Positions 1 through 64,000 of a stretch of 64,000 nt of DNA are shown here, in pieces. The notes beneath the pieces are model-generated. The model had not been told where the DNA came from. It was given only the letters and a program-made list of their open reading frames with translations, and searched no databases. The stretch's first letter is position 1. Each line of letters opens with the position of its first letter. The position numbers and the translations under genes are program-made. This DNA comes from Methylobacterium mesophilicum SR1.6/6 (GTDB taxonomy: Bacteria; Pseudomonadota; Alphaproteobacteria; Rhizobiales; Beijerinckiaceae), in NCBI RefSeq assembly GCF_000364445.2, contig NZ_CP043538.1, positions 6,341,301-6,405,300 on the forward strand, written 5' to 3'.

Positions 1-1
1 C

Positions 2-1135
2 GGCGACTTCTCGCAGATCCTTGTCCGCCTGGAGGAGGAGATCCAGGAGGATGCCGGCGAGAAGTTCTCCGTCGGCTCGCCGAAGCAGATCGGCGACATC
101 CTGTTCGGCAAGATGGGCCTGCCGGGGGCCAAGAAGACACCCTCCGGCCAATGGGCGACGCCTGCCACGCTGCTGGAGGAGCTGGCCCAGGCGGGCCACG
201 AACTTCCGAAGAAGATCCTAGAGTACCGCCAGCTCTCGAAGCTGAAATCCACCTACACGGACTCCCTCCAGACCCATGCCGATCGCGAAACCGCGCGGGT
301 CCACACGTCGTTCTCCCTGGCGGCGACCACGACGGGGCGACTCTCCTCCTCCGAGCCGAACCTGCAGAACATCCCGATCCGCACCGAGGAGGGACGGCGC
401 ATCCGCCGCGCCTTCGTGGCCGCGCCCGGCAACCGGCTGATTTCGGCCGACTACTCGCAGATCGAGTTGCGGCTCCTGGCCCACATGGCCGACATTCCGG
501 AACTCCGGAAGGCCTTCGAGGACGGGATCGACATCCACGCGGCCACCGCCTCGGCGATGTTCGGCGTGCCGCTCAAGGACATGACCCCTGACCTGCGGCG
601 GCGGGCCAAGACCATCAATTTCGGCATCATCTACGGCATCTCGGCCTTCGGGCTGGCCGACCGGCTCGGGATCGGCCGCGAGGAGGCCTCGGCGTTCATC
701 AAGCAGTATTTCGAGCAGTTCCCGGGGATCCGAGACTACATCGAGACGACCAAGAAGAGTTGCCGCGACAAGGGCTTCGTGACGACCCTGTTCGGCCGGG
801 TCTGCCACTACCCGCAGATCCGCTCCAACAACCCGTCCGAGCGCGCCAGCGTCGAGCGGCAGGCGATCAACGCGCCGATTCAAGGCTCGGCCGCCGACAT
901 CATCCGCCGGGCCATGGCGCGGATGGAGACGGCGCTGGCGGCCAAGAAGCTCAAGGCGCAGATGCTGCTGCAGGTGCACGACGAGCTGGTGTTCGAGGTT
1001 GCCGAGGACGAGGTGGACAAAGCGATCCCGGTGATCGCCTCGGTGATGGAGGAGGCGCCGGCGCCCGCGCTGACACTGCGGGTGCCGCTGGTGGTGGAGG
1101 CCAAGGCGGCTGGGAACTGGCAAGAGGCGCATTGA
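2..1135 (+). CDS. polA: DNA polymerase I, C-terminal part (5' end outside window)
   Basis: Family A DNA polymerase used in Okazaki fragment processing and excision repair. Only the last 377 residues are present; the frame is open to the window edge, so the gene starts upstream. Visible polymerase motifs in order are motif A (DYSQIELRLLAHM), the O-helix with RRRAKTINFGIIYG, and motif C (QVHDELVFE) near the C-terminus. The 5'-nuclease and 3'-exonuclease domains would lie upstream. Identity is very secure from these motifs. A start codon cannot be assigned. Confidence 0.97.
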   Translation, partial: GDFSQILVRLEEEIQEDAGEKFSVGSPKQIGDILFGKMGLPGAKKTPSGQWATPATLLEELAQAGHELPKKILEYRQLSKLKSTYTDSLQTHADRETARVHTSFSLAATTTGRLSSSEPNLQNIPIRTEEGRRIRRAFVAAPGNRLISADYSQIELRLLAHMADIPELRKAFEDGIDIHAATASAMFGVPLKDMTPDLRRRAKTINFGIIYGISAFGLADRLGIGREEASAFIKQYFEQFPGIRDYIETTKKSCRDKGFVTTLFGRVCHYPQIRSNNPSERASVERQAINAPIQGSAADIIRRAMARMETALAAKKLKAQMLLQVHDELVFEVAEDEVDKAIPVIASVMEEAPAPALTLRVPLVVEAKAAGNWQEAH

Positions 1136-1227
1136 CAGGTCGGGTCGGATCGACGTTAAGCCGACCCCTTTGCAACTGGTGCGAAGCAAGCCGGTCAGCG
1201 CTACCCCTGCCAATGTCCTGGTGCCGT

Positions 1228-1256
1228 GGGTTGCTTCGCTCCGCTCGCGAGGACGG
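1228..1256. repeat. Half copy of an interspersed repeat (degenerate)
   Basis: This segment of the polA/kinase intergenic region resembles the right arm of the inverted repeat at 60300-60328. Both share GCTTCGCT, then GCTCGC and GACGG with the same spacing and a few substitutions. No left arm is seen here. The rest of 1136-1359 shows no gene; a weak GGTCGG/CCGACC hairpin follows the polA stop. Confidence 0.35.
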
Positions 1257-1359
1257 TGGTGCTCCGAAACGACGTCGTTGAACTGCGAGCGGGCCTCTTG
1301 GAGATGCCGCCGACGACGCTCATACGCCGTACGCCCATGACATGCCGCGTTCGTAGCTT

Positions 1360-3447
1360 GTGACCAATCTTCTCTCCTTCCTCGACGGCGGCGGCGAAGC
1401 TGCGGCCATGATCCGCGCCCGCGACTGGACCGGCCATCCCCTCGGTGCCCCGGAGACGTGGTCGGCGGAGTTGCGCGCGGCGCTCTCGCTCGTGCTCAAC
1501 TCGCCGGAATCGATGATCCTGGCCTGGGGCCCCGACCTCCACTTCTTTTTCAACGACACCTACTTCCCGCTCCTGGGCCCCCGGCTGCCCTGGGCCATGG
1601 GCGCGCGGTTCGACGCGGTCTGGGCCGATGCCTGGGTGCAGGCGAAGCCGATCATCGACGCCGCCATGGCCGGCCAGCCCGAGCGCTTCGTCGATCTGCC
1701 ATGGCAGCTCGACACCGACCGGGGCGCTCGGGAGACGTGGTGGAGCTTCTCCTACTCGCGGGTGCTCGATGCCGAGGGCAGGGTCGCCGGGCTGTTCATT
1801 CTCACGAACGAGACCACCGGCCGGGTGCTCGCCGACGCCGCCCTCAAGGACAGCCAGGCTCAGCTCGAGATGGCGCTCGCGGAGCTGCGCAACCTCAACG
1901 CCACCCTGGCGCGTCAGGTCGAGGAGCGCACCGCCGACCGCAACGCCCTGTGGACGCTCTCCTCCGACATGATGCTGCGCTGCCTGTTCGACGCGACGAT
2001 CACCGCCGTGAACCCGGCCTGGACCGAGGTGCTCGGCTGGCACGCGGACGAACTCGTCGGCACGAACCTTATGGGTCTCGTCCATCCCGACGATCTGACC
2101 CGCACGATCGAGGGGGCGCGGCAACTCGCCGAGGGGACAAGTCTCGCGCGATTTGACAACCGCTACCGCCACCGGGACGGCAGCTACCGCTGGATCAGCT
2201 GGGCCGCCCGGCCCGGCGAGGGGGTGATCAACGCCGTCGGACGCGACTTCACCGCCGAGCGCGAGCGCGCCGACGCCCTGGCGGCCGCCGAGGAGGCCCT
2301 GCGCCAATCCCAGAAGATGGAGGCGGTGGGGCAACTCACCGGCGGCATCGCGCACGATTTCAACAATCTGCTGGCCGGCATCTCGGGATCCCTGGAACTC
2401 ATGCAGACCCGGCTGAGCCAGGGCCGCATGATGGACGTGGACCGCTACATCAACGCCGCGCAGGGGGCCTCCAAGCGCGCCGCGTCCCTGACTCATCGGC
2501 TGCTCGCCTTCTCGCGCCGCCAGACCCTCGACCCCAAGCCCACCAACGTGAACCGCTTGGTCGCCGGCATGGAGGAGTTGATCCGGCGCACCGTGGGACC
2601 CGCGGTGGTCGTCGAGGTAGTCGGCGCCGCCGGTCTCTGGACCGCCCTGGTCGATCCGCCGCAGCTGGAGAACGCGCTCCTGAACCTCTGCATCAACGCT
2701 CGGGACGCGATGCCGGAGGGCGGACGCATCACCGTCGAGACGGCCAATGCGTGGCTCGACGAGCGCGCCGCCCGGCGCCACGACATGCCGGCGGGCCAGT
2801 ATCTGTCGCTGTGCGTCACCGATAGCGGCACCGGCATGCCGCCGGAGATCGTCGACAAGGTCTTCGAGCCGTTCTTCACGACCAAGCCGCTGGGGCAGGG
2901 GACCGGTCTCGGCCTCTCGATGATCTACGGCTTCGCGCAGCAATCGGGCGGGCAGGTTCGGATCTACTCGGAGGTCGGCCAGGGCACCACGGTGTGCCTC
3001 TACCTGCCGCGCCATCTCGGGGCGGCGGCGGAGGAGGATCCGCACGCCGGGTTCGGCGCGCCGCCGCGGGCCGCCCCAGGGGAGACAGTGCTGGTGGTGG
3101 ACGACGAGCCGACCGTGCGGATGCTGATCACCGAGGTTCTGGAGGATCTCGGCTACACTCCCATCGAGGCCGCCGACAGCAGCGCCGGCCTCAAGGTGCT
3201 GCAATCCGACGTGCGCATCGACCTGCTGGTGACCGATATCGGGCTCCCGGGCGGGATGAACGGGCGCCAGATGGCCGAGGCCGGTCGGGTCAATAGGCCG
3301 GGGCTCAAGGTGCTGTTCATCACCGGCTACGCGGAGAACGCCGTGTTCGGGAACGGCCAGCTCGATCCCGGCATGCAGGTCATCACCAAGCCGTTCGTGG
3401 TGGAGGTGCTGGGCGCGCGCATCCGCGAGATGATCGGCACGGCTTGA
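1360..3447 (+). CDS. PAS-domain hybrid sensor histidine kinase / response regulator
   Basis: A 695-residue soluble hybrid kinase. The N-terminal sensor (about 1-170) is PAS-like, followed by a short coiled coil and a second PAS domain (about 195-310, containing [10 protein letters not shown]). The dimerisation/phosphoacceptor helix carries [16 protein letters not shown]. An HATPase domain has an N-box ([11 protein letters not shown]) and G-boxes ([14 protein letters not shown]). A C-terminal receiver (about 575-690) has DDEP and the acceptor Asp in VTDIGLPG. No transmembrane segment is evident, so it probably senses a cytosolic signal. The start is GTG at 1360; an upstream in-frame ATG is followed by TAG. 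No regulator gene is adjacent. Confidence 0.9.
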
Positions 3448-3502
3448 CCGCGCCGCCGGTTCGGGCCTCATCGACCGGCAAATGCCGGGGAGGAGATACG
3501 CG

Positions 3503-4474
3503 ATGCGGGCGCTGCTGTGCACGAGGCTCGACGGGCCGGAGCATCTGGAGATCGCCGAGCGCCCCGACCCGGTGCCCGGCCCTGGGCAGGCCCTGGTGCG
3601 GATCCGGCTCGCGGCGCTGAACTTCTTCGATACGCTCATCGTCGCCGGCCGCTATCAGGTGAAGCCGCCGCTGCCGTTCTCCCCCGGCGGAGAGGGCGTC
3701 GGCGTGGTGGAAGCCCTGGGCGAGGGAAGCTCGGGCGTCGCGGTGGGCGACCGGGTGATCGTCCATGCTGGGCACGGCTGCTGCGCGGAACTGATCGCCG
3801 TCGATGCCAGGAAGCTCACGCCCGTTCCGGACGCCGTTCCGGACGAGCAGGCGGCTGGGCTCACCATCACGTATGGGACGTCGCTCCACGCGCTCGCGAA
3901 CCGGGCGCGGCTGCAGCCTGGTGAGTGGCTCGCGGTCCTCGGCGCCTCCGGCGGCGTCGGCCTCGCCGCGGTGGAACTCGGCCGGCTGATCGGCGCGCGG
4001 GTGATCGCCTGCGCCTCCTCGGAGGAGAAGCTCGCGGTCGCCCGCGCCCACGGGGCCGAGGCGACGCTGGTCTACGACCCCGCGACGCTCAAGGACGAGC
4101 TGCGCGCAATCAGCGGCGGCGGGGTGGACGTGGTCTACGACGCGGTCGGGGACGCCTACGCGGAGCCGGCCCTGCGGGCGCTCGGCTGGCGCGGGCGCTA
4201 CCTCGTGATCGGATTCGCCGCCGGCGCGATCCCGCGGCTGCCCCTGAACCTGATGCTCCTCAAGGAACTCGACGTGCAGGGCGTCCACTGGGGCGCCTTT
4301 CTGGACCGCGAGCCGGAGGCGCATCAGGCCGACCAGCGCCAGCTCCTCGGCTGGGTGGCGGAGGGCGAGCTCACCGCGAAGGTTCATGGAGTCTATCCGC
4401 TGACCGAGTTCCCCGAGGCCTTCGGCCTGCTGACCCGCAGGGCCGCGGTGGGGAAGGTGTTGCTGCGACCCTGA
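3503..4474 (+). CDS. NADPH:quinone oxidoreductase family protein (zinc-free MDR)
   Basis: A 323-residue medium-chain dehydrogenase/reductase. It has an N-terminal GroES-like domain and a Rossmann fold with GASGGVGLAAVELGRLIGA (about 149-167). It lacks the zinc-ligand pattern of alcohol dehydrogenases, as expected for quinone oxidoreductase/crotonase-type reductases. Typical substrates are quinones or enoyl compounds with NADPH, but the substrate cannot be told from sequence. The start at 3503 is chosen because GGGGAGGAGA lies just upstream; an ATG 21 bases earlier has no such site. Confidence 0.88.
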   Translation: MRALLCTRLDGPEHLEIAERPDPVPGPGQALVRIRLAALNFFDTLIVAGRYQVKPPLPFSPGGEGVGVVEALGEGSSGVAVGDRVIVHAGHGCCAELIAVDARKLTPVPDAVPDEQAAGLTITYGTSLHALANRARLQPGEWLAVLGASGGVGLAAVELGRLIGARVIACASSEEKLAVARAHGAEATLVYDPATLKDELRAISGGGVDVVYDAVGDAYAEPALRALGWRGRYLVIGFAAGAIPRLPLNLMLLKELDVQGVHWGAFLDREPEAHQADQRQLLGWVAEGELTAKVHGVYPLTEFPEAFGLLTRRAAVGKVLLRP

Positions 4475-4595
4475 GGGCCGCGCGCCAAGAATTCACTAGA
4501 CAAACCATAGGACGTATCGTCGAAAAACCAAGCATTTACGGCAAAATGTCATCATGCTCTGCCAGATCCGCGGTGTGATCTCGATGGAGCTGACG

Positions 4596-6278
4596 ATGAT
4601 TTGGTTTCAAAATATAGCTTTCAAGCTGGCGCTATCATCCATAATCGCACTTTTGATCTTGATTATAGGTGATGTTGGCAATTTGGTGCAGCTCAAAACG
4701 ATCGAGTCGTCAGGCCGGGAGGCGCGCGAGACCTGGCTGCGGAAGGACAGGGAGCTGGACGCGCTCCAGTTCCTAGTTCTCCGCTATCACACCACGACCA
4801 TCCGCAAGGTCGTCGCCGTCGACGCGGGCGAGAACCGGGACCTCGATAACGAATTCATCGAGATGGACGCCTTGATCCCGGGAAAGTTCCGGCAATACAG
4901 AGCCCGCGTCGGCACCCCCCGCGAGGCTGCATTGTGGGACGCGTTCGAGAAGCGTTGGAAGGCGTACCTGTCCGTGCGCGAGCCGATCGTCGCCGCGGTC
5001 GCGCGGGGAGACCGGAACGCGGCCCGCGACGCGATCGCGCCCGCCCGACCGCCGCTGGTTGACAGCTTCGACGCGCTCGCGGACCTCGCCAAGGTAAACG
5101 CTGAGGGTACCGAGACGGCGACGCGCCGCGCGGACGCCGCCTACCAGGCGGCCTGGATCTTCTCCCTGGGGTTGTTGCTGATCGGCCTGATCGCCGCGGG
5201 AGCGGCGCTCTGGTGGGTCTGGCGCTCGGTGGCGCGGCCGATCCGGTCTCTGACGGACATGATGAGACGCTTGGCGGCGGACGACCTGACCGTACCGGTC
5301 TTCGGCGCGGAGCGGCGCGACGAGATCGGCGCCATGGCCGCGTCCGTCCAGGTCTTCAAGGACGGACTGCTCCGGAATCGGACCCTTGAGGCGGAGGCTT
5401 CCCAGGCACGCGCCATCGCCGAGGAGCAGCGGCGGGCCGGCATGCGCCAGATCGCCGAAGCTTTCGAGAATGCCGTCGGCGGGATCATCGGCACGGTGTC
5501 GACGGCGGCGGCGGCGCTTCAGAGCACGGCCTCGACCATGACCACGGCGGCGACCGGCACGGCCGACCGGTCGCGGCTGGTGGCGAGCGCGGCCGGCACG
5601 GCAGCATCCAACGTCAACACCGCGGCCGCCGCCGCCGAGGAACTCGGAACCTCCGTCCAGGAGATCGGCCGTCAGGTCTCAAGCTCCACGGCGATGACCC
5701 AAGCGGCCGTCGAGGACGCGGAATCCACCGCCCATCTGGTGCAGGATCTGAGCGGCGCGGCGGCCCGCATCGGCGACGTGGTGACGATGATCACGGCCAT
5801 CGCCGAGCAGACCAACCTGCTGGCGCTCAACGCGACGATCGAGGCGGCGCGTGCCGGTGAGGCCGGCCGCGGCTTCGCCGTGGTCGCCGCGGAGGTGAAG
5901 GCGCTGGCCGGCCAGACCGCCCGGGCGACCGACGAGATCAGCAGCCACATCGCCCGGATCCAGGGATCGACGGGGGACGCCGTCGCGGCCATGGGCCGGA
6001 TCAGCGGGCGCATCCAGGAGATCAGCGCCGTCGCGACCCGGATCGCCGCCGCGGTCGAGGAGCAGGGGGCCGCCACGCAGGAGATCGTCCGCAACGTGGC
6101 AGAGGCCGCGCAGGGCGCGGGCAAGGTCACAGACACTATTTCCGGCGTGGCGGAGGCCGCGAAGGAGACCGGGGCCGCGGCGAACCAGGTCCTCACGGCG
6201 GCGTCCGAACTGACGCACCACGCCGAGACCCTCGGCCGCGAGGTGACGCACTTCCTCGGAACGGTGCGAGCGGCCTGA
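4596..6278 (+). CDS. Methyl-accepting chemotaxis protein
   Basis: A 560-residue transducer. TM1 is at about 5-30, followed by a four-helix-bundle type periplasmic sensor (about 35-185) and TM2 (about 190-212). A HAMP domain ([21 protein letters not shown]) and a long cytoplasmic signalling coiled coil follow. The hairpin tip, which contacts CheA/CheW, carries [21 protein letters not shown]. The start at 4596 has GGAG 6 bases upstream; ATGs at 4584 and 4554 are alternatives. The leader and first codons (4490-4690) are clearly AT-richer than the surroundings. No C-terminal CheR/CheB pentapeptide is seen, and no che genes are in the window. Confidence 0.93.
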
Positions 6279-6331
6279 TCGGGACCCGGCGCGGCCTGCG
6301 CGAACGCTGGCCGCCTGTCCCGGCGGGTGCT

Positions 6332-7345
6332 TCAGAGCAGTCCGCGCGCTTTGGCGAGCCCGACGAGATCGGCCTGCGGGCGGGCGCCGATATGCTGGAT
6401 GATTTCCGCGGCCGCCAGCGTCCCGAGGCGCGCGCTCGTTACGTTGTCGAGGCCACGGGCGTGCCCCGCCAGGAAGCCGGCCGCAAACAGGTCGCCCGCG
6501 CCGGTCGTGTCCACTACCGCGTCGACCGGGCTCGCCTCGACCGCGTGGACCTCTCCGCCCTGCACCACCAGGGCGCCGTCGGCCGAGCGCGTGACCAGGC
6601 CGAGCAGGTGCCGCCCACGGGCGTTTCGCTCGTCGCGCAGGGCTGCCACGGCGGCCTCGGGATCGTCGGTCTGATAGAGGCTCTGGAGTTCGCCCATGTT
6701 GGCGAACAGGATGTCGATGCTGCCGTCTCGGACGAGGTCCAGGAACTCGTCCCGGTAGCGTCCGACGCAGAACGCGTCAGACAGGGTCAGCGCGACGGCG
6801 TTGCCGGCCTGATGGGCGATCTGTGCGGCCTTCCGGAACGCGTCCTTGGCGGCCGGCGGATCCCAGAGGTAGCCCTCAAGGTAGACGACCCGGGCCGAGC
6901 TCACGAGCGCCTTGTCGACGTCGTCGGGCGAGAGTCCCTGGCAGGCGCCGAGATAGGTGCTCATGGTACGCTCGCCGTCCGGCGTCACCAGGATGAGGCA
7001 CCGCGCGGTCGCCGGTCCGTCCATCGCGGCCGGGACCGTGAAGCCCACGCCGGTGGCCTGGAGATCGTGGCTGAACAGGCCGCCGAGTTCGTCGTCGCGG
7101 ACCTTGCCGACGAAATTCGTCCTGGCGCCGAGCAGGGCCGCGCCCACGGCTGTGTTGGCCCCCGACCCGCCCGAGACGATCGTCGCCTGTCCCATGGCCT
7201 GGAACAAGGTCTCGGCCCGCGGCTCGTCGATGAGCTGCATCGCGCCCTTGGTGACGCCCTGCGCGTCGAGGAACGCGTCGTCCGTCCGGGCGATCACGTC
7301 GACGATCGCGTTGCCGAGAACGAGGAGATCGAGGGCTGCAGTCAT
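6332..7345 (-). CDS. Adenosine kinase (PfkB family)
   Basis: A 337-residue ribokinase-fold sugar/nucleoside kinase. PfkB signature 1 region has VSGGSGANTAVGAALLG (about 57-74), and signature 2 has DTTGAGDLFAAGF near 278-290, with the catalytic Asp in GAGD. The overall sequence matches alphaproteobacterial adenosine kinases, which phosphorylate adenosine with ATP to AMP. A related nucleoside or sugar kinase activity remains possible. AGGA lies 8 bases before the ATG at 7345. Confidence 0.88.
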   Translation of the reverse strand: MTAALDLLVLGNAIVDVIARTDDAFLDAQGVTKGAMQLIDEPRAETLFQAMGQATIVSGGSGANTAVGAALLGARTNFVGKVRDDELGGLFSHDLQATGVGFTVPAAMDGPATARCLILVTPDGERTMSTYLGACQGLSPDDVDKALVSSARVVYLEGYLWDPPAAKDAFRKAAQIAHQAGNAVALTLSDAFCVGRYRDEFLDLVRDGSIDILFANMGELQSLYQTDDPEAAVAALRDERNARGRHLLGLVTRSADGALVVQGGEVHAVEASPVDAVVDTTGAGDLFAAGFLAGHARGLDNVTSARLGTLAAAEIIQHIGARPQADLVGLAKARGLL

Positions 7346-7397
7346 CCGGGCGTCCTGATTCGAGTCCGCGCCGCTGTGGCATCCGCCTCGGATCGGA

Positions 7398-7976
7398 TCA
7401 AGCTCCGTGGTCGGAGGCCGGCGGCAGATCGGCGAACAGGTCCGGCACAGGCAGGCTGAGGCCGGGCGGGGTCAGGTCTAACGTACCCTCGGTCGCGATC
7501 CGGGTCTCGATGAGGCCGCGTTGCGCGCGGCGGTGATGAATGACGAGACGCTTCACCGGATCCACGATCAGGTAGTGCATCACGCTCGCAAGGCTGAGAT
7601 AGCGGGTCAGTTTGAGGCCCGAATCGACCGCGCGAGTACCTGGCGACTGCACTTCGACGACGATGACGGGATCGGGCACCTCGACGGCATCGAGATCCAT
7701 TCGGGGACCGCAATAGACCAGCGCATCGGGCTCGAACGTCGTCCTAGCGTCGACGCGGACGGTCATGCCGTCGGGCATCATGTGACAGCCGAGCCCGGCG
7801 CGGGCGATCGCCCGGTGCAGGGCCGTCTGTGCGGCGTACTTCACGAGAGCGTGCCCGGCCCGTTCCGGCGACATCGCGAACACCTCGCCGTCGACCAGCT
7901 CGAAGCGTCCCGGCCGATCCTCGGCCCAGGCCAGGAACTCGTCGACATTCATCCGCGGCTTCGGCTGTGCGACCAT
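7398..7976 (-). CDS. Uma2 family (DUF820) restriction-endonuclease-fold protein
   Basis: A 192-residue member of the Uma2 family, which has a PD-(D/E)XK nuclease-like fold and is of unknown biological role. The expected core can be seen: FELVDGEVF near 23-31, EPDALVYCG, then VVEVQSP, then LKLTRYLSL supplying the Lys. All predicted catalytic acidic residues and the Lys look intact. No toxin/antitoxin partner or methylase is adjacent. The protein ends in a short variable tail. Confidence 0.85.
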   Translation of the reverse strand: MVAQPKPRMNVDEFLAWAEDRPGRFELVDGEVFAMSPERAGHALVKYAAQTALHRAIARAGLGCHMMPDGMTVRVDARTTFEPDALVYCGPRMDLDAVEVPDPVIVVEVQSPGTRAVDSGLKLTRYLSLASVMHYLIVDPVKRLVIHHRRAQRGLIETRIATEGTLDLTPPGLSLPVPDLFADLPPASDHGA

Positions 7977-8034
7977 GCGGAGAGGCTAGCATGGATCCGG
8001 GCTCCTGAGAGCCGGATCCGCGGAGCGTCGAGGC

Positions 8035-8487
8035 ATGTATCTGCGCAGCACTCCCGGCGCGAAGCACGATTCGGTCAAGCGGTGGAACCTGCCAGACCGC
8101 GTCTTCTTCGCTTGCGGCGCCTGCCACATCCTGGCCCACGCCTTACTCGAACGGTACGGCAGACCGGGGATGACCGTCCTCTGGTTCAAGCCGGCGCCCG
8201 GCTCCACCGGGAACCACATCGTGGTGGCGACGGAGGCCTGGGTCTTCGACTATTACGGCTACTGCGTGCGCAATCTTTGCATCGCCCGCACCTTCGACCG
8301 CGCGCGGCTCCGGATGCCCGGCTGGGGCGCCGCTCTGGTCCCGCTGCCGCCGGAAGTTCCGATCTCGGAAAGGAGGTTCGGGCGCATCGGCGGGCTGTGG
8401 CTCCGGGAGCCAAGACAGTTCGTCCACGATGCGCTGCCTCGGGCGCGCCGCTACCTCGGACGCTTTGGTCCGCCGCCGGACCGGTGA
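8035..8487 (+). CDS. Hypothetical protein with possible Cys-His-Asp hydrolase layout
   Basis: A 150-residue protein with no family I can name. Cysteines 27 and 30 sit in FFACGACHILAHALL. A strand pair follows with His61 (NHIVVATEAWVF) and Asp72 (VFDYYGYC). The order Cys, His, Asp over about 45 residues, with the His and Asp on successive strands, resembles papain-like/NlpC-type hydrolases, but the Cys-to-His spacing is short and this is inference only. It has no signal peptide or TM segment. It is divergent from the Uma2 gene with 58 bases between. Confidence 0.7.
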   Translation: MYLRSTPGAKHDSVKRWNLPDRVFFACGACHILAHALLERYGRPGMTVLWFKPAPGSTGNHIVVATEAWVFDYYGYCVRNLCIARTFDRARLRMPGWGAALVPLPPEVPISERRFGRIGGLWLREPRQFVHDALPRARRYLGRFGPPPDR

Positions 8488-8493
8488 GGATCC

Positions 8494-9900
8494 TCACCCG
8501 ACGATCTTCTCCAGCGCCACGTCCCGCGTCCGCGGACCGAGGAGGCCGACGAGCAGCCCCGCCATGAGCATCGCCGCCGAGATGAACAGGAAGACCCCCG
8601 GCGTGCCTGCCTGACGCAGCACGAAGGCGATGACGAACCCGGTGAAGATCGCCGAGAAGCGGCTCCATGAGTACACGAAGCCCACGGCCCGAGCCCGGAT
8701 GCCGGTCGGGAACAGCTCGGCCTGATAGGCGTGGAAGCTGTACGACATGACGTTGGAGGCGAGCGTCAGGCCGATGCCGAGCGCCACGATCGCGTTGACG
8801 TCCGTGGTGCGTGCGAAGGCGATTCCGCAGGCGATGTAGAGGAGCGCGGCCGCCACGATGACGTGCTTGCGCTCGAACCGGTCGGCGATGAGAAGCCCGA
8901 TCAGCGGGCCGACCGGGGCAGCAAGCGCGATCAGTGCCGTGTAGGCGAGGCTCGACGTGACCGTGATTCCCTGCGCCACCAGCAGGGTTGGGACCCAGTT
9001 CGCGAAGCCGTAGAAGCCGACCGTCTGAAAGACGTTGAAGCCTGCCATCATGATCGCCCGGCGCCGGTAGGGCGGCACCCAGAGGTCGCGGAACGCGCCG
9101 CGCGGCTGCACCGGTTCTGGTGCAGCGGGTGCAGGCAGCGGGCGCCCGGACTCGGCCGCCACCTGCGCTTCAAGCCGGCGAAGAACCGCGTCCGCCTCCG
9201 CGAGGCGCCCGTGCTCTACCAGCCAGCGCGGGCTCTCCGGCAGGCCCGCGCGCAGCCACCAGACCACGAGGGCCGCGGAGGCGCCGATCAGGACCACCCA
9301 GCGCCAGCCATCGACGCCCAGCGGGGCGACCGGGATGAGCAGATACGACAGAAACGCCACAGCCGGCACGGCTGTGAAGCCGATGCCCTGGCACAGGGCG
9401 AAGGCGCGGCCGCGAATTGCCTTCGGTACCAGTTCGGAGAGGTAGCTGCCGATCGTCACCATCTCCAGGCCGAGGCCGATGCCCGCGATGAGCCGCCAGA
9501 GATTGAGGCCGAAGGCCTCGGTCTGGCAGGCCATGACCACGTTGGCCGCCGTATAAGACAGGAGCGACCACGTGAAGATCGCCCGGCGCCCGAAGCGGTC
9601 GGCGAGCCAGCCGCACAGGAGGGTGCCGATGAACAGGCCGGTGAACAGGGCCGCGACGAAGCTCGCGACACCGCTGGCACCGAACAGGCCGGGCGTCGTC
9701 GGGGTCAGGATCCCCGCCTTGACGAGGCCGGGCGCCACGTAGCCGGTGAACAGCAGGTCGTAGAGCTCGAAAAAGAAGCCGAGGCCGAGCAGCGCCACGA
9801 GCCGCCAGATCGTGCGGGTCGGCGGCAGGCGGTCGAGCCGGGCGAGCAGGACGCCGGTCTCAAGGCCCTCCGGGGCTGCCCGCACTTCCATCGTCGCCAT
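8494..9900 (-). CDS. MFS transporter (sugar/organic-acid porter type)
   Basis: A 468-residue, 12-TM major facilitator. Typical loop motifs are GWLADRFGRRAIF after TM2 and ADRFERKHV in the second half. GIGLGLEMVTIGSYLSELVPKAIRGRAF in TM4-5 is typical of the sugar-porter and aromatic-acid:H+ symporter families. A long cytosolic loop (about 215-250) separates the halves. The substrate is unknown. The start at 9900 is chosen because the longer frame upstream is Arg-rich without membrane character. Its 3' end lies 6 bases beyond the convergent 8035 gene. Confidence 0.85.
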   Translation of the reverse strand: MATMEVRAAPEGLETGVLLARLDRLPPTRTIWRLVALLGLGFFFELYDLLFTGYVAPGLVKAGILTPTTPGLFGASGVASFVAALFTGLFIGTLLCGWLADRFGRRAIFTWSLLSYTAANVVMACQTEAFGLNLWRLIAGIGLGLEMVTIGSYLSELVPKAIRGRAFALCQGIGFTAVPAVAFLSYLLIPVAPLGVDGWRWVVLIGASAALVVWWLRAGLPESPRWLVEHGRLAEADAVLRRLEAQVAAESGRPLPAPAAPEPVQPRGAFRDLWVPPYRRRAIMMAGFNVFQTVGFYGFANWVPTLLVAQGITVTSSLAYTALIALAAPVGPLIGLLIADRFERKHVIVAAALLYIACGIAFARTTDVNAIVALGIGLTLASNVMSYSFHAYQAELFPTGIRARAVGFVYSWSRFSAIFTGFVIAFVLRQAGTPGVFLFISAAMLMAGLLVGLLGPRTRDVALEKIVG

Positions 9901-9994
9901 GCGCCGCCCCGAGCTCCGTTCCCGCCCCAGCCCGCAACTGCCTCGGAACGGCCGAGCCCACAAGGGCGCCCGCGCTGATCGCGGGCTCCACGGC

Positions 9995-10924
9995 TCACGC
10001 CCCGAACACCGACCAGCCCATGCGATGGGTCAGCCGTTCCAGGGCTACGCGGCCGAGATGGGAATTGCCGGCGGCGTCGAGCCCCGGCGACCACACGGCG
10101 ATGGAAGCCCTGCCCGGTGCTACCGCCAGGATGCTGCCGCCGACGCCGCTCTTGCCCGGCAGGCCAACCCGGTAGGCGAACTCGCCCGAGCCGTCGTAAT
10201 GGCCGCAGGTCAGCATGATGGCGTTGATGCGGCGCGCCCGCTCGGCCGACACCACCGAGTGCCCGGTCGACGGGTTCACGCCGTTATGGGCGAGGAACCG
10301 GCCCGCCATGGCGAGCTGGCGACAGTTCATGGCGATGGCGCAGTGGTGGAAGTAGACGCCCAGCGTATAGTCCACCGGATTGTCGATGACGCCGAAGGAC
10401 TTCATGTAGTTGGCGAGCGCGGTGTTACGGAAACCTGTGCGCTTCTCCGAAGCCGCCACCGTCTCATCGATGGCGATGGACGAATCCTGGGCCAGGAACT
10501 GGAGGAAGCGCAGGATTTCACCCAGTGCCTCCCGCGGCTCGTGGCCCGAGAGGATCACATCGGTCACCGCGATCGCACCGGCGTTGATGAACGGGTTGCG
10601 CGGCACGCCGCGCTCCCGCTCCAGCTGCACGATGGAGTTGAACGGGTTGCCGGAGGGTTCGCGCCCGACCCGCTTCCACAGCCGGTCGCCGACCATGCCG
10701 AGCGCCAGGGTGAGCGTGAAGACCTTCGAGACGCTCTGGATCGAGAACGGCGTCTCGCAGTCGCCGCCCGCGAAGACCTGGCCGGCGGCGTCGATCACCG
10801 CGATGCCGAACTGGTTCGGATCCACCCGGGCCAGTTCGGGGATGTAGTCGGCGACCGAGCCCCGGTCGGCGCGCTGGGCCATCTCGTCGGAGATGTCCCG
10901 AATGACGTGGGCGAGGTCGGGCAA
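9995..10924 (-). CDS. glsA: Glutaminase
   Basis: A 309-residue member of the serine-dependent glutaminase family (beta-lactamase-like fold), hydrolysing L-glutamine to glutamate and ammonia. The catalytic SxxK motif is in [17 protein letters not shown] (about 60-76), with the conserved NPFINAGAI and the C-terminal [11 protein letters not shown]. Length and N-terminus ([18 protein letters not shown]) match the family. The predicted start is TTG at 10924, because homologs usually begin with this MPDL-type segment and no upstream ATG is in frame. Confidence 0.93.
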
Positions 10925-11135
10925 GGGTGAGGCTCAAGGCACGAGGCGCGTCGCTGCCGGGCCGGTCGGCGACGTCTCGGGCGATGCAAGGTCCGGTCCG
11001 GGTGCGGAATGCTCTAGCAGCGCGCCGGGGCCGGGAGAACAGGCGCGGCGCTACACCCGGCGGCTGGGATCCCGACGAGGCAGCGAGGCCACTCGCTGGG
11101 CGCCAGGCTCCGGAAGGTCGCGCCGACCCGGGTCG

Positions 11136-12917
11136 CTAGGCGGCGGCGAGCGCCGTGCCCATGGATTCCTTCTTCATCAACTCCCGGAAGAAGCCGTCGA
11201 GATGGGTCAGCTTGTCGGGCGAACCGTCCTGGGCGATGCGGCCGCCCTCCAGCACGACGATCCGGTCGAAATCCTGCAGCGTCGAGAGCCGGTGGGCGAT
11301 GGCGATGACGGTGCGGCCCTTCATGAGGTTCGCCAGCGCGTGGCGGATCGCCTGCTCGGACTCGGCGTCCAGCGCCGAGGTCGCCTCGTCGAGGAGCAGG
11401 ATCGGGGAATCCTTCAGGATCGCCCGTGCGATGGCGATGCGCTGGCGCTGACCGCCCGAGAGCTTGACGCCGCGGTCGCCCACGATCGTGTCGAAGCCTT
11501 CCGGCAGCGCCTTGATGAAGTCGGTGCAGTGCGCCGCCTCGGCCGCCTGCCAGACCTCGTCGTCGGTGGCCTCTGGCCGGCCGTAGCGGATGTTCTCGCG
11601 CAAGGAGCGGTGGAACATCGAGACATCCTGCGGCACCACCGTGATGGCCTCGCGCAAGGATTCCTGGGTGACCCGGTCGATGTCCTGGCCGTTGATGCGG
11701 ATCGTTCCGCTCTGCACGTCGTAGAAGCGCTGGATCAGCGAGAACAGGGTCGACTTGCCGCCACCCGACTTGCCCACGAGGCCGACGCGCTGGCCCGGCT
11801 CGATAACGAGGTCGAAGTCCGTGAAGACCGCGCGCCCGTCCGGGTAGCTGAAGGCGACGTGGTCGAAGGCGATCTGCGCGCCCTGGCCGGTGAGGGGCTT
11901 GGCCTCCGGATGATCCACGAGGTCGTGGGGTTGCAGGAGGGTGTGGAGCGCCTCGGACAGGCGTGCGGTGTGTTGCGTGGCATCGACCAGCGCCACCGCG
12001 AGGTCGCGGGTGGCGGCGAGGATGCGGATGCCCAGCGTGCAGACCAGGACCACCTGGCCGTTCGTCGCCTGGCCGGCCTCCCACATCTGGATTGCCCAGT
12101 AGAGCAGGCCGAAGACCGCGAGCACGGTGAGGACCGCGTGCACGATGCGCAGCTTCTCGAGGTAGAGCAGCGACGAGCGGCGCGCCCGCATCTCGGTGGC
12201 GATGGTGCCCTCGAAGCGCTGGCCCTCGCGCTTGAACGCCGAGAAGGCGCGCACGAGCGACATGTTGCCCACGAGGTCGACCATCTCGCCGTCGACGGAG
12301 GCCGCCTTGGCGGCGAAGTCGTGGTGCAGCGGCTTGCCGGCGGAGGCCATCTTGAACATCAGCACCACGACGGCGGCGAAGACGCCCGCCAGGATTCCCG
12401 CCATGGTGAGATTGACGGTGGCGATGTAGGCGATCGACCCGAAGGCCGCGACCGTCGGCGGCATCACGTTGAACACGAACATGTTCTCGACCGTGAAGAT
12501 CGCGTTCGAGGTTGCCGTGATGCGCGACGCCAGGGTGCCGGGCTGGCGGTCGGAGAAGAAGGTCGGGGAATGGCCGGTGAGGTGCCGGAACAGGTCGCGC
12601 CGGATGTCGCCCGTGATGCCCACGAACGTGAAGGCGCCCGTGAGCGCCGCCACGCGCCAGAGCATGTTGTCGGCGGCGATGAAGGCGATCAGGACTGCGA
12701 GCGCGCCCCACACCACCGTGTTGCCGGGCCCGGGACCCTTCGTCAGGGCATCGACCACGCCCTTGAGGGCATAATCGGTGGAGACCGAGAAGCCGACGGC
12801 ACCCAGCACCGAGATCAGAATTACCAGGTGCGGCAGCCAGCGGCGGCGGAGGTACCGCCCGACGAAGGCGAAGGGCCTGTCGGCGTATCGGTGCAGCTCT
12901 TCCATCGCGGTGACCAT
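11136..12917 (-). CDS. ABC transporter, fused permease and ATPase (exporter type)
   Basis: A 593-residue half-transporter. The six-TM ABC exporter domain spans about 25-310. The ATPase domain has Walker A (GKSGGGKST, about 385), Q-loop (VVPQD), signature LSGGQRQRIAIARA, Walker B ILLLDEATSALD and H-loop IAHRLS. It probably works as a homodimer at the inner membrane, exporting lipid-like or drug substrates; the substrate cannot be deduced. ATG codons at 12917 and 12905 are both possible starts. It stands alone, with 211 bases to the glutaminase gene. Confidence 0.92.
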   Translation of the reverse strand: MVTAMEELHRYADRPFAFVGRYLRRRWLPHLVILISVLGAVGFSVSTDYALKGVVDALTKGPGPGNTVVWGALAVLIAFIAADNMLWRVAALTGAFTFVGITGDIRRDLFRHLTGHSPTFFSDRQPGTLASRITATSNAIFTVENMFVFNVMPPTVAAFGSIAYIATVNLTMAGILAGVFAAVVVLMFKMASAGKPLHHDFAAKAASVDGEMVDLVGNMSLVRAFSAFKREGQRFEGTIATEMRARRSSLLYLEKLRIVHAVLTVLAVFGLLYWAIQMWEAGQATNGQVVLVCTLGIRILAATRDLAVALVDATQHTARLSEALHTLLQPHDLVDHPEAKPLTGQGAQIAFDHVAFSYPDGRAVFTDFDLVIEPGQRVGLVGKSGGGKSTLFSLIQRFYDVQSGTIRINGQDIDRVTQESLREAITVVPQDVSMFHRSLRENIRYGRPEATDDEVWQAAEAAHCTDFIKALPEGFDTIVGDRGVKLSGGQRQRIAIARAILKDSPILLLDEATSALDAESEQAIRHALANLMKGRTVIAIAHRLSTLQDFDRIVVLEGGRIAQDGSPDKLTHLDGFFRELMKKESMGTALAAA

Positions 12918-13109
12918 TCCGTATTCGCGCGGCTTTGGCTTACGGGCTGAGGCGGAGTGCAGCGCGGGCGCAGTCTGACCCGCAGCGGCAACGCGACAGC
13001 GTTGCCATATGTTGCACCGGTCCGCAGCTACGATGCGCTTTTATCCGCACAATCTGAACGCCGCTTGAGCGGCGCTCGCGCAGGCATGCGAATCCGGTGC
13101 CGCGGCCGG

Positions 13110-14492
13110 TCAGGACGCGGGCTCGGCCTGGCGCGTCTCCGGCATGATCAGCGCCACCAGCATGAACGCCGCGAAACCCACGATGGCGAGGCCCAGGAAG
13201 GCGCTGTGGCTGCCGAGACGGTCGGCCATGATTCCGGCCAGCGAAGTCGAGAGTGCGGCGCCGATCCCCATGGCGGTGCCGACGGCGCCCAGGGCGAGGT
13301 TGAAGCGTCCCGTGCCGCGGGTGAGGTCCGAGACGACGAGCGGCACCATCACACCGAGGACCGAGGCCGAGATCCCGTCGAGCACCTGGATGGCGACGAG
13401 GCCGTAGGGGTTGGTCGTGTAGGCGAGCATCAGGCCGCGAAGGGGAAGCGCCCCGAAGCCGAACAGCAGCACCGGGTAGCGCCCGAACCGCTCGGCCGCT
13501 CGGCCGACCGCTGGGGCGCTGACGGCCAGCACCGCCTGCGGGACCATGATGCAGGCGGCCACCAGCGCGGTGGCAGTCTCGCTCGCCCGCAGGGTGAGCA
13601 CGCTGCCGACCAGCGGCAGCATCGCGGCGTTGGCGAGGAAGAACAGCACCATGCAGGCCGAGAAGGACAGGAGTCCGCGATTGGTCAGCAGCGCCCGGAT
13701 CCCCTCCGGTCCGGCAGAGGCTGGCGCCAGGACGGCAGTCGCCTGGGCGGGAGGCGTCTCCCGGAGCACGGCCGGGTCGATATCCTGGGCCCGGATGCGG
13801 GCCAGGGCGATAATAGTCGGCACGACCAGGGCCGCCGTCAGGTAGAACACGGCGCCGTTGGACAGGTAGTAGCCGATGGCCCCCATGCCGGCCGCGCCCA
13901 GCGCGTTGCCGACCGCCGCGAAGCTGGCGTTGCGGCCGAGGCGCTCGCCCGCCCGGGCCCGCCCGACGAGGCCGATGCTGATCGCCGCGATGGCCGGCGT
14001 CAGCACGCAGCTCGCCGCGGAATGGGCCGCCATCGCCAGGAGCACGACGAGGAAGCTCGGCCAGACCGCCAGGGCGAAGGCGCTGCCCGAGATGCCGACC
14101 ACCGCCACCGCGGCGGCGAAGCGCTTGGAGCGCACGACGTCGACGAAGGCGCCGCCGGGGACCTGCCCGAGGAGCGCCACGAGGCTGCCGACGGTCAGGG
14201 CGAAGCCGATATCGGACTGCGTCCACTTGGCCTGCGAGAAGTACACCGCCAGGAACGGCCCGAACCCGGTCTGCAGGTTCGCCACGAAGAACGCGAAGGC
14301 GTCGAGGCCGTACCGGCTCGCCGCCGAGATCGCGCGCTCGGGCGGGGCGGTCCCGGCCGCGGCCGCGGGCTCGCGCGGGCGCTCGGCCGCCGGATCCTTC
14401 AGGCGGACGGCGCGGGACCGCGGATCCTGCCGGGACACCTCGCGCTCGCGGGGGGAGGCGGCGGGTCTGACCTTCAATCGAGCCACCGTCAT
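13110..14492 (-). CDS. MFS transporter
   Basis: A 460-residue major facilitator with 12 predicted TM segments after a charged, Pro/Arg-rich N-terminal tail of about 55 residues. The first TM is YGLDAFAFFVANLQTGFGPFLAVYF. The sequence fits the NarK/YajR-like 'MFS_1' group, but the substrate is not evident. Its ATG overlaps the stop of the PRC-barrel gene (ATGA), so the two are translationally coupled, with the PRC gene upstream. Confidence 0.85.
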   Translation of the reverse strand: MTVARLKVRPAASPREREVSRQDPRSRAVRLKDPAAERPREPAAAAGTAPPERAISAASRYGLDAFAFFVANLQTGFGPFLAVYFSQAKWTQSDIGFALTVGSLVALLGQVPGGAFVDVVRSKRFAAAVAVVGISGSAFALAVWPSFLVVLLAMAAHSAASCVLTPAIAAISIGLVGRARAGERLGRNASFAAVGNALGAAGMGAIGYYLSNGAVFYLTAALVVPTIIALARIRAQDIDPAVLRETPPAQATAVLAPASAGPEGIRALLTNRGLLSFSACMVLFFLANAAMLPLVGSVLTLRASETATALVAACIMVPQAVLAVSAPAVGRAAERFGRYPVLLFGFGALPLRGLMLAYTTNPYGLVAIQVLDGISASVLGVMVPLVVSDLTRGTGRFNLALGAVGTAMGIGAALSTSLAGIMADRLGSHSAFLGLAIVGFAAFMLVALIMPETRQAEPAS

Positions 14493-15241
14493 TTATCCGG
14501 AGCCTTCTCCGGCGGGGCGGCGGGTGCGGCCGGGGCCGGGGCGGGCGGAACCGGGGCGCCCGGGGTCGTGCCGGCGGGAGCCGGCTGCGCTGCGGGGGAT
14601 CCGGCGGGTACAGTGCCGGCGGGTGCGGTGCCGGCGGCAGGTGCGGCGGGCGTTGCGGCGGGCGTTGCCGCCTGCTCCCCCTCGGCGGGGGCGGCCGGGC
14701 TCGCGGGGCCGAGCACGACGATCGGCTCACCGGACTTGTACTCGGGCGAGACGCGGACCTGATTGCGGGTCAGAGCCACGGACAGCTTGCGCTCCTTGCC
14801 GCCATCCGGGGTGAAGCGCAGGGCCCGCCAATCCACCGCGATCTTGCGGGTGCCGACGCCGAGGAAGCCGCCGAAATCGATGATCGCGGCGCGGGGATGC
14901 CCGTCCTTGTCGATGATGATGTCGATGACCCGCCCGAGTTCGTCGCCGCCGGCGCTGCGGACGCTGCGGCCGAGCAGGCTCTCGTAGTCCTGGGTGTCGA
15001 GGACCGTCGCCGGGGTACCCTGCTGCTGGGCCTGCGGCGGGGCCGGTGTCGCCGGAGCGGCGGACGGCCCGGCGGGGGCGGGCGGAGCCGCCGGCGCGTT
15101 CGGAGCCGGCGTGGCGGCCGGCGCCTGCGGCTGGGCCGCGCCGGACGCGCCCTCGCTGCCGGCGGGCTGGGCCTGCGCCGCGGCTCCCGACGCCCAGAGG
15201 GCGAGCGTGACGGCCGCGATCATCCGGATGGTTCTGAACAC
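14489..15241 (-). CDS. Secreted PRC-barrel domain protein with Ala/Pro-rich flanks
   Basis: A 250-residue protein. A signal peptide (IRMIAAVTLALWASGAAAQA) is followed by an Ala/Pro/Gln low-complexity stretch. A PRC-barrel domain (about 95-190: SVRSAGGDELGRVIDIIIDKDG, then FGGFLGVGTRKIAVDW) and a second Ala/Pro/Gly-rich tail of about 55 residues follow. The start is GTG at 15241 because AGAGGA lies 6 bases upstream; the longer ATG frame lacks a site. It is probably periplasmic; PRC barrels often form assembly or binding modules. The downstream MFS gene overlaps it by 4 bases. Confidence 0.82.
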   Translation of the reverse strand: MFRTIRMIAAVTLALWASGAAAQAQPAGSEGASGAAQPQAPAATPAPNAPAAPPAPAGPSAAPATPAPPQAQQQGTPATVLDTQDYESLLGRSVRSAGGDELGRVIDIIIDKDGHPRAAIIDFGGFLGVGTRKIAVDWRALRFTPDGGKERKLSVALTRNQVRVSPEYKSGEPIVVLGPASPAAPAEGEQAATPAATPAAPAAGTAPAGTVPAGSPAAQPAPAGTTPGAPVPPAPAPAAPAAPPEKAPDK

Positions 15242-15549
15242 GCTTCGTCCTCTGAGGATGGGCCGGGCCGAATCGATACGCCGACGCAACCGCGACCGTT
15301 TCGGTCGGTTCCAGCGCCCTCATCGGCAGGAAACCGCCCGCGGTCGGCCGTCGTGCCGCAGGACCTGGGCGAAGTTATGGATCCGGCCGCCCGGGCAGCA
15401 AGGTTCGGGCCGCGGCGAAGGCGGGAACCGATGCCGGTTGCGGGAGCGTCTGGCTAGCGTCTGGTTTTCGCCGCAACCCCAGCGTAGAGAGCGGATCAAA
15501 GCTCATGCGAGCCGCGGACAGCACCGCGGCCCCTTGCGAGGACTGAACG
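15242..15549. other. 308-base divergent intergenic region
   Basis: This region lies between the divergent PRC-barrel gene and the small lipoprotein gene, so it should hold both promoters. I see no convincing ORF, no clear -35/-10 pair and no strong hairpin beyond ordinary GC-rich pairing. Confidence 0.5.
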
Positions 15550-15957
15550 ATGTCGACCCTCCCCCCGTCGAGAAGCGCCGCCGCGCGCGGGCTCGTGCTC
15601 GGCACCGCCCTGGCCGGCTTGGTGGCGGGTTGCCAAGCCCTCGGCGGCGGCGGCGGCGTGATGCCGGATACGCAGGTCGGCCTGCCGCCGTCCCTGCGCG
15701 GCGCCCTGCCCAACCGCGAGCCCCACAACGCCGGTGTCGACGCCGACGGCCGCCCGCTCCAGACAGCCCCGACCCGGCAGCTGGCGCTGCCCAAGAGCAC
15801 CGGCGCCGGGGCGCGGACGGCGGATGCCAGCGAGCGGCGGATCCGCCGTGAGGACCTCGACGGCGGCAACGGGGCCGTGTCGGGCGGCGGCAGCGGCGGA
15901 TCGATGGGGCCGATGATGGCCCCCGGCGGCAGCGTCGGCCTCGGCGGCAAGTTCTGA
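15550..15957 (+). CDS. Small predicted lipoprotein
   Basis: A 135-residue protein. A hydrophobic stretch ends in a lipobox (GLVAGC, Cys28), so it is probably exported and lipidated. The mature part is Gly/Arg/Pro-rich and low in predicted structure (GGGGGVMPDTQ and a Gly/Met-rich C-terminus ending GLGGKF). The family has no name I recognise. GAGGA lies upstream of the ATG. The function is unknown, and the gene appears monocistronic. Confidence 0.75.
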   Translation: MSTLPPSRSAAARGLVLGTALAGLVAGCQALGGGGGVMPDTQVGLPPSLRGALPNREPHNAGVDADGRPLQTAPTRQLALPKSTGAGARTADASERRIRREDLDGGNGAVSGGGSGGSMGPMMAPGGSVGLGGKF

Positions 15958-15994
15958 AGCGGACCCCCGACGTCGCGACGCCGGAGAACCCCGG

Positions 15995-16429
15995 TCACGC
16001 GGTCGGCGCGCGCCGGCCGTAGAAATCCTCGATCCGGCCGCCGTAGCTCGGATCCGCGAACCCGTCCTCGCCCGGCCCGTGACTGGGTGCGCCGGCGAGC
16101 GCGGCCGGATCGATATCGACCACGTAGCCTCCGAACTCGGTGCTGTAGGTCAGCGCCTTCCAGGGGAGGGGGTGGTGGTTCTCGCCCAGCCCCAGGAAGC
16201 CCCCGAAGGCCAGCACCGCGTAGGCGACCTGTCCCGACACCTTATCCACCATGAAGTTGTGGACGGCCCCGAGATGGCGCCCGCCGCGGTCGTAGACATC
16301 CGTGCCCTCGACCTTGTTGGACGCGATCAGCCGGCTGGTCTCGTCGATGGCGACACCGGGGCCGGCGGGATCCAGTTCCAGGGTTCCGGGCTTCCGCACG
16401 GCGCGTTCGTTGGGCAGGTCCGTCGGCAT
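15995..16429 (-). CDS. PRC-barrel domain protein
   Basis: A 144-residue cytosolic protein without a signal peptide. The PRC-barrel core (about 28-105) contains ASNKVEGTDVYDRGGRHLG and AYAVLAFGGFLGLGENHHPLPW, typical of stand-alone PRC proteins of Hyphomicrobiales. The C-terminal tail is Gly-rich and ends in RIEDFYGRRAPTA. The start at 16429 is preferred because GGGAG lies 6 bases upstream; an in-frame ATG at 16465 is possible. It is the second PRC protein in 2 kb but is not part of the same transcript. Confidence 0.85.
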   Translation of the reverse strand: MPTDLPNERAVRKPGTLELDPAGPGVAIDETSRLIASNKVEGTDVYDRGGRHLGAVHNFMVDKVSGQVAYAVLAFGGFLGLGENHHPLPWKALTYSTEFGGYVVDIDPAALAGAPSHGPGEDGFADPSYGGRIEDFYGRRAPTA

Positions 16430-16551
16430 ACGCACTCCCAGGTCGCGGATGCGGCCGTCCCGCATCCCGTTGTCCCTGCGGACTAAGCGGGTCGCCGGGC
16501 ACAGGTTCCGCGCTCCGGCCGGGAGCGTGCCCGTGGCGGGGTGCCGGGCGC

Positions 16552-17037
16552 TCAGAGATCGGGCGGAACGCCTGCCCTGGCGCGCCGCTCGTTGATCCGG
16601 TCGCGGACCGAGCGGCTGGCCAGCAGCATCTCAAAGCCGAAGGCGACGAGGGCGCACAGCGTGCACAGGATCGCCGCGCCGAACAATCCGAACAGGACGG
16701 TCGCCACCGTGTTGTCGCGCAGGGCCCCGACGAACAGCGTCAGAACCGAGCCGCAGGTGGCGACCCCGCCGAGGGCGGCCATCAGCACGGCGGCGTCCAG
16801 GGCCAGGGACCGCAGGTGCAGCCGGTCGAGGCGTCGGCCCAGGCTGAGGCGCTCCGCGTCGCCCGCGCCCGCGAGGAGGCCGGAGACGCGGTCGGCCTGG
16901 TCCGCCACGCGGGCGAGGCGCGTGCCGAAGACGTTGAGCAGCGTCGCGATCCCGGACAGCAGGAAGACCGGGCTCAGCGCCACCTGGACGACATGGGCGG
17001 TGCTCTCCAGGGTGGCGGGGACGATCAGGTTGGTCAT
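16552..17037 (-). CDS. DUF2721 family membrane protein
   Basis: A 161-residue protein with three or so predicted TM segments: about 15-38, 75-105 and 112-140. The DUF2721 pattern is visible: VQVALSPVFLLSGIATLLNVFGTRLARVADQADRV near the N-terminus, then basic linkers. The function is not known for the family. It is on the minus strand next to a PRC-barrel gene but separated by 122 bases. Confidence 0.85.
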   Translation of the reverse strand: MTNLIVPATLESTAHVVQVALSPVFLLSGIATLLNVFGTRLARVADQADRVSGLLAGAGDAERLSLGRRLDRLHLRSLALDAAVLMAALGGVATCGSVLTLFVGALRDNTVATVLFGLFGAAILCTLCALVAFGFEMLLASRSVRDRINERRARAGVPPDL

Positions 17038-17094
17038 GCCGACCGGCAGTGCACCCGCTCGGTCCCCGGGGCAATCCCGGCGACCGCAGGCGGC

Positions 17095-17217
17095 TCAGAC
17101 CAGACCGCGCCCCGGTTCCGCGCCGCGGGCGGCGGGCTCGGCGCTGACGCCGAGGCCGAGCGCCGTCACCAGGGCCGTGGCGAGCAGCAGCGCGAGCGTG
17201 AGGGCAGGAGCGAACAT
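17095..17217 (-). CDS. Possible 40-residue hydrophobic small protein
   Basis: A short frame begins with ATG at 17217 and encodes an N-terminal hydrophobic helix (LTLALLLATALVTALGLGVSA) and a short charged tail. Such one-TM or cleaved-signal peptides are common in this group. No good ribosome binding site is seen and no homolog is recognised, so it may be spurious. Confidence 0.35.
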   Translation of the reverse strand: MFAPALTLALLLATALVTALGLGVSAEPAARGAEPGRGLV

Positions 17218-17461
17218 GACTGTACTTGAGGCGCAGGATTGTTAAGAGCAGGTTTCGCGCGTGCGGATCCGTTGAATAATCTTCGCGGACCGTGCGGATC
17301 GGCAGCTTCCCGTGTGGATTTCCGCGCCTGCCTTGTGGATGAGAGGCCCGCGAAGGCGATTTCCCCTTGGAACGGGGGCGGCACCGCTTAGTTGCTGCTA
17401 TGCTGGCTCGGCCGTGGGGCGCTCATGCCCCGGCCTGCGGCCCGAGAACCGGAGGAAGTTT

Positions 17462-17821
17462 ATGGCCACGAAGACCGAGAAGGCTGCACCGAAGGCGGCC
17501 AAGACCACCAAGCCCGAGACGAAGGCCGCCCCGGCCAAGGCTGCGAAGCCCGCCGCGACCAAGTCCGCCGGCACGAAGCCGAACGCCCTGCAGCAGCCCC
17601 TCAAGCCCTCGGCCGAACTCGGCGCCATCGTCGGCACCAGCCCGCTCCCGCGCGGCGAGGTGGTCAGCAAGGTTTGGGACTACATCAAGAAGCACAACCT
17701 TCAGAACCCGCAGAACAAGCGCGAGATCGTGGCCGACGACAAGCTCAAGAAGGTCTTCGGCAAAGACAAGTGCTCGATGTTCGAGATGAACAAGCATCTC
17801 GCCGCGCACCTGAAGGCCTGA
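17462..17821 (+). CDS. SWIB/MDM2 domain-containing protein
   Basis: A 119-residue protein with an N-terminal Lys/Ala/Pro-rich basic tail (about 1-45). A SWIB domain (about 48-118) follows, with LPRGEVVSKVWDYIKKHNLQNPQNKR and VFGKDKCSMFEMNKHLAAHL. Bacterial SWIB proteins occur in chlamydiae and many alphaproteobacteria. The basic tail suggests nucleic-acid association, but this is inferred. GGAGGAAG sits 5-6 bases before the ATG at 17462, which decides the start against the longer upstream frame. Confidence 0.9.
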   Translation: MATKTEKAAPKAAKTTKPETKAAPAKAAKPAATKSAGTKPNALQQPLKPSAELGAIVGTSPLPRGEVVSKVWDYIKKHNLQNPQNKREIVADDKLKKVFGKDKCSMFEMNKHLAAHLKA

Positions 17822-17828
17822 GCGCGCC

Positions 17829-17894
17829 CCAGGGCCAGGCCGGACTTCGCGTCCGGAGCCCCGGCCCTGGCGTGCCGACGCTTCGCGCGTCGGC
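17829..17894 (+). terminator. Two strong hairpins after the SWIB gene
   Basis: The first hairpin pairs CCAGGGCC (17829-17836) with GGCCCTGG (17863-17870), with an inner CCGGAC/GTCCGG stem around TTCGC. The second (17874-17894) pairs GCCGACGC with GCGTCGGC around TTCGC. No T-run follows, so they may act as a GC-rich terminator or RNA-stability element; termination itself is inferred. Confidence 0.55.
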
Positions 17895-18274
17895 TGCGAG
17901 CGCCGACGATCATTTCGGGGTCCGCCACAGGCGGGAGCCCGGAATCCCGAGCCGCGGGTTCTGACCGATCGGGCGGAGATGGCCGCCGCGATCGCGAGGG
18001 ATCGGCCGCTTCGGATTCCGGGCTTCGCTGTGCGGTGTTCCCGGCCCTGGTGCCCCATCCGGTCGAGGCAGCCGGCAACGTGCGTCCGCGCCCGTGCGGG
18101 TTGCGGTTTCACGCATCGTGGACGGCTCAGCGCGTCTCCTCCCTTCTGCGGGGAAGGGGATGCGCGGAGCCGCAGGCCCGTTTTTCCCGACGCAGATGTG
18201 TAAATCTGCAAGCCCGTGCGGAAGAGCGGGCCCGCGTCTCGTTCGGCCCTGTCGCCACCCGACCGGCCACGGCG
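17895..18274. other. Non-coding stretch with a repeat-like hairpin
   Basis: No gene is supported here between the SWIB gene hairpins and the SDR gene. The segment 18135-18160 (TCTCCTCCCTTCTGCGGGGA and following) forms a C-rich/G-rich hairpin. It resembles segments near 32592-32617 and 63926-63950, which suggests a small interspersed repeat family. Confidence 0.5.
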
Positions 18275-19072
18275 TCAGGAAATGCCCTGCAGCACGCCGC
18301 CATCCACCCGGAGCGCCGCGCCGGTCGTGGCGCTCGCCGCCGGGCTGCACAGGTAGGCGACGAGGTTCGCCACCTCCTCCACCCGCGCGAGGCGCCGGAT
18401 CAGCGAGGAGGGGCGGTGCTCGGCCACGAAGGCGCGGCCCATCGCGTCGAGATCCGCGTCGGCCTTGCCGCCGGCCATCTGCGTCATGAATTCGGCGACC
18501 CCCTCCGACAGGGTCGGGCCCGGGAGAACGCTGTTCACGGTCACGCCGGACCCGGCCACCGTCTGGGCGAGGCCACGGGCGACCGCGAGCTGCGCGGTCT
18601 TGGTCATCCCGTAATGGACCATCTCGGTCGGCGTATTGATGCCCGACTCGCTGGAGATGAAGATCACCCGACCCCAGCCGCGCTCGGCCATGCCGGGCGC
18701 GTAGGCCCGCGACAGGCGCACGCCGCTCATCACGTTGACGTCGAAGAAGCGCTGCCAGTCGGCGTCCGGGATCTCGAAGAACGGCTTCGGCTCGAAGATG
18801 CCGGTGTTGTTGACGAGGATGTCCACCGTCGGCAGGGCCTGCACGAGGGCTGAGACGCCCGCCGCGGTGGCGACATCGCCCACGGCCGCGAAGGCGCGGC
18901 CGGCACCCGCCTCGCCCCGCAGCTTGGCCAGGGCCGCCTCGACCCGCTCGGACGTCCGGCCGTTGATGCCGACCTCGGCCCCGAGATCGCAGAGTTCCTT
19001 GGCGATGGCGTAGCCGATGCCGGCGGTGGAGCCGGTGACGAGGGCCTTGCGGCCGGTGAGATCGAGATCCAT
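18275..19072 (-). CDS. SDR family NAD(P)-dependent oxidoreductase
   Basis: A 265-residue classical short-chain dehydrogenase. Cofactor motif TGSTAGIGYAIA is at about 11-22, NNTG near 86, and the catalytic Ser/Tyr/Lys are in ISSESG and YGMTK. The first half (VTGSTAGIGYAIAKELCDLG) is like FabG-type reductases. The substrate is unknown. The start at 19072 is chosen for the GGGAGGG upstream; the longer frame to 19111 lacks this. It is followed 202 bases downstream of the DHA2 gene start region on the same strand, but cotranscription is uncertain. Confidence 0.9.
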   Translation of the reverse strand: MDLDLTGRKALVTGSTAGIGYAIAKELCDLGAEVGINGRTSERVEAALAKLRGEAGAGRAFAAVGDVATAAGVSALVQALPTVDILVNNTGIFEPKPFFEIPDADWQRFFDVNVMSGVRLSRAYAPGMAERGWGRVIFISSESGINTPTEMVHYGMTKTAQLAVARGLAQTVAGSGVTVNSVLPGPTLSEGVAEFMTQMAGGKADADLDAMGRAFVAEHRPSSLIRRLARVEEVANLVAYLCSPAASATTGAALRVDGGVLQGIS

Positions 19073-19141
19073 GGGACCCTCCCGCGCGTCTGACGGGCGG
19101 TCAACGCGCACCCGTGGCGGCCGGTGGCATGAACCGGCCGT

Positions 19142-20554
19142 CTAGCCGCTCCGACTGCGCCGCAGGACGCTGGCGCAGCCGCCGATCACCGAGAGCGCCA
19201 CCGCGCAGGAGAGCGACAGGGTCACGGCCCGCTCGGGCCCGAGGCCGTGGGTCAGGCCGAAGATCACCGCCACCAGGGCCGCACCGAGGGACTGGCCGGT
19301 GAGCCGCGCCGTCGACTGCATCCCGCTGGCCCCGCCGGCGCGCTCGCGCGGCGCGGAGGTGACGATCACCTTGTTGTTGGGCGACTGGAACAGGCCGAAG
19401 CCGAGGCCGCAGAGCGTCAGGCGCCAGGCGATGTCGAGGGTCGCGGGGGCCTCGGGCAGGAGGATGACGCTGACGAGCCCGGCCGCCAGCATCGCGAGCC
19501 CGATCCCGCCGAGAATGCCCGGGGGGTAGCGGTCGGCAAGGCGCCCGGAGACCGGCGCCATGGCGGCCACCGCGATCGGCCAGGGGGTGAGCAGGAAGCC
19601 GGTCTGCGTGCTGGAGAGGTGCAGCACGTCCTGGAAGTAGAACGGCAGCGCCACGTAGGAGACCATCTGGGCGCAGAACGACGCCACCGACGTCGCCATC
19701 GACAGGGCGAAGGCGGGGATCCGCAGGAGGTCCACCGGCAGGAGCGGCGCCGGCAGCCGGATCTGGCGGCGGACGAACACCGCGCCGATCACCAGGGCGC
19801 CGACGAGCTCGGCGGCGGCGATCCGCTGGGCATCCGGGTCGCCCAGGCCGTCGATGCCGATGATGAGCAGGCCGAAGGTCAGCGCGTTGAGAACGGCGCT
19901 GACGAGGTCGAAGGGCCGCTTGCTGGCGGGCGTCACCGGCAGGGTGCGGGAGGCGACCGCCAGGGCCGCCAAGCCCACCGGTATGTTGACCAGGAACAGC
20001 CAGGGCCAGGTCGCCACCGAGAGGATCGCGGCCGCCACGGTGGGTCCGGCCGCCGAGGCGACGGCCACCACCAGCGCCACGTTGGCCACGCCCTGGCCGA
20101 TCATCCGGTGCGGGTAGATGAAGCGCACGAAGCCGATATTGACGCTCATGATCGCCGCGCCGCCGAGCCCCTGGACGACCCGCGCCGCGATCAGCAGCGG
20201 CAGGCTCGGCGCGACCGCGCAGGCCAGCGAGGCGGCGACGAACAGCGCCAGGCCCGGCAGATAGACCTTCCGGAAGCCGAAGATGTCGCCCAGCGCCGCG
20301 AAGGGCAGCAGGCTCGCCGTGACGGCCACCTGATAGGCGTTGACCACGAAGATCGCGTCGGCGGGCTTCACCGCGAGGTCCTTGGCCATCACCGGCAAGG
20401 CCACGTTGACGATCGCCCCGTCGAGGACGGCCATGGTCATGGCCAGACCGATCGCCGCCATGGCCAGCACGCGCTCGCGCGGCGGCAAGCCGTCCTGCGG
20501 GGTGCCCGAAGGGCTGGCCTTGGCGGCGCCGGGACCGGGCGGGACCTGCGCCAT
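19142..20554 (-). CDS. MFS transporter, DHA2 (14-TM drug exporter) type
   Basis: A 470-residue, 14-TM drug:H+ antiporter-2-like protein. TM1 carries the DHA2 motif LDGAIVNVALP, the TM2-3 loop has GDIFGFRKVY, and TM5 has AGPTVAAAILSVATWPWLFLVNIPVG. It probably exports cationic or hydrophobic compounds in exchange for protons, but the substrate is not predictable. The start at 20554 has GCAGGAG about 9 bases upstream. The frame reads on to 20761 in a Pro/Arg-rich sequence that is unlikely to be translated. It is 69 bases upstream of the SDR gene. Confidence 0.87.
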   Translation of the reverse strand: MAQVPPGPGAAKASPSGTPQDGLPPRERVLAMAAIGLAMTMAVLDGAIVNVALPVMAKDLAVKPADAIFVVNAYQVAVTASLLPFAALGDIFGFRKVYLPGLALFVAASLACAVAPSLPLLIAARVVQGLGGAAIMSVNIGFVRFIYPHRMIGQGVANVALVVAVASAAGPTVAAAILSVATWPWLFLVNIPVGLAALAVASRTLPVTPASKRPFDLVSAVLNALTFGLLIIGIDGLGDPDAQRIAAAELVGALVIGAVFVRRQIRLPAPLLPVDLLRIPAFALSMATSVASFCAQMVSYVALPFYFQDVLHLSSTQTGFLLTPWPIAVAAMAPVSGRLADRYPPGILGGIGLAMLAAGLVSVILLPEAPATLDIAWRLTLCGLGFGLFQSPNNKVIVTSAPRERAGGASGMQSTARLTGQSLGAALVAVIFGLTHGLGPERAVTLSLSCAVALSVIGGCASVLRRSRSG

Positions 20555-20757
20555 GCGCGCGCGCTCCTGCGGCGTCCCGGTCGGGTCCGTGACGTCGATG
20601 GCTGGGGTTGATCCGGGCGCAGAAGGCGCCGGGAAGGCCGTACCCTGTCGCGCAGGCCGGGCATCCCGTCGAGGGGCGCGGTGTGCTGAATGACACGGCG
20701 CGGACGGGTTCGTTCGCGGCGCGGCGGAGGTCAACGGCGCCGCGCGGGGCTCGTCCC

Positions 20758-22104
20758 TCAAGCCAGCAGGTAGGTCAGCAGCGAGCGAAGCTGGGCCGGC
20801 TTGATCGGCTTGCGCACGAGTTCGGCGCCGGTCGCCGTCACCCGGTCCTCGACCGCGCCGGTGTGGTCGGCGGTCGTGACGATCACCGGGAGCGGCTCGG
20901 TCGTCAGTCTGCGAAAATAGGCCGCCACGTCGAGCCCGCAGGCGCCGTCGTCGAGATGGTAGTCGAGCACCAGTATGTCCGGCGGCGGGGCGCCGGCCTC
21001 GACGGCGGCGCGCACCCCGGCCAGATCCCGGAAGGTCGAGACCCGGGCGTCCCAGTTCTGCAGGAGGCGCGCCAGGGCGTCGGCGGTGGAGGCGTCGTTC
21101 TCGACGACCAGGACATGCGCCCCCGAGAGCCGGGTCGCCACCGGGGCGGGCGGCGCCGCGGCGGCCGGGACGGCGCTGACGGGCAGCGCCAGGGTCACCC
21201 GCGTGCCGTGGCCGGGCCGCGAGCGCAGTGCCAGCGGGTGATCGAGCGCCTGGGCCATGCGCCGGACGATGGAGAGGCCGAGGCCGAGCCCCGGATCCTC
21301 CCCGGCGGCCGTGCGGGCGCTGCCGCGGAAGAACTCGTCGAAGACCAAGTCCTGATCCTCGGCACTGATCCCGCAGCCGGTATCGGTCACCTCCACCCGG
21401 ACGCCGCCGCCCCGGCGGCGCGCCGCCAGGATGATCCCGCCCGCGGCCGTATACCGGACCGCGTTCGAGACGAGGTTCTGCAGGATGCGCTGCAGGAGCA
21501 CCACGTCGCTGGTCACGGTGAGGTCGGGGCAGCGAACCGAGAGCCGCAGGCCCTTCCGCTCGGCGAAGGGCTTGAAGCTCTCCGCCAGCTCCGCGAGCAG
21601 GTCGGGCAGGAAAACCGGCTGCAGCTGCGGCCGGACGATGCCCGCGTCGAGCTTGGAGATGTCGAGGAGCGTCTTGATCAGGTCCTCGATCGTCTGCAGC
21701 CCGCGCTCCACCTGGCCCGCGATGGTGCGGGCCTCCGGCGGCACGTCGAGGTCGGCCAGCGCCGAGATCGACAGGCGGGCGGCGTTGACCGGCTGCAGCA
21801 GGTCGTGGCTCGCAGCGGCCAGGAAGCGGGTCTTGGAGCGGTTGGCGGTCTCCGCCTCCTCCTTGGCGGCCGCCAGGGCCTCGTTGGAGCGCTCCAGCCG
21901 GTGCATCAGCCCGGTCAGCTCCTCGGTGCGCGTGCGGACCCGCCCTTCCAGTATGATGGCGGTCTGGAACAGCGAGTAGGCGCTGCCCCGCTGGTCCATG
22001 GTGCGCTCGACATGGGACATCAGCGCCGCGTTGATCCGCTCGAGCTTCTCGATGCGCCGGCGCAGGGACGCGTCGGCCTCGAGGCCGTTCGGGTGCAGCG
22101 TCAC
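20758..22104 (-). CDS. Hybrid histidine kinase, NahK-like
   Basis: A 448-residue soluble kinase. An N-terminal coiled coil (about 15-92) leads to the phosphoacceptor His100 in RFLAAASHDLLQPVNAARL, the variant H-box of NahK/ErcS'-type kinases. The HATPase domain has NLVSNAVRY and GLGLGLSIVRRM. A C-terminal receiver (about 325-445) has its acceptor in ILVLDYHLDDGACG. The GTG start at 22104 overlaps the stop of the FIST gene (GTGA), so the kinase is translationally coupled to it. In Pseudomonas and relatives a FIST protein (NosP) controls the NahK kinase in response to nitric oxide; the same role here is inferred from pairing. Confidence 0.85.
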   Translation of the reverse strand: MTLHPNGLEADASLRRRIEKLERINAALMSHVERTMDQRGSAYSLFQTAIILEGRVRTRTEELTGLMHRLERSNEALAAAKEEAETANRSKTRFLAAASHDLLQPVNAARLSISALADLDVPPEARTIAGQVERGLQTIEDLIKTLLDISKLDAGIVRPQLQPVFLPDLLAELAESFKPFAERKGLRLSVRCPDLTVTSDVVLLQRILQNLVSNAVRYTAAGGIILAARRRGGGVRVEVTDTGCGISAEDQDLVFDEFFRGSARTAAGEDPGLGLGLSIVRRMAQALDHPLALRSRPGHGTRVTLALPVSAVPAAAAPPAPVATRLSGAHVLVVENDASTADALARLLQNWDARVSTFRDLAGVRAAVEAGAPPPDILVLDYHLDDGACGLDVAAYFRRLTTEPLPVIVTTADHTGAVEDRVTATGAELVRKPIKPAQLRSLLTYLLA

Positions 22105-23309
22105 GACGCCACCGGGAGGTCGCCGCCCTCCGCCAGCGACCGGCCGATGGCGATGCCCGTGAAGGTCTGGTTCAGGTGCATCGCCCGGTACTGCTCGCCG
22201 AAGGTCTCGAACCCCACGACGTTGTAGCGGCGGTAGAGGTCGGCGATGCCGTGGCGGACCTGCCGGCTCTCGGCGTCGAGGCGGCGCAGCACGCACTCGA
22301 AGCCGATGATCAGGTCGACGCCCCCCAGCGCCGCGTCGAGGCGCGCCAGCTCCGCCCGGGTCGAGGCGACGATGTCGCGCGGCTCGGCGAGGGTGAGCAC
22401 CACGCCCTCGTCCACCGCGCAGAAGAAGCTGAGCGACCCGTCCTCGTTCATCCGCCGGATCGAGCGGCAGAAATACTCGCCGCCGACCTTCACGGCGAGC
22501 GGGTAGGCGGCGAAGCTCATCGGCGACAGGCCCTCGGGATCGAGGCCGATCGCCATGGCGTATTCCCGCGCCGCCGGCTCGGCGTTGAGCTCGTGAACGG
22601 TGCGGCGCTCGCCGTCCGAGGCGGTGACCACGAACTTGGTCTGCGTCGGCTCGAAATTGTCGCTCTTGAAGATCTCCACAGAGAAATCGGTCTCGACCAG
22701 GATCAGGACCGCCGCCTGCCGGTGAATCCGGCCGCCGTGGAGCAGGACCGCGTCGCGGAACCGCAGGTCGTCGCCGGCCGAGCCACCGACGATCGGGATC
22801 CCGTCGAGGGCCCAGGCGATCGCCGAGACCACCGTCTCCTCGGCGTTGGTCAGCCCGTCGATCAGCGAGAGCGCGAAGCGCCGCTGCGTGGCGGCCGGGT
22901 CGCCCTCGCGGCACCGCTCCTGCGGATCGAGGGTCCGGCGTAGCGCCCGCACCGCCGAGGCGGTCCGCTCCACGTCGAGATGGTCGATGGCGTCCAGCAC
23001 CGTCGAGACGATGCGGAACCGCTCCGCCGGGAACGCGATGGCGACGAGGCCGCGATCGAGGCCGCCGGCGGGCGCGATGCCGCCCGACATCGAGCAGCCG
23101 GCCACCGGCACGCCGGGGAAGCGGCTTTCCAGCTCGCGGGCCAGGATCTCGGCGTCGTAATCGGCGGAGAAGAACACGACGATCTGCGACAGGGCGGCGT
23201 CGGCCACGGAGGCGGCGACGTCCGAGACCGCGTCGGCGGCCGAGGCCGCGTCCGTCCAGGCCGTCCGGATGCCGCACAGATGGCGGCGCACGCCAGTTCC
23301 CTGAGCCAC
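22101..23309 (-). CDS. FIST domain sensory protein, NosP-like
   Basis: A 402-residue soluble protein with FIST_N (about 25-220: FFSADYDAEILARELESRFPGVPVAGCSMSGG region) and FIST_C (about 230-375: NAEPAAREYAMAIG and onwards). It has no TM or signal. FIST proteins are signal-input modules; the NosP subgroup binds haem and senses nitric oxide. The kinase gene overlaps by 4 bases, matching the nosP-nahK arrangement. The haem-ligand residue cannot be assigned by eye. The start at GTG 23309, with TAGGA upstream, is chosen over the in-frame start at 23387. Confidence 0.83.
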   Translation of the reverse strand: MAQGTGVRRHLCGIRTAWTDAASAADAVSDVAASVADAALSQIVVFFSADYDAEILARELESRFPGVPVAGCSMSGGIAPAGGLDRGLVAIAFPAERFRIVSTVLDAIDHLDVERTASAVRALRRTLDPQERCREGDPAATQRRFALSLIDGLTNAEETVVSAIAWALDGIPIVGGSAGDDLRFRDAVLLHGGRIHRQAAVLILVETDFSVEIFKSDNFEPTQTKFVVTASDGERRTVHELNAEPAAREYAMAIGLDPEGLSPMSFAAYPLAVKVGGEYFCRSIRRMNEDGSLSFFCAVDEGVVLTLAEPRDIVASTRAELARLDAALGGVDLIIGFECVLRRLDAESRQVRHGIADLYRRYNVVGFETFGEQYRAMHLNQTFTGIAIGRSLAEGGDLPVAS

Positions 23310-23447
23310 GTTTCCTACCCCCTGGCGCCCCCTCGGCGGGCTTGCTGCCCGCTCTTCAGCGTCGTGGGGTGAGTATGTCGTGCGCAACCCATCGGTGCAA
23401 CCGTCCGGCGGACCGTGACCGGACCTGCGGATCCGGCGCCCGCGGCC

Positions 23448-24035
23448 TCACTTCATGCACGCGTCCTCGGCCTTCTCGAAGGCGGCCGGCTTGGGCTCGT
23501 GCTCCGCCGGCCGGTTGCGGCCGAGGGCGCCCTCGGAGCGGGCCCGCAGATAGGTGTAGATGTCGGGCATGTAGCACATGACGTTCTTGTTCTCGCCGAA
23601 GGCCGGCATGACCAGCTCCTGCGAGGCGTTCACGTCCTTCTTGCCGCCGACGACGATGCCGGCGAACTGCGCGTAGCTCATGCCCTTCAGGGCATCGACG
23701 AGCGAGGGCGCGTAAGTCGACCCCATGCCGTCGGGCCCGTGGCAGACGATGCAGTTCGAACTGTACCGCAGGTAGCCCGACATGGTGTACCAGTCGACCT
23801 TCTTGCCGTCGTCGGTCACGTGGTACGTCGGATCGCCGTTCTTGTCCGTGTACTGACCGTCCTGCACCTTGGCGGGCTGGGTCGGGCCGCCGCTCTTCAG
23901 GTCCGCGGGCGCTGCGGTTGCGCTCGATGGCTGCGCGGCGGGCGGTGTCGCCGCGGCGGCGGGACTCGCCGCAACGAGGCCTGCCGCGATCCCGGCGAGC
24001 ATCAAGCTGGAAAATAGGTCTGCCGCGCACCGCAT
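23448..24035 (-). CDS. c-type cytochrome, four-cysteine, methanol-metabolism-related type
   Basis: A 195-residue exported protein with a signal peptide (LFSSLMLAGIAAGLVAASPAAA), then an Ala/Pro-rich linker. A single haem-binding CIVCH (about 101-105) follows. Mature cysteines are CxxC plus one each in MCYMPD and in the terminal ACMK, the pattern of the '4cys' cytochromes found near methanol dehydrogenases in alphaproteobacteria. A Met (VMPAFG) is a plausible axial ligand. No dehydrogenase gene is present in the window. The start at 24035 is preferred to the ATG at 24059, since it begins the signal peptide. Confidence 0.85.
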   Translation of the reverse strand: MRCAADLFSSLMLAGIAAGLVAASPAAAATPPAAQPSSATAAPADLKSGGPTQPAKVQDGQYTDKNGDPTYHVTDDGKKVDWYTMSGYLRYSSNCIVCHGPDGMGSTYAPSLVDALKGMSYAQFAGIVVGGKKDVNASQELVMPAFGENKNVMCYMPDIYTYLRARSEGALGRNRPAEHEPKPAAFEKAEDACMK

Positions 24036-24200
24036 GAGCGTTCCTCCATCCGCCCACAAGCTTTTTGGAGGTGGCGCGGCGGGGAGATAACGGTGTTCCC
24101 GCGGATCGATTGCACCGGCGCGCGTTCACGTTTTCGCGCCATGTGCGCGCTCGGTTGCAGGCCCCCGCGTCCCCTCAGCTTATCCGCGTTGCGCACAGCA

Positions 24201-24215
24201 TTAACCTTTTGTTAA
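24201..24215. promoter_or_regulatory. CtrA-type box TTAA-N7-TTAA (distal)
   Basis: A perfect TTAA-CCTTTTG-TTAA lies 72 bases before the transglutaminase-like peptidase gene and between it and the divergent cytochrome gene. CtrA of alphaproteobacteria binds TTAA-N7-TTAA. In DNA this GC-rich two perfect boxes within 70 bases are unlikely by chance. Binding is inferred. Confidence 0.65.
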
Positions 24216-24255
24216 TCCGCGGATTGCCGCCGGCCCTCCGGCGTGAGAGCTTTCG

Positions 24256-24270
24256 TTAACGAGAGCTTAA
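24256..24270. promoter_or_regulatory. CtrA-type box TTAA-N7-TTAA (proximal)
   Basis: A second perfect TTAA-CGAGAGC-TTAA ends 16 bases before the ATG at 24287. This location can overlap the promoter or leader of the peptidase gene, so it could activate or repress, depending on where transcription starts. Confidence 0.65.
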
Positions 24271-24286
24271 CGGTTGGGTCACGGCG

Positions 24287-24970
24287 ATGCGGTTCGCGGC
24301 TTCGAAGATGCAGGGACTGGTTTCCGGCTCTGCATCGCGTCGGCTCTCCCGCGGCCGCCGCGCCGCGGCCGCACTGGCCCTGGCGGCCCTCGGCTTCGCC
24401 GGTGTCGCCACCGCGCAGGCTCAGACGCTGGCGAGCCTTCCGAGCGAGGCTGGGGCGCGGGTTCAGGGGGAGGCCCGTCCGATCGCCGCGTGGGTGACGT
24501 TCTGCCAGTCCTACGCGGCCGAGTGCACGGTGGACCGCAGCGAGCCGGCGCGGATCAGCCTGACGCCGTCGACCTGGGCGACGATCGTGTCGGTGAACCG
24601 GCGGGTCAACAAGGCGGTCGAGCCGATGACAGACCAGGAGCACCTGCACGTGGCCGACCGCTGGGACCTGGCCGAGGACGGCATCGGCGACTGCGAGGAC
24701 TTCCAGCTGCTCAAGCGCCACCTGCTGGCCGAGGCCGGGCTGCCGCGGCGGGCGATGCGCATGACCGTGGTGATCGACGAGAAGGGCGAGGGCCACGCGG
24801 TGCTCACCCTGATCACCGACCGGGGCGACCTCGTGCTCGACAACAAGACCAGCGCGATCCTGCCCTGGCACAAGACCGGCTACGTGTTCATCAAGCGCGA
24901 GAGCCAGGACGCCGTCGCCTGGGTGTCCCTCGGCGGCGTCACCTCCCCCGTCACCACCGCAAACCGCTGA
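24287..24970 (+). CDS. Bacterial transglutaminase-like cysteine peptidase (BTLCP), exported
   Basis: A 227-residue protein with a signal peptide (RRAAAALALAALGFAGVATAQA, about 24-46). The papain/transglutaminase-like triad is visible: Cys136 in DGIGDCEDFQLLKR, His170 in EGHAVLTL and Asp185 in LVLDNK. The family (DUF920) includes LapG-type peptidases that cut adhesins in the periplasm, but many homologs in Hyphomicrobiales have no known target. Two perfect CtrA boxes precede it. The gene stands alone. Confidence 0.88.
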   Translation: MRFAASKMQGLVSGSASRRLSRGRRAAAALALAALGFAGVATAQAQTLASLPSEAGARVQGEARPIAAWVTFCQSYAAECTVDRSEPARISLTPSTWATIVSVNRRVNKAVEPMTDQEHLHVADRWDLAEDGIGDCEDFQLLKRHLLAEAGLPRRAMRMTVVIDEKGEGHAVLTLITDRGDLVLDNKTSAILPWHKTGYVFIKRESQDAVAWVSLGGVTSPVTTANR

Positions 24971-24989
24971 CCGCCCTCAGGCGGGCTCC

Positions 24990-25004
24990 TTAACCGATTG
25001 GTAA
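24990..25004. promoter_or_regulatory. Near-match CtrA box
   Basis: TTAA-CCGATTG-GTAA has one mismatch from TTAA-N7-TTAA and lies 42 bases before the ATG at 25046. It may serve the small exported protein gene. Significance is weaker than for the two perfect sites at 24201 and 24256. Confidence 0.35.
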
Positions 25005-25045
25005 CCCTGCGGCGCCACTCTGTCGTGCGACGGAGTGCCAGTTCG

Positions 25046-25372
25046 ATGCCGCGAGCCCGCCACGTGTCGCCGGCCCCGATTGTCGCGGCCCTGCTGGTCC
25101 TGGATGTCTCCGGCACGGCGCGGGCTGCCAGCGAGACCGAGGGCCGGCACGCCCTCTGGCGGGACTGCCTCACACGCAACTTCCAGATCGAGGCCGCGCT
25201 GACGGAGCGGGACTTGGCTGCCGACGCGGCCTTCCGGGCCTGCCGCGGCGCCGAGGACGCCTATCTCGCCGCCCTGGCCGGCTCGCCGCTCCTCGACGAG
25301 GACGACGTCGCCCGGGCCCGGCCGCTCCTCGCCGGCCGCATCCGGGCCTGGCTGGTCGGCAGCCGCGGCTGA
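25046..25372 (+). CDS. Small exported hypothetical protein
   Basis: A 108-residue protein with a signal peptide (APIVAALLVLDVSGTARA, cut before AASET). A short helical mature domain has two cysteines (DCLTRNF, ACRGAEDA) that could pair. No family is recognised. The start at 25046 is favoured because the upstream part of the frame begins at TTG and interrupts signal-peptide character. GGAG lies about 10 bases upstream. It follows the peptidase gene by 75 bases. Confidence 0.65.
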   Translation: MPRARHVSPAPIVAALLVLDVSGTARAASETEGRHALWRDCLTRNFQIEAALTERDLAADAAFRACRGAEDAYLAALAGSPLLDEDDVARARPLLAGRIRAWLVGSRG

Positions 25373-25403
25373 GCCGCCGCGGCCCGGACCGGCGCCCGCC
25401 GGT

Positions 25404-25847
25404 CTAGACGCCGCAGGCGCAACAGCCGCGGACGTTCGCGATCCGCTGCTCGGGCGTGCCGAAGGTCGGATTGGTCGTCCCGTAGGCCCGCCAGTGCTTG
25501 ATCCACTGTCGGACGAAGTGCGGCCCGCGCGGTGCCGCCGCCAGCGTGTGGGCGGCCCAGCAATCGGCCAGCTTGTCAGACGTGTTGTGGATGGCGAGGT
25601 GCCCGTACGCATGGACGAGATAGAAGTGGCTCGCGTCGGCGACTTGCGCGTTGATCTGTGCTTCGCGCGACGGGCACAGGTAGACGCCGTCCTGTGTTGC
25701 CAGTGCGACCTTTCCGCCCGTCGCGGAGCACTTCGGCGTTACCGCGACGTCGAGTAACCCACCAGAAGGCCGCCACTGCGCATGAGATATTGTTGTTGAT
25801 GCCAAGTAAGGCATCAATAAAAATAGCAACAAGACTGTAGTTTTCAT
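25404..25847 (-). CDS. Exported zincin-like protein with HAYGH in place of HExxH
   Basis: A 147-residue protein with a signal peptide (TTVLLLFLLMPYLASTTISHA). The central sequence HFYLVHAYGHLAIHNTSDKLADCWAA matches the zincin layout HExxH followed by E/D..ADxxA, as in YpfJ/M48-like peptidases. The catalytic Glu is Ala, though both His and the downstream acidic residue remain. A C-terminal cysteine cluster is NVRGCCACGV. It may bind metal but is probably not a classical protease. The 5' end and leader (25740-25860) are unusually AT-rich, which could mean transfer. The start at 25847 begins the signal peptide. Confidence 0.7.
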   Translation of the reverse strand: MKTTVLLLFLLMPYLASTTISHAQWRPSGGLLDVAVTPKCSATGGKVALATQDGVYLCPSREAQINAQVADASHFYLVHAYGHLAIHNTSDKLADCWAAHTLAAAPRGPHFVRQWIKHWRAYGTTNPTFGTPEQRIANVRGCCACGV

Positions 25848-26020
25848 CAGATTTCGCCGAATCAACGTGCGCAGAGCCCGAACTTACCGGATCTTGTCGT
25901 CTGGCACGATGGCGGATGTGTTGAAGATCGTCGACGCGGCGCCTCTGGTCGCGCGGCCTGTCTCGTCCGCGCGGAGCCGGCGTGTCCGGCCCGCGCACGG
26001 CCCCGCGACGCCCCGTGCCG

Positions 26021-26491
26021 TCAGCCCTTCAGGCGAGCCTTGATCCGCTGGGTCAGGCCGTCGCGGACATCGCGATAGGCGTCGAGGCGCTGCTCGCGGG
26101 AGGCATCCTGCAGGAGCGTCGGATCGGGGGTCGGCCAGTATTCCACATCGGCCGCGAGGGTGTGGGTCAGGGCCAGGGCCCGGTGGTGCGCCTCCGGGGC
26201 GAGGGTGATGATCAGGTCGAAGTTCAGCCCCTCCCAGTCCTCCAGCTCCTCGATGGTGCGGGGCCGGTGCCGGCTCGCGTCGATGCCGACCTCGTCGAGG
26301 GCCGCGACCATGAAGGGATCGGTGGGCTCGCCCGAGCGCACGCCGGCCGACTGCACGTAGGTGGATTTGCCGAAGTAGGCGCGCGCGATCGCCTCTGCGG
26401 CCACCGAGCGCACCGCGTTGTAGTTGCACATGAACAGGACCGACTGGACCCGCCGCTTCTTCGGAGTGGGCTCGGGGAGGGGCTCAGCCAT
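26021..26491 (-). CDS. Low-molecular-weight protein tyrosine phosphatase family protein
   Basis: A 156-residue protein of the LMW-PTPase/arsenate reductase fold. The P-loop CNYNAVRS (C-x5-R-S) is at about 22-29, and the general-acid loop is in YWPTPDPT (about 120). It may be a phosphatase or arsenate-reductase-like protein; a role in this block is not established. It is the last gene of the conserved run murA, DUF2948, hisD, UPF0262, phosphatase, and lies 23 bases after UPF0262. Confidence 0.88.
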   Translation of the reverse strand: MAEPLPEPTPKKRRVQSVLFMCNYNAVRSVAAEAIARAYFGKSTYVQSAGVRSGEPTDPFMVAALDEVGIDASRHRPRTIEELEDWEGLNFDLIITLAPEAHHRALALTHTLAADVEYWPTPDPTLLQDASREQRLDAYRDVRDGLTQRIKARLKG

Positions 26492-26514
26492 CGCCGGTCG
26501 GCGCGGAGGGCGCC

Positions 26515-26997
26515 CTAGCCCTTCCAGTGCAGGGCGAAGATCAGGGTGAACAGGCGGCGCGCCGTGTCGTGGTCGAGGTCGACCTTGCCCTCGAGGCGCT
26601 GCTTCAGCGTCTCGGAGGCCTCGTTGTGCAGGCCGCGCCGGCCCATGTCGATCGCCTCGATCTGCGACGGCGAGGCGGTGCGGATCGCGTTGTAGTAGCT
26701 CTCGCAGATCATCTCGTAGTCGCGGATCACGCGCCGGAACGGGGTCAGCGACAGGAGGTGCGTCATCACCGGCTCGCCCTCCACCGACGAGATGGCGAAG
26801 GACAGCTTGTTCTCGACGAGGCCCAGCGTCAGGGCGTAGGGCCCCTCCCGGCCTGGAATGGTGAAGGAATTGTCCTCCAGGATGTCGAACAGGGCGATCG
26901 CCCGCTCGTGCTCCTGATCCGGATTGCCGCGGGCGATGGAGGCCTCGTCGAGGCTCACCTTCGCGAGGCGGTTCGGCCCGCGCTGCTTCTCCGCCAT
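26515..26997 (-). CDS. UPF0262 family protein
   Basis: A 160-residue protein of the alphaproteobacterial UPF0262 family (function unknown). Conserved blocks are [50 protein letters not shown] and [17 protein letters not shown]. The start at 26997 (ATG, with TGAGG upstream) is preferred to an in-frame TTG at 27003. It begins 10 bases after the hisD stop, so the two are very probably cotranscribed. Confidence 0.93.
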
Positions 26998-27007
26998 CCC
27001 CAAAACC

Positions 27008-28303
27008 TCACAGGTTCAGCCGGATCGCGACGGAGCGGGCGTGCCCCTCCAGGCCCTCGGACCGGCCGAGGTTTATCGCCGCCGGACCGAGCGCCCGCAA
27101 GCTCTCCGGCGTGCAGGCGAGGATCGTCGTCCGTTTCATGAAGTCGAGCACCCCGAGTCCGGAGGAGAACCGGGCCGAGCGGGCGGTGGGCAGGACGTGG
27201 TTCGGGCCGCCCACGTAGTCGCCGATCGCCTCCGGCGTGTGCGAGCCGAGGAAGATCGCCCCGGCGTTGCGCACCCTGGCGGCGAGCGCCTCCGCGTCGT
27301 CCGTCTCGATCTCCAGGTGCTCCGGGGCGAGGCGGTCGACGAGGGGCACGGCCTCGTCGAAATCCCGCACCCGCACGATGGCGCCGTAGTCGCGCCAGCT
27401 TGTCCGGGCGATCTCCTGGCGGGGGAGGGTGGTCAGCGCGCGTTCCACCGCGCCCTCGACGGCGTCGGCGAGTTCGGCGCTGTCGGTGATGAGGATCGCC
27501 TGGGCGGCGACGTCGTGCTCGGCCTGGGCCAGGAGGTCGGCGGCGATCCAGTCCGGGTTGGCATGGCCGTCGGCCAGAACCAGCACCTCGGAGGGGCCGG
27601 CGATCATGTCGATCCCGACCTGGCCGAAGACCCGCCGCTTGGCCGCCGCCACCCAGGCGTTGCCGGGTCCGACGATCTTGGCGACCGGCGCGATCGTGTC
27701 CGTGCCGTGGGCCAAGGCCGCCACCGCCTGGGCGCCGCCTACCCGGTAGACCTCGTGCACGCCGGCGAGCCGCGCGGCAGCCAGCACCAGCGGGTTCATC
27801 TGGCCGTCCGGGGTCGGCACCACCATCACGAGCCGCGGCACCCCGGCGACGCGGGCCGGGATCGCGTTCATCAGCACCGAGGACGGGTAGCTCGCCGTCC
27901 CGCCGGGGACGTAGAGGCCCACCGATTCCAGCGCCGTCCAGCGCCAGCCGGCGGTGACTCCGATTGCGTCGGTGGCCCGGTGATCCGCGGGCCGCTGGGT
28001 CCGGTGGAAGGCCTCGATCCGCTCCGCGGCGAGCCGCAGCGCCTCCAGCAGGTCCGCCGGGCAGGCCTCGACCGCCGCGGCGATCTCCGCCTCGGTGACC
28101 CGCAGCTGGGCGGCCGAGAAGCCGGCGCCGAGACGGTCGAACCGCCGCGTGTACTCGACCAGGGCGTCGTCGCCGCGGGCGACGACGTCGGCGATGATGC
28201 CGCGCACCGCCTCGTCCACGTCCTCGGCGATCTCGCGCTTCACCGTGAGCAGGCGCGCGAAATCCGCGGCGAAATTCGGGGCGCTGCTGTCGAGCCGGAC
28301 CAT
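27008..28303 (-). CDS. hisD: Histidinol dehydrogenase
   Basis: A 431-residue zinc enzyme that oxidises L-histidinol to L-histidine in two NAD+-dependent steps, the last reactions of histidine synthesis. Key regions are [22 protein letters not shown], the catalytic [11 protein letters not shown] segment with Glu/His, and [28 protein letters not shown] near the C-terminus. Length is normal for the family. It sits in the conserved block with DUF2948 upstream (gap 22 bases) and UPF0262 downstream. Other his genes are not in the window. Confidence 0.97.
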
Positions 28304-28325
28304 CGGGTAAGCCTTTCGTCTCGCG

Positions 28326-28775
28326 TCAGGCCGCCGTGCCGGCGGTCGTGTCGGGCGTGTCGATGTCGTGGCCCGGGCGGTTGGCCGATTCCCAGACGGG
28401 ACCGAGATCCTTCATCCGGACCTCGATGCACTCGACCTCCAGGCGCAGGGCCGCGCCGCCGGAGAAGACGAGATCGATGAACCCCGAGGGCGCCTCGGTC
28501 GGCTCGAACGTCAGGGCGAGCAGGCTCATGGGCGTGGTGTCGGCGGGCTTCAGCCCACGGCTCTTCACGCCGAGGACGCGCTCCACGTGCAGGCCGGCGA
28601 GGCGCCGCCGGGGCGGGACGTCCGGCGTCCAGTCGAAGCGCCGCACCGCCATGAGGAAGCGCCGCTCGCCGGCGAGGTAGGTCAGATCCTCCGGGCGCAG
28701 GATCGCGTCCTGCAGATGTGCGGAGATCACGGTCAGATCCTCGGCGTCGAGGGCGGCGAGCCTGAGCAGCTCCAT
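28326..28775 (-). CDS. DUF2948 family protein
   Basis: A 149-residue protein of DUF2948, a family found next to hisD and murA in alphaproteobacteria. Conserved stretches are ALDAEDLTVISAHLQDAILRPED, FLMAVRRFDW and ALTFEPTEAPSGFIDLVFSGGAALRLEVECIEV. The function is unknown. The start at 28775 begins the conserved domain; a longer frame reaching 29066 has no domain character and overlaps the divergent exported protein gene. Confidence 0.9.
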   Translation of the reverse strand: MELLRLAALDAEDLTVISAHLQDAILRPEDLTYLAGERRFLMAVRRFDWTPDVPPRRRLAGLHVERVLGVKSRGLKPADTTPMSLLALTFEPTEAPSGFIDLVFSGGAALRLEVECIEVRMKDLGPVWESANRPGHDIDTPDTTAGTAA

Positions 28776-28965
28776 GAAGGGGACATCCTCGGGACAATGG
28801 GACGCCGGCCAGACCCGGAGGCGCGGCTGGCGGCAGGGCGTAGGTAGCGGTGCGGCCGCACGCGGGCAACGGCTGAGGCCGGGATCGTGCTTCGGGGGAC
28901 CGGACAGGTTCGGTCCAGCCTGGCCGCGTAGCCTCCTCGGCGGGCGGTTCGTGTCGGGATCGGGG

Positions 28966-29358
28966 ATGGGCAAGCACGTCATGCGCGCGGTTCTGGCCGC
29001 GCTGGCTCTGGGATCGCCGGCCGCCGATCCCGCCGCACAGGTCGGCCCAGATGCGAGGCCCCACATCTACGGTCGGCCGGGCCCGGACCGCGAGGACTAC
29101 GCCCCGCCGCGTCACCGGCCGCCGCCTCCGGCCGGTGACGGCTACGGCTGGCGGCCACCGCCTCCGCCTCCACCGCCCGACGACGCGTTCGACCGGCCCC
29201 GCCCGCGCTGGCGCCACCGTTACGAGCGGCACCCTGTGGACGACAGCGTCTGCGTGACCGCCCGCGGCACGTGCCTGACACGCGCCGCGCCACCCGGAGC
29301 CCCCTGCGGCTGCGAGATCCCGGGCTTCGGCTACAAGCGCGGGCAGATCGAGGATTGA
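28966..29358 (+). CDS. Small exported Pro-rich, Cys-containing protein
   Basis: A 130-residue protein. The N-terminus resembles a signal peptide (MRAVLAALALGSPAADPAAQ), followed by a Pro/Arg/Asp-rich low-complexity region (about 30-80). The C-terminal part has four cysteines in VCVTARGTCLTRA, APCGCEIP and ends PGFGYKRGQIED. A Cys..CGC..PGFG.KRG ending is common in small secreted proteins of Hyphomicrobiales. It is on the plus strand between murA and DUF2948 and so splits the usual run. The function is unknown. Confidence 0.75.
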   Translation: MGKHVMRAVLAALALGSPAADPAAQVGPDARPHIYGRPGPDREDYAPPRHRPPPPAGDGYGWRPPPPPPPPDDAFDRPRPRWRHRYERHPVDDSVCVTARGTCLTRAAPPGAPCGCEIPGFGYKRGQIED

Positions 29359-29388
29359 GGAGACAGGCCGGCGCGCCGCGTCAGCGCG

Positions 29389-30678
29389 TCACGCCCGCAC
29401 GCGCTCGATCCGCGCCCCGCAGCGGCCGAGCTTGGCTTCCAGCGCCTCGAAGCCGCGGTCGAGGTGGTAGACCCGGTTGATCTGGGTCTCGCCCTCGGCG
29501 GCGAGGCCGGCGATGACCAGGGAGACGGAGGCGCGCAGGTCCGTGGCCATCACGGGGGCGCCCTTGAGCCGCTCGACGCCCTCGACGATCGCGAGGTCGC
29601 CCTCCAGGCGGATCTTGGCGCCGAGGCGGGCCAGCTCCTGCACGTGCATGAACCGGTTCTCGAAGATCGTCTCGCGGATGTGCGACTGGCCCTTGGCCAG
29701 GGTCATCAGCGCCATGAACTGCGCCTGCAGGTCGGTGGGGAAACCCGGGAACGGGTCCGTGGTCACGTCGACCGCCGCGATGCCGGCGCCGTTGCGGCGG
29801 ACCCGGATCCCGCCCTCGACCTGGCTGATCTCGGCGCCCGTGGTCGACAGGACGTCGAGGGCCGAATGCAGCAGCTCGGCGCGCGTGTCCTTCAGGACCA
29901 CGTCGCCGCCGGCCATCGCCACCGCCATCGCGTAGGTCCCGGTCTCGATCCGGTCCGGCAGCACCTCGTGGCGGGCGCCGCCGAGCCGCGCCACGCCCTC
30001 GATCTCGATATGCGGCGTGCCGGCGCCGCGGATCTTGGCGCCCATCTTGTTCAGGCACTCGGCGAGGTCGACCACCTCCGGCTCGCGGGCGGCGTTCTCG
30101 ATCACCGTGGTGCCGTAGGCCAGCGCCGCGGCCATCAGCGCCACGTGGGTGCCGCCGACCGTCACCTTGGGGAAGGCGATCTCGGCGCCGCGCAGGCCGT
30201 TCTTGGTCTTGGCGACGACGTAGCCGGCGTCGATCTCGATCTCGGCTCCGAGCCGCTCCAGCGCCATGATCAGCAGGTCCACCGGCCGGGTGCCGATGGC
30301 GCAGCCGCCGGGCAGCGAGACCTTGGCCTCGCCGAACCGGGCGAGCAGCGGCGCGATCACCCAGAAGCTCGCCCGCATGGTCGAGACCAGGTCGTAGGGC
30401 GCGGTGGTGTCGATGACGTTGGAGGCGGTCAGCCGGATCGTCTGGCCGGTCTCGGTGGTCTGCCCGGGGCGCTTGCCGACCACCATGTGGTCGACGCCGT
30501 GATTGCCAAGGATCCGCGTCAGCGCCGCGATGTCGGCCAGCCGCGGCACGTTGATCAGCTCCAGCGTCTCGCCGGTGAGCAGGCTCGCGATCATCAGCGG
30601 CAGCGCCGCGTTCTTGGCGCCTGAGATCGGGATCACGCCGTTGAGCGGCGTGCCGCCGGTGATGTGGATGCGGTCCAT
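29389..30678 (-). CDS. murA: UDP-N-acetylglucosamine 1-carboxyvinyltransferase
   Basis: A 429-residue enzyme transferring enolpyruvate from PEP to UDP-GlcNAc, the first committed step of peptidoglycan synthesis. The active-site Cys is in [11 protein letters not shown] (about 116-126), and the N-terminus has [20 protein letters not shown]. The C-terminal segment [19 protein letters not shown] is conserved. The Cys, rather than Asp, predicts fosfomycin sensitivity. The start at 30678 has GAGGA upstream; an upstream-extended frame is low-complexity. A conserved 61-residue gene lies upstream. Confidence 0.97.
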
Positions 30679-30763
30679 GCTGGGTCCTCGGGCGACGCAC
30701 CGAGGGGATGCGCGGCCGGCCGAATTGTGCGCGGGCGCCGCGGCGCCCAGGCTTGGCCGTGGC

Positions 30764-30949
30764 CTATAGCCCGGTTTTGTCGGAATCAGGACCGCCTTCG
30801 TCGTCCCGCGCGCCGCCTTCGGGATCGGGTTCCGCATCCGCGGGCGGCCGCACCTCCGCCCGTCCCCGGTCCTGCGCCTTGCGCCGCCGCAGATTCTCCC
30901 TGAGCGCGGCCTTCAGGCGGGCCGCCCGCACGTCCTTCGCGTCCGTCAT
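30764..30949 (-). CDS. Small conserved protein upstream of murA
   Basis: A 61-residue charged protein with an amphipathic helix ([20 protein letters not shown], followed by basic RRRKAQ) and an acidic, Pro/Gly-rich tail. Short proteins of this form are often found directly upstream of murA in alphaproteobacteria. The function is unknown. A longer in-frame start at 31120 would add a Pro/Arg-rich segment unlikely to be real. Confidence 0.7.
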
Positions 30950-31274
30950 CGCGCGACCCATCGTCGCCGCAGGGCCAGGTCGGGGCTGCGGGGGACGGCA
31001 GCGGCGCTGGCGCCTGTTCGCGGTCGGAGGGGCATCGGTGACGACAGGATCTGCTGGGACGTTCGTCCGCTCGACGGCGGCGACGCTAGCGGCTTTGCGC
31101 CGCCCTCTCAACGGATGCAACGCAGCGATGCCGGAACCTTACCTTGAACCAGTTCCAGATCCGCGCGTATCTTCCGCCCCTCACGCGAAGGATTGGACCG
31201 AGGCCGGACCTCGATCGCGGGACATCGGCGCCCACCGGCGCCGCCCGCGCGGCCGAATACGCGAAGGACGCTCG
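30950..31274. other. 325-base divergent intergenic region
   Basis: This region lies between the small gene upstream of murA and hemA, both of which should be served from here. Apart from a weak promoter candidate at 31144-31173, I see no ORF or structured RNA that I can support. Confidence 0.5.
31144..31173 (+). promoter_or_regulatory. Weak candidate promoter for hemA
   Basis: TTGAAC and TATCTT are separated by 18 bases, about 100 bases before the hemA ATG. The match to a sigma-70 promoter is partial and no experimental support exists, so this is only a suggestion. Confidence 0.3.
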
Positions 31275-32570
31275 ATGACCGTCACCCGGATGCCCAGCAC
31301 GATGCTCGCCTCAGGGGGATCGACGCGCGCCGGCTCTGGATACGAGCGCTACTTCCGCGGCGCCCTGGACCAGCTGCACGGTGAGCGGCGCTACCGCGTC
31401 TTCGCCGATATCGAGCGCATCTCCGGCCGCTTTCCCACCGCCAAGTGGCGCCAGCCCGAGGGCAAGACCACCGAGATCACCGTGTGGTGCTCGAACGACT
31501 ATCTCGGCATGGGGCAGCACAAGGAAGTCGTGGCGGCCATGACCGAGACCGCCGCCCGCTGCGGCGTCGGCGCGGGCGGCACCCGCAACATCGCGGGCAA
31601 CAATTCGCCGCTGGTCGACCTTGAGCGCGAACTCGCGGACCTGCACGGCAAGGAGGCCGGGCTCGTCTTCACGTCCGGCTACGTGTCCAACCAGGCCGGC
31701 ATCTCGACCATCGCCAAGCTGATCCCGGATTGCCTGATCCTGTCGGATGCCTTCAACCACAACTCGATGATCGAGGGCGTGCGCCATTCCGGCTGCGCGA
31801 AGAAGATCTTCCGGCACAACGACCTCCAGCACCTGGAGGAGCTGCTGCGGGACGCGGGCGACCGACCCAAGCTGATCGTCTTCGAGTCCGTCTACTCGAT
31901 GGACGGCGACGTGGCGCCGATCGGCCGGATCTGCGACCTCGCCGACCGCTACGGGGCGATGACCTACCTGGACGAGGTCCACGCCGTCGGCCTCTACGGC
32001 CCGCGCGGCGGCGGCATCGCCGAGCGCGACGGGGTGATGCACCGGGTCGACGTGATCGAGGGGACGCTCGCCAAGGGTTTCGGCTGCGTCGGCGGCTACA
32101 TCACCGCTTCGGCGGCGATCTGCGATGCGGTGCGCAGCTTCGCGCCGGGCTTCATCTTCACGACGGCCCTGCCGCCCGCCGTGGCGTCGGCGGCCCGGGC
32201 CTCCGTGCGCTACCTCAAGCGTTCGAGCGTCGAGCGGGAGGCGCATCAGCGCCAGGCGGCTGCCACCAAGGCGGCGCTGACGGAGGCGGGCCTGCCGGTT
32301 CTGGAGACCGAGACCCATATCGTGCCGGTGATGGTCGGCGATGCCGAGCTGTGCAAGGCGGCGGCCGACCACCTGCTCGAGCACCACGCCATCTACATCC
32401 AGCCGATCAACTATCCGACCGTGCCCCGCGGCACCGAGCGCCTGCGGATCACGCCCTCGCCGTTCCACGACGAAGCGCACATCGCCAAGCTCGCCGCGGC
32501 CCTGGCCGAGACCTGGGAGGCGCTGGATCTGCCGCGGGCCGGGACCGTGTTCGTCGAGGCGGCGGAGTAG
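31275..32570 (+). CDS. hemA: 5-aminolevulinate synthase
   Basis: A 431-residue PLP enzyme condensing glycine and succinyl-CoA to 5-aminolevulinate, the first step of haem and bacteriochlorophyll synthesis by the C4 route. PLP-binding features are [20 protein letters not shown] and the lysine in [15 protein letters not shown]. The substrate-recognition segment [15 protein letters not shown] and the glycine-rich [10 protein letters not shown] are intact. The start at 31275 has AAGGA 7 bases upstream; the longer frame upstream is not coding in style. Confidence 0.97.
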
Positions 32571-32591
32571 GACGCACGGCGCTCCCCGCGG

Positions 32592-32617
32592 CTCTGCCCC
32601 CTCTGCGGGGCGGGCGA
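32592..32617. repeat. Short hairpin-type repeat in an intergenic region
   Basis: CTCTGCCCCCTCTGCGGGGC and following bases pair as a C/G-rich hairpin. They resemble elements at 18135-18160 and 63926-63950. It lies in the hemA/inositol-phosphatase gap. Confidence 0.35.
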
Positions 32618-32735
32618 GATTCCGGTGCCCGCGCGCCGAAGCTCGCACCCCGCCATCTCCTGTCTCCATCTCGTCTTTTCCGGCGCGTCCCTGTAACGAC
32701 GGCGCCAATCCGTCCTCGCGAAAAGTCTCGAACCG

Positions 32736-33533
32736 ATGATCTCCTCACCTCTCATGACCGTGATGGTCGACGCCGTGCGCAAGGCCGCCCGCGGCCTGCG
32801 CCGCGACTTCGGCGAGGTCGAGAACCTGCAGGTCTCGCGCAAAGGTCCGGGCGACTTCGTCTCGGCGGCCGACCGCAAGGCCGAGGAGGTGCTGCGCGAC
32901 GCCCTCATGAAGGCGCGCCCGGGCTACAGCCTCGTTCTGGAGGAGAACGGGATCATCGAGGGCACCGACAAGAGCCACACCTGGCACGTCGACCCCCTCG
33001 ACGGCACCGCTAACTTCCTGCACGGCGTGCCGCACTTCGCGGTCTCGGTCGGTCTTGAGCGCGAGGGCCAGATCGTCGCCGGCGTGATCTTCGATCCGAT
33101 CAAGGACGAGCTGTTCGTCGCCGAGCGCGGCAAGGGCGCCTACCTCAACAACCGGCGCCTGCGCGTCTCCGGCCGCCAGGACATGGCGGACGCGCTGGTG
33201 GGATACGGCACGCCCTATCTGGGCCGCGGCAGCCATCCGCGGCTCCTGCGCGAGCTCGGCGCCGTGATGGCGGTGGCCGGCGGGACCCGCCGGATGGGCT
33301 CGGCGGCCCTCGACATGGCCTACGTGGCCTGCGGGCGCCTCGATGCCTACTGGGAGCGCGATCTCCAGACCTACGACTTCGCGGCCGGCGTGATCCTAGT
33401 GCGCGAGGCGGGCGGCTTCGTGACCTCGGCGGATGGTGCGGCCGAACCCTTGGCTCCCCGCTCGGTGGCCTGCGGCAACGAGGGGCTGCACCGGGAGCTC
33501 GTCGCCATCCTCAAGAAGGTCCAGGCGGCCTGA
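32736..33533 (+). CDS. Inositol monophosphatase family protein
   Basis: A 265-residue Mg2+-dependent phosphatase of the SuhB/IMPase family. Metal-binding motif DPLDGTANFLHG is at about 89-100, and a second motif is DLQTYDFAAGVILVREAGG near 210. An acidic residue in LEENG supplies another ligand. The substrate could be inositol phosphate or a related sugar phosphate or CysQ-like nucleotide. ATG 32736 is the first in-frame start. It lies downstream of hemA by 165 bases. Confidence 0.92.
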   Translation: MISSPLMTVMVDAVRKAARGLRRDFGEVENLQVSRKGPGDFVSAADRKAEEVLRDALMKARPGYSLVLEENGIIEGTDKSHTWHVDPLDGTANFLHGVPHFAVSVGLEREGQIVAGVIFDPIKDELFVAERGKGAYLNNRRLRVSGRQDMADALVGYGTPYLGRGSHPRLLRELGAVMAVAGGTRRMGSAALDMAYVACGRLDAYWERDLQTYDFAAGVILVREAGGFVTSADGAAEPLAPRSVACGNEGLHRELVAILKKVQAA

Positions 33534-33603
33534 GCCGCCGCGAACTGGTCAGTCCACCGGGCTTCTGCTTTAAGCCCGCGGTTCTCCACGGAAGGCCGAA
33601 CGC

Positions 33604-34149
33604 ATGGAAGCCCGCCGCCACGTCGCGCTGAAGGAGTCGATTCGTTCGATTCCCGACTACCCGAAGCCCGGGATCATCTTCCGCGACATCACCACCCTGC
33701 TCAGCGACCCGCGGGCGTTCCGGCGGGCGGTGGACGCGCTGGTGCACCCGTACGCCGGCGGGCAGATCCACCAGGTCGCCGGCATCGAGGCCCGGGGCTT
33801 CATCCTGGGCGGGGCCATCGCCCACCAGCTCTCCTGCGGATTCGTGCCGATCCGCAAGAAGGGCAAGCTCCCCCACACGACCGTCTCAATGGCCTACGCC
33901 CTGGAATACGGCACCGACGAGATCGAGATCCACGTCGACGCCGTGAAGCCGGGCGACCGCGTGTTGCTGGTCGACGACCTGATCGCCACGGGTGGCACCG
34001 CCACCGCGGCCGTGAACCTGCTCCAGAAGATCGGCGCCGAGATCGTGGCAGCCTGCTTCGTCATCGACCTGCCCGAGATCGGTGGCGCGCAGCGCCTGCG
34101 CGACATGGGCGTCGAGGTGCGCGCGCTGATGCAGTTCGAGGGGCATTAA
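33604..34149 (+). CDS. apt: Adenine phosphoribosyltransferase
   Basis: A 181-residue purine-salvage enzyme combining adenine with PRPP to AMP. The N-terminus [19 protein letters not shown] is typical, and the PRPP loop is [17 protein letters not shown] (about 120-136). Length is close to the family norm. It is followed by the rpmH promoter region and is not linked to the adenosine kinase gene in the first part of the window. Confidence 0.97.
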
Positions 34150-34162
34150 GATCCACAAAACG

Positions 34163-34191
34163 TTGACTTCACGCGACCCATCCGCCATAAG
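34163..34191 (+). promoter_or_regulatory. Candidate sigma-70 promoter for rpmH operon
   Basis: TTGACT and CATAAG are separated by 17 bases, 127 bases before the rpmH start. The spacing and -35 match are good. The leader then carries AAGGTCG (34258 on) pairing with CGACCTT near 34296, which could form a structured leader, but its role is not known. Confidence 0.6.
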
Positions 34192-34317
34192 CCCGCCACT
34201 CGCGACGTGGCGCCCCGCATGGGCGCCCTTCGTGTTTGCAGACAACCAGGACGCGTGAAGGTCGGGTGCAGCATCAGCTGCCCGCGAGCGCGCCTCGACC
34301 TTTGAAGGCTCTGAGCC

Positions 34318-34452
34318 ATGAAGAGAACCTACCAGCCGAGCAAGCTCGTCCGTAAGCGCCGTCACGGCTTCCGTGCGCGCATGGCCACCGCCGGCGGCCG
34401 CAAGGTCATCGCGCGCCGTCGCGCCCACGGCCGCAAGAAGCTGTCGGCCTGA
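34318..34452 (+). CDS. rpmH: 50S ribosomal protein L34
   Basis: A 44-residue basic ribosomal protein with the characteristic [19 protein letters not shown] start and [12 protein letters not shown] end. It is first in the conserved rpmH-rnpA-yidC-engB run. It was found by reading the sequence, as it is too short for a long-ORF scan. Confidence 0.98.
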
Positions 34453-34531
34453 GGCCGGATCCTCTCGGGCGCGGACGCCCTCGCGCATCCGCGCCGCGAG
34501 GCAAGTGGTATCGGCCGGGATCGAACCATCG

Positions 34532-35146
34532 ATGGCGACGATCGAGCGGCTTAAGAAACGACCGGACTTCCTGGCGGCAGCCGAGGGGCGTCGCTTCCAC
34601 ACCGAGCGGATGAGCGCCCAGGGGCGTCTCCGGACGACGGACGGACAGCCCGGCCTCCGGCTCGGCTTCACCATCACGAAGCGCGTCGGCCACGCGACAG
34701 AGCGCAACCGCATCCGCCGCCGCCTGCGCGCCGCCGTGACCCTGGTCGCGGCCGATCTGCCGGGCGACCTCGCGAGCCTGTCGGCCGACATCGTGCTGAT
34801 CGCCCGCCGCCCTGCGCTGGAGGCCCCCTTCGAAGCCCTCGCCGAGGATCTGCGCCGCGCATTGCCCGCGGTGACGCGCCCGGCCGCGCCCCGGCCTCCC
34901 GGCCAGGGCCGCGGCAAGCGGTCCTCCGGGGAGCGATCTTCAAGCAAGTTTGGCGACCGGCCATCCAAGACCACACCTCTCCCGCACGAGGCGGGCCAGC
35001 CCGTGCCGTCCGGCCAAGCCGACATCGGCGCGTCGTACGGGCGCGGCAGAGGTCCTCGAATCACAGGCGCGCGCAGGTCCGACGAGACCGGCGCCCGCCC
35101 TGACGTCACTCCGAACGCGCGCGGCGGTGTCCCTGATGGGCAATGA
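34532..35146 (+). CDS. rnpA: Ribonuclease P protein component (long C-terminal extension)
   Basis: A 204-residue RNase P protein, which assists tRNA 5'-end processing by the RNA subunit. The RNR core is visible: [38 protein letters not shown] and [13 protein letters not shown]. The usual length is about 110-135; here about 75 extra residues, rich in Pro, Arg, Gly and Ser, follow the core and reach 11 bases into yidC. The ATG at 34532 is the only plausible start. The extra tail may be disordered and RNA-binding. Confidence 0.94.
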
Positions 35147-36995
35147 CAAGACGAACATGTTCGTGGCCATCGGCCTGTCGCTGCTGGTGCTCCTCGGCTG
35201 GCAGTACTTCGTGGCCGGCCCGCGCATGGAGCAGCAGCGCCAGATCGAGGCGCAGAACAAGGCCGCGCAGCAACAGCAGCAGCCCCCGGGCGTGACGCCG
35301 GACGGCGTGCCCTCGCCGTCCCCGAAGGAAGGCGGCCCGGCCGCGCCCGCGCCCGGCACGCTGCCGACCGCGCAGGGCGGCCCGGTCTCCCGCGAGGCGG
35401 CGCTCGCCCGCTCGCCGCGCATCCGGATCGAGACCCCGGCCCTCTCGGGTTCGATCGCCCTCAAGGGCGGCCGCGTCGACGACGTCTCCCTCAAGAACTA
35501 CCACGAGACCATCGACCCCAAGAGCCCCGAGATCGTGCTGTTCTCGCCGGCCGGGACCGAGACGCCCTACTACGCCGAGTTCGGCTGGGTCGGTGCCGAT
35601 GCCGGGCCGCTGCCTAACAACGACACCCTCTGGACCAGCGACGGCAAGACGCTCTCGCCGGGCATGCCCGTGACCCTGACCTGGGACAACGGCGCCGGCC
35701 TGGTCTTCAAGCGGATCATCGCGGTCGACGACAAGTTCATGTTCACGATCCGCGACGAGGTCGAGAACAAGGGCTCGGGGGCGATCACGCTCTACCCGTA
35801 CAGCCTCGTCTCCCGCTGGGGTAAGCCGCATACCCAGGGCTACTACGTGCTCCACGAGGGCATGATCGGCTACCTCGGCAACGACGGTCTCCAGGAATTC
35901 ACCTACGACAAGCTCGCCAAGGAGGGCGCCTACGGCGGCGCCAACACCAAGGGCAAGGCCTGGACCGGCGTGACCGGCGGCTTCGTGGGCATCACCGACA
36001 AATACTGGGCCGCCGCCGCGATCCCCGATCAGGCGACGCCCTACACCGGCGCCTTCACGGACCGGACCGACGGCAGCACCAACGTCTACCAGGCCAGCGT
36101 GCGCGGCGACGCCGTGAACCTCGCGGGCGGCGCCTCGGCCACGGCCACCCAGCGCCTGTTCGCGGGCGCCAAGGAAGTCAACCTGATCAACAACTACGAG
36201 AAGGACCTCGGCATCAAGCACTTCGATCTGATGATCGACTGGGGCTGGTTCTTCTTCATCACCAAGCCGATGTTCCGGGCGCTGGACTTCTTCTACCACC
36301 TGTTCGGCAATTTCGGCGTCTCGATCCTTGTGGTGACCTTCTGCCTGAAGCTGCTGTTCCTGCCGATCGCCAACCGGTCGTACGTCTCCATGGCCAAGAT
36401 GAAGGCCGTGCAGCCCGAGATGGCCGCCATCCGCGAGCGGTACAAGGACGACCGCATGAAGCAGCAGCAGGCCACGATGGAGCTGTACAAGAAGGAGAAG
36501 ATCAACCCGGTCGCCGGCTGCTGGCCGGTGCTGATCCAGATCCCGGTCTTCTTCGCGCTCTACAAGGTGCTGTTCATCACCATCGAGATGCGCCACGCGC
36601 CGTTCTTCGGCTGGATCCACGACCTCGCGGCCCCGGATCCGACGAGCATCGTGAACCTGTTCGGCCTGCTGCCCTTTACGGCGCCCGACTTCGTCCACCT
36701 GGGCGTCTGGCCGCTGATCATGGGCGTGACCATGTTCGTGCAGATGAAGATGAACCCCGCGCCGCCGGACCCGGTGCAGGCGCAGATCTTCACCTTCATG
36801 CCGATCGTGTTCACCTTCATGCTGGGCTCGTTCCCCGCCGGCCTCGTGATCTACTGGGCCTGGAACAACACCCTCTCGGTGATCCAGCAGTACATCATCA
36901 TGCGCCGCAACGGCGTGAAGGTGGAGCTGTGGGACAACCTGCGATCGACGTTCCGGCGCGGCAACGGCACCAAAGCGGCCGCGACCAAGAGCTGA
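35136..36995 (+). CDS. yidC: Membrane protein insertase YidC
   Basis: A 619-residue insertase of the YidC/Oxa1/Alb3 family, working alone or with SecYEG in the inner membrane. TM1 is at about 5-25, followed by a Gln/Pro/Gly-rich linker and a periplasmic domain (about 80-360). The conserved insertase core follows ([29 protein letters not shown] to the last TM near 590), with the hydrophilic-groove Arg presumably in the TM2 region. The C-terminus is basic. The ATG at 35136 overlaps the rnpA end. Confidence 0.97.
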
Positions 36996-37022
36996 CGGGC
37001 AAAGGCTGACGGGCAAGATGCC

Positions 37023-37676
37023 GTGACCGAGATCAACGACGACGCGGCCGACCTCACCGAGGCCGGCCGCCGTCTCTTTGCCGGCGCCGCCGACTTCTAC
37101 GCGGCCGCCCAGACCCTCGACCGGCTGCCGCCCATGGAGGGCGTCGAGATCGCCTTCGCGGGCCGCTCGAACGTTGGCAAGTCGAGCCTGATCAACGCGC
37201 TGACCGGACGGAACACCCTGGCGCGGACCTCGCATACGCCGGGGCGGACGCAGCAGCTCAACTTCTTCCGGATCGGCGAGCGCCTGTCGCTGGTGGACAT
37301 GCCGGGCTACGGCTACGCGGCGGTGGAGAAGGCCAAGGTCGAAGCCTGGACCCGGCTGATCCATTCCTACCTCAAGGGCCGCGCCAGCCTCGCCCGGGTG
37401 TTCATGCTCATCGACGCCCGACACGGCTTCAAGTCGATCGACACCGACGTGCTGGACGGCCTCGACAAGGCGGCGGTGAGCTATCAGATCGTGCTGACCA
37501 AGGGCGACTCCCTGAAGAAGAGCGAGGTCGCGGGTCGGATCGCCGGGATCGAGGCGGGCCTCGCCAAGCGCCCGGCCGCCTATCCGCAGGTGATCCTCAC
37601 TTCGAGCCGGGACGATTCCGGCGTGCCGGAACTGCGGGCGGCGATCGCGAAGCTCCTGGCGGAGCGCGGCGCGTGA
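37023..37676 (+). CDS. engB: Ribosome biogenesis GTPase YihA/EngB
   Basis: A 217-residue TrmE-Era-EngA-EngB-Septin-like GTPase needed for large-subunit assembly. Motifs are G1 [11 protein letters not shown] (about 45-55), G2 HTPGRTQ, G3 DMPGYGYA and G4 LTKGD. The start is GTG at 37023, 27 bases after yidC; an ATG at 37019 is out of frame and stopped at once. It is coupled to the downstream gene by a 4-base overlap. Confidence 0.97.
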
Positions 37677-38056
37677 GGCTTTCGGGCTTCGACCGCGCCC
37701 TGGTGGCTATCGCCTGCCTTGCGGGCCTCCTCGGCGTCGCGCTGAGCGCGGCCGCCGCGCACATCCCCGGCGCCGATTCGCTCAAGACGGCGGCGCAGTT
37801 CCTGCTGTTTCACGCCCCCGCGATCCTGGCGCTGGCCGGGTTAGGCGCTGCGGGCCTCGTCCGGGCCGGACTTGCCCGCGTCGCGGCGGCGCTGCTGGTT
37901 CTCGGGCTGATCCTGTTCTGCGGCGACCTCGGGGTGCGCACGTGGCTGCAGCGCCCGCTCTTCCCGATGGCCGCCCCCACGGGCGGCTTCGCGCTGATGG
38001 GCGGCTGGCTGGTCGGGTTCCTTTGCGCGCTGGTGCCGGCGCGGCGCGGCGCTTGA
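37673..38056 (+). CDS. DUF423 family membrane protein
   Basis: A 127-residue protein with four predicted TM helices, of the DUF423 (YgdD) family. The family pattern is seen in SAAAAHIP near the N-terminus, [15 protein letters not shown] in the second helix, and [15 protein letters not shown] and [16 protein letters not shown] in the last half. The function is unknown. The GTG start overlaps the engB stop (GTGA). It is probably the last gene of the rpmH run. Confidence 0.85.
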
Positions 38057-38089
38057 CGGTTCCGACCGGCGGCCTGGCCGCGTCGCGGC

Positions 38090-38764
38090 TCACGCTGCCC
38101 GGACCTGCAGGAACTCCAATGCCGGCCCTTGTGCCTCCGAGAACACCCCCGCGGTGAGCGCGCCGCCGTAGACGGCCGCGGTGTCGAGGTTGGTGCGGAA
38201 CCGGCGCTGCTCCGGGCGGCCGCTCCGTTGCGGCGTGTGGCCGTGGACCACGTGCCGGCCGAAATCGTGGTCGCCCTCCAGGAACGGCTCGCGGATCCAC
38301 AGGCGGTCGTGCTCGTCCGAACCGGGCGCGTCGGTGCCGGGCCGCAGGCCGGCATGGACGAACCAGTGGGCCGCGTCGTCGTGGAGCGTCGGCAGCGCCT
38401 CGATCCAGTCGAGCGTGTCCCGGGGCAGGCCGCCGGAATCCCGGGCCCCGAACGAATCCAGGGTCGCCTCGCCGCCATTGTACATCCAGTGGGCGGCCGC
38501 CTCCCGGGTCTGGAGCGCGTCGAGCAGCATGCGCTCGTGGTTGCCCATCAGGCAGGTGACGCGATCCGGCTCGGCCCAGTTCAGACGGCTGACGGTGCGC
38601 AGCACCGCCGCGCTGTCGGGGCCGCGATCGATGTAGTCGCCCAGGAACACGAGGCGGTGCACCCGCTCGCCCGCATGGGTGGCGATCCGCTCGAGAAGCG
38701 TGTCGAGGAGATCGGCGCAGCCGTGGATGTCGCCGATGGCGTAGGTGAGGGGTCCCGACTCCAT
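38090..38764 (-). CDS. Metallophosphoesterase (PPP-type serine/threonine phosphatase-like)
   Basis: A 224-residue calcineurin-like phosphoesterase. All metal-binding motifs are present: GDIHG (about 11-15), GDYIDRGPDS, GNHERM, VHAG and HGHTP. It resembles bacterial PPP phosphatases such as PrpA/PrpB. The substrate could be a phosphoprotein or a small molecule. The start at ATG 38764 is preferred to a TTG at 38809. It is convergent with DUF423. Confidence 0.92.
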   Translation of the reverse strand: MESGPLTYAIGDIHGCADLLDTLLERIATHAGERVHRLVFLGDYIDRGPDSAAVLRTVSRLNWAEPDRVTCLMGNHERMLLDALQTREAAAHWMYNGGEATLDSFGARDSGGLPRDTLDWIEALPTLHDDAAHWFVHAGLRPGTDAPGSDEHDRLWIREPFLEGDHDFGRHVVHGHTPQRSGRPEQRRFRTNLDTAAVYGGALTAGVFSEAQGPALEFLQVRAA

Positions 38765-38845
38765 GGCGGCATCGTCCACCGGGCCGCCGCGCTCCGCAAG
38801 GCCGACCAAAGTCCGGACGCCGGCTCGGCCGCGACGGCACGATCC

Positions 38846-39493
38846 TCAGGCCTTCGCGACCCTGGCATAGCGGCCGTCGTAGCGGCCGGCCCGGATCAGC
38901 GCGAGCACCTCCGTTTCTCGAGCGGCCTGAGCGCGCACCGCCTCGATCAACGGAGTGGCGATGTCGGGGGCGAAGGTCACGACCCCGTCCGCGTCGCCGA
39001 CCACCACGTCGCCCGGGTTCACCGTCCAGCCGCCGACACAGACCGGCACGTTGATCGCGCCGGGGCCGGTCTTGAACGGCCCGCGCGGCGTGGCGGCGCG
39101 GGCGTAGCAGGGGAAATCCGCGTCCGCGAAGGCGTCGCTGTCGCGAACGGCGCCGTCGATGACGAAGCCCGCCACGCCCCGGCTCTCGGCGATCGCCTTC
39201 ATGATGTCGCCGACCAGGGCCCGGCTCGTGTCGTCCCCGCCGTCGACGACGATCACGTCTCCGCGACGGACCTCCTCCAGCGCCTGGTGGATGGCGAGAT
39301 TGTCGCCCGCGCGCACCCGGACCGTGAAGGCCGTGCCGAGAAGGCGCCCGCGCCGATGGAACGCCCTCAGGCCCGACAGCACCGGCATCCGGTCGAGACA
39401 GTCGCTGATCGTCGCCGTCGCGACGTCGCGGAACGCCGCCAGCAGGTCGGGATCGACGGATGGCGGCGCGGGGTTGCGCGTGATGGTCGTCAT
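38846..39493 (-). CDS. RraA family / class II pyruvate aldolase-like protein
   Basis: A 215-residue protein of the RraA/HMG-CHA aldolase family. The catalytic region VGDIMKAIAESRGVAGFVIDGAVRDSD is at about 96-122, with the conserved Arg-Asp pair. VNPGDVVVGDADGVV near 160 is also typical. Members act as 4-hydroxy-4-methyl-2-oxoglutarate or oxaloacetate decarboxylases; a role as an RNase E inhibitor is also known for a few. The enzymatic role is more likely because the aldolase Arg/Asp are intact. No pathway partner is adjacent. Confidence 0.88.
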   Translation of the reverse strand: MTTITRNPAPPSVDPDLLAAFRDVATATISDCLDRMPVLSGLRAFHRRGRLLGTAFTVRVRAGDNLAIHQALEEVRRGDVIVVDGGDDTSRALVGDIMKAIAESRGVAGFVIDGAVRDSDAFADADFPCYARAATPRGPFKTGPGAINVPVCVGGWTVNPGDVVVGDADGVVTFAPDIATPLIEAVRAQAARETEVLALIRAGRYDGRYARVAKA

Positions 39494-39595
39494 CGGCCCG
39501 GACCTCTCTTCTAAGGTTGCCGCGCCGGCACGGTGGCACCGGCTGCGGGCCGGGGATCCTGCCTCAGCGACGCCGCGATGTCGCGCGCCGGCGGG

Positions 39596-40087
39596 TCAGC
39601 GCTCGCCAGCCGACATGGCTCCGCCGCCGCTCGTCGCGAGCTTGCGGCGGGAATCCGCCTGGCCGCTGCTCGCTTCGAAGTACTTCGCCGCGTCGCCGAG
39701 CTGGACCGCCGGCTGGCAGTTCGGCGTGCAGGAGAGGGACTCCCGCTCGAGCCCGCGCTGGACCGTGACGGTCGAATCCCGGGACGCCTCGACCCGGATC
39801 GTCGTCTCCGCGATCATCGCGCCCGCGTTGTCCAGGGCGATGAGATTGGTCGAGCCGAAGCTCTTGCCGGTGAGCACGAGCACGCCGTTCTTCTGCGGTG
39901 TGACTTCCGCGATGATCGGATTGCCGACGATGACGGTCGAGGTCTTCTCCGGCAGCCGGATGACTTTGGCGTTGTCGACCAGGACCGTCACCACCGGCAG
40001 CGATTCGGGTTGGGCGGCCGATACGGCAGTCCCCATCAGCAGGAGGATGAGGCCGGCTCGGCCCGCCTTCGACAAGGTGCGGCGCAT
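39596..40087 (-). CDS. Pilus assembly protein N-terminal domain protein (secretin-N/RcpC-like)
   Basis: A 163-residue exported protein with a signal peptide (KAGRAGLILLLMGTAVSAAQ). A domain follows (VTVLVDNAKVIRLPEKTSTVIVGNPIIAEVTPQKNGVLVLTGKSFGSTNLIALD) that is the N-terminal part of T2SS/T3SS/Tad-pilus secretin-associated proteins (pil_N). There is no secretin pore domain. It is divergent from the Flp pilin gene at 40387, and is probably part of the same Tad-pilus set. The start at 40087 begins the signal peptide. Confidence 0.82.
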   Translation of the reverse strand: MRRTLSKAGRAGLILLLMGTAVSAAQPESLPVVTVLVDNAKVIRLPEKTSTVIVGNPIIAEVTPQKNGVLVLTGKSFGSTNLIALDNAGAMIAETTIRVEASRDSTVTVQRGLERESLSCTPNCQPAVQLGDAAKYFEASSGQADSRRKLATSGGGAMSAGER

Positions 40088-40266
40088 CGGGGATCCCCAT
40101 GAGGACGCGGACGGCGCACGCGGCACCGGTCTCCCGCCGGGCATACCGGGCACCGATGAAAGAAGCGCTAAGCATGACGTGAGGGGCCGCGCCGTGCCGG
40201 ATTGTCGAAAGACAACCTTCACCAAGCCGGCAGCCAGCCGGCGCCCGTCGGCGAACCAAACCCGAT

Positions 40267-40281
40267 TTAACCGAATTTCAA
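40267..40281 (+). promoter_or_regulatory. Near-match CtrA box upstream of Flp pilin
   Basis: TTAA-CCGAATT-TCAA has one mismatch from TTAA-N7-TTAA, about 105 bases before the pilin ATG. In Caulobacter pilA is CtrA-activated, so the site is a reasonable candidate, but a one-mismatch box can occur by chance. Confidence 0.4.
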
Positions 40282-40386
40282 GGCGTAATAGGCACTGTGA
40301 CTAGGCCGCCGATCGAGACCTGAAAACTCTTCATCGGTCATTGCGGAAGTCTAAGTCGCACTTTGTTGATCGAAGGATCGCTGCTC

Positions 40387-40551
40387 ATGAAGACCCTGGT
40401 CAAGCGTTTTGCCTCGGACGAGTCCGGCGCCACCGCCATCGAGTACGGCATGATTGCCGCTCTGATCGCCGTCGCCATCATCGCCACGCTCCGGACGGTC
40501 GGCACCAGCCTCACCGCGAAGTTCACGCAGATCTCCAACAACCTGAACTGA
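40387..40551 (+). CDS. Flp family type IVb pilin
   Basis: A 54-residue Flp prepilin. The short leader ends before FASDESGATAIEYGMIAALIAVAII, with the hallmark Glu5-Tyr6 (IEYG) of Flp pilins and a hydrophobic helix. It is the major subunit of Tad-type adhesion pili after cleavage by a CpaA-like peptidase, and the peptidase gene is next. The start at 40387 is preferred because AAGGA lies 8 bases upstream; TTG 40363 is an in-frame alternative. Confidence 0.92.
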   Translation: MKTLVKRFASDESGATAIEYGMIAALIAVAIIATLRTVGTSLTAKFTQISNNLN

Positions 40552-40726
40552 TCACGTTCCGACGGCCACGATCTGCGGCAGGTCCGAGGTCTCCCCGCCC
40601 GCGATGAGGGGGCGGGGGCCTCGACCGGCCGGCGCGGCCGTTCGCCGGGGTCGAGACCGCCCGCCCGGAGCGGGGGAACCCGGTGTCAAACCCGCAGGAT
40701 CCGTCAACGGCAGGGTAGGCGCGGAC

Positions 40727-41278
40727 ATGGTCGTGACAGGCGTGGCAAGTTCGGGGATGGCAAGCCTCGGCCCCGCGGGCTTCGGGTTGCTGGTCCTGTT
40801 CCCGTTCCTGATGGCCTACGCCGCGGCGAGCGACCTGCTGACGATGCTGATCCCGAACCGGATCTCCCTGGCCCTCGTAGCGGGGTTCGTCATCATTGCC
40901 GCAACCGGGCCGATGAGCTGGGTTGAGATCGGCTATCACCTCGGAGCGGGGGCGGCGGTCCTCGCGGCCACGTTCACGCTGTTCGCCTTCGGCATCATCG
41001 GCGGGGGCGACGCCAAGCTGGCGGCCGCTACGGCCCTCTGGCTGGGCCTGGACGGGCTCGGCGATTACCTGCTGGTGGCCTCGATCTTCGGCGGAGCGCT
41101 GACCCTCGCGATCCTGTTCGCGCGGTCACACCCGCTGCCGCTGCGCATCGCGCGCATGCCCTTCGCCCTGCATCTGCACGATGCCAAGACCGGAATTCCG
41201 TACGGGATCGCCCTCGCGGGCGCCGCGTTGCTCGTGCTCCCCGAGACCGAGATCTGGACTCGCGCCGTCGCCGGCTAA
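40727..41278 (+). CDS. cpaA: Prepilin peptidase (A24, CpaA-like)
   Basis: A 183-residue membrane aspartyl protease that cleaves Flp prepilin. The two catalytic Asp motifs are visible in ASDLLTMLIPNR (about 33-44) and GGGDAKLAAAT (about 94-104). Five or so TM helices are predicted. It is short as in CpaA, without the methyltransferase domain of PilD. The start at ATG 40727 is preferred, with a purine-rich site before it. The other tad genes (cpaB-F, tadB-C) are not in this window. Confidence 0.88.
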   Translation: MVVTGVASSGMASLGPAGFGLLVLFPFLMAYAAASDLLTMLIPNRISLALVAGFVIIAATGPMSWVEIGYHLGAGAAVLAATFTLFAFGIIGGGDAKLAAATALWLGLDGLGDYLLVASIFGGALTLAILFARSHPLPLRIARMPFALHLHDAKTGIPYGIALAGAALLVLPETEIWTRAVAG

Positions 41279-41279
41279 G

Positions 41280-42293
41280 ATGCTTCTCCCCGGGGGACCT
41301 GCCGGGCGACCGGTGCTCATCATGCCGGTCGATTTCAACCGCATGCGGGCCTGTCTCTGGCTGCTGAATTTGGCCATGGCCGTCCTGACGGCCGTCTGGA
41401 TGCGGGCGGCCGGCCTCTCCCTCGCTATCGCCAGCGCGGTCCTTCCCGCTCTGAGCTGCGCAGTGCTCGAAGGCCTGGCGACGTTCTACAGCACGCGGCG
41501 CCCCGAGCCGCGCTTCGCGGTCAGCCTGTCGGGCCTCGCACAGATCATCGCGTTCAGCGCCAGCGCGGCCCTCCTGTCCTACGCGGTGGCCGCCACCGGC
41601 GGCCCGCTCTGGGACGGCACCTTCGAGGCCGCCGACCGGTCCCTCGGCCTCGACTGGCTGGCCTACCTGCACGGCTTCAACGACCATCCCCGGCTCAGCC
41701 TGCTCCTGTCCCTGGCCTATCGGAGCCTGATGCCGCAGATGATCGTGCTGGTGATCGTGCTCGGATTCGGCGGCCATCTGCGGGCCGTGCCGCAGGTCGC
41801 CCTGGCCTTCATGATCGCTGCCCTGACCACAGTGCTGATCTCGGGTCTCGTGCCGGCGGTGGCGATGTTCGTGCACCTCGGGTTGAGGCCGGAGAATTTC
41901 CCCGGTCTGAACCCGACCGCCGCCTACGTTCACCTCGCTCACCTGACCGGACTGCGCGACGGCACGTTGCGGGTCATCTCCCTCGATCAGGTCGAGGGCA
42001 TCATCACCTTCCCGAGCTTCCATGCGGCGCTCGGCGTCCTCTTCATGCGCTACTTCTGGATATCGAAGATGACGCGCTGGCCCGGCCTCGCCCTCAACGC
42101 GATGCTCATCGCCGCGACGCCGATCGACGGGGGGCACTACTTCGTCGATGTCGGGGCCGGCGCCGTGATCGCCGTCGCGGCGATCGCGATCGCCGGTCGC
42201 GTCAGCCGGTCCGTGGGGCGTACTGACAGCAGACCGGAATGCGATGCGCGCCCGGTACGGCTCGGGGACGGCGTCGCCCCCCGCTGGTCGTGA
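41280..42293 (+). CDS. PAP2 superfamily membrane protein
   Basis: A 337-residue integral membrane protein with a phosphatidic-acid-phosphatase-type domain. The central motif reads FPSFHAALGVLF (about 245-256; PSxH instead of the usual PSGH), followed by TPIDGGHYFVDVGAGA carrying the second His and Asp. This form is typical of the PAP2_3/Aur1-type group, which includes inositol-phosphate transferases. The ATG at 41280 is one base after the cpaA stop; ATG 41322 is an alternative. The substrate is unknown. Confidence 0.82.
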   Translation: MLLPGGPAGRPVLIMPVDFNRMRACLWLLNLAMAVLTAVWMRAAGLSLAIASAVLPALSCAVLEGLATFYSTRRPEPRFAVSLSGLAQIIAFSASAALLSYAVAATGGPLWDGTFEAADRSLGLDWLAYLHGFNDHPRLSLLLSLAYRSLMPQMIVLVIVLGFGGHLRAVPQVALAFMIAALTTVLISGLVPAVAMFVHLGLRPENFPGLNPTAAYVHLAHLTGLRDGTLRVISLDQVEGIITFPSFHAALGVLFMRYFWISKMTRWPGLALNAMLIAATPIDGGHYFVDVGAGAVIAVAAIAIAGRVSRSVGRTDSRPECDARPVRLGDGVAPRWS

Positions 42294-42409
42294 CGCGATG
42301 CGGGCATCCCCGGGCCGGCCTCGGACCCGGGACGCGGATCGCGCTGTGTTGCTCCGATTCCACAGAGCGGGATCTGGAGCCGGGATCCCGGCCCGGCTAG
42401 AATTCGGCC

Positions 42410-43141
42410 ATGCCCCTCGCGCTGCTGCGTCGCCCCGATCCAGATCACCTCGAGGTCCAGCACGCGGGGGTCAGCCTCCGCATCGCGCTCCGCCGCCGCC
42501 CGACCGCGCGGCGCATCACGCTCCGCGTGTCGGCCGCCACCGGCGAGGTGGTGATCACGCTCCCGAGCCGCACCGCCATCAACACCGCCCAGCTCTTCGC
42601 CGCGCGCCATTCGGGATGGATCGCCGCCCGTCTGGCGCGCGTGCCCGCCCGCGTCGTCTTCGAGCCGGGCGCCAGCGTGCCCGTCCGCGGCGTGGCGCAC
42701 CGCCTCGAGCTGCGCGGCACCCGCGGCGGCGTGCGCGCCGAGGGCGACGGCGAGGACGCCGTACTTTCGGTCGCCTGCGAGCCGGCCCATGTGGCGCGGC
42801 GGATCCGCGAGTTCCTGGTCCGGGAGGCGCGGCGCGACCTCACGGAAGCCGTCGAGCGCTACGTGGACCGTCTCGGCGAGCGGCCGACGCGCATCACCCT
42901 GCGCGACACGCGCAGCCGCTGGGGATCCTGCACCGCGCGCCGCGAGCTGAACTTCTCGTGGCGCCTGATCCTGGCGCCACCCATGGTGCTCGACTACCTC
43001 GTCGCCCACGAGATGGCGCACCTGCGCGAGATGAACCACTCGCCCCGGTTCTGGGAGCTCCTGCACGGGCTCTGTTCGGAGGTGGACGCCGCCGAGGCCT
43101 GGCTCAAGCGGCACGGGGCGAGCCTGCACCGCTACGGCTGA
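42410..43141 (+). CDS. SprT-like/YgjP-type M48 family metallopeptidase
   Basis: A 243-residue soluble zinc protease-like protein (DUF45/YgjP). The zinc motif HEMAHLREMNHSPRFW is at about 202-217, with both His and the catalytic Glu present and a third ligand His downstream. The N-terminal part (ISLRI...TARRITLRVSAATGEVVITLP) and RDTRSRWGSCTARRELNFSWRL are characteristic. The biological substrate is unknown. Confidence 0.93.
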   Translation: MPLALLRRPDPDHLEVQHAGVSLRIALRRRPTARRITLRVSAATGEVVITLPSRTAINTAQLFAARHSGWIAARLARVPARVVFEPGASVPVRGVAHRLELRGTRGGVRAEGDGEDAVLSVACEPAHVARRIREFLVREARRDLTEAVERYVDRLGERPTRITLRDTRSRWGSCTARRELNFSWRLILAPPMVLDYLVAHEMAHLREMNHSPRFWELLHGLCSEVDAAEAWLKRHGASLHRYG

Positions 43142-43165
43142 GCCGTCCGCGCCTGCCGGACCGCT

Positions 43166-43207
43166 GGCCCTCAGCCCTTGGCCCTCAGCCCTTGGCCCTC
43201 AGCCCTT
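43166..43207. repeat. Three exact tandem copies of a 14-base unit
   Basis: GGCCCTCAGCCCTT occurs three times head-to-tail (43166-43179, 43180-43193, 43194-43207). The last copy covers the final codons and stop of the minus-strand gene at 43199. Copy-number slippage there would alter the 3' end of that gene only slightly. Confidence 0.9.
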
Positions 43208-43573
43208 GGCGCGCAGGACCCGCTGGCGTGCGACGGCGTCGGCGGGCCAAGCCGGCCGCGGATCGACCTCACCGGGCATCAGAGTGCGCGGCGCGACGCT
43301 GTCGCAGACCTCGCGCTGGCGGATGATCACCGGGTTGCCGAACTCGTCCCGCCGGCGGACCAGGCCGCCGTCCCGGCAGTAGCCGGCGATGGCCGCCTGT
43401 CCGTTGCGGCGGCCGTACGGGTTCGCCGCAACCGGCGGATGCTCGATCACCAGCGTGTCGGTGTGGTTGAGCGAGCGTTCGATATAGGTGGTCTCGCCGA
43501 CCGGCAGGGACTGGGCCCCGGCCTGCGCGAGGGTGGCCATCAAGCAGGCGGCCGAGAGGGCGAGCGGGCGCAT
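43199..43573 (-). CDS. Exported hypothetical protein
   Basis: A 124-residue protein with a signal peptide (MRPLALSAACLMATLAQAGA). The mature part has two cysteines (AIAGYCRDGG, REVCDSV) and a conserved-looking VIEHPPVAANPYGRRNG segment. No domain is recognised. The ATG at 43573 starts the signal peptide. The gene is divergent from the ialB gene start at 43649 and its stop is within a 14-base tandem repeat. Confidence 0.7.
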   Translation of the reverse strand: MRPLALSAACLMATLAQAGAQSLPVGETTYIERSLNHTDTLVIEHPPVAANPYGRRNGQAAIAGYCRDGGLVRRRDEFGNPVIIRQREVCDSVAPRTLMPGEVDPRPAWPADAVARQRVLRAKG

Positions 43574-43648
43574 CACGACTTCAGGATCCGGCTCTGGAGG
43601 ACTGACCGAATCTTATCTAGGCCGGCATTGCGCCCAGGAATAGCGCCG

Positions 43649-44305
43649 ATGGGCAACACCGCGCCCGGATCGCTTGACAGCTTGGGGGCCGCCATGGTCG
43701 GAACACCGCCGATTGTACGGCTCCCGCCGGTCCGCGGCCGGAGCGTTCCGAAGGGATCGGTGGTGCCGCTTCACGCGAGGCTCGTTCGTTTCCGGCGCGC
43801 TGCCCGGCGCGTCGCGCTGCCGGTGTTTGTGGCTCTCGTCGCGTCGGCGCTCTCATCCGCGGGGCCGGCCGCGGCCCAGGGCATGGTCCGTAAGACCTTC
43901 GACGACTGGCAGCTCCGCTGCGAGACGCCGGCCGGCGCGAAGGCCGAGCAATGCGCCCTCGTGCAGTACCTCGCCGCCGAGGACCGCCCGAACCTGACGC
44001 TCGTGGTCATCGTCCTGAAGACCGCCGACAACCGCGGCTATCTGCTGCGCGTGGTGGCACCGCTGGGCGTGCTCCTGCCCTCGGGGCTCGGTCTCAAGAT
44101 CGACCAGACCGACATCGGCCGCGCCGGGTTTGTCCGCTGCCTGACTACCGGATGCGTGGCCGAGGTGGTGATGGACGATGGCCTGATCCGACAGTTCAAG
44201 AACGGCTCGCAGGCGACCTTCATCGTGTTCCAGACGCCCGAGGAGGGCGTCGGCATCCCGCTCTCGATGAAGGGCTTCGCGGCTGGGTTCGACAGCCTGA
44301 AATGA
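43649..44305 (+). CDS. Invasion-associated locus B (IalB) family protein
   Basis: A 218-residue exported protein with a long N-terminal region. A hydrophobic signal segment (RRVALPVFVALVASALSSAGPAAAQ) is followed by the IalB domain (MVRKTFDDWQLRCET, CALVQYL, RCLTTGCVAEVVMDDGLI). Four conserved cysteines are present. IalB of Bartonella is involved in erythrocyte invasion; homologs in free-living methylobacteria have no known role. ATG 43649 has AGGAA upstream; ATG 43694 is an alternative. It overlaps the next gene's possible ATG at 44302. Confidence 0.88.
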   Translation: MGNTAPGSLDSLGAAMVGTPPIVRLPPVRGRSVPKGSVVPLHARLVRFRRAARRVALPVFVALVASALSSAGPAAAQGMVRKTFDDWQLRCETPAGAKAEQCALVQYLAAEDRPNLTLVVIVLKTADNRGYLLRVVAPLGVLLPSGLGLKIDQTDIGRAGFVRCLTTGCVAEVVMDDGLIRQFKNGSQATFIVFQTPEEGVGIPLSMKGFAAGFDSLK

Positions 44306-44328
44306 CGATGCCGCTCGGGAGCCGCGCG

Positions 44329-47028
44329 ATGGTCGGACGTCGGGGAGGATCTCAACTGGAGTTTGCTCGGACGCGGTGGCGCGCCCTGATGCGATCCGGT
44401 GCGGCCCTCGCCTTGGCCACCGCCCTCGGGACGGTCCCGGCCCGCGCCGCGGAGGGCAACGTCTTCACCAACCTGTTCAAGTTCGGCGGCACGACGGTGC
44501 CACCCTCGCAGCCCGAGAGCCTGGAGCCGGCCTATTGTCCGCCGGTGGAGGTCGCCGAGGGGGCGGCCGCCTCGCGCACCCTCGCCGGCGAGACCGTGCG
44601 CACGCAGTTCTCCCTCGGCCGCCTCGCCCGGGAGTGCACCCGCCGTCAGGACGGGTCGATTACCGTCAAGACCGGCGTCGAGGTGAACGTCCTCCTGGGA
44701 CCGGCGGGAGCGCCCGGCCGGTTCGATGTCCCGGTCACGTTCCAGATCCGGCATGACGGCAAGACGGTGACGAGCCGCGTCGAGCGCGCCAGCGTGGTCG
44801 TCGGGCCCGGTGAGGCGCAGGGCTTCGCCACCATCGTCGCCGACGAGTTGCTCGTCCCGGCCGCCATGACGGCGGATTACGATATCGCCGTGGGCGTCGG
44901 CGCCGGAAAGGGGGCGCGAAGCCCGCCGCGAAGCCGCGCCGGCGGAAGCCGGCGGTGGCAGCGGCGCCCGCCGGCGGAGGCGACGCTGCCCAGTGACGCC
45001 GCGGCGCGCCTCGGCGAACCGATTGCCCTGACGGCGGCCGGTCGCGGCCGGCTCTGGCTCGGGCGCGCGGCCAGCTTCCGCCTGGAGCCGACGGATGATC
45101 CGGTCTTCGATCGACGCCTCGTCCTTCCGGACGCCGCGGCCGGCTGGATCGTGCTGAGCTACGGCGGAGATTCGGCGACCGCGCGGCGCCCGATCCTGCG
45201 CATCCTGCGCGGCTCCGACCTTGCGCCTCAGGATTTCATCCTTCCGGGCGCGTCCCAGGGCGTCGGGCACTGGCTCGGCCTCATCCCGCGCGACGCGCGG
45301 GAGATCCGCCTCTGTGCCGGTCCCGACTTCGCGCTGGAGCGGGTGGGGCTTCGCCGCGAGGCCGCGGTGCTCGCGCAATGCCTCGTGAAACGTCCGTGGC
45401 GCTTCGTCGGCGCGCTTTACGAGCGGGTTCGCGGCTCGGAACGACGCTACCGCGACACGCTGCGGGGTGCCTGCGCGGTGACGCCGATGGCGCAGTTCCC
45501 GTCCTGGATCGCGGCGCGGGCCCGCCCGGCCCGGATCCCGCCGACGGGGCTGCGGATCCGCTGCCTCGTTCTCGCAGGACCGGGCGACGCGGCGCTGCTG
45601 ACCGCCACGCTGGACGCGCTCGCGGCGCAGACGCAGCGCGCGACGGCCATCTCGGTCGGTTGGGACGGCGACGCGCCGGACGCTGCGGACGCCCGGGCCC
45701 TTCACCGGGCCTGGGATGAGCGCGCGTCCCCGGATGCGCTGATCGCCGATGCCGACGCCCTCTGCCTCCTCCGCGCCGGCGATCGTCCGGAACCCGAGGC
45801 CCTGGCGCAACTGGCACACGCGATCCGGGGCGCGGACCTCGCCTACGGCGATGCCGTCGGGCAGGACGGAGGGCCGCGCCTGAAGCCGGATTGGAGCCCG
45901 GATCTCGCCCTGGCAACGGGCTATGCGGGACGGCCCCTGCTGGTGACGCGCGCCTTTCTCGCCGCGTCGGGCCCGCGGTCGCCCGGTCCGCACGCGGAGG
46001 CGATCCTCGCCGTCGAGGTCGCCGCCGCCGCGGCGCGCGCGCGGGTTGCCCACGTGCCGCGCATCCTTGCCCGCACCGTCGATGATGCGCGCGACGGAAG
46101 CCTGCGGGCGAACGCGCTCAACCGCCGGCTTGAGGAGGCCGGTGTTCCGGTCCGCGCCGTGCCGCGCCAAGGGTCTGTCCGGCTGGACTGGCCCCTGCCG
46201 CAGCCGGCGCCGACGGTCAGCGTCGTGATCCCCTCGCGCGACCGGCTCGACCTGATCGCGCGCGTCTGCCGCGGCGTCCTGCACGAGACGGCCTATTCCC
46301 CGATCGAGCTGGTCATCGTCGACAACGGGTCGACGGACCCCGGCGTGCTCGCCCATTACGAGACGCTGCGCGGCGACTCGCGGGTGCGCATCCGCATCGA
46401 CCCACAGCCCTTCAACTTCGCCGCGATGGTCAATGCCGGTGTGGCCGAGGCATCGGGCTCGATCGTCGTCCTGCTCAACAACGACGTGGCGGTGCTGGAG
46501 CCCGGCTGGCTGGAGGGGATGGTCCGGCAGGCGTGCCGGCCGGAGGTGGGAGCCGTGGGCGCCAAGCTCCTCTACGGCGACGGAACCCTGCAGCACGCCG
46601 GCGTCGTGGTCGGGCTTGGCGGTCGGGCGGGTCACATCCTGCGGCGGCGCCCGGGCGACACGCCGGGCCATCTCGGGCGGCTGCGCGTGGCGCACGAGGT
46701 CTCGGCGGTGACCGCCGCCTGCCTCGCCGTGTCGCGGGAGAAGTACCTGGCGGTGGGCGGCTTCGATGCCGAAGCTTTTCCGGTCGATTTCAACGACGTG
46801 GATTTCTGCCTGCGGCTCGGCGCGGCCGGCTGGAAGACGATCTGGACCCCCGACGCGACGCTCGCGCATCTCGAATCCGTCAGCCGCGGCCCCTCCGTCG
46901 GTGCGAAGCGCGCCCGTTTCGAGCAGGAGGCAGCCCGGTTCTCCGAGCGCTGGCGCGACGCGATCCGCCACGACCCCTTCTACCATCCCGCCCTGTCGCT
47001 CACGACGTTCGGCGAGGATCTGGAATGA
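44329..47028 (+). CDS. Fused exported-protein/family-2 glycosyltransferase (probable frameshift fusion)
   Basis: An 899-residue frame. Residues 1-40 are a signal peptide ending PARA, and 41-194 look like a conserved secreted protein (AYCPPVEVAEG to AMTADYDIAVGVGAG). The frame then passes through an Arg/Pro-rich stretch (195-219) into a glycosyltransferase region. A first GT-A-like domain (about 395-580: CLLRAGDRPE, KPDWSPDLALATGY) has lost its acidic nucleotide-sugar site. An intact second GT2 domain (about 630-860: VSVVIPSRDRLDLI, NFAAMVNAG, VLLNNDV) follows. A second frame after the G-run at 44910-44914 gives the expected Lys/Pro/Ala tail and stop at 44994. A signal peptide on a cytosolic GT is odd, so a G6-to-G5 deletion is likely. 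ATG 44302 is an alternative start. Confidence 0.75.
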   Translation: MVGRRGGSQLEFARTRWRALMRSGAALALATALGTVPARAAEGNVFTNLFKFGGTTVPPSQPESLEPAYCPPVEVAEGAAASRTLAGETVRTQFSLGRLARECTRRQDGSITVKTGVEVNVLLGPAGAPGRFDVPVTFQIRHDGKTVTSRVERASVVVGPGEAQGFATIVADELLVPAAMTADYDIAVGVGAGKGARSPPRSRAGGSRRWQRRPPAEATLPSDAAARLGEPIALTAAGRGRLWLGRAASFRLEPTDDPVFDRRLVLPDAAAGWIVLSYGGDSATARRPILRILRGSDLAPQDFILPGASQGVGHWLGLIPRDAREIRLCAGPDFALERVGLRREAAVLAQCLVKRPWRFVGALYERVRGSERRYRDTLRGACAVTPMAQFPSWIAARARPARIPPTGLRIRCLVLAGPGDAALLTATLDALAAQTQRATAISVGWDGDAPDAADARALHRAWDERASPDALIADADALCLLRAGDRPEPEALAQLAHAIRGADLAYGDAVGQDGGPRLKPDWSPDLALATGYAGRPLLVTRAFLAASGPRSPGPHAEAILAVEVAAAAARARVAHVPRILARTVDDARDGSLRANALNRRLEEAGVPVRAVPRQGSVRLDWPLPQPAPTVSVVIPSRDRLDLIARVCRGVLHETAYSPIELVIVDNGSTDPGVLAHYETLRGDSRVRIRIDPQPFNFAAMVNAGVAEASGSIVVLLNNDVAVLEPGWLEGMVRQACRPEVGAVGAKLLYGDGTLQHAGVVVGLGGRAGHILRRRPGDTPGHLGRLRVAHEVSAVTAACLAVSREKYLAVGGFDAEAFPVDFNDVDFCLRLGAAGWKTIWTPDATLAHLESVSRGPSVGAKRARFEQEAARFSERWRDAIRHDPFYHPALSLTTFGEDLE
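44910..44914 (+). other. Homopolymer frameshift site (G5) in the fused gene
   Basis: If this G-run had six bases, the frame would read GKGGAKPAAKPRRRKPAVAA and continue to a TGA at 44994-44996. That gives the exported protein a natural end, typical of a Lys/Pro/Ala-rich tail. The CTG at 44986 in the transferase frame is in the position expected for an ATG start of a following overlapping gene (ATGCCCAGTGA-type overlap). Real deletion and sequencing error cannot be separated here. Confidence 0.6.
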
Positions 47029-48632
47029 GGCCGGATGCCGGTCGGGACCTGCATCTCGGCGCGTCGCGGCGGTCCTGGCCCGGGCTGGTGGCGGCGGCGC
47101 GCCATGTCGTGGGACAGCCCCGGGAGGCGGGGGCGATCCTCTGGGCGCGGCTGACCGGCAAACGGCTGCGGGCTCGCCAGAAGTGCGCGGCCCTCGTGGG
47201 GATCGACCACCGCCTCACGCTGCCGGCGCGGTGTCTCGCCCGCTTCCCGCTGGCGACGGGCGAACCGGACGGCGATATCCGCCTGATCGGCGACGGCGCC
47301 CTCGTGGCCGGCGCGCCGGAGCGGATCGCCGCGGCCTTCGCGGCCGATCCCGATCTCCACGCCGTCTACGGCGATGCGCTGGTCCGGGAGCGGCCGGGCG
47401 GCCCGGTTCTGCCGCTGCTCCCGCCGGTCTTCGACGCCGACCGCCTCGTCGCCTTCGACTATCTCGGTCCCATCCTGGCCTGTCGGCGCGCGTCCCTCGA
47501 CGCGGGCGCCGATCCGGTCAGCCCGGCCGACGCCGCCTTCCGCATCGCCGAGCGGTACGGCCCGCGCGCCGTCGGCCATCTGCCGGAGATCCTGGCGATC
47601 GGCGGATCTGGGGCGGACCGAGCCGCGGCGCCCGCAGGGGATGGGCGGCGCGCGCAGCACCATGGCGTGGTGCGCGCCCATCTCGACCGGACCGGCCGCC
47701 GCGACACACGCCTCGTCGCGGCGGGCGGTCTCCTGCAGGCGGAGAGCCCGCTCCCCGATCCGCGACCGCTCGCCAGCGTGATCGTCCCGACCCGGGACCG
47801 CCTCGACCTGCTCCGCCCCTGCCTCGACAGCCTCCGGCGCTGCACCGACTGGCCGAACCTCGAGATCCTCGTCTGCGACAACGACAGCCGGGAGCCGGAA
47901 ACCCTCGCCTACCTGCGCGCCCTGGAAGGGGAGGGGCGGGGGCACGTCGTGCCCTGTCCCGGGCCGTTCAACTTCGCCGCCATGAACAACGCCGCCGCCG
48001 CGCGGGCCCGGGGCCGGCTGCTGGTCTTCGTCAACAACGACGTCGAGGCGTTCCGTCCCGACTGGCTGGCCCGCATGGCCCGCGAGGCGCTGCGCCCCGA
48101 GGTCGGCGCCGTGGGCGCCAAGCTCCTCGACGGCGCGGGTCGGATCCAGCACGGCGGAATCGTGCTCGGTACGGGCGGCTTCGTCACTCACGGCCACCGC
48201 CATTTCCCGGGCGATGCCGCCGGCTACCTCGCCGCCCTGCGCGGCACCCACGCGGTCTCGGCGGTGACGGCCGCCTGCCTCGCGGTCGAGGCGGAGAAGT
48301 TCCGGGCGGTCGGCGGCTTCGACGCGGCGGTCTTCGCCGTCGACTTCAACGACGTCGATCTCTGTCTCCGCCTGAACGCGACCGGCTACCGCACGCTTCT
48401 GGTTCCGGAGGCAGTCCTGCACCACCGCGAGGCGGCGAGCCGCCGCTGGACCCCGGAGGCCCGTGCCCGGCACGCGCGCGAGATCGCCGCGCTGAAAGTA
48501 CGATGGGGGCCGCTGCTGGTGCAGGACCCCCATTATCACCCGGCTTTCGACCCGGAGCTCTCGACCCACGCGCGGCTGCGCCGCGGCTTCCCGGCGGCCG
48601 GGCCGGCGCCCCTGCGCCGCCCGCCCGCCTGA
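47025..48632 (+). CDS. Family 2 glycosyltransferase (tandem paralog)
   Basis: A 535-residue protein paralogous to the preceding gene. An N-terminal decayed GT-A-like domain (about 95-200: LHAVYGDALVRERPGG, DRLVAFDYLGPILACRR) precedes an intact GT2 domain (about 250-480: SVIVPTRDRLDLL, CDNDSREPE, PFNFAAMNNAAAARARG, FVNNDVEAFRPDW, AVDFNDVDLCLRL). It probably adds sugars to rhamnan-like or other cell-surface polysaccharide. The ATG at 47025 overlaps the previous stop (ATGA) and has GAGGA upstream, so both genes are one transcription unit. Confidence 0.9.
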   Translation: MRPDAGRDLHLGASRRSWPGLVAAARHVVGQPREAGAILWARLTGKRLRARQKCAALVGIDHRLTLPARCLARFPLATGEPDGDIRLIGDGALVAGAPERIAAAFAADPDLHAVYGDALVRERPGGPVLPLLPPVFDADRLVAFDYLGPILACRRASLDAGADPVSPADAAFRIAERYGPRAVGHLPEILAIGGSGADRAAAPAGDGRRAQHHGVVRAHLDRTGRRDTRLVAAGGLLQAESPLPDPRPLASVIVPTRDRLDLLRPCLDSLRRCTDWPNLEILVCDNDSREPETLAYLRALEGEGRGHVVPCPGPFNFAAMNNAAAARARGRLLVFVNNDVEAFRPDWLARMAREALRPEVGAVGAKLLDGAGRIQHGGIVLGTGGFVTHGHRHFPGDAAGYLAALRGTHAVSAVTAACLAVEAEKFRAVGGFDAAVFAVDFNDVDLCLRLNATGYRTLLVPEAVLHHREAASRRWTPEARARHAREIAALKVRWGPLLVQDPHYHPAFDPELSTHARLRRGFPAAGPAPLRRPPA

Positions 48633-48637
48633 ACGGC

Positions 48638-49432
48638 CTACTGGACGAGGCGCGGGCCGCCGCCCTGGACCTTCTCATTCTCCGACATGATCCCGAGCCG
48701 CTTGGCGACCTCCGTGTAGGCCTCGATCAGGCCGCCGAGGTCCTTGCGGAACCGGTCCTTGTCGAGCTTGTCCGACGACTTGATGTCCCACAGCCGGCAC
48801 GAATCCGGGGAGATCTCGTCGGCCACGACGATGCGCATCATGTCGCCTTCCCAGAGGCGGCCGGTCTCCATCTTGAAGTCCACGAGCCGGATCCCGACGC
48901 CGAGGAAGAGGCCGGACAGGAAGTCGTTGACGCGGATCGCCAGCGCCATGATGTCGTCGATCTCCTGGGGCGTCGCCCAGCCGAAGGCGGTGATGTGCTC
49001 CTCGGAGACCATCGGGTCGTTGAGCGCATCGTTCTTGTAGTAGAACTCGATGATCGAGCGCGGCAGCTGGGTGCCTTCCTCCAGACCCAGCCGTGTGGCG
49101 AGCGACCCGGCCGCAACGTTGCGTACCACCACCTCGAGCGGGATGATCTCGACCTCGCGGATGAGCTGCTCGCGCATGTTCAGCCGGCGGATGAAGTGTG
49201 TCGGCACGCCGATGTCGTTGAGGTGCTGGAAAACGAACTCGGAGATCCGGTTGTTCAGCACGCCCTTGCCGTCGATGACCTCGTGCTTCTTCGCGTTGAA
49301 GGCCGTCGCGTCATCCTTGAAGTGCTGGATGAGCGTGCCGGGCTCGGGCCCCTCGTAGAGGACCTTCGCCTTGCCCTCGTAGATGCGACGGCGGCGGTTC
49401 ATAGGCGTGTACCGTGGTTTGAGGAAGTCCAT
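48638..49432 (-). CDS. purC: Phosphoribosylaminoimidazole-succinocarboxamide synthase
   Basis: A 264-residue SAICAR synthetase, step 8 of purine synthesis (CAIR plus Asp plus ATP). Characteristic stretches are [64 protein letters not shown] and [12 protein letters not shown]. The start at 49432 is supported by AGGAG 10 bases upstream; the ATG at 49402 ([10 protein letters not shown]) matches many homologs but has no site. It is convergent with the glycosyltransferase genes. Confidence 0.97.
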
Positions 49433-49629
49433 GGGCCGAGGCTCCTGATGCGCGACGATGGGGAGGAATCCGCGGCGCGGCGACCGGACGCGAGGTCGGG
49501 CAGCCGGACGGCCTCTGCCCGACGGCCCCGGCGACCGGGCGCCAAACTAGCCGAACCGGGCTGCCAGCACAACGCGTTAGCCCGCGGGGCGGGATTGCGG
49601 ACGGCGCCCCGTACGTGCCCGGAACTCCC

Positions 49630-50421
49630 TCACGCCGTCGTCTTCGACGGGTATCGGCAGAGGTCGGCGATGGGGCAGCGCGGGCATTCGGGCTTGCGCG
49701 CCTTGCAGGTGTAGCGGCCGTGCAGAATCAGCCAGTGATGGGCATGCAGGCGGTAGGCTTCCGGCACGATCGCCTCCAAGCCCGCCTGCACCTTGTCGGT
49801 GGTCGCGCCGAGGAACAGCGGGATGCGGTTCGAGACCCGGAAGATATGGGTGTCGACGGCGATCCGCGGCACCCCGAAGGCGATGTTCAGCACGACGCTC
49901 GCCGTCTTGGCGCCGACGCCGGGAAGCACCTGAAGCGCCTCCAGGCTCGCCGGAACCGCGCCGCCGTGCTCCTCCAAGAGGATGCGCGAGAGCGCGACGA
50001 CGTTCTTCGCCTTGGTGTTGAACAGGCCGATCGTCCGCACGAAGTCGCGGACCCGCTCCTCGCCGAGCGCCAGCATCCTCTCGGGCGTGTCGGCGACCGC
50101 GAAGAGCGGGCCGGTCGCGAGGTTGACGCCGCGGTCGGTGGCCTGGGCGGAGAGCACCACGGCGACGAGGAGCGTGAACGGGTTGACATAGTGCAGTTCG
50201 CCCTTCGGCTCTGGCTCGGCTGCCTGGAATCGGCGGAAGATCTCCGCGAGGGTCGCGGTGTCCACCGCCTGGGGAGCTGTCACCACCTGTGCGGTGACGG
50301 CTGGCTGGATCGGGCCGCCGAGGCGGGCCGCGGCGGGCCCCTTCGACGACCCCGCCGACGGCGTCGCGGAGCGGCGGCTGGCGCGATCCGTCACGGCAGA
50401 CGGTGGCTTTCTGGCGGGCAT
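49630..50421 (-). CDS. nth: Endonuclease III
   Basis: A 263-residue DNA glycosylase/AP-lyase for oxidised pyrimidines. It has a helix-hairpin-helix with the catalytic Lys in LQVLPGVGAKTASVVLN, the catalytic Asp in AVDTHIFRVSNRI, and a [4Fe-4S] cluster C-x6-C-x2-C-x5-C at the C-terminus (CKARKPECPRCPIADLC). An Ala/Pro-rich N-terminal extension of about 50 residues precedes the core. The ATG at 50421 is only 12 bases from the divergent DUF2244 start. Confidence 0.96.
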   Translation of the reverse strand: MPARKPPSAVTDRASRRSATPSAGSSKGPAAARLGGPIQPAVTAQVVTAPQAVDTATLAEIFRRFQAAEPEPKGELHYVNPFTLLVAVVLSAQATDRGVNLATGPLFAVADTPERMLALGEERVRDFVRTIGLFNTKAKNVVALSRILLEEHGGAVPASLEALQVLPGVGAKTASVVLNIAFGVPRIAVDTHIFRVSNRIPLFLGATTDKVQAGLEAIVPEAYRLHAHHWLILHGRYTCKARKPECPRCPIADLCRYPSKTTA

Positions 50422-50432
50422 GCGCGCGTTAT

Positions 50433-50963
50433 ATGGATCGTATGGCGAGCGGCAATCCTTCCGTCCACCCGTACGGGCTCGATCCGGACACGATCGACCG
50501 ACCGGTCTTCGCGGCGACCATCCGTCCCCACCAGTCCCTGAGCCGACGCGGCTTCCGCGTGGTCATGGTCGGCTGCTGCGCGGTCTCGCTCACGGTCTCG
50601 GTCTGGGCCTGGCGCATGGGCTTCTGGCCGGTGGCCGGCTTCTTCGGCCTCGACATGCTGGCGATCTACGCGGCGCTGAAGGTCAGCTTCCGCCGCGGAC
50701 GCTCCTTCGAGGAGGTGATGATTTCCCAGATCGAGATCCTCCTCGCCCGGGTCAGCCACCGGGGAGAGCGGCGCGAGTGGCGGTTCAACCCCCTCTGGAC
50801 CAAGCTCGAGACCGTCGAGGACGACGAGTACGGCCTCCAGCGCCTGACTTTGGTCTCGCGCCGTCAGCAGGCCCTCGTGGCCCGGGATGCCGGGCCGGAA
50901 GAGCGGGCCCGGGTGGCGCACGGTCTCGGCGAGGCGCTCAAGCAGGTGAAGAAGGGCTACTGA
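50433..50963 (+). CDS. DUF2244 family membrane protein
   Basis: A 176-residue protein with two central TM helices (about 43-85, FRVVMVGCCAVSLTVSVWAWRMGFWPVAGFF). DUF2244 features are TIRPHQSLSRRGF before the helices, ALKVSFRRGRSFEEV and the C-terminal ALKQVKKGY. The function is unknown. Starts at 50433 and 50442 (ATG) are both possible; 50433 is chosen as the first beyond the nth start codon. Confidence 0.88.
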   Translation: MDRMASGNPSVHPYGLDPDTIDRPVFAATIRPHQSLSRRGFRVVMVGCCAVSLTVSVWAWRMGFWPVAGFFGLDMLAIYAALKVSFRRGRSFEEVMISQIEILLARVSHRGERREWRFNPLWTKLETVEDDEYGLQRLTLVSRRQQALVARDAGPEERARVAHGLGEALKQVKKGY

Positions 50964-51181
50964 CACGCCGCGTCGGGACGGCCCTGCAATGTCACGGCAA
51001 GGCGTCACACGCCCGTCGCGACCCTGCGACAGAAAAAATGCTTCGCACCGCAGCAACCCTGTTGACGGGCCATCTGAGTGTCCGTATACCCCGGCTCATC
51101 GGCGCCGGCCGCGGAAGTGGACCGGGCGCTGAGCCATCTTCTGACAAGCGGGCGGGCTGGCCGGCGGGATTGCCGGGCGGC

Positions 51182-51352
51182 CAGCCCGGAGCCGAGATGG
51201 CCGCCGGTGATCGAGACCGCGTCGATCATCTCGGCCCGCACCGCGTCCGCCACCGCCTGCAGCTCCGACTCCGGAAGACCGCGCAACGCAGCAGGGTTCG
51301 GGATACGATCCAGCAACGCCGATTGCTCAGGTGATAGGGCCAATGATCGCAT
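51182..51352 (-). pseudogene. dxs: Remnant of 1-deoxy-D-xylulose-5-phosphate synthase (dxs) N-terminus
   Basis: The minus strand reads [20 protein letters not shown], then about 37 residues including [19 protein letters not shown] and [12 protein letters not shown]. This is the conserved N-terminal segment of Dxs, where [20 protein letters not shown] normally follows. Here the similarity ends at GSGL, and the rest of the frame (to 51005) has no Dxs character. Thus the catalytic domains are absent and the fragment is probably a decayed duplicate. The surrounding 50964-51552 holds no other recognised gene. Confidence 0.75.
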
Positions 51353-51552
51353 CCGCTCGTTCGAGTCTGGCGACAGCCCCGTCACGCGGTACGACTGTCG
51401 CAACGACGGCACCCAGGGACGCGCGTTCATGCTAGAAGCCGCCCGGCCGTCGCTGTCATGATAGTGCCAGTTACGGATGATCGGCCGCGCGATCAATGTC
51501 GGGCCGGCGTTTTTTTCGCTTTCGTGCCCTTACCGCCACAAGAGGTCCGCCT

Positions 51553-51807
51553 TTGAGTCCGGCTCGTCTGTGCACAATCCTGCTGGCGCTCGCGATTACG
51601 GGAAACAGCCAAGCCTATGCCGGCCCGCGGTTGCCGGACGGCAACCTCGACTTCCTCTGCAACTTCCTGGGCGATTGCCCGGCGCGCGTTTCGCCGGGCG
51701 GACCCGACCGCGATTCGCGGCCCTTCACCGGCAGCCTCGGCCGGCCCTGCGCGTGGCGGGACCGTCCGACGCCGGAGGGCGTGCGGCGGGTGCGCGTGTG
51801 CTGGTGA
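51553..51807 (+). CDS. Small exported Cys-containing protein upstream of a nuclease
   Basis: An 84-residue protein with a signal peptide (ARLCTILLALAITGNSQAYA) and a compact mature part with LPDGNLDFLCNFLGDCPAR, PCAWRDRP and a terminal RVCW. Four mature cysteines suggest two disulfides. The TTG at 51553 has AGAGG upstream and starts the signal; an ATG at 51496 is an alternative. The stop (TGA 51805-51807) overlaps the nuclease GTG, so the two genes are coupled. It might interact with or inhibit the exported nuclease; this is conjecture. Confidence 0.65.
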   Translation: MSPARLCTILLALAITGNSQAYAGPRLPDGNLDFLCNFLGDCPARVSPGGPDRDSRPFTGSLGRPCAWRDRPTPEGVRRVRVCW

Positions 51808-52691
51808 GGCAGGCCCGGAGGGTCATGGCCGCAGCCTGCATGCTGGTGGTGCTCGGGGCCGCCCAGGTCCGAGGGGACGAGATCTGCCCGGCTCATTTCG
51901 CCGACGGACGGCTGCCGGTCCTGATCAATGCCAAGCTCGCGGCGCGGACCATCCCGCTGTGCTTCGAGGCCTTCGCGGTGCTCGATTCCGGGGTGACACG
52001 CACGCCGCTCTACTCCGCCGAGCACCTCACGCGGGCGAGCGTCGCGGCCGCCCGGACGGTGGCGCGGGATGACTCTTTCCACGAGGAGATGCGGCTGCCG
52101 GCCGATGGACGCGCCTCGCTCGAGGACTACGTCCGAAGCGGCTTCGACCGCGGTCATCTGGCACCGGCCGGCGACATGCCGACGGTGAGCGCCCAGGCCG
52201 AGTCCTTCAGCCTCGCCAATATCGTTCCCCAGAACCGGGTGCTGAACCGCGGCCTCTGGTCCGACATCGAGGAGAGCACGCGGCGCCTGGCGAGCCGGCG
52301 CGGCTCGATCTTCGTGGTGACCGGCGTGATTTTCTCCGGGGACGCGGTTCAGCAGATCAAGGGCGGCGTTCTGGTTCCGACTCTATTGTTCAAGGCGCTC
52401 TATGACCCCGCGAGCGGCGAGGCCGGCGCCTACCTCGCCCGGAACGACGACACGAAGGACTGGCGCGCAGTCTCGATCGACGACCTGACCCGGGAAGCGG
52501 GGATCGACGTGTTCCCCGCCCTCCCCGCCGCGGCACGAACCGCGGCGATGAACCTGCCGGAACCCCACGCCTTCACGCGCGGAGACGAGCGCCGCCCGCG
52601 ACAGGAGCAGTCGTGGCAGGACTGGCTGCAGCGGGAAGGAAGCCGCGCCCTGCGCAAGATCATCCGCGACCTCCTGCATGCGCTCTTCTGA
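51804..52691 (+). CDS. Exported DNA/RNA non-specific endonuclease (NUC1 family)
   Basis: A 295-residue exported nuclease with a signal peptide (RQARRVMAAACMLVVLGAAQVRG). A beta-beta-alpha-metal nuclease domain follows: the catalytic His is in DRGHLAPAGDMPT (about 114-126) and the metal-binding Asn region is SLANIVPQNRVLNRGLW. It degrades DNA and RNA outside the cytosol. GTG 51804 overlaps the stop of the small exported gene; ATG 51825 with GGAGGG directly upstream is an alternative but leaves a weakly charged signal N-terminus. Confidence 0.88.
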   Translation: MRQARRVMAAACMLVVLGAAQVRGDEICPAHFADGRLPVLINAKLAARTIPLCFEAFAVLDSGVTRTPLYSAEHLTRASVAAARTVARDDSFHEEMRLPADGRASLEDYVRSGFDRGHLAPAGDMPTVSAQAESFSLANIVPQNRVLNRGLWSDIEESTRRLASRRGSIFVVTGVIFSGDAVQQIKGGVLVPTLLFKALYDPASGEAGAYLARNDDTKDWRAVSIDDLTREAGIDVFPALPAAARTAAMNLPEPHAFTRGDERRPRQEQSWQDWLQREGSRALRKIIRDLLHALF

Positions 52692-52699
52692 GAGGCCCC

Positions 52700-53005
52700 A
52701 TGACCGAGGACAAACGCCGGCGCAAGGCGTCGGCCGGGACAGGCGGAGGAGGTTCCTTCGAGCCCTTCGCGGATGCGGCCGGCGCGCGCACCATCGGCGC
52801 CCTCTCCTTCGAGAACGGCACCGACCGGATCGCCCTGCACGGGTCCCTCGACCTGATGCGGGACAAGGCCGGCCTCGCTCAGGCACGCCTGCTCAAGCAG
52901 ACGATCGACGCCATCGTGGCGGTCCTGGAGGCCGGCGACCTGCCCGAGACGGTGGCCGAGGCCGCCGACGACGCGCCGACTTCGGTTCCCAATCCCTTCG
53001 CGTAA
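52700..53005 (+). CDS. Hypothetical protein following the nuclease
   Basis: A 101-residue cytosolic protein: basic N-terminus (TEDKRRRKAS), Gly-rich linker, then a helical domain (GALSFENGTDRIALHGSLDLMRDKAGLAQARLLKQTIDAIVAVLE). No family is recognised, though the pattern is conserved-looking. GAGAGG lies 4-5 bases before the ATG at 52700, which is 9 bases after the nuclease stop, so it is probably cotranscribed. Confidence 0.7.
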   Translation: MTEDKRRRKASAGTGGGGSFEPFADAAGARTIGALSFENGTDRIALHGSLDLMRDKAGLAQARLLKQTIDAIVAVLEAGDLPETVAEAADDAPTSVPNPFA

Positions 53006-53190
53006 GTGGCCGCGGCACCTGCGCCACCGTCCGCCAGCCTTGCCGCTGCCCTGCGGGGCTGATACTCGGTCGGCGTCATTCTATATCGTGAGGAAAGCGC
53101 GTACAGGACGAGGGCTCAGGGCCCCGCGCCTGCCCCGTGCCGCTGGCACGCACCGCGCAATCCCGCACACCACGCCGAGGACGATCCGCG

Positions 53191-54843
53191 ATGGCTCGCG
53201 AATTCATCTACCACATGCGGGGCCTGACGAAGGCCTATACCGGCGGCAAGAAGGTCCTGGATAGCGTCAACCTGTCCTTCTACCCCGATGCCAAGATCGG
53301 CGTGCTCGGCATCAACGGCGCCGGCAAGTCGACCCTGCTCAAGATCATGGCAGGCATCGACAAGGATTTCACCGGCGACGGCTGGGTCGCGCAGGGCGCG
53401 CGCGTCGGCTACCTGCCGCAGGAACCCCAGCTCGATCCGAACAAGTCGGTGCGCGAGAACGTCATGGAGGGCGTGGCCGAGAAGCAGGCCATGCTCGACC
53501 GCTACAACGAACTCGCCATGAACTACTCGGAGGAGACCGCCGACGAGATGACCGAGCTCCAGGACCGGATCGAGTCCCTGGGCCTCTGGGAGCTCGACTC
53601 GAAGGTCGATCAGGCCATGGAGGCCCTGGGCTGCCCGAGCGACGAGCAGCCGGTCGCCACGCTCTCGGGCGGCGAGCGCCGCCGCATCGCGCTCTGCCGC
53701 CTGCTCCTGTGGGAGCCGGAGTTGCTCCTGCTCGACGAGCCGACCAACCACCTCGACGCCGAGACGGTGAACTGGCTCGAAGGCCACCTGCGCCAGTATC
53801 CGGGCGCGATCCTGATCGTGACCCACGACCGCTACTTCCTCGACAACGTCACGAGCTGGATCCTGGAGCTCGACCGCGGCAAGGGCATCCCGTACGAGGG
53901 CAACTACTCGGCCTGGCTGGTTCAGAAGCAGAAGCGCCTGGAGCAGGAGGGCCGCGAGGACATGGCCCGGCAGCGCTCCATCGCCCGCGAGCAGGAGTGG
54001 ATCGCCGCCTCGCCGAAGGCCCGCCAGTCGAAGTCGAAGGCGCGCATCACGCGCTACGAGGAGCTGGTCGCCAAGCAGCAGCAGAAGGTCGATGCCGCGG
54101 CCCAGATCGTCATCCCGATCGACGAGCGGCTCGGCAACAACGTCATCGAGTTCGAGAACCTCAGCAAGGCGTTCGGCGACCGGCTGCTGATCGAGGACCT
54201 CTCGTTCAAGCTGCCGCCGGGCGGCATCGTCGGGGTGATCGGCCCGAACGGGGCCGGCAAGACCACCCTGTTCAAGATGATCACCGGCCAGGAGAAGCCC
54301 GATAGCGGCAAGATCGATATCGGCGAGACGGTCAAGCTCGGCTATGTCGACCAGTCGCGCGACGCCCTCGATCCGAACGCCACGGTCTGGCAGGAGGTCT
54401 CGGGCGGCAACGACATCATCTATTTCAACAAGCGCGAGATCAATTCGCGCGCCTATTGCGCGGCCTTCGCGTTCAAGGGGCCTGACCAGCAGAAGAAGGT
54501 CGGCACCCTCTCGGGCGGCGAGCGCAACCGCGTGCACCTCGCCCGCACCCTGAAGGGCGGCGCCAACGTGCTGCTCCTCGATGAGCCGACCAACGACCTC
54601 GACATGGAGACTCTGCGCGCCCTCGAGGACGCGCTGGAGGATTACGCCGGCTGCGCGGTCATCATCAGCCACGATCGCTGGTTCCTGAACCGCATCGCCA
54701 CCCACATCCTCGCCTTCGAGGGCGACAGCCACGTCGAGTGGTTCGAGGGCAACTTCTCCGACTACGAGGCCGACAAGGTGCGCCGGCTCGGAGCGGATTC
54801 GATCATGCCGAAAAAGATCAAGTACAAGCGGTTCTCGCGCTGA
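53191..54843 (+). CDS. ettA: Energy-dependent translational throttle protein EttA (ABC-F)
   Basis: A 550-residue ABC-F ATPase that binds the ribosomal E site and gates translation initiation according to energy state. There are two ATPase domains: Walker [10 protein letters not shown] and GPNGAGKTT; signatures [14 protein letters not shown] and [14 protein letters not shown]; Walker [13 protein letters not shown] and [12 protein letters not shown]. The arm and P-site tRNA interaction linker lie between them. The start at 53191 begins the typical [14 protein letters not shown]. No membrane domain is present. Confidence 0.96.
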
Positions 54844-54885
54844 TCGCCGCGGCCGGGAGGTCGATCGCGTCCTCCCGGGTTCGAT

Positions 54886-55833
54886 TCAGCCCAGGCGTCC
54901 CCGCGCCTCCGCGAGGATCGCCGACAGGCTCTGCGCGAGCGGGATCGCCGGCGTCCACCCGGTGGCGGCAGAGAAGGCGCCCGGGTCGCAGCCCTCGCTA
55001 CGCACGCCGGCCGACCGAACCCGGTCGGCGGCGACCCGGACCGTGAAGGCCGTGCCCGTCAGCGTCCGCAGGGCGTCGAGGATCTCTGCGACCGGTGTCA
55101 CCACGCCCGACCCGACATTGTAGATGCCGCCGTCGGGCAGGTCGTCGATCCGCTCGATCACCCGCAGGCAGGCCGCGGTGAGGTCGGCCACGTCGAGGAA
55201 GTCGCGCCCGGCGGAAAGATCGCCCACCTCCAGGACGGGCGGGGCCAGCCCGCGCTCGATACGGGCGATCTGCCCGGCGAAGGAGGCGACCACGAAGGTC
55301 TCGCTCTGCTGGGGTCCGATATAGTTCGACGGCCGCAGCACGAGGTGCTTCACGCCGGCATTGGCCAGCACGTCGCGCAGGATGTACTCGCAGGCGTTCT
55401 TGGTCCGACCGGAGATGGTATCGGGCCGCGGCGTCACGGCCTCGTCGGGGCGCGCGCGGTCCCGGAAGGCCTCGCCGTAGACGACGGTCGCACTCAGGAA
55501 CACCAGGGTGGCGCGGGTCCTGGCCACCGCCTCGGCGAGGTTGAGCGTCCCGAGAAGGTCCGCCCGCCACGCGTAGGATGGCGTCTCGCTCGACTGCGCC
55601 ACCGAGGCCAGGGCCGCCAGGTGGAAGACGACGGTCGGGTCGAAGGCCGTCACCGCCTCCGCCAGCCTGTCGGCCTCGAACGGGTCGAGGTCGAGGAAGA
55701 TCACGCCGTCGAGGTCTGGCTGCGCGCGCCGGTCGATGCCGAGGATGCGGCTGCCGGTCGGAAGACCGTGCCGGAGCGCCTCGAGCAGGCGCCGGCCGAG
55801 ATAGTCTCCGGCTCCGGTGACGAGGACGCGCAT
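54886..55833 (-). CDS. NAD(P)-dependent epimerase/dehydratase family protein
   Basis: A 315-residue extended SDR. The nucleotide-binding GxxGxxG is GAGDYLG (about 7-13), with FLSATVVYG near 115. Where YxxxK is expected the sequence is SGRTKNACE, i.e. the catalytic Tyr is Ser while the Lys is kept. Substrate-domain features (LRPSNYIGP, GRDFLDVADLTAAC, YNVGSG) are intact. It may be an epimerase with an altered mechanism or a non-enzymatic binder. No sugar operon is adjacent. Confidence 0.85.
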   Translation of the reverse strand: MRVLVTGAGDYLGRRLLEALRHGLPTGSRILGIDRRAQPDLDGVIFLDLDPFEADRLAEAVTAFDPTVVFHLAALASVAQSSETPSYAWRADLLGTLNLAEAVARTRATLVFLSATVVYGEAFRDRARPDEAVTPRPDTISGRTKNACEYILRDVLANAGVKHLVLRPSNYIGPQQSETFVVASFAGQIARIERGLAPPVLEVGDLSAGRDFLDVADLTAACLRVIERIDDLPDGGIYNVGSGVVTPVAEILDALRTLTGTAFTVRVAADRVRSAGVRSEGCDPGAFSAATGWTPAIPLAQSLSAILAEARGRLG

Positions 55834-56083
55834 GAACCCTGCCCCTGCCCGGCGTGGTCGGCGAAAGCCGGGTTCGATCCGTCGCGTCTATACCGGGCAC
55901 AGCTGCGATGCGAGGGTCTGAGCGCGCCGGGCGCGCCGGGCGCGCGATCTGGATTCCGTCGACACTTGAACAAAGGCGCGTGATCGGCGCAGTCTCCTGC
56001 GGCACGTGCCGCGCATCGCGCTATGTTGCAGTGCGGTCGGCCGCCGAAGGTGTCGGCTGGCGAACAGCGCGGTGATGGGCTGA

Positions 56084-57253
56084 GTGGCGACCACCGAGGA
56101 ACTCGAACGGCCCACGGCCGCAGGCCGGCCCGCGTCAGAGCCGCGCCCCACCAAGCCGGTCCGCGACGCGCGGGTCGACGTGCTGCGCGGCTTCGCGCTG
56201 CTGACGATCTTCGTCGACCACATCCCCCGCAACGTCCCGGCCCTGTTCACCCTGCACAATTTCGGCTTTTCGGACGCGGCCGAGATCTTCGTGCTGCTGG
56301 CGGGCTACTCGTCGATGATCGCCTATGGCGGCCTGTTCCACCGCTCCGGCATCCGCACGACTCTCATCCGCATCGCGCGGCGCTGCCTGCGGATCTACCT
56401 GTTTCAGGCGGGCCTGCTGCTCGCCACCCTGGTCATCGTCCGGATCTGGATGGATCTCACCGGCCTGACGCCACGCTTCGGCGTGGCGCCGCTGATCCAG
56501 ATGGGATTGCTGCCGGGCCTTCTGCGCGGGCTCGCGCTCAATGCGCTGCCGAACTACCTCGACATCCTGCCGCTCTACATCCTGCTGCTGGCACTGTTCC
56601 CGCTGGTCTATTTCGGGATCCGCCGCGGGATCTGGGGGGTGCTGGCTCTGTCGGGCACCGTGTGGCTTACTGCCAACCTCGATCATCAGTTGAACCTGCC
56701 GAACGCCGCGGCGGTGGATGACGGATGGTACTTCAACCCGTTCGCGTGGCAATTCCTGTTCGTGATCGGCGCCGCCCTTGCGGTGGCGGTCCGCGCCGGG
56801 AACGGGCTCCTGCCGTGGCGGGGCTGGGCTGCAGCGATCGCCGCAGCCTACCTGGCGTTCGCGCTGCTTCAGGGCGGCTCGTGGTCCGATTGGGGGCTGC
56901 CCGATCTCAAGCCGCTCGCGATCGGCGTCCCGGACAAGAGCCACGTCGGGCCCCTGCGCCTTCTGGACATCCTGGCCCTGTCCTACCTGCTGTTCAGCGC
57001 GCCGGCCGTGGCGCGCTTCTGCCGGCTCCCCTGGCTTCGGCTGGTCGATGCCTGCGGCCGCCACTCACTTGAGATCTTCGCGGCCGGCTGCTTGGCGGCG
57101 CTCATCGGCCGCATCCTCTACCGCACCTTCGACGCCACATGGCCGCTGCAGATCGCGGTCAACCTTGGCGGGCTCGCGGTAATGCTGGGGCTCGCCCATT
57201 GGCAGGATGTCCGCCTCAAGCGGCCGGCGGCTCCGGTGCCCGGCCGTCCCTGA
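56084..57253 (+). CDS. opgC: OpgC family membrane protein
   Basis: A 389-residue integral membrane acyltransferase-like protein of the OpgC family, which in other bacteria adds succinyl groups to osmoregulated periplasmic glucans. The family start VDVLRGFALLTIFVDHIPRN (about 31-50) and FSDAAEIFVLLAGYSS carry the catalytic-region His and acidic residues. About 10 TM helices are predicted. The start is GTG 56084. No opgG/H is in the window. Confidence 0.9.
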   Translation: MATTEELERPTAAGRPASEPRPTKPVRDARVDVLRGFALLTIFVDHIPRNVPALFTLHNFGFSDAAEIFVLLAGYSSMIAYGGLFHRSGIRTTLIRIARRCLRIYLFQAGLLLATLVIVRIWMDLTGLTPRFGVAPLIQMGLLPGLLRGLALNALPNYLDILPLYILLLALFPLVYFGIRRGIWGVLALSGTVWLTANLDHQLNLPNAAAVDDGWYFNPFAWQFLFVIGAALAVAVRAGNGLLPWRGWAAAIAAAYLAFALLQGGSWSDWGLPDLKPLAIGVPDKSHVGPLRLLDILALSYLLFSAPAVARFCRLPWLRLVDACGRHSLEIFAAGCLAALIGRILYRTFDATWPLQIAVNLGGLAVMLGLAHWQDVRLKRPAAPVPGRP

Positions 57254-57277
57254 ACGGTCAAAGGATGGACTTGGCGG

Positions 57278-57451
57278 ATGCCGCGCATGCGCCGCAAGGG
57301 CGACCTTCCCGAGAAGATCTGCGCTCAGTGCGGCCGCCCCTTCGCGTGGCGCAAGAAGTGGGAGCGCGTGTGGGACGAGGTGCGCTACTGTTCCGACCGG
57401 TGCCGTGACGAGGCCCGGACGGCGCGCAGGCGCAGCGATGGACAGGCCTGA
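57278..57451 (+). CDS. DUF2256 domain protein
   Basis: A 57-residue protein with a zinc-ribbon-like CxxC...CxxxC pattern: [19 protein letters not shown] and then YCSDRCR, which is the DUF2256 signature. The function is unknown. It is too short for most gene callers. It lies 24 bases after opgC and ends 10 bases before the convergent MocA gene. Confidence 0.85.
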
Positions 57452-57460
57452 GACGGCCCG

Positions 57461-58060
57461 TCACGAGGGGCCGGCCCGCAGGGCTGCCAAGCCGGACGGC
57501 GTGTCGATGTCGAGGGCGGTGGCCGCATCACCAGGGATCTCCAGCACGTCGGCACGCCCCTTGAGGAGGGGCCCGGCGCCGTGATCGCCGCTCAGCCTCC
57601 CGATCTCGGGGGCGAGGCGGCGCAGGTTGAGGAGGACCGGGTTGCCGCGCCGTCCCGCCCGCACGGGTATCACGGCCGCCGGCTCGGCGGCGGCGCCCGC
57701 GAAGGCCGCGGCGAGGCCGTCGATATGGGCGGCCGTCACGCGGGGCATGTCGCCCAGCACCACCACGGCCCCAGCGCAGGAGGCCGGGAGCACCGCAAGG
57801 CCGGCCTGCAGCGACGAGGCGAGGCCGGACCGATAGTCCGGGTTCTCGACGCGGATCAGGTCCAGCCCGTCGAGCGCCGCAAGCACCGCCTCCGCGTGCG
57901 CCCCGAGCACGACCACCACGGGACGCGGACCGGCACCCAGCGCAGCCTCGGCGGCGTGGCGCACCAGCGGCTTGCCGTCGAGCCGCGCGAGGAGCTTCGG
58001 TTCCGGGCCGAAGCGGCTGCCGAGGCCCGCGGCGAGCAGGACCGTGCCGACCTCACGCAT
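57461..58060 (-). CDS. Nucleotidyltransferase family protein (MocA-like)
   Basis: A 199-residue GT-A-fold nucleotidyltransferase. LLAAGLGSRFGPEPKLLARLDGKPLVRHA (about 8-36) and the VLGDMPRV motif (about 101) are typical of molybdenum cofactor cytidylyl/guanylyltransferases (MocA/MobA-like). It may cytidylate molybdopterin for a xanthine-oxidase-family enzyme. It overlaps the upstream gene by 8 bases and is last in the xdhC-type operon. Confidence 0.88.
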   Translation of the reverse strand: MREVGTVLLAAGLGSRFGPEPKLLARLDGKPLVRHAAEAALGAGPRPVVVVLGAHAEAVLAALDGLDLIRVENPDYRSGLASSLQAGLAVLPASCAGAVVVLGDMPRVTAAHIDGLAAAFAGAAAEPAAVIPVRAGRRGNPVLLNLRRLAPEIGRLSGDHGAGPLLKGRADVLEIPGDAATALDIDTPSGLAALRAGPS

Positions 58061-59108
58061 CCGCGTCGGGAACCTCGTCGTCGGGATCTCCTTCGGCTGT
58101 CTCGCCGCCGGCGCGGGGCTGCGGCCGGGAAATGATTTCCATCAGCAGGCCGCCGACGCCCAGCGCGACGATATCGGCCCGGGTGACAGGCAGATCCGCA
58201 AGGAGTCGGTGCAGGATCCAGTCGAAGCCGTTCTCCTTGGGCGAGCGCGCGCAGCCCGGCGCGCCGATCACCGGCACGTCCCCGCGGCTCCCGACGAGGA
58301 GCAGGTTGCCCGGATCGACCGGCATCCCGAGATGCGCGACCCGGCCGCCGGCGGCCTCGATGCCGGCCGGGATGACGTCGCGCCGATCGGCGATGGCCGA
58401 GGCGCCGAACACCACCACCAGATCGGCGCCGACGCCGTCGGTCGCCTCCGCGAGGGCCGCGGCAACCGCCGCATCCGCGTGCGCCACCCGGATGTCGGCG
58501 ACGATCTCCGCACCGGCGGGGGCCAAGCGCTCGGCGAGCACGCGGTGCGTCTTGTCGATGGTCGCTTCCTTGAGGCTGGGGAGGCGGGTCGAGACCACAC
58601 CCACCCGGCGCCGGCGATAGGGCGCGACCGCGAGGACGCCGCCCTCGGGCGCCGCCCTGCACGCGCGGTCCAGCACAGCGCCCGGCACGGCGTAGGGGAT
58701 GATCTTCACGGTGGCGACCATCTCGCCCTCGACGACCGGCTTGAACCGCGGCAGGGTGGCGACCGTCACGGCCTCGTCCACGGCATTGACCGCATCGATC
58801 CGGGCCGGATCCAGGGTGAGCACGCCAGCGGTCCCGGCGAACAGGTTGCAGCGGCCGGTAAAGGGCGCCTCCGCGCGCAGATTCGGCCCGCGGAGATGGC
58901 TGGCTAGCCGCGCCGCAGCCGCGTTCTCGCCGACATCGCCCGGTTCCAGGACGGCCGCGACGATCTCGGCGAGGCCGCAGCGCGCGAGATCGCCCGCCAC
59001 ATCGCGGTCAATCACCGCGCCCTTCCGCAGGGTGATGCCGTCGCGCCGGACGGTGTGGGCGCTGATCAGCCCGGCGGCTTCCGCAACCGGGACGGAACCG
59101 AACCTCAC
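58053..59108 (-). CDS. Molybdopterin-binding protein (MoeA/MogA-like)
   Basis: A 351-residue protein. An N-terminal domain (RFGSVPVAEAAGLISAHTVR to FTGRCNLFA) and a C-terminal MoCF-binding domain (about 160-300: RVGVVSTRLPSLKE, ADLVVVFGASAIADRRDVIPAGIE, VSHLG-like AHLGMPVDPGNLLLVG) are visible. Such proteins accompany XdhC/CoxF-type maturation factors. The GTG start at 59108 overlaps the XdhC-C stop. Exact biochemical step is inferred. Confidence 0.85.
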   Translation of the reverse strand: MRFGSVPVAEAAGLISAHTVRRDGITLRKGAVIDRDVAGDLARCGLAEIVAAVLEPGDVGENAAAARLASHLRGPNLRAEAPFTGRCNLFAGTAGVLTLDPARIDAVNAVDEAVTVATLPRFKPVVEGEMVATVKIIPYAVPGAVLDRACRAAPEGGVLAVAPYRRRRVGVVSTRLPSLKEATIDKTHRVLAERLAPAGAEIVADIRVAHADAAVAAALAEATDGVGADLVVVFGASAIADRRDVIPAGIEAAGGRVAHLGMPVDPGNLLLVGSRGDVPVIGAPGCARSPKENGFDWILHRLLADLPVTRADIVALGVGGLLMEIISRPQPRAGGETAEGDPDDEVPDADA

Positions 59109-59806
59109 GCGACCTCCGGACGGGGGACGCGGCGCAGGCAGGCCACGATCTCGGCCAGGACCGCGAGGGCGATCTCGGCGGGGCTCACCGCCCCGATGGC
59201 AAGCCCGATCGGCGCGTGGATCCGGCCGATCTGCTCCTGCGAGAACCCGGCTTCGGTGAGCCGCGCGACGCGGGCCGCGTGGGTCTTCCGCGAGCCGAGG
59301 GCCCCCACGTAGAAGCATCCCGCCGCGAGCGCGGCCATGAGCGCCGGATCGTCGATCTTGGGATCGTGAGTCAGCGCCGCGAGGGCGCAGTAGCGGTCGA
59401 GCGGCGGCACGCGGCTTCCCAGAACGGAATCCGGCCACTCGGCCACGAGTTCGATATCCGGGAAGCGCTCCGGCGTCGCGAAGGCGGTGCGCGGGTCGAT
59501 GACCGTGAGGGCGAGGTCGAGCCCCGCCGCCATCGGCGCCAACGCCTGCGAGATGTGGACGGCGCCGATCACCACGAGCCGCACCGGCGGCACCTGCACG
59601 GTGAGGAACAGCGTCCGCCCCCCGGCTTCCACGAGGCCGCTCCTGGCCGAAGCGAGATGCTTTCCCAGCGTGTCGCCGAGCGGATCGGCGGGGATCTCGG
59701 CCTCGCGCACGAGGCGCTGGCTGCCGTCGGCGATGTCTGTGACGAGGATCGCGGCTCGCCGCGCCGTCCGTTCGGCGTTGAGCTTCTCCAGGATGTCGGC
59801 GCGCAT
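59105..59806 (-). CDS. XdhC family protein, C-terminal Rossmann domain
   Basis: A 233-residue XdhC_C-type protein. The Rossmann-fold features are LVVIGAVHISQALAPMA, then DPRTAFATPERFP and TGALGSRKTHAARVARL-like YVGALGSRKTHAARV; the C-terminus has IHAPIGLAIGAVSPAEIALAVLAEI. XdhC proteins bind Mo-cofactor and insert it, often sulfurated, into xanthine dehydrogenase-type enzymes. Here the usual single XdhC is split into N and C proteins. The ATG overlaps the XdhC-N stop by 1 base. Confidence 0.9.
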   Translation of the reverse strand: MRADILEKLNAERTARRAAILVTDIADGSQRLVREAEIPADPLGDTLGKHLASARSGLVEAGGRTLFLTVQVPPVRLVVIGAVHISQALAPMAAGLDLALTVIDPRTAFATPERFPDIELVAEWPDSVLGSRVPPLDRYCALAALTHDPKIDDPALMAALAAGCFYVGALGSRKTHAARVARLTEAGFSQEQIGRIHAPIGLAIGAVSPAEIALAVLAEIVACLRRVPRPEVA

Positions 59807-60129
59807 CAGTCGACCCGCTCGACGAAGACCCGGATCCGGCCGCCGCAGGACAGGCCCGCCCGCCAGGCGGTCTCGTCGGCGACGCCGAATTCGAGAACGC
59901 GCGGCGCGCCGGCCTCGATCACTTCGATCGCCTCGGTGATCACCGCGCCCTCCACGCAGCCGCCGGAGACCGAGCCGAGGAAATTGCCCTCGCCGTCGAC
60001 CACGAGATGGCTGCCGACGGGTCGCGGGGCCGATCCCCAGGTCTCGATCACGGTCGACAGCGCCACCGCGCGGCCGTCACGCCGCCAGGATTCGGCGGCG
60101 GCGAGGATGTTCGTATCGGTGCTGAGCAT
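59806..60129 (-). CDS. XdhC family protein, N-terminal domain
   Basis: A 107-residue protein that is the N-terminal XdhC/CoxI domain alone: AVALSTVIETWGSAPRPVGSHLVV, then GSVSGGCVEGAVI (Cys-containing) and AGLSCGGRIRVFVE. It probably acts with the next gene's product. The operon order is XdhC-N, XdhC-C, MoeA-like, MocA-like with overlaps of 1, 4 and 8 bases. Confidence 0.9.
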   Translation of the reverse strand: MLSTDTNILAAAESWRRDGRAVALSTVIETWGSAPRPVGSHLVVDGEGNFLGSVSGGCVEGAVITEAIEVIEAGAPRVLEFGVADETAWRAGLSCGGRIRVFVERVD

Positions 60130-60240
60130 GGCCTCGAAGACCTTCGGCCGGCGGGCGCCCCCCGCGCCCTATCAGGTATGGCCCAGGCGGCGCGGTGCAA
60201 GGCGGCGGTGGCCCCCAAGGAGTCCCTAACCGGCTGTTGC

Positions 60241-60328
60241 GTCTTTGCGAGCGCAGCGAAGCGACCCAGGGCAGCGCGAGATCGGCGAGTGTGGCGCCTC
60301 TGGATCGCTTCGCTATGCTCGCAAAGAC
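60241..60328. repeat. Inverted-repeat element with 29-base arms
   Basis: The left arm 60241-60269 (GTCTTTGCGAGCGCAGCGAA and on) is the reverse complement of 60300-60328 with about four mismatches. The arms flank a 30-base loop. The element is intergenic (xdhC / kinase gap) and resembles a REP or MITE-like sequence. The remaining parts of 60130-60538 show no gene. Confidence 0.8.
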
Positions 60329-60538
60329 GGGGGGCGACGATCACCGCGAGGCTTGACCGTGCCGAGATCAGCGGCTGCGTCGCGCCCCGGCCGGCTGCCT
60401 TGGCCGATCCAAGGCGCGATGCGATAACGGACGGGCACCCGCATCCGCTCGGACCATGCCGGCTTACGACGAACGGACCCCTCGCCAACGGATCTGCCAC
60501 CGCTTCCGCGGGCCGGATCGGCGCGGGTCAGCCATCCC

Positions 60539-61933
60539 ATGAACGCCCCCGATCCCGTCCTCGCGCGGGCGTTGCGGAAGGATCCGCCGCGCTCGGGACC
60601 TCACCGGCTGTGGAAGCGCGTCAGCCGGGCGATCGGCGACGTGCTGCCCAAAGGCCTCTATGCCCGGTCGCTGATCATCATCATCGCGCCCGTGGTGCTG
60701 CTGCAGTCGGTGATCGCCTACACCTTCATGGAGCGGCACTGGCAGCTCGTCACCAAGCGCCTTTCGGCGGCGGTGACCGCGGACGTCGCCGCACTGATCG
60801 ACATCTACGAGAGCTATCCGCAGGACAAGGACGCCGATACCCTCTCGCGCATCGCGGGCGAGCGACTGAACCTCGACCTCGACATCCTGAAGGGCGCCAA
60901 GCTGCCGCCCCCGGGGCCGCGCCCGTTCTTCTCGATCCTGGACGAGGCTCTCTCGGACGAGATCCAGCGTCAGATCCGCCGACCGTTCTGGATCGACACG
61001 GTCGGCCGCTCGAACCTGATCGAGATCCGCGTCGCGATCCCCGACGGCGTGATGCGCATCACCGCCCGGCGCAGCCAGGCCTACGCGTCGAACTCGCACA
61101 TCTTCCTCGTCTGGATGATCGGCTCCTCGCTGGTGCTCCTCGGCGTCGCGATCCTGTTCCTGCGCAATCAGATCAAGCCGATCCTGCGGCTCGCCGCCGT
61201 GGCGGAGGGGTTCGGAAAGGGCCGCGAGATCGAATTCCGGCCCCGCGGCGCCCGCGAGGTCCGGCAGGCCGGCCACGCCTTCATCGAGATGAAGCGGCGC
61301 ATCGAGCGGGCCATGGAGCAGCGCACGACGATGCTGAACGGCGTCAGCCACGACCTGCGCACCATCCTCACCCGCTTCCGCCTGTCGCTCGCCCTGTTCG
61401 AGCAGACCAGCGAGATCGAGGATCTCAGCCGGGACGTCGACGAGATGAGCCGGATGCTGGAGGGCTACCTCGCCTTCGCCCGCGGCGATTCCGCCGAGCC
61501 GGCGACGCCCACGGACATGCGCGCCCTGCTGGAGGATCTGCGCACCGACGTCGAGCGCCTGGGCGCGCACGTCTCCGCGGTCGACCTTGCCGGGGCGCCG
61601 GAGGTGACCGTGCGTCCGGGGGCGTTCCGGCGCTGCCTGTTCAATCTCGCCGCCAACGCCGCGCGCCACGGCGAGACCGTGGCGATCTCCGGCCGGCTCG
61701 AGGCCCGCGCCTTCTTCGTCTCCATCGACGATGACGGCCCCGGCATCCCGGCCGAGAGCCGTGAGGAGGTGTTCAAGCCGTTCGTGCGCCTCGACGATGC
61801 CCGCCAGGATGCCGGCGGCTCGGGCCTTGGGCTGGCGATCGCCCGCGACATTGCCCGCGCCCATGGCGGCGACATCGCCCTGCACGACAGCCCGCTGGGC
61901 GGCTTGCGGGCGACGGTGCGGGTGCCGGCCTGA
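60539..61933 (+). CDS. EnvZ-like sensor histidine kinase
   Basis: A 464-residue membrane kinase. TM1 is at about 45-65, followed by a periplasmic sensor (about 68-180) and TM2 (about 183-205). HAMP, a HisKA domain with GVSHDLRTILTRFRLSLAL, and an HATPase domain (NLAANAARHG, DDGPGIP, GSGLGLAIARDI) follow. It resembles EnvZ/FeuQ-type osmolarity-related kinases. No response regulator is adjacent on either side, so the cognate regulator is elsewhere or upstream of nothing in this window. Confidence 0.92.
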   Translation: MNAPDPVLARALRKDPPRSGPHRLWKRVSRAIGDVLPKGLYARSLIIIIAPVVLLQSVIAYTFMERHWQLVTKRLSAAVTADVAALIDIYESYPQDKDADTLSRIAGERLNLDLDILKGAKLPPPGPRPFFSILDEALSDEIQRQIRRPFWIDTVGRSNLIEIRVAIPDGVMRITARRSQAYASNSHIFLVWMIGSSLVLLGVAILFLRNQIKPILRLAAVAEGFGKGREIEFRPRGAREVRQAGHAFIEMKRRIERAMEQRTTMLNGVSHDLRTILTRFRLSLALFEQTSEIEDLSRDVDEMSRMLEGYLAFARGDSAEPATPTDMRALLEDLRTDVERLGAHVSAVDLAGAPEVTVRPGAFRRCLFNLAANAARHGETVAISGRLEARAFFVSIDDDGPGIPAESREEVFKPFVRLDDARQDAGGSGLGLAIARDIARAHGGDIALHDSPLGGLRATVRVPA

Positions 61934-61955
61934 GGGCAGACGCCGCGCTTCCGTC

Positions 61956-62261
61956 CTAGGCGTCGCTCGGCCGGCGCAGCCGCGTGAACTCGGCCTGGAC
62001 GTTGCGGATGAGGTGATCGAGGCTCGCCTCGTCGAGGCCGGCGGCCCCGAGCCGCTTGCGCAGGGCGGCCTCATCGTTCCAGGCATAGCCCGCATCGTAC
62101 GGCAGATGGCGCCGCAGCAGCGGGCTCACGACGCTCTCGCGCCGGTAGGCAGGATGCCGCAGGAGCTTGCCGATGTGCAGGGCGAGCCTGTCGATGCTGG
62201 ACGGGCCGCTGCTGGAGTTGCCAGCATCTTTGCCTCCCGACGTGACCGATGTTCGGCGCAT
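61956..62261 (-). CDS. Hypothetical protein
   Basis: A 101-residue protein with a Ser/Gly-rich N-terminus and a basic helical core (RLALHIGKLLRHPAYRRESVVSPLLRRHL, AALRKRLGAAGLDEASLDHLIRNVQAEFTRLR). No family is recognised and no signal or TM segment is seen. It is convergent with the kinase gene, 22 bases apart. Confidence 0.6.
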   Translation of the reverse strand: MRRTSVTSGGKDAGNSSSGPSSIDRLALHIGKLLRHPAYRRESVVSPLLRRHLPYDAGYAWNDEAALRKRLGAAGLDEASLDHLIRNVQAEFTRLRRPSDA

Positions 62262-62438
62262 ACCTGTCGACCCTCCCGATAAAGCAGTATCTCGCCAAAT
62301 GATTGCGCATCAGTGAGCGGGATGCCGATCCGGCGAAAAACTGCGGCCGGCGGGGTCCCAACCTTCGCGGCAGGGTGATATGCAGGCCCGCTGCCTTGAG
62401 AGCCGCGGACGCCCGCGTGCCGGATCTGAGTGTCGACC

Positions 62439-62630
62439 ATGAACCCGCTCGTCCCCCTCTTCATCCTGATTTCGCTGCCGCTCGCGGCGATCGGTCTCGT
62501 GCTCTACACCGACACGGGCATCGAGCCGGCTTTGTTCTACGCGTCGGTGAAGACCTTCGTGATCCTGGGCGCCGTCGCGGTGGCGATGTCGGTCGGCGCT
62601 ATGAAGCTCGCCGAGCGGACCAAGCACTAA
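62439..62630 (+). CDS. Small two-helix membrane protein
   Basis: A 63-residue protein with two TM helices (PLFILISLPLAAIGLVLYTD and VKTFVILGAVAVAMSVGAM) and a short basic tail. No family is recognised. A GTG at 62430 is in frame upstream. It is 23 bases before the aminotransferase gene, so they may be cotranscribed. Confidence 0.7.
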   Translation: MNPLVPLFILISLPLAAIGLVLYTDTGIEPALFYASVKTFVILGAVAVAMSVGAMKLAERTKH

Positions 62631-62653
62631 CTGTCCACGTCCCGGAGGGCGCG

Positions 62654-63835
62654 ATGCTGCACGTGGTCCCGGCCTTCTCCCGCATTGGCGAGGAGAACGC
62701 CTTCGCGGTGCTGGCCCGCGCCCAGGCCCTGGCGTCCCAGGGCCGGGACGTGATCAACCTCGGCATCGGCCAGCCCGATATGCCGACGCCCGGCCACGTG
62801 GTCGAGGCCGGCATCAAGGCCCTGCGGGACGGTCATCACGGCTACACGCCGGCCGTGGGAATCCCGCCGCTGCGCGAGGCCGTGGCCCGCGACATCCATC
62901 GTCGCCACGGCGTGGAGGTCTCGCCGGATTCCGTGATGATCGTGCCGGGCGGCAAGGTCACCATGTTCATGGCGATCCTGATGTTCGGTGCGCCCGGGAC
63001 CGAGATCCTGTATCCGGATCCCGGATTTCCGATCTACCGCTCGATGATCGAGTTCACCGGCGCGACCCCGGTCCCGGTGCCGATCCGCGAGGAGAACGGC
63101 TTCGCCTTCTCGGCGGCCGAGACCCTGGCGCTGATCACGCCGAAGACGCGGCTGCTGATCGTCAACTCGCCGGCCAATCCCACGGGCGGCGTGACCCCGA
63201 AGGCCGAGATCGACGCTCTGGTGAAGGGTCTGGCCGAGCACCCGGACGTGGCGGTGCTGTCGGACGAGATCTACGGCACCATGACGTATGACGGCGAGGC
63301 CCACCACTCGCTCCTGAAGTACGAGGAGATCCGCGACCGGCTGGTCTATCTCGACGGCGCCTCCAAGACCTACGCGATGACCGGCTGGCGGCTCGGCTGG
63401 TCGGTCTGGCCCAAGCCGCTCTACGAGGCGGCGCGCAAGCTCGCGGTCAACGCGCATTCCTGCGTCAACGCCTCGACGCAGTGGGCCGGCATCGCGGCGC
63501 TCGACGGCCCGCAGGATTGCGTGGCCGAGATGGTCGCTGAGTTCGACCGGCGGCGGGCGATCGTGGTGGACGGGCTGAACGCCCTGCCGGACGTGTCCTG
63601 CATCGCGCCGAAAGGGGCGTTCTACGCCTTCCCCAACATGTCGCGGACAGGCCGGAAGGCGAAGGTTCTGGCTTCCACCCTGCTGGAGGAGGCGGGCGTG
63701 GCGGTGATCGGCGGCCCGGATTTCGGCGTCCACGGCGAGGGCTACATCCGCCTCTCCTACGCCAACTCGGCGGAGAACATCCGCCGCGCGCTGGAGCGGA
63801 TGGGCACGTTCCTCAGCGAGCGCAAGCCGGGCTGA
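62654..63835 (+). CDS. Aminotransferase class I/II (PLP-dependent)
   Basis: A 393-residue fold-type I aminotransferase. PLP-lysine motif is SKTYAMTGWRLGW (about 238-250), with NLGIGQPDMPTP near the N-terminus, VNSPANPTGG, and VLSDEIYGTMTYDG. The specificity is not predictable: aspartate, aromatic or N-succinyl-DAP type. The start at 62654 is supported by GGAGG 6 bases upstream; the frame upstream is not coding in style. The ORF ends 165 bases before the window edge. Confidence 0.9.
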   Translation: MLHVVPAFSRIGEENAFAVLARAQALASQGRDVINLGIGQPDMPTPGHVVEAGIKALRDGHHGYTPAVGIPPLREAVARDIHRRHGVEVSPDSVMIVPGGKVTMFMAILMFGAPGTEILYPDPGFPIYRSMIEFTGATPVPVPIREENGFAFSAAETLALITPKTRLLIVNSPANPTGGVTPKAEIDALVKGLAEHPDVAVLSDEIYGTMTYDGEAHHSLLKYEEIRDRLVYLDGASKTYAMTGWRLGWSVWPKPLYEAARKLAVNAHSCVNASTQWAGIAALDGPQDCVAEMVAEFDRRRAIVVDGLNALPDVSCIAPKGAFYAFPNMSRTGRKAKVLASTLLEEAGVAVIGGPDFGVHGEGYIRLSYANSAENIRRALERMGTFLSERKPG

Positions 63836-63925
63836 ACCGGCTCAGGATCGACGGACTGGCTTCCGCGCCTCCTCCCTCCCTGTACTGCGGGCTACGATAT
63901 TCACGCAGCGCGCTGGCCCTGGGCA

Positions 63926-63950
63926 CTCTCCTCCCCCTTGCGGGGAGGAG
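63926..63950. repeat. C/G-rich palindrome in the last intergenic region
   Basis: CTCCTCCCC (63928-63936) pairs with GGGGAGGAG (63942-63950) around CTTGC, followed by a G-rich tail. It resembles the elements at 18135-18160 and 32592-32617 and may act as a terminator for the aminotransferase gene or as an interspersed repeat. No gene is supported between 63836 and 64000. Confidence 0.5.
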
Positions 63951-64000
63951 TTGGAGGTGGGGGTGGTGCAGGATCAAGCGTGGTCGTGCCTTCTGCCACA

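Follow-up and report, generated by a model that had tools for sequence, protein, structure and literature searches.

Organization of the locus

We have analyzed a stretch of DNA of 64,000 nucleotides from Methylobacterium mesophilicum SR1.6/6 (contig NZ_CP043538.1), referred to below as the window. A check of its open reading frames and their translations shows a single open frame of 899 residues that extends from the ATG at position 44329 to the TGA at 47026-47028. The initial annotation had divided this frame into an exported protein and a cytosolic-type family-2 (GT2) glycosyltransferase, fused by a shift of one base at a run of five guanines. Its reading of the frames is confirmed on the window sequence, as are the G5 run, the TGA at 44994 that closes the tail of the exported protein in the alternative frame, and the CTG at 44986 in the frame of the transferase. 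The features of the locus are collected in Table 1, together with four split domains found elsewhere in the same genome that are discussed below. The gene of an IalB-domain protein precedes that of the exported protein in the window. Downstream, the gene that follows the second GT2 transferase gene lies on the opposite strand, and we take this to be purC.

Table 1. Features of the exported protein-glycosyltransferase locus (window coordinates), and domains split between frames in other stretches of the window's genome
Feature	Position	Strand	Remarks
Upstream gene, part of its natural frame that the assembly leaves open	44329..44914	+	Exported-type; signal-like N-terminus, then predicted beta-sandwich
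G5 run, at or near the frame slip of one base relative to the relatives	44910..44914	+	
DNA of the natural Lys/Pro/Ala-rich tail of the exported protein, in the other frame	44915..44996	+	Ends at TGA 44994-44996
GGAGG, Shine-Dalgarno-like motif	44976..44980	+	5 nt 5' of the CTG
CTG, putative start codon of the glycosyltransferase	44986..44988	+	Conservation in transferase-defined clade
11-nt overlap of putative transferase start and exported-gene stop, as in relatives	44986..44996	+	CTGCCCAGTGA ends the exported gene in relatives
Predicted glycosyltransferase gene, 680 codons	44986..47028	+	First 25 residues disordered, then beta-strand domain and GT2-type domain
GTG within a conserved strand (GWIVLSY)	45151..45153	+	Database forms of 625-626 aa begin here; rejected as start
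Next gene, second GT2 glycosyltransferase	47025..48632	+	ATGA overlap with the first
Split AMP-binding domain	L111, ~17729		Window's genome; Pfam
Split Voltage_CLC domain	L122, ~19280		Window's genome; Pfam
Split ILV_EDD_C domain	L125, ~4851		Window's genome; Pfam
Split NrfD domain	L126, ~14186		Window's genome; Pfam

The two predicted proteins

The N-terminus of the exported part is signal-like as judged by eye. The closest relative of this part, P0071, is 91% identical to the piece encoded in the window, and an AlphaFold2 model of P0071 contains a helix at residues 9-33. No Pfam family matched the window's piece, and no NCBIfam family matched P0071. In a fold search with the model of the exported protein nothing reached E = 0.001. 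The strongest hits, beta-sandwich parts of GH2 enzymes at E = 0.0046, are too weak to be used.

The product of 680 residues read from the CTG contains the family-2 glycosyltransferase domain PF00535 at residues 412-533, with a score of 61.2 bits compared with a gathering score of 23.3 (E = 1.6e-16). Comparison with NCBIfam gave 15 matches, none of which reached the cut-off; the best was TIGR03965, with 101.3 bits against the 280 required. In the model of the transferase residues 1-25 are disordered, and these are followed by strands at 32-35, 43-46 and 53-60. The mean pLDDT is 74, and residues 31-50 lie at 84-86. The database relatives of the products bear the name Methylobacterium.

The two genes are separate in related genomes

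Is the fused protein a natural product? A search of the genus found matches in 111 of 111 genomes. Seven of the 111 were left out, their best matches (E near 1e-46 to 1e-48) being taken for other GT2 genes, and loci from 103 others were obtained (29 + 74). Both genes are readable in 100 of these 103 relatives. The three loci that were dropped are L105 and L106, which have no exported gene, and L109, where the transferase has no match.

None of the 100 relatives contains an uninterrupted fusion. The frame of the transferase, counted from that of the exported gene, is +1 in 66 and +2 in 23; the remaining 11 have both genes in the same frame, with a stop intervening. The fused product has 69 listed database relatives, found by scoring the 7991 candidates with most words in common; they have 511 to 716 residues, and none is longer. 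The Lys/Pro/Ala-rich tail that had been noticed in the shifted frame proves to be the true C-terminus of the exported protein in relatives. It is intact in P0071, and the tails of close relatives end, for example, in ...KPRRRKPAVAAAPAGGGDAAQ followed by the stop. Taken together, the absence of a fusion in 100 relatives, the lack of a long database relative and the intact tail of P0071 indicate that two separate genes represent the natural state.

The two-gene reading of the initial annotation is therefore upheld, and given the frames and tails of the relatives the fused frame is explained by a shift of one base at the G run or close to it. A natural fusion protein is ruled out by the 100 relatives. 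The annotation had also entertained a transferase that is exported or tethered to the membrane, which finds no counterpart among either the genus loci or the listed database relatives. A fusion conserved in homologs, which it had named as the sign of a natural fusion, was looked for in the same 100 relatives and is present in none.

A fusion might still be generated throughout the genus by a programmed frameshift, or by read-through of the stop. A +1 frame of the transferase around the stop, as in the 66 relatives noted above, is also the arrangement in release-factor-2 frameshifting. However, the frame relation is varied among the 100 relatives, and on this ground programmed frameshifting was rejected. 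Moreover, one locus (L033) has extra bases after the stop, as judged by eye, and there the transferase is in another frame and a GTGA supplies a start. A signal peptide would also take the enzyme away from its sugar donors, which are cytosolic. We give a conserved fusion of this kind almost no credence, and return to two separately translated genes.

A conserved CTG codon at the junction

In 28 of the 100 loci the exported gene terminates with the sequence CTGCCCAGTGA. The frame of the CTG is that of the transferase in 27 of them, and the 28th is L033. Selection of loci by this sequence fixes the last three codons, so that the invariance of GCT, GCC and CAG in that set is uninformative. The codons were therefore compared in a clade taken from a tree of the transferase alone, starting well after the junction, and the motif was not used for selection. 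In this tree the window, the 28 motif loci and L044 group together (30 members, support 0.915).

A CTG is found 8 nt before the stop of the exported gene in 29 of the 29 relatives in the clade, which share ancestry and are not independent tests; it is in the transferase frame in 28 of them. Outside the clade it occurs in 1 of 71 loci. Where the exported gene encodes Ala at the codon that contributes to the CTG, this codon is GCT in all 28 cases, although GCT makes up only 48 of the other 856 Ala codons. The 29th relative, L014, has ACT instead of GCT, and the CTG is still formed. On the tree, the GCT column is the sole unchanged one among 66 conserved columns that are at least 4-fold degenerate, where the mean is 5.4 changes. 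By both its distribution and the unchanged GCT column, the putative start codon is conserved more strongly than the overlapping protein requires. The initial annotation had proposed that an ATG at 44986 was lost. With CTG present in every relative of the clade, a lost ATG at this position is ruled out. As synonymous constraint in the overlapping gene can reveal the start codon, the locus lends itself to a clean comparative test.

Codon conservation of this kind could also come from an RNA element or from constraint acting on the tail of the exported protein itself, rather than from a start codon. The raised conservation does extend over the codons for Gly-Gly-Gly-Asp before the GCT column, these four having a mean codon identity of 95% compared with 75% in the twenty columns before them. 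Yet the Shine-Dalgarno-like motif, the CTG and the Pro codon that follows would explain most of the constrained bases, and the CTG is confined to the clade, with the frame coding from there on. We consider an RNA element or a constrained tail highly improbable, and prefer a conserved start codon.

Start signals and alternative start codons

GGAGG precedes the CTG in the window and in 27 of 27 relatives that have CTGCCCAGTGA with the transferase in frame. The spacing is 5 nt in 20 of these relatives (one with GGAGGT) and 8 nt in 7. Among other CTGs nearby, a match of five or more to the Shine-Dalgarno sequence was found for 43 of 797. The CTG of L044 is present without GGAGG, and a GTG lies two codons upstream of it. 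In L010 an ATG is placed immediately 5' of the CTG, and the database protein (P0004) begins at that ATG.

Could the transferase begin at an ordinary codon? This might be the GTG at 45151, or else an ATG, GTG or TTG within the upstream gene whose position varies. Database forms can be cited for both, in that 21 of the 69 listed relatives have 625-626 residues and so start around this GTG, while P0003 and P0011 begin further upstream. However, in the model of the transferase the GTG encodes residue 56, which is inside the strand 53-60 and is preceded by the strands 32-35 and 43-46, and GTG is the codon for this V in 23 of the 28 sequences. Ahead of the common downstream GTG, the block FRLE... 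contains the first two strands and the beginning of the third. It has pN/pS = 0.26, indicating purifying selection, compared with 0.45 after that GTG. On the grounds of the conserved coding block and the position inside a strand, the GTG at 45151 was rejected as the start. For the upstream codons, the transferase frame was followed from the CTG back to the in-frame stop. In 18 of the 27 motif relatives it contains some canonical codon inside the upstream gene, at positions that differ between species, and in the other 9 there is no ATG, GTG or TTG at all. We regard an ordinary start, at either place, as quite unlikely.

Between the overlap and the GTG, taken as a whole, pN/pS is 0.52. Comparison with the value of 0.26 for the FRLE... 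block indicates that the first part after the overlap is weakly constrained. As residues 1-25 are also disordered in the model, a start slightly downstream would cost little of the fold.

Gene finders limited to ATG, GTG and TTG cannot place a start of this kind, and the database relatives of the transferase begin at several places. From the sequence comparisons we conclude that the CTG at 44986 is probably a conserved CUG start within the 11-nt overlap, which gene finders have misplaced.

Origin of the fused reading frame

Changes of frame were sought by a scan of codon usage over 464 kb of the genome, made up of the window and twenty further stretches of 20 kb, with 400 kb of one related single-contig genome (G070) as control. 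The scan gave nine candidate same-strand frame transitions in the 464 kb, and three in the control. In four of the nine a Pfam domain is split between frames (Table 1), pointing to indel errors of the assembly or to broken genes. This is the case for none of the three in the control, which correspond to two different genes (L134), a region with no domain (L142) and one long frame (L153). With a lower scan penalty there were 28 candidates in the 464 kb compared with 20 in the control, the extra ones not being used as evidence. A rate of 4 to 8 breaks per 464 kb leads to an expectation of about 0.5 to 1 in 64 kb. The slip at the G run in the window was not itself flagged by the scan, presumably because the frame is identical before and after the short tail.

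Four further candidates (L113, L121 and two in L126) have no single domain split between frames according to Pfam. The two in L126, at 11186 and 17870, are within 7 kb of each other, near the split NrfD and beside Fer4, ActD and COX2 domains. In L115, at about 13819, a transposase of the IS4/5 family is encoded in two frames near an A6 run, possibly through natural programmed frameshifting.

Is the slip at the G run real in the strain? If so, the exported protein would lack its tail and run into the transferase. The fused product would probably be useless or mislocalized, and some separate transferase would be made from the CTG. A genuine slip would accord with an assembly in which the 6.56-Mb genome is a single contig rated 99.99% complete, and with a fused frame that is open throughout. 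On the other hand, four of the nine frame-transition candidates in 464 kb of this assembly split ordinary enzyme or transport domains, the site is a G homopolymer, and there is no fusion among the 69 listed database relatives. In view of the other frame breaks in the same assembly, the slip is probably an assembly indel, with a private mutation as second choice; we think a genuine slip in the strain unlikely. The case serves as a warning that even in a genome that looks complete, a striking fusion can arise from a slip of one base in the assembly.

The explanation that we favor, with a probability of about 0.78, is thus that the locus comprises two overlapping genes of a Methylobacterium cluster, the second having a conserved CUG start at 44986 with GGAGG before it. 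The fused frame in this assembly would result from a slip of one base, more likely an assembly indel than biology.

Start codons in other lineages

A tree of both genes, with 101 sequences, was used to follow the history of the start. The next relative of the CTG clade is L034, which has a GTG one codon further upstream (support 0.988), and seven more such GTG loci lie just outside. The Shine-Dalgarno matches of these GTG sister loci are of 3 or fewer. In two other clades, as labeled by us, a different in-frame CTG occurs 28-73 nt after the upstream stop in 14 of 16 and 4 of 4 members, with a Shine-Dalgarno-like motif that is mostly weaker. The stretch tested lacks a canonical start in eleven of these 18 loci; in a twelfth the only one is far within the upstream gene. 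The CTGs after the upstream stop in other lineages are possibly further CUG starts.

The 73 loci other than the 27 in-frame motif loci comprise 54 with a canonical start nearby, 18 without any, and one whose only canonical start lies far inside the upstream gene. Six of the 18 loci without a canonical start belong to another group, with no clear candidate start.

Two further observations concern individual loci. An in-frame CTG that forms part of a CTGA, and often has a Shine-Dalgarno-like motif, follows the upstream stop by 28-55 nt in L061, L063, L067, L069, L077, L078, L083, L108, L071, L079, L084, L065, L068, L074 and L081. Inspection by eye of L035-L042, L062, L072 and L075 shows that several hold a small open reading frame containing ...AGGRHR..., in ATGA overlap with the upstream stop. 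Within the DNA of this small frame there is also GGAGGACGGC-ATC-GCC, where the transferase of those loci might start at AUC.

A model for initiation, and its relation to known systems

We propose that the gene of a secreted-type beta-sandwich protein is followed, with an overlap, by that of a cytosolic family-2 glycosyltransferase. Translation of the latter would initiate at the CUG at 44986, with GGAGG 5 or 8 nt upstream located in the end of the upstream gene. With an 11-nt overlap between the first codons of the transferase and the upstream stop, ribosomes that complete the exported protein would end almost on top of the weak CUG start. The most likely mechanism would be initiation at the CUG assisted by the Shine-Dalgarno motif and aided by termination-reinitiation. 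The weak start would keep the level of transferase low, and the output may be sensitive to IF3. In this assembly only, the shift of one base at the G run would merge the two frames. Use of the CUG by ribosomes, low expression of the transferase and coupling to the upstream gene are all inferred from the arrangement of the DNA.

CUG is described as a poor start codon in Escherichia coli (PMC11497404), and few non-canonical bacterial starts are said to have been characterized (PMC5472188). The closest parallel is with Streptomyces sigR, reported to have a GTC start codon that is repressed by IF3 (PMC5472188). As in the present locus, a non-canonical start lies behind a strong Shine-Dalgarno sequence, in a gene pair with overlap of stop and start, and database entries are misannotated to a canonical codon. 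The start of sigR is presented as a built-in brake on expression, and we propose the same for the CUG of the transferase. In contrast to the transferase CUG, the codon of sigR is GTC and its use was demonstrated experimentally; furthermore the overlap in the sigR pair is at the downstream gene rsrA, whereas here it is at the non-canonical start itself (PMC5472188).

In Caulobacter crescentus, also an alphaproteobacterium, ribosome profiling and mass spectrometry are reported to place CTG at 0.7% of mapped starts (PMC4117421). Those starts are experimental and from one species, whereas the transferase CTG is known from comparison of sequences. The Staphylococcus aureus genes infC, cvfC1 and ccpN are described as having non-AUG starts (AUA/AUU) with extended Shine-Dalgarno sequences, giving reporter activities of about 10% of AUG, and up to 30% for ccpN in rich medium (PMC13009471). 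These share with the transferase a conserved weak start and a strong Shine-Dalgarno sequence, but the codons and the phylum are different. Overlapping gene pairs are reported to use termination-reinitiation, the commonest overlap being the 4-nt ATGA or GTGA (PMC10666635). The present pair is similar in having serial genes with a short overlap of stop and start; it differs in the 11-nt overlap with a CTG, and the coupling here is a proposal. A search of open-licence PubMed Central for 'CTG start codon' together with Methylobacterium found no paper. CUG-type starts are already known in bacteria, and by its sequence the transferase locus is probably a new case. A tentative and rather doubtful extension of the model is that such a conserved start has arisen repeatedly in Methylobacterium and restrains a glycan-building transferase in an IF3-sensitive manner.

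Two copies of the initiator tRNA gene deserve mention. In one (L131) no tRNA is called by ARAGORN, and a repeated piece stands in place of the 5' part. The other is an initiator-type gene at L130:1476 that has N at its first called base, which could be a mask. The anticodon stem of the tRNA in L130 reads TCAGG-CTCATAA-CCTGA. We take this to be a replacement by A-U of the first of the three G-C pairs usual in the initiator tRNA, a variant of the stem that may ease starts of the CUG type.
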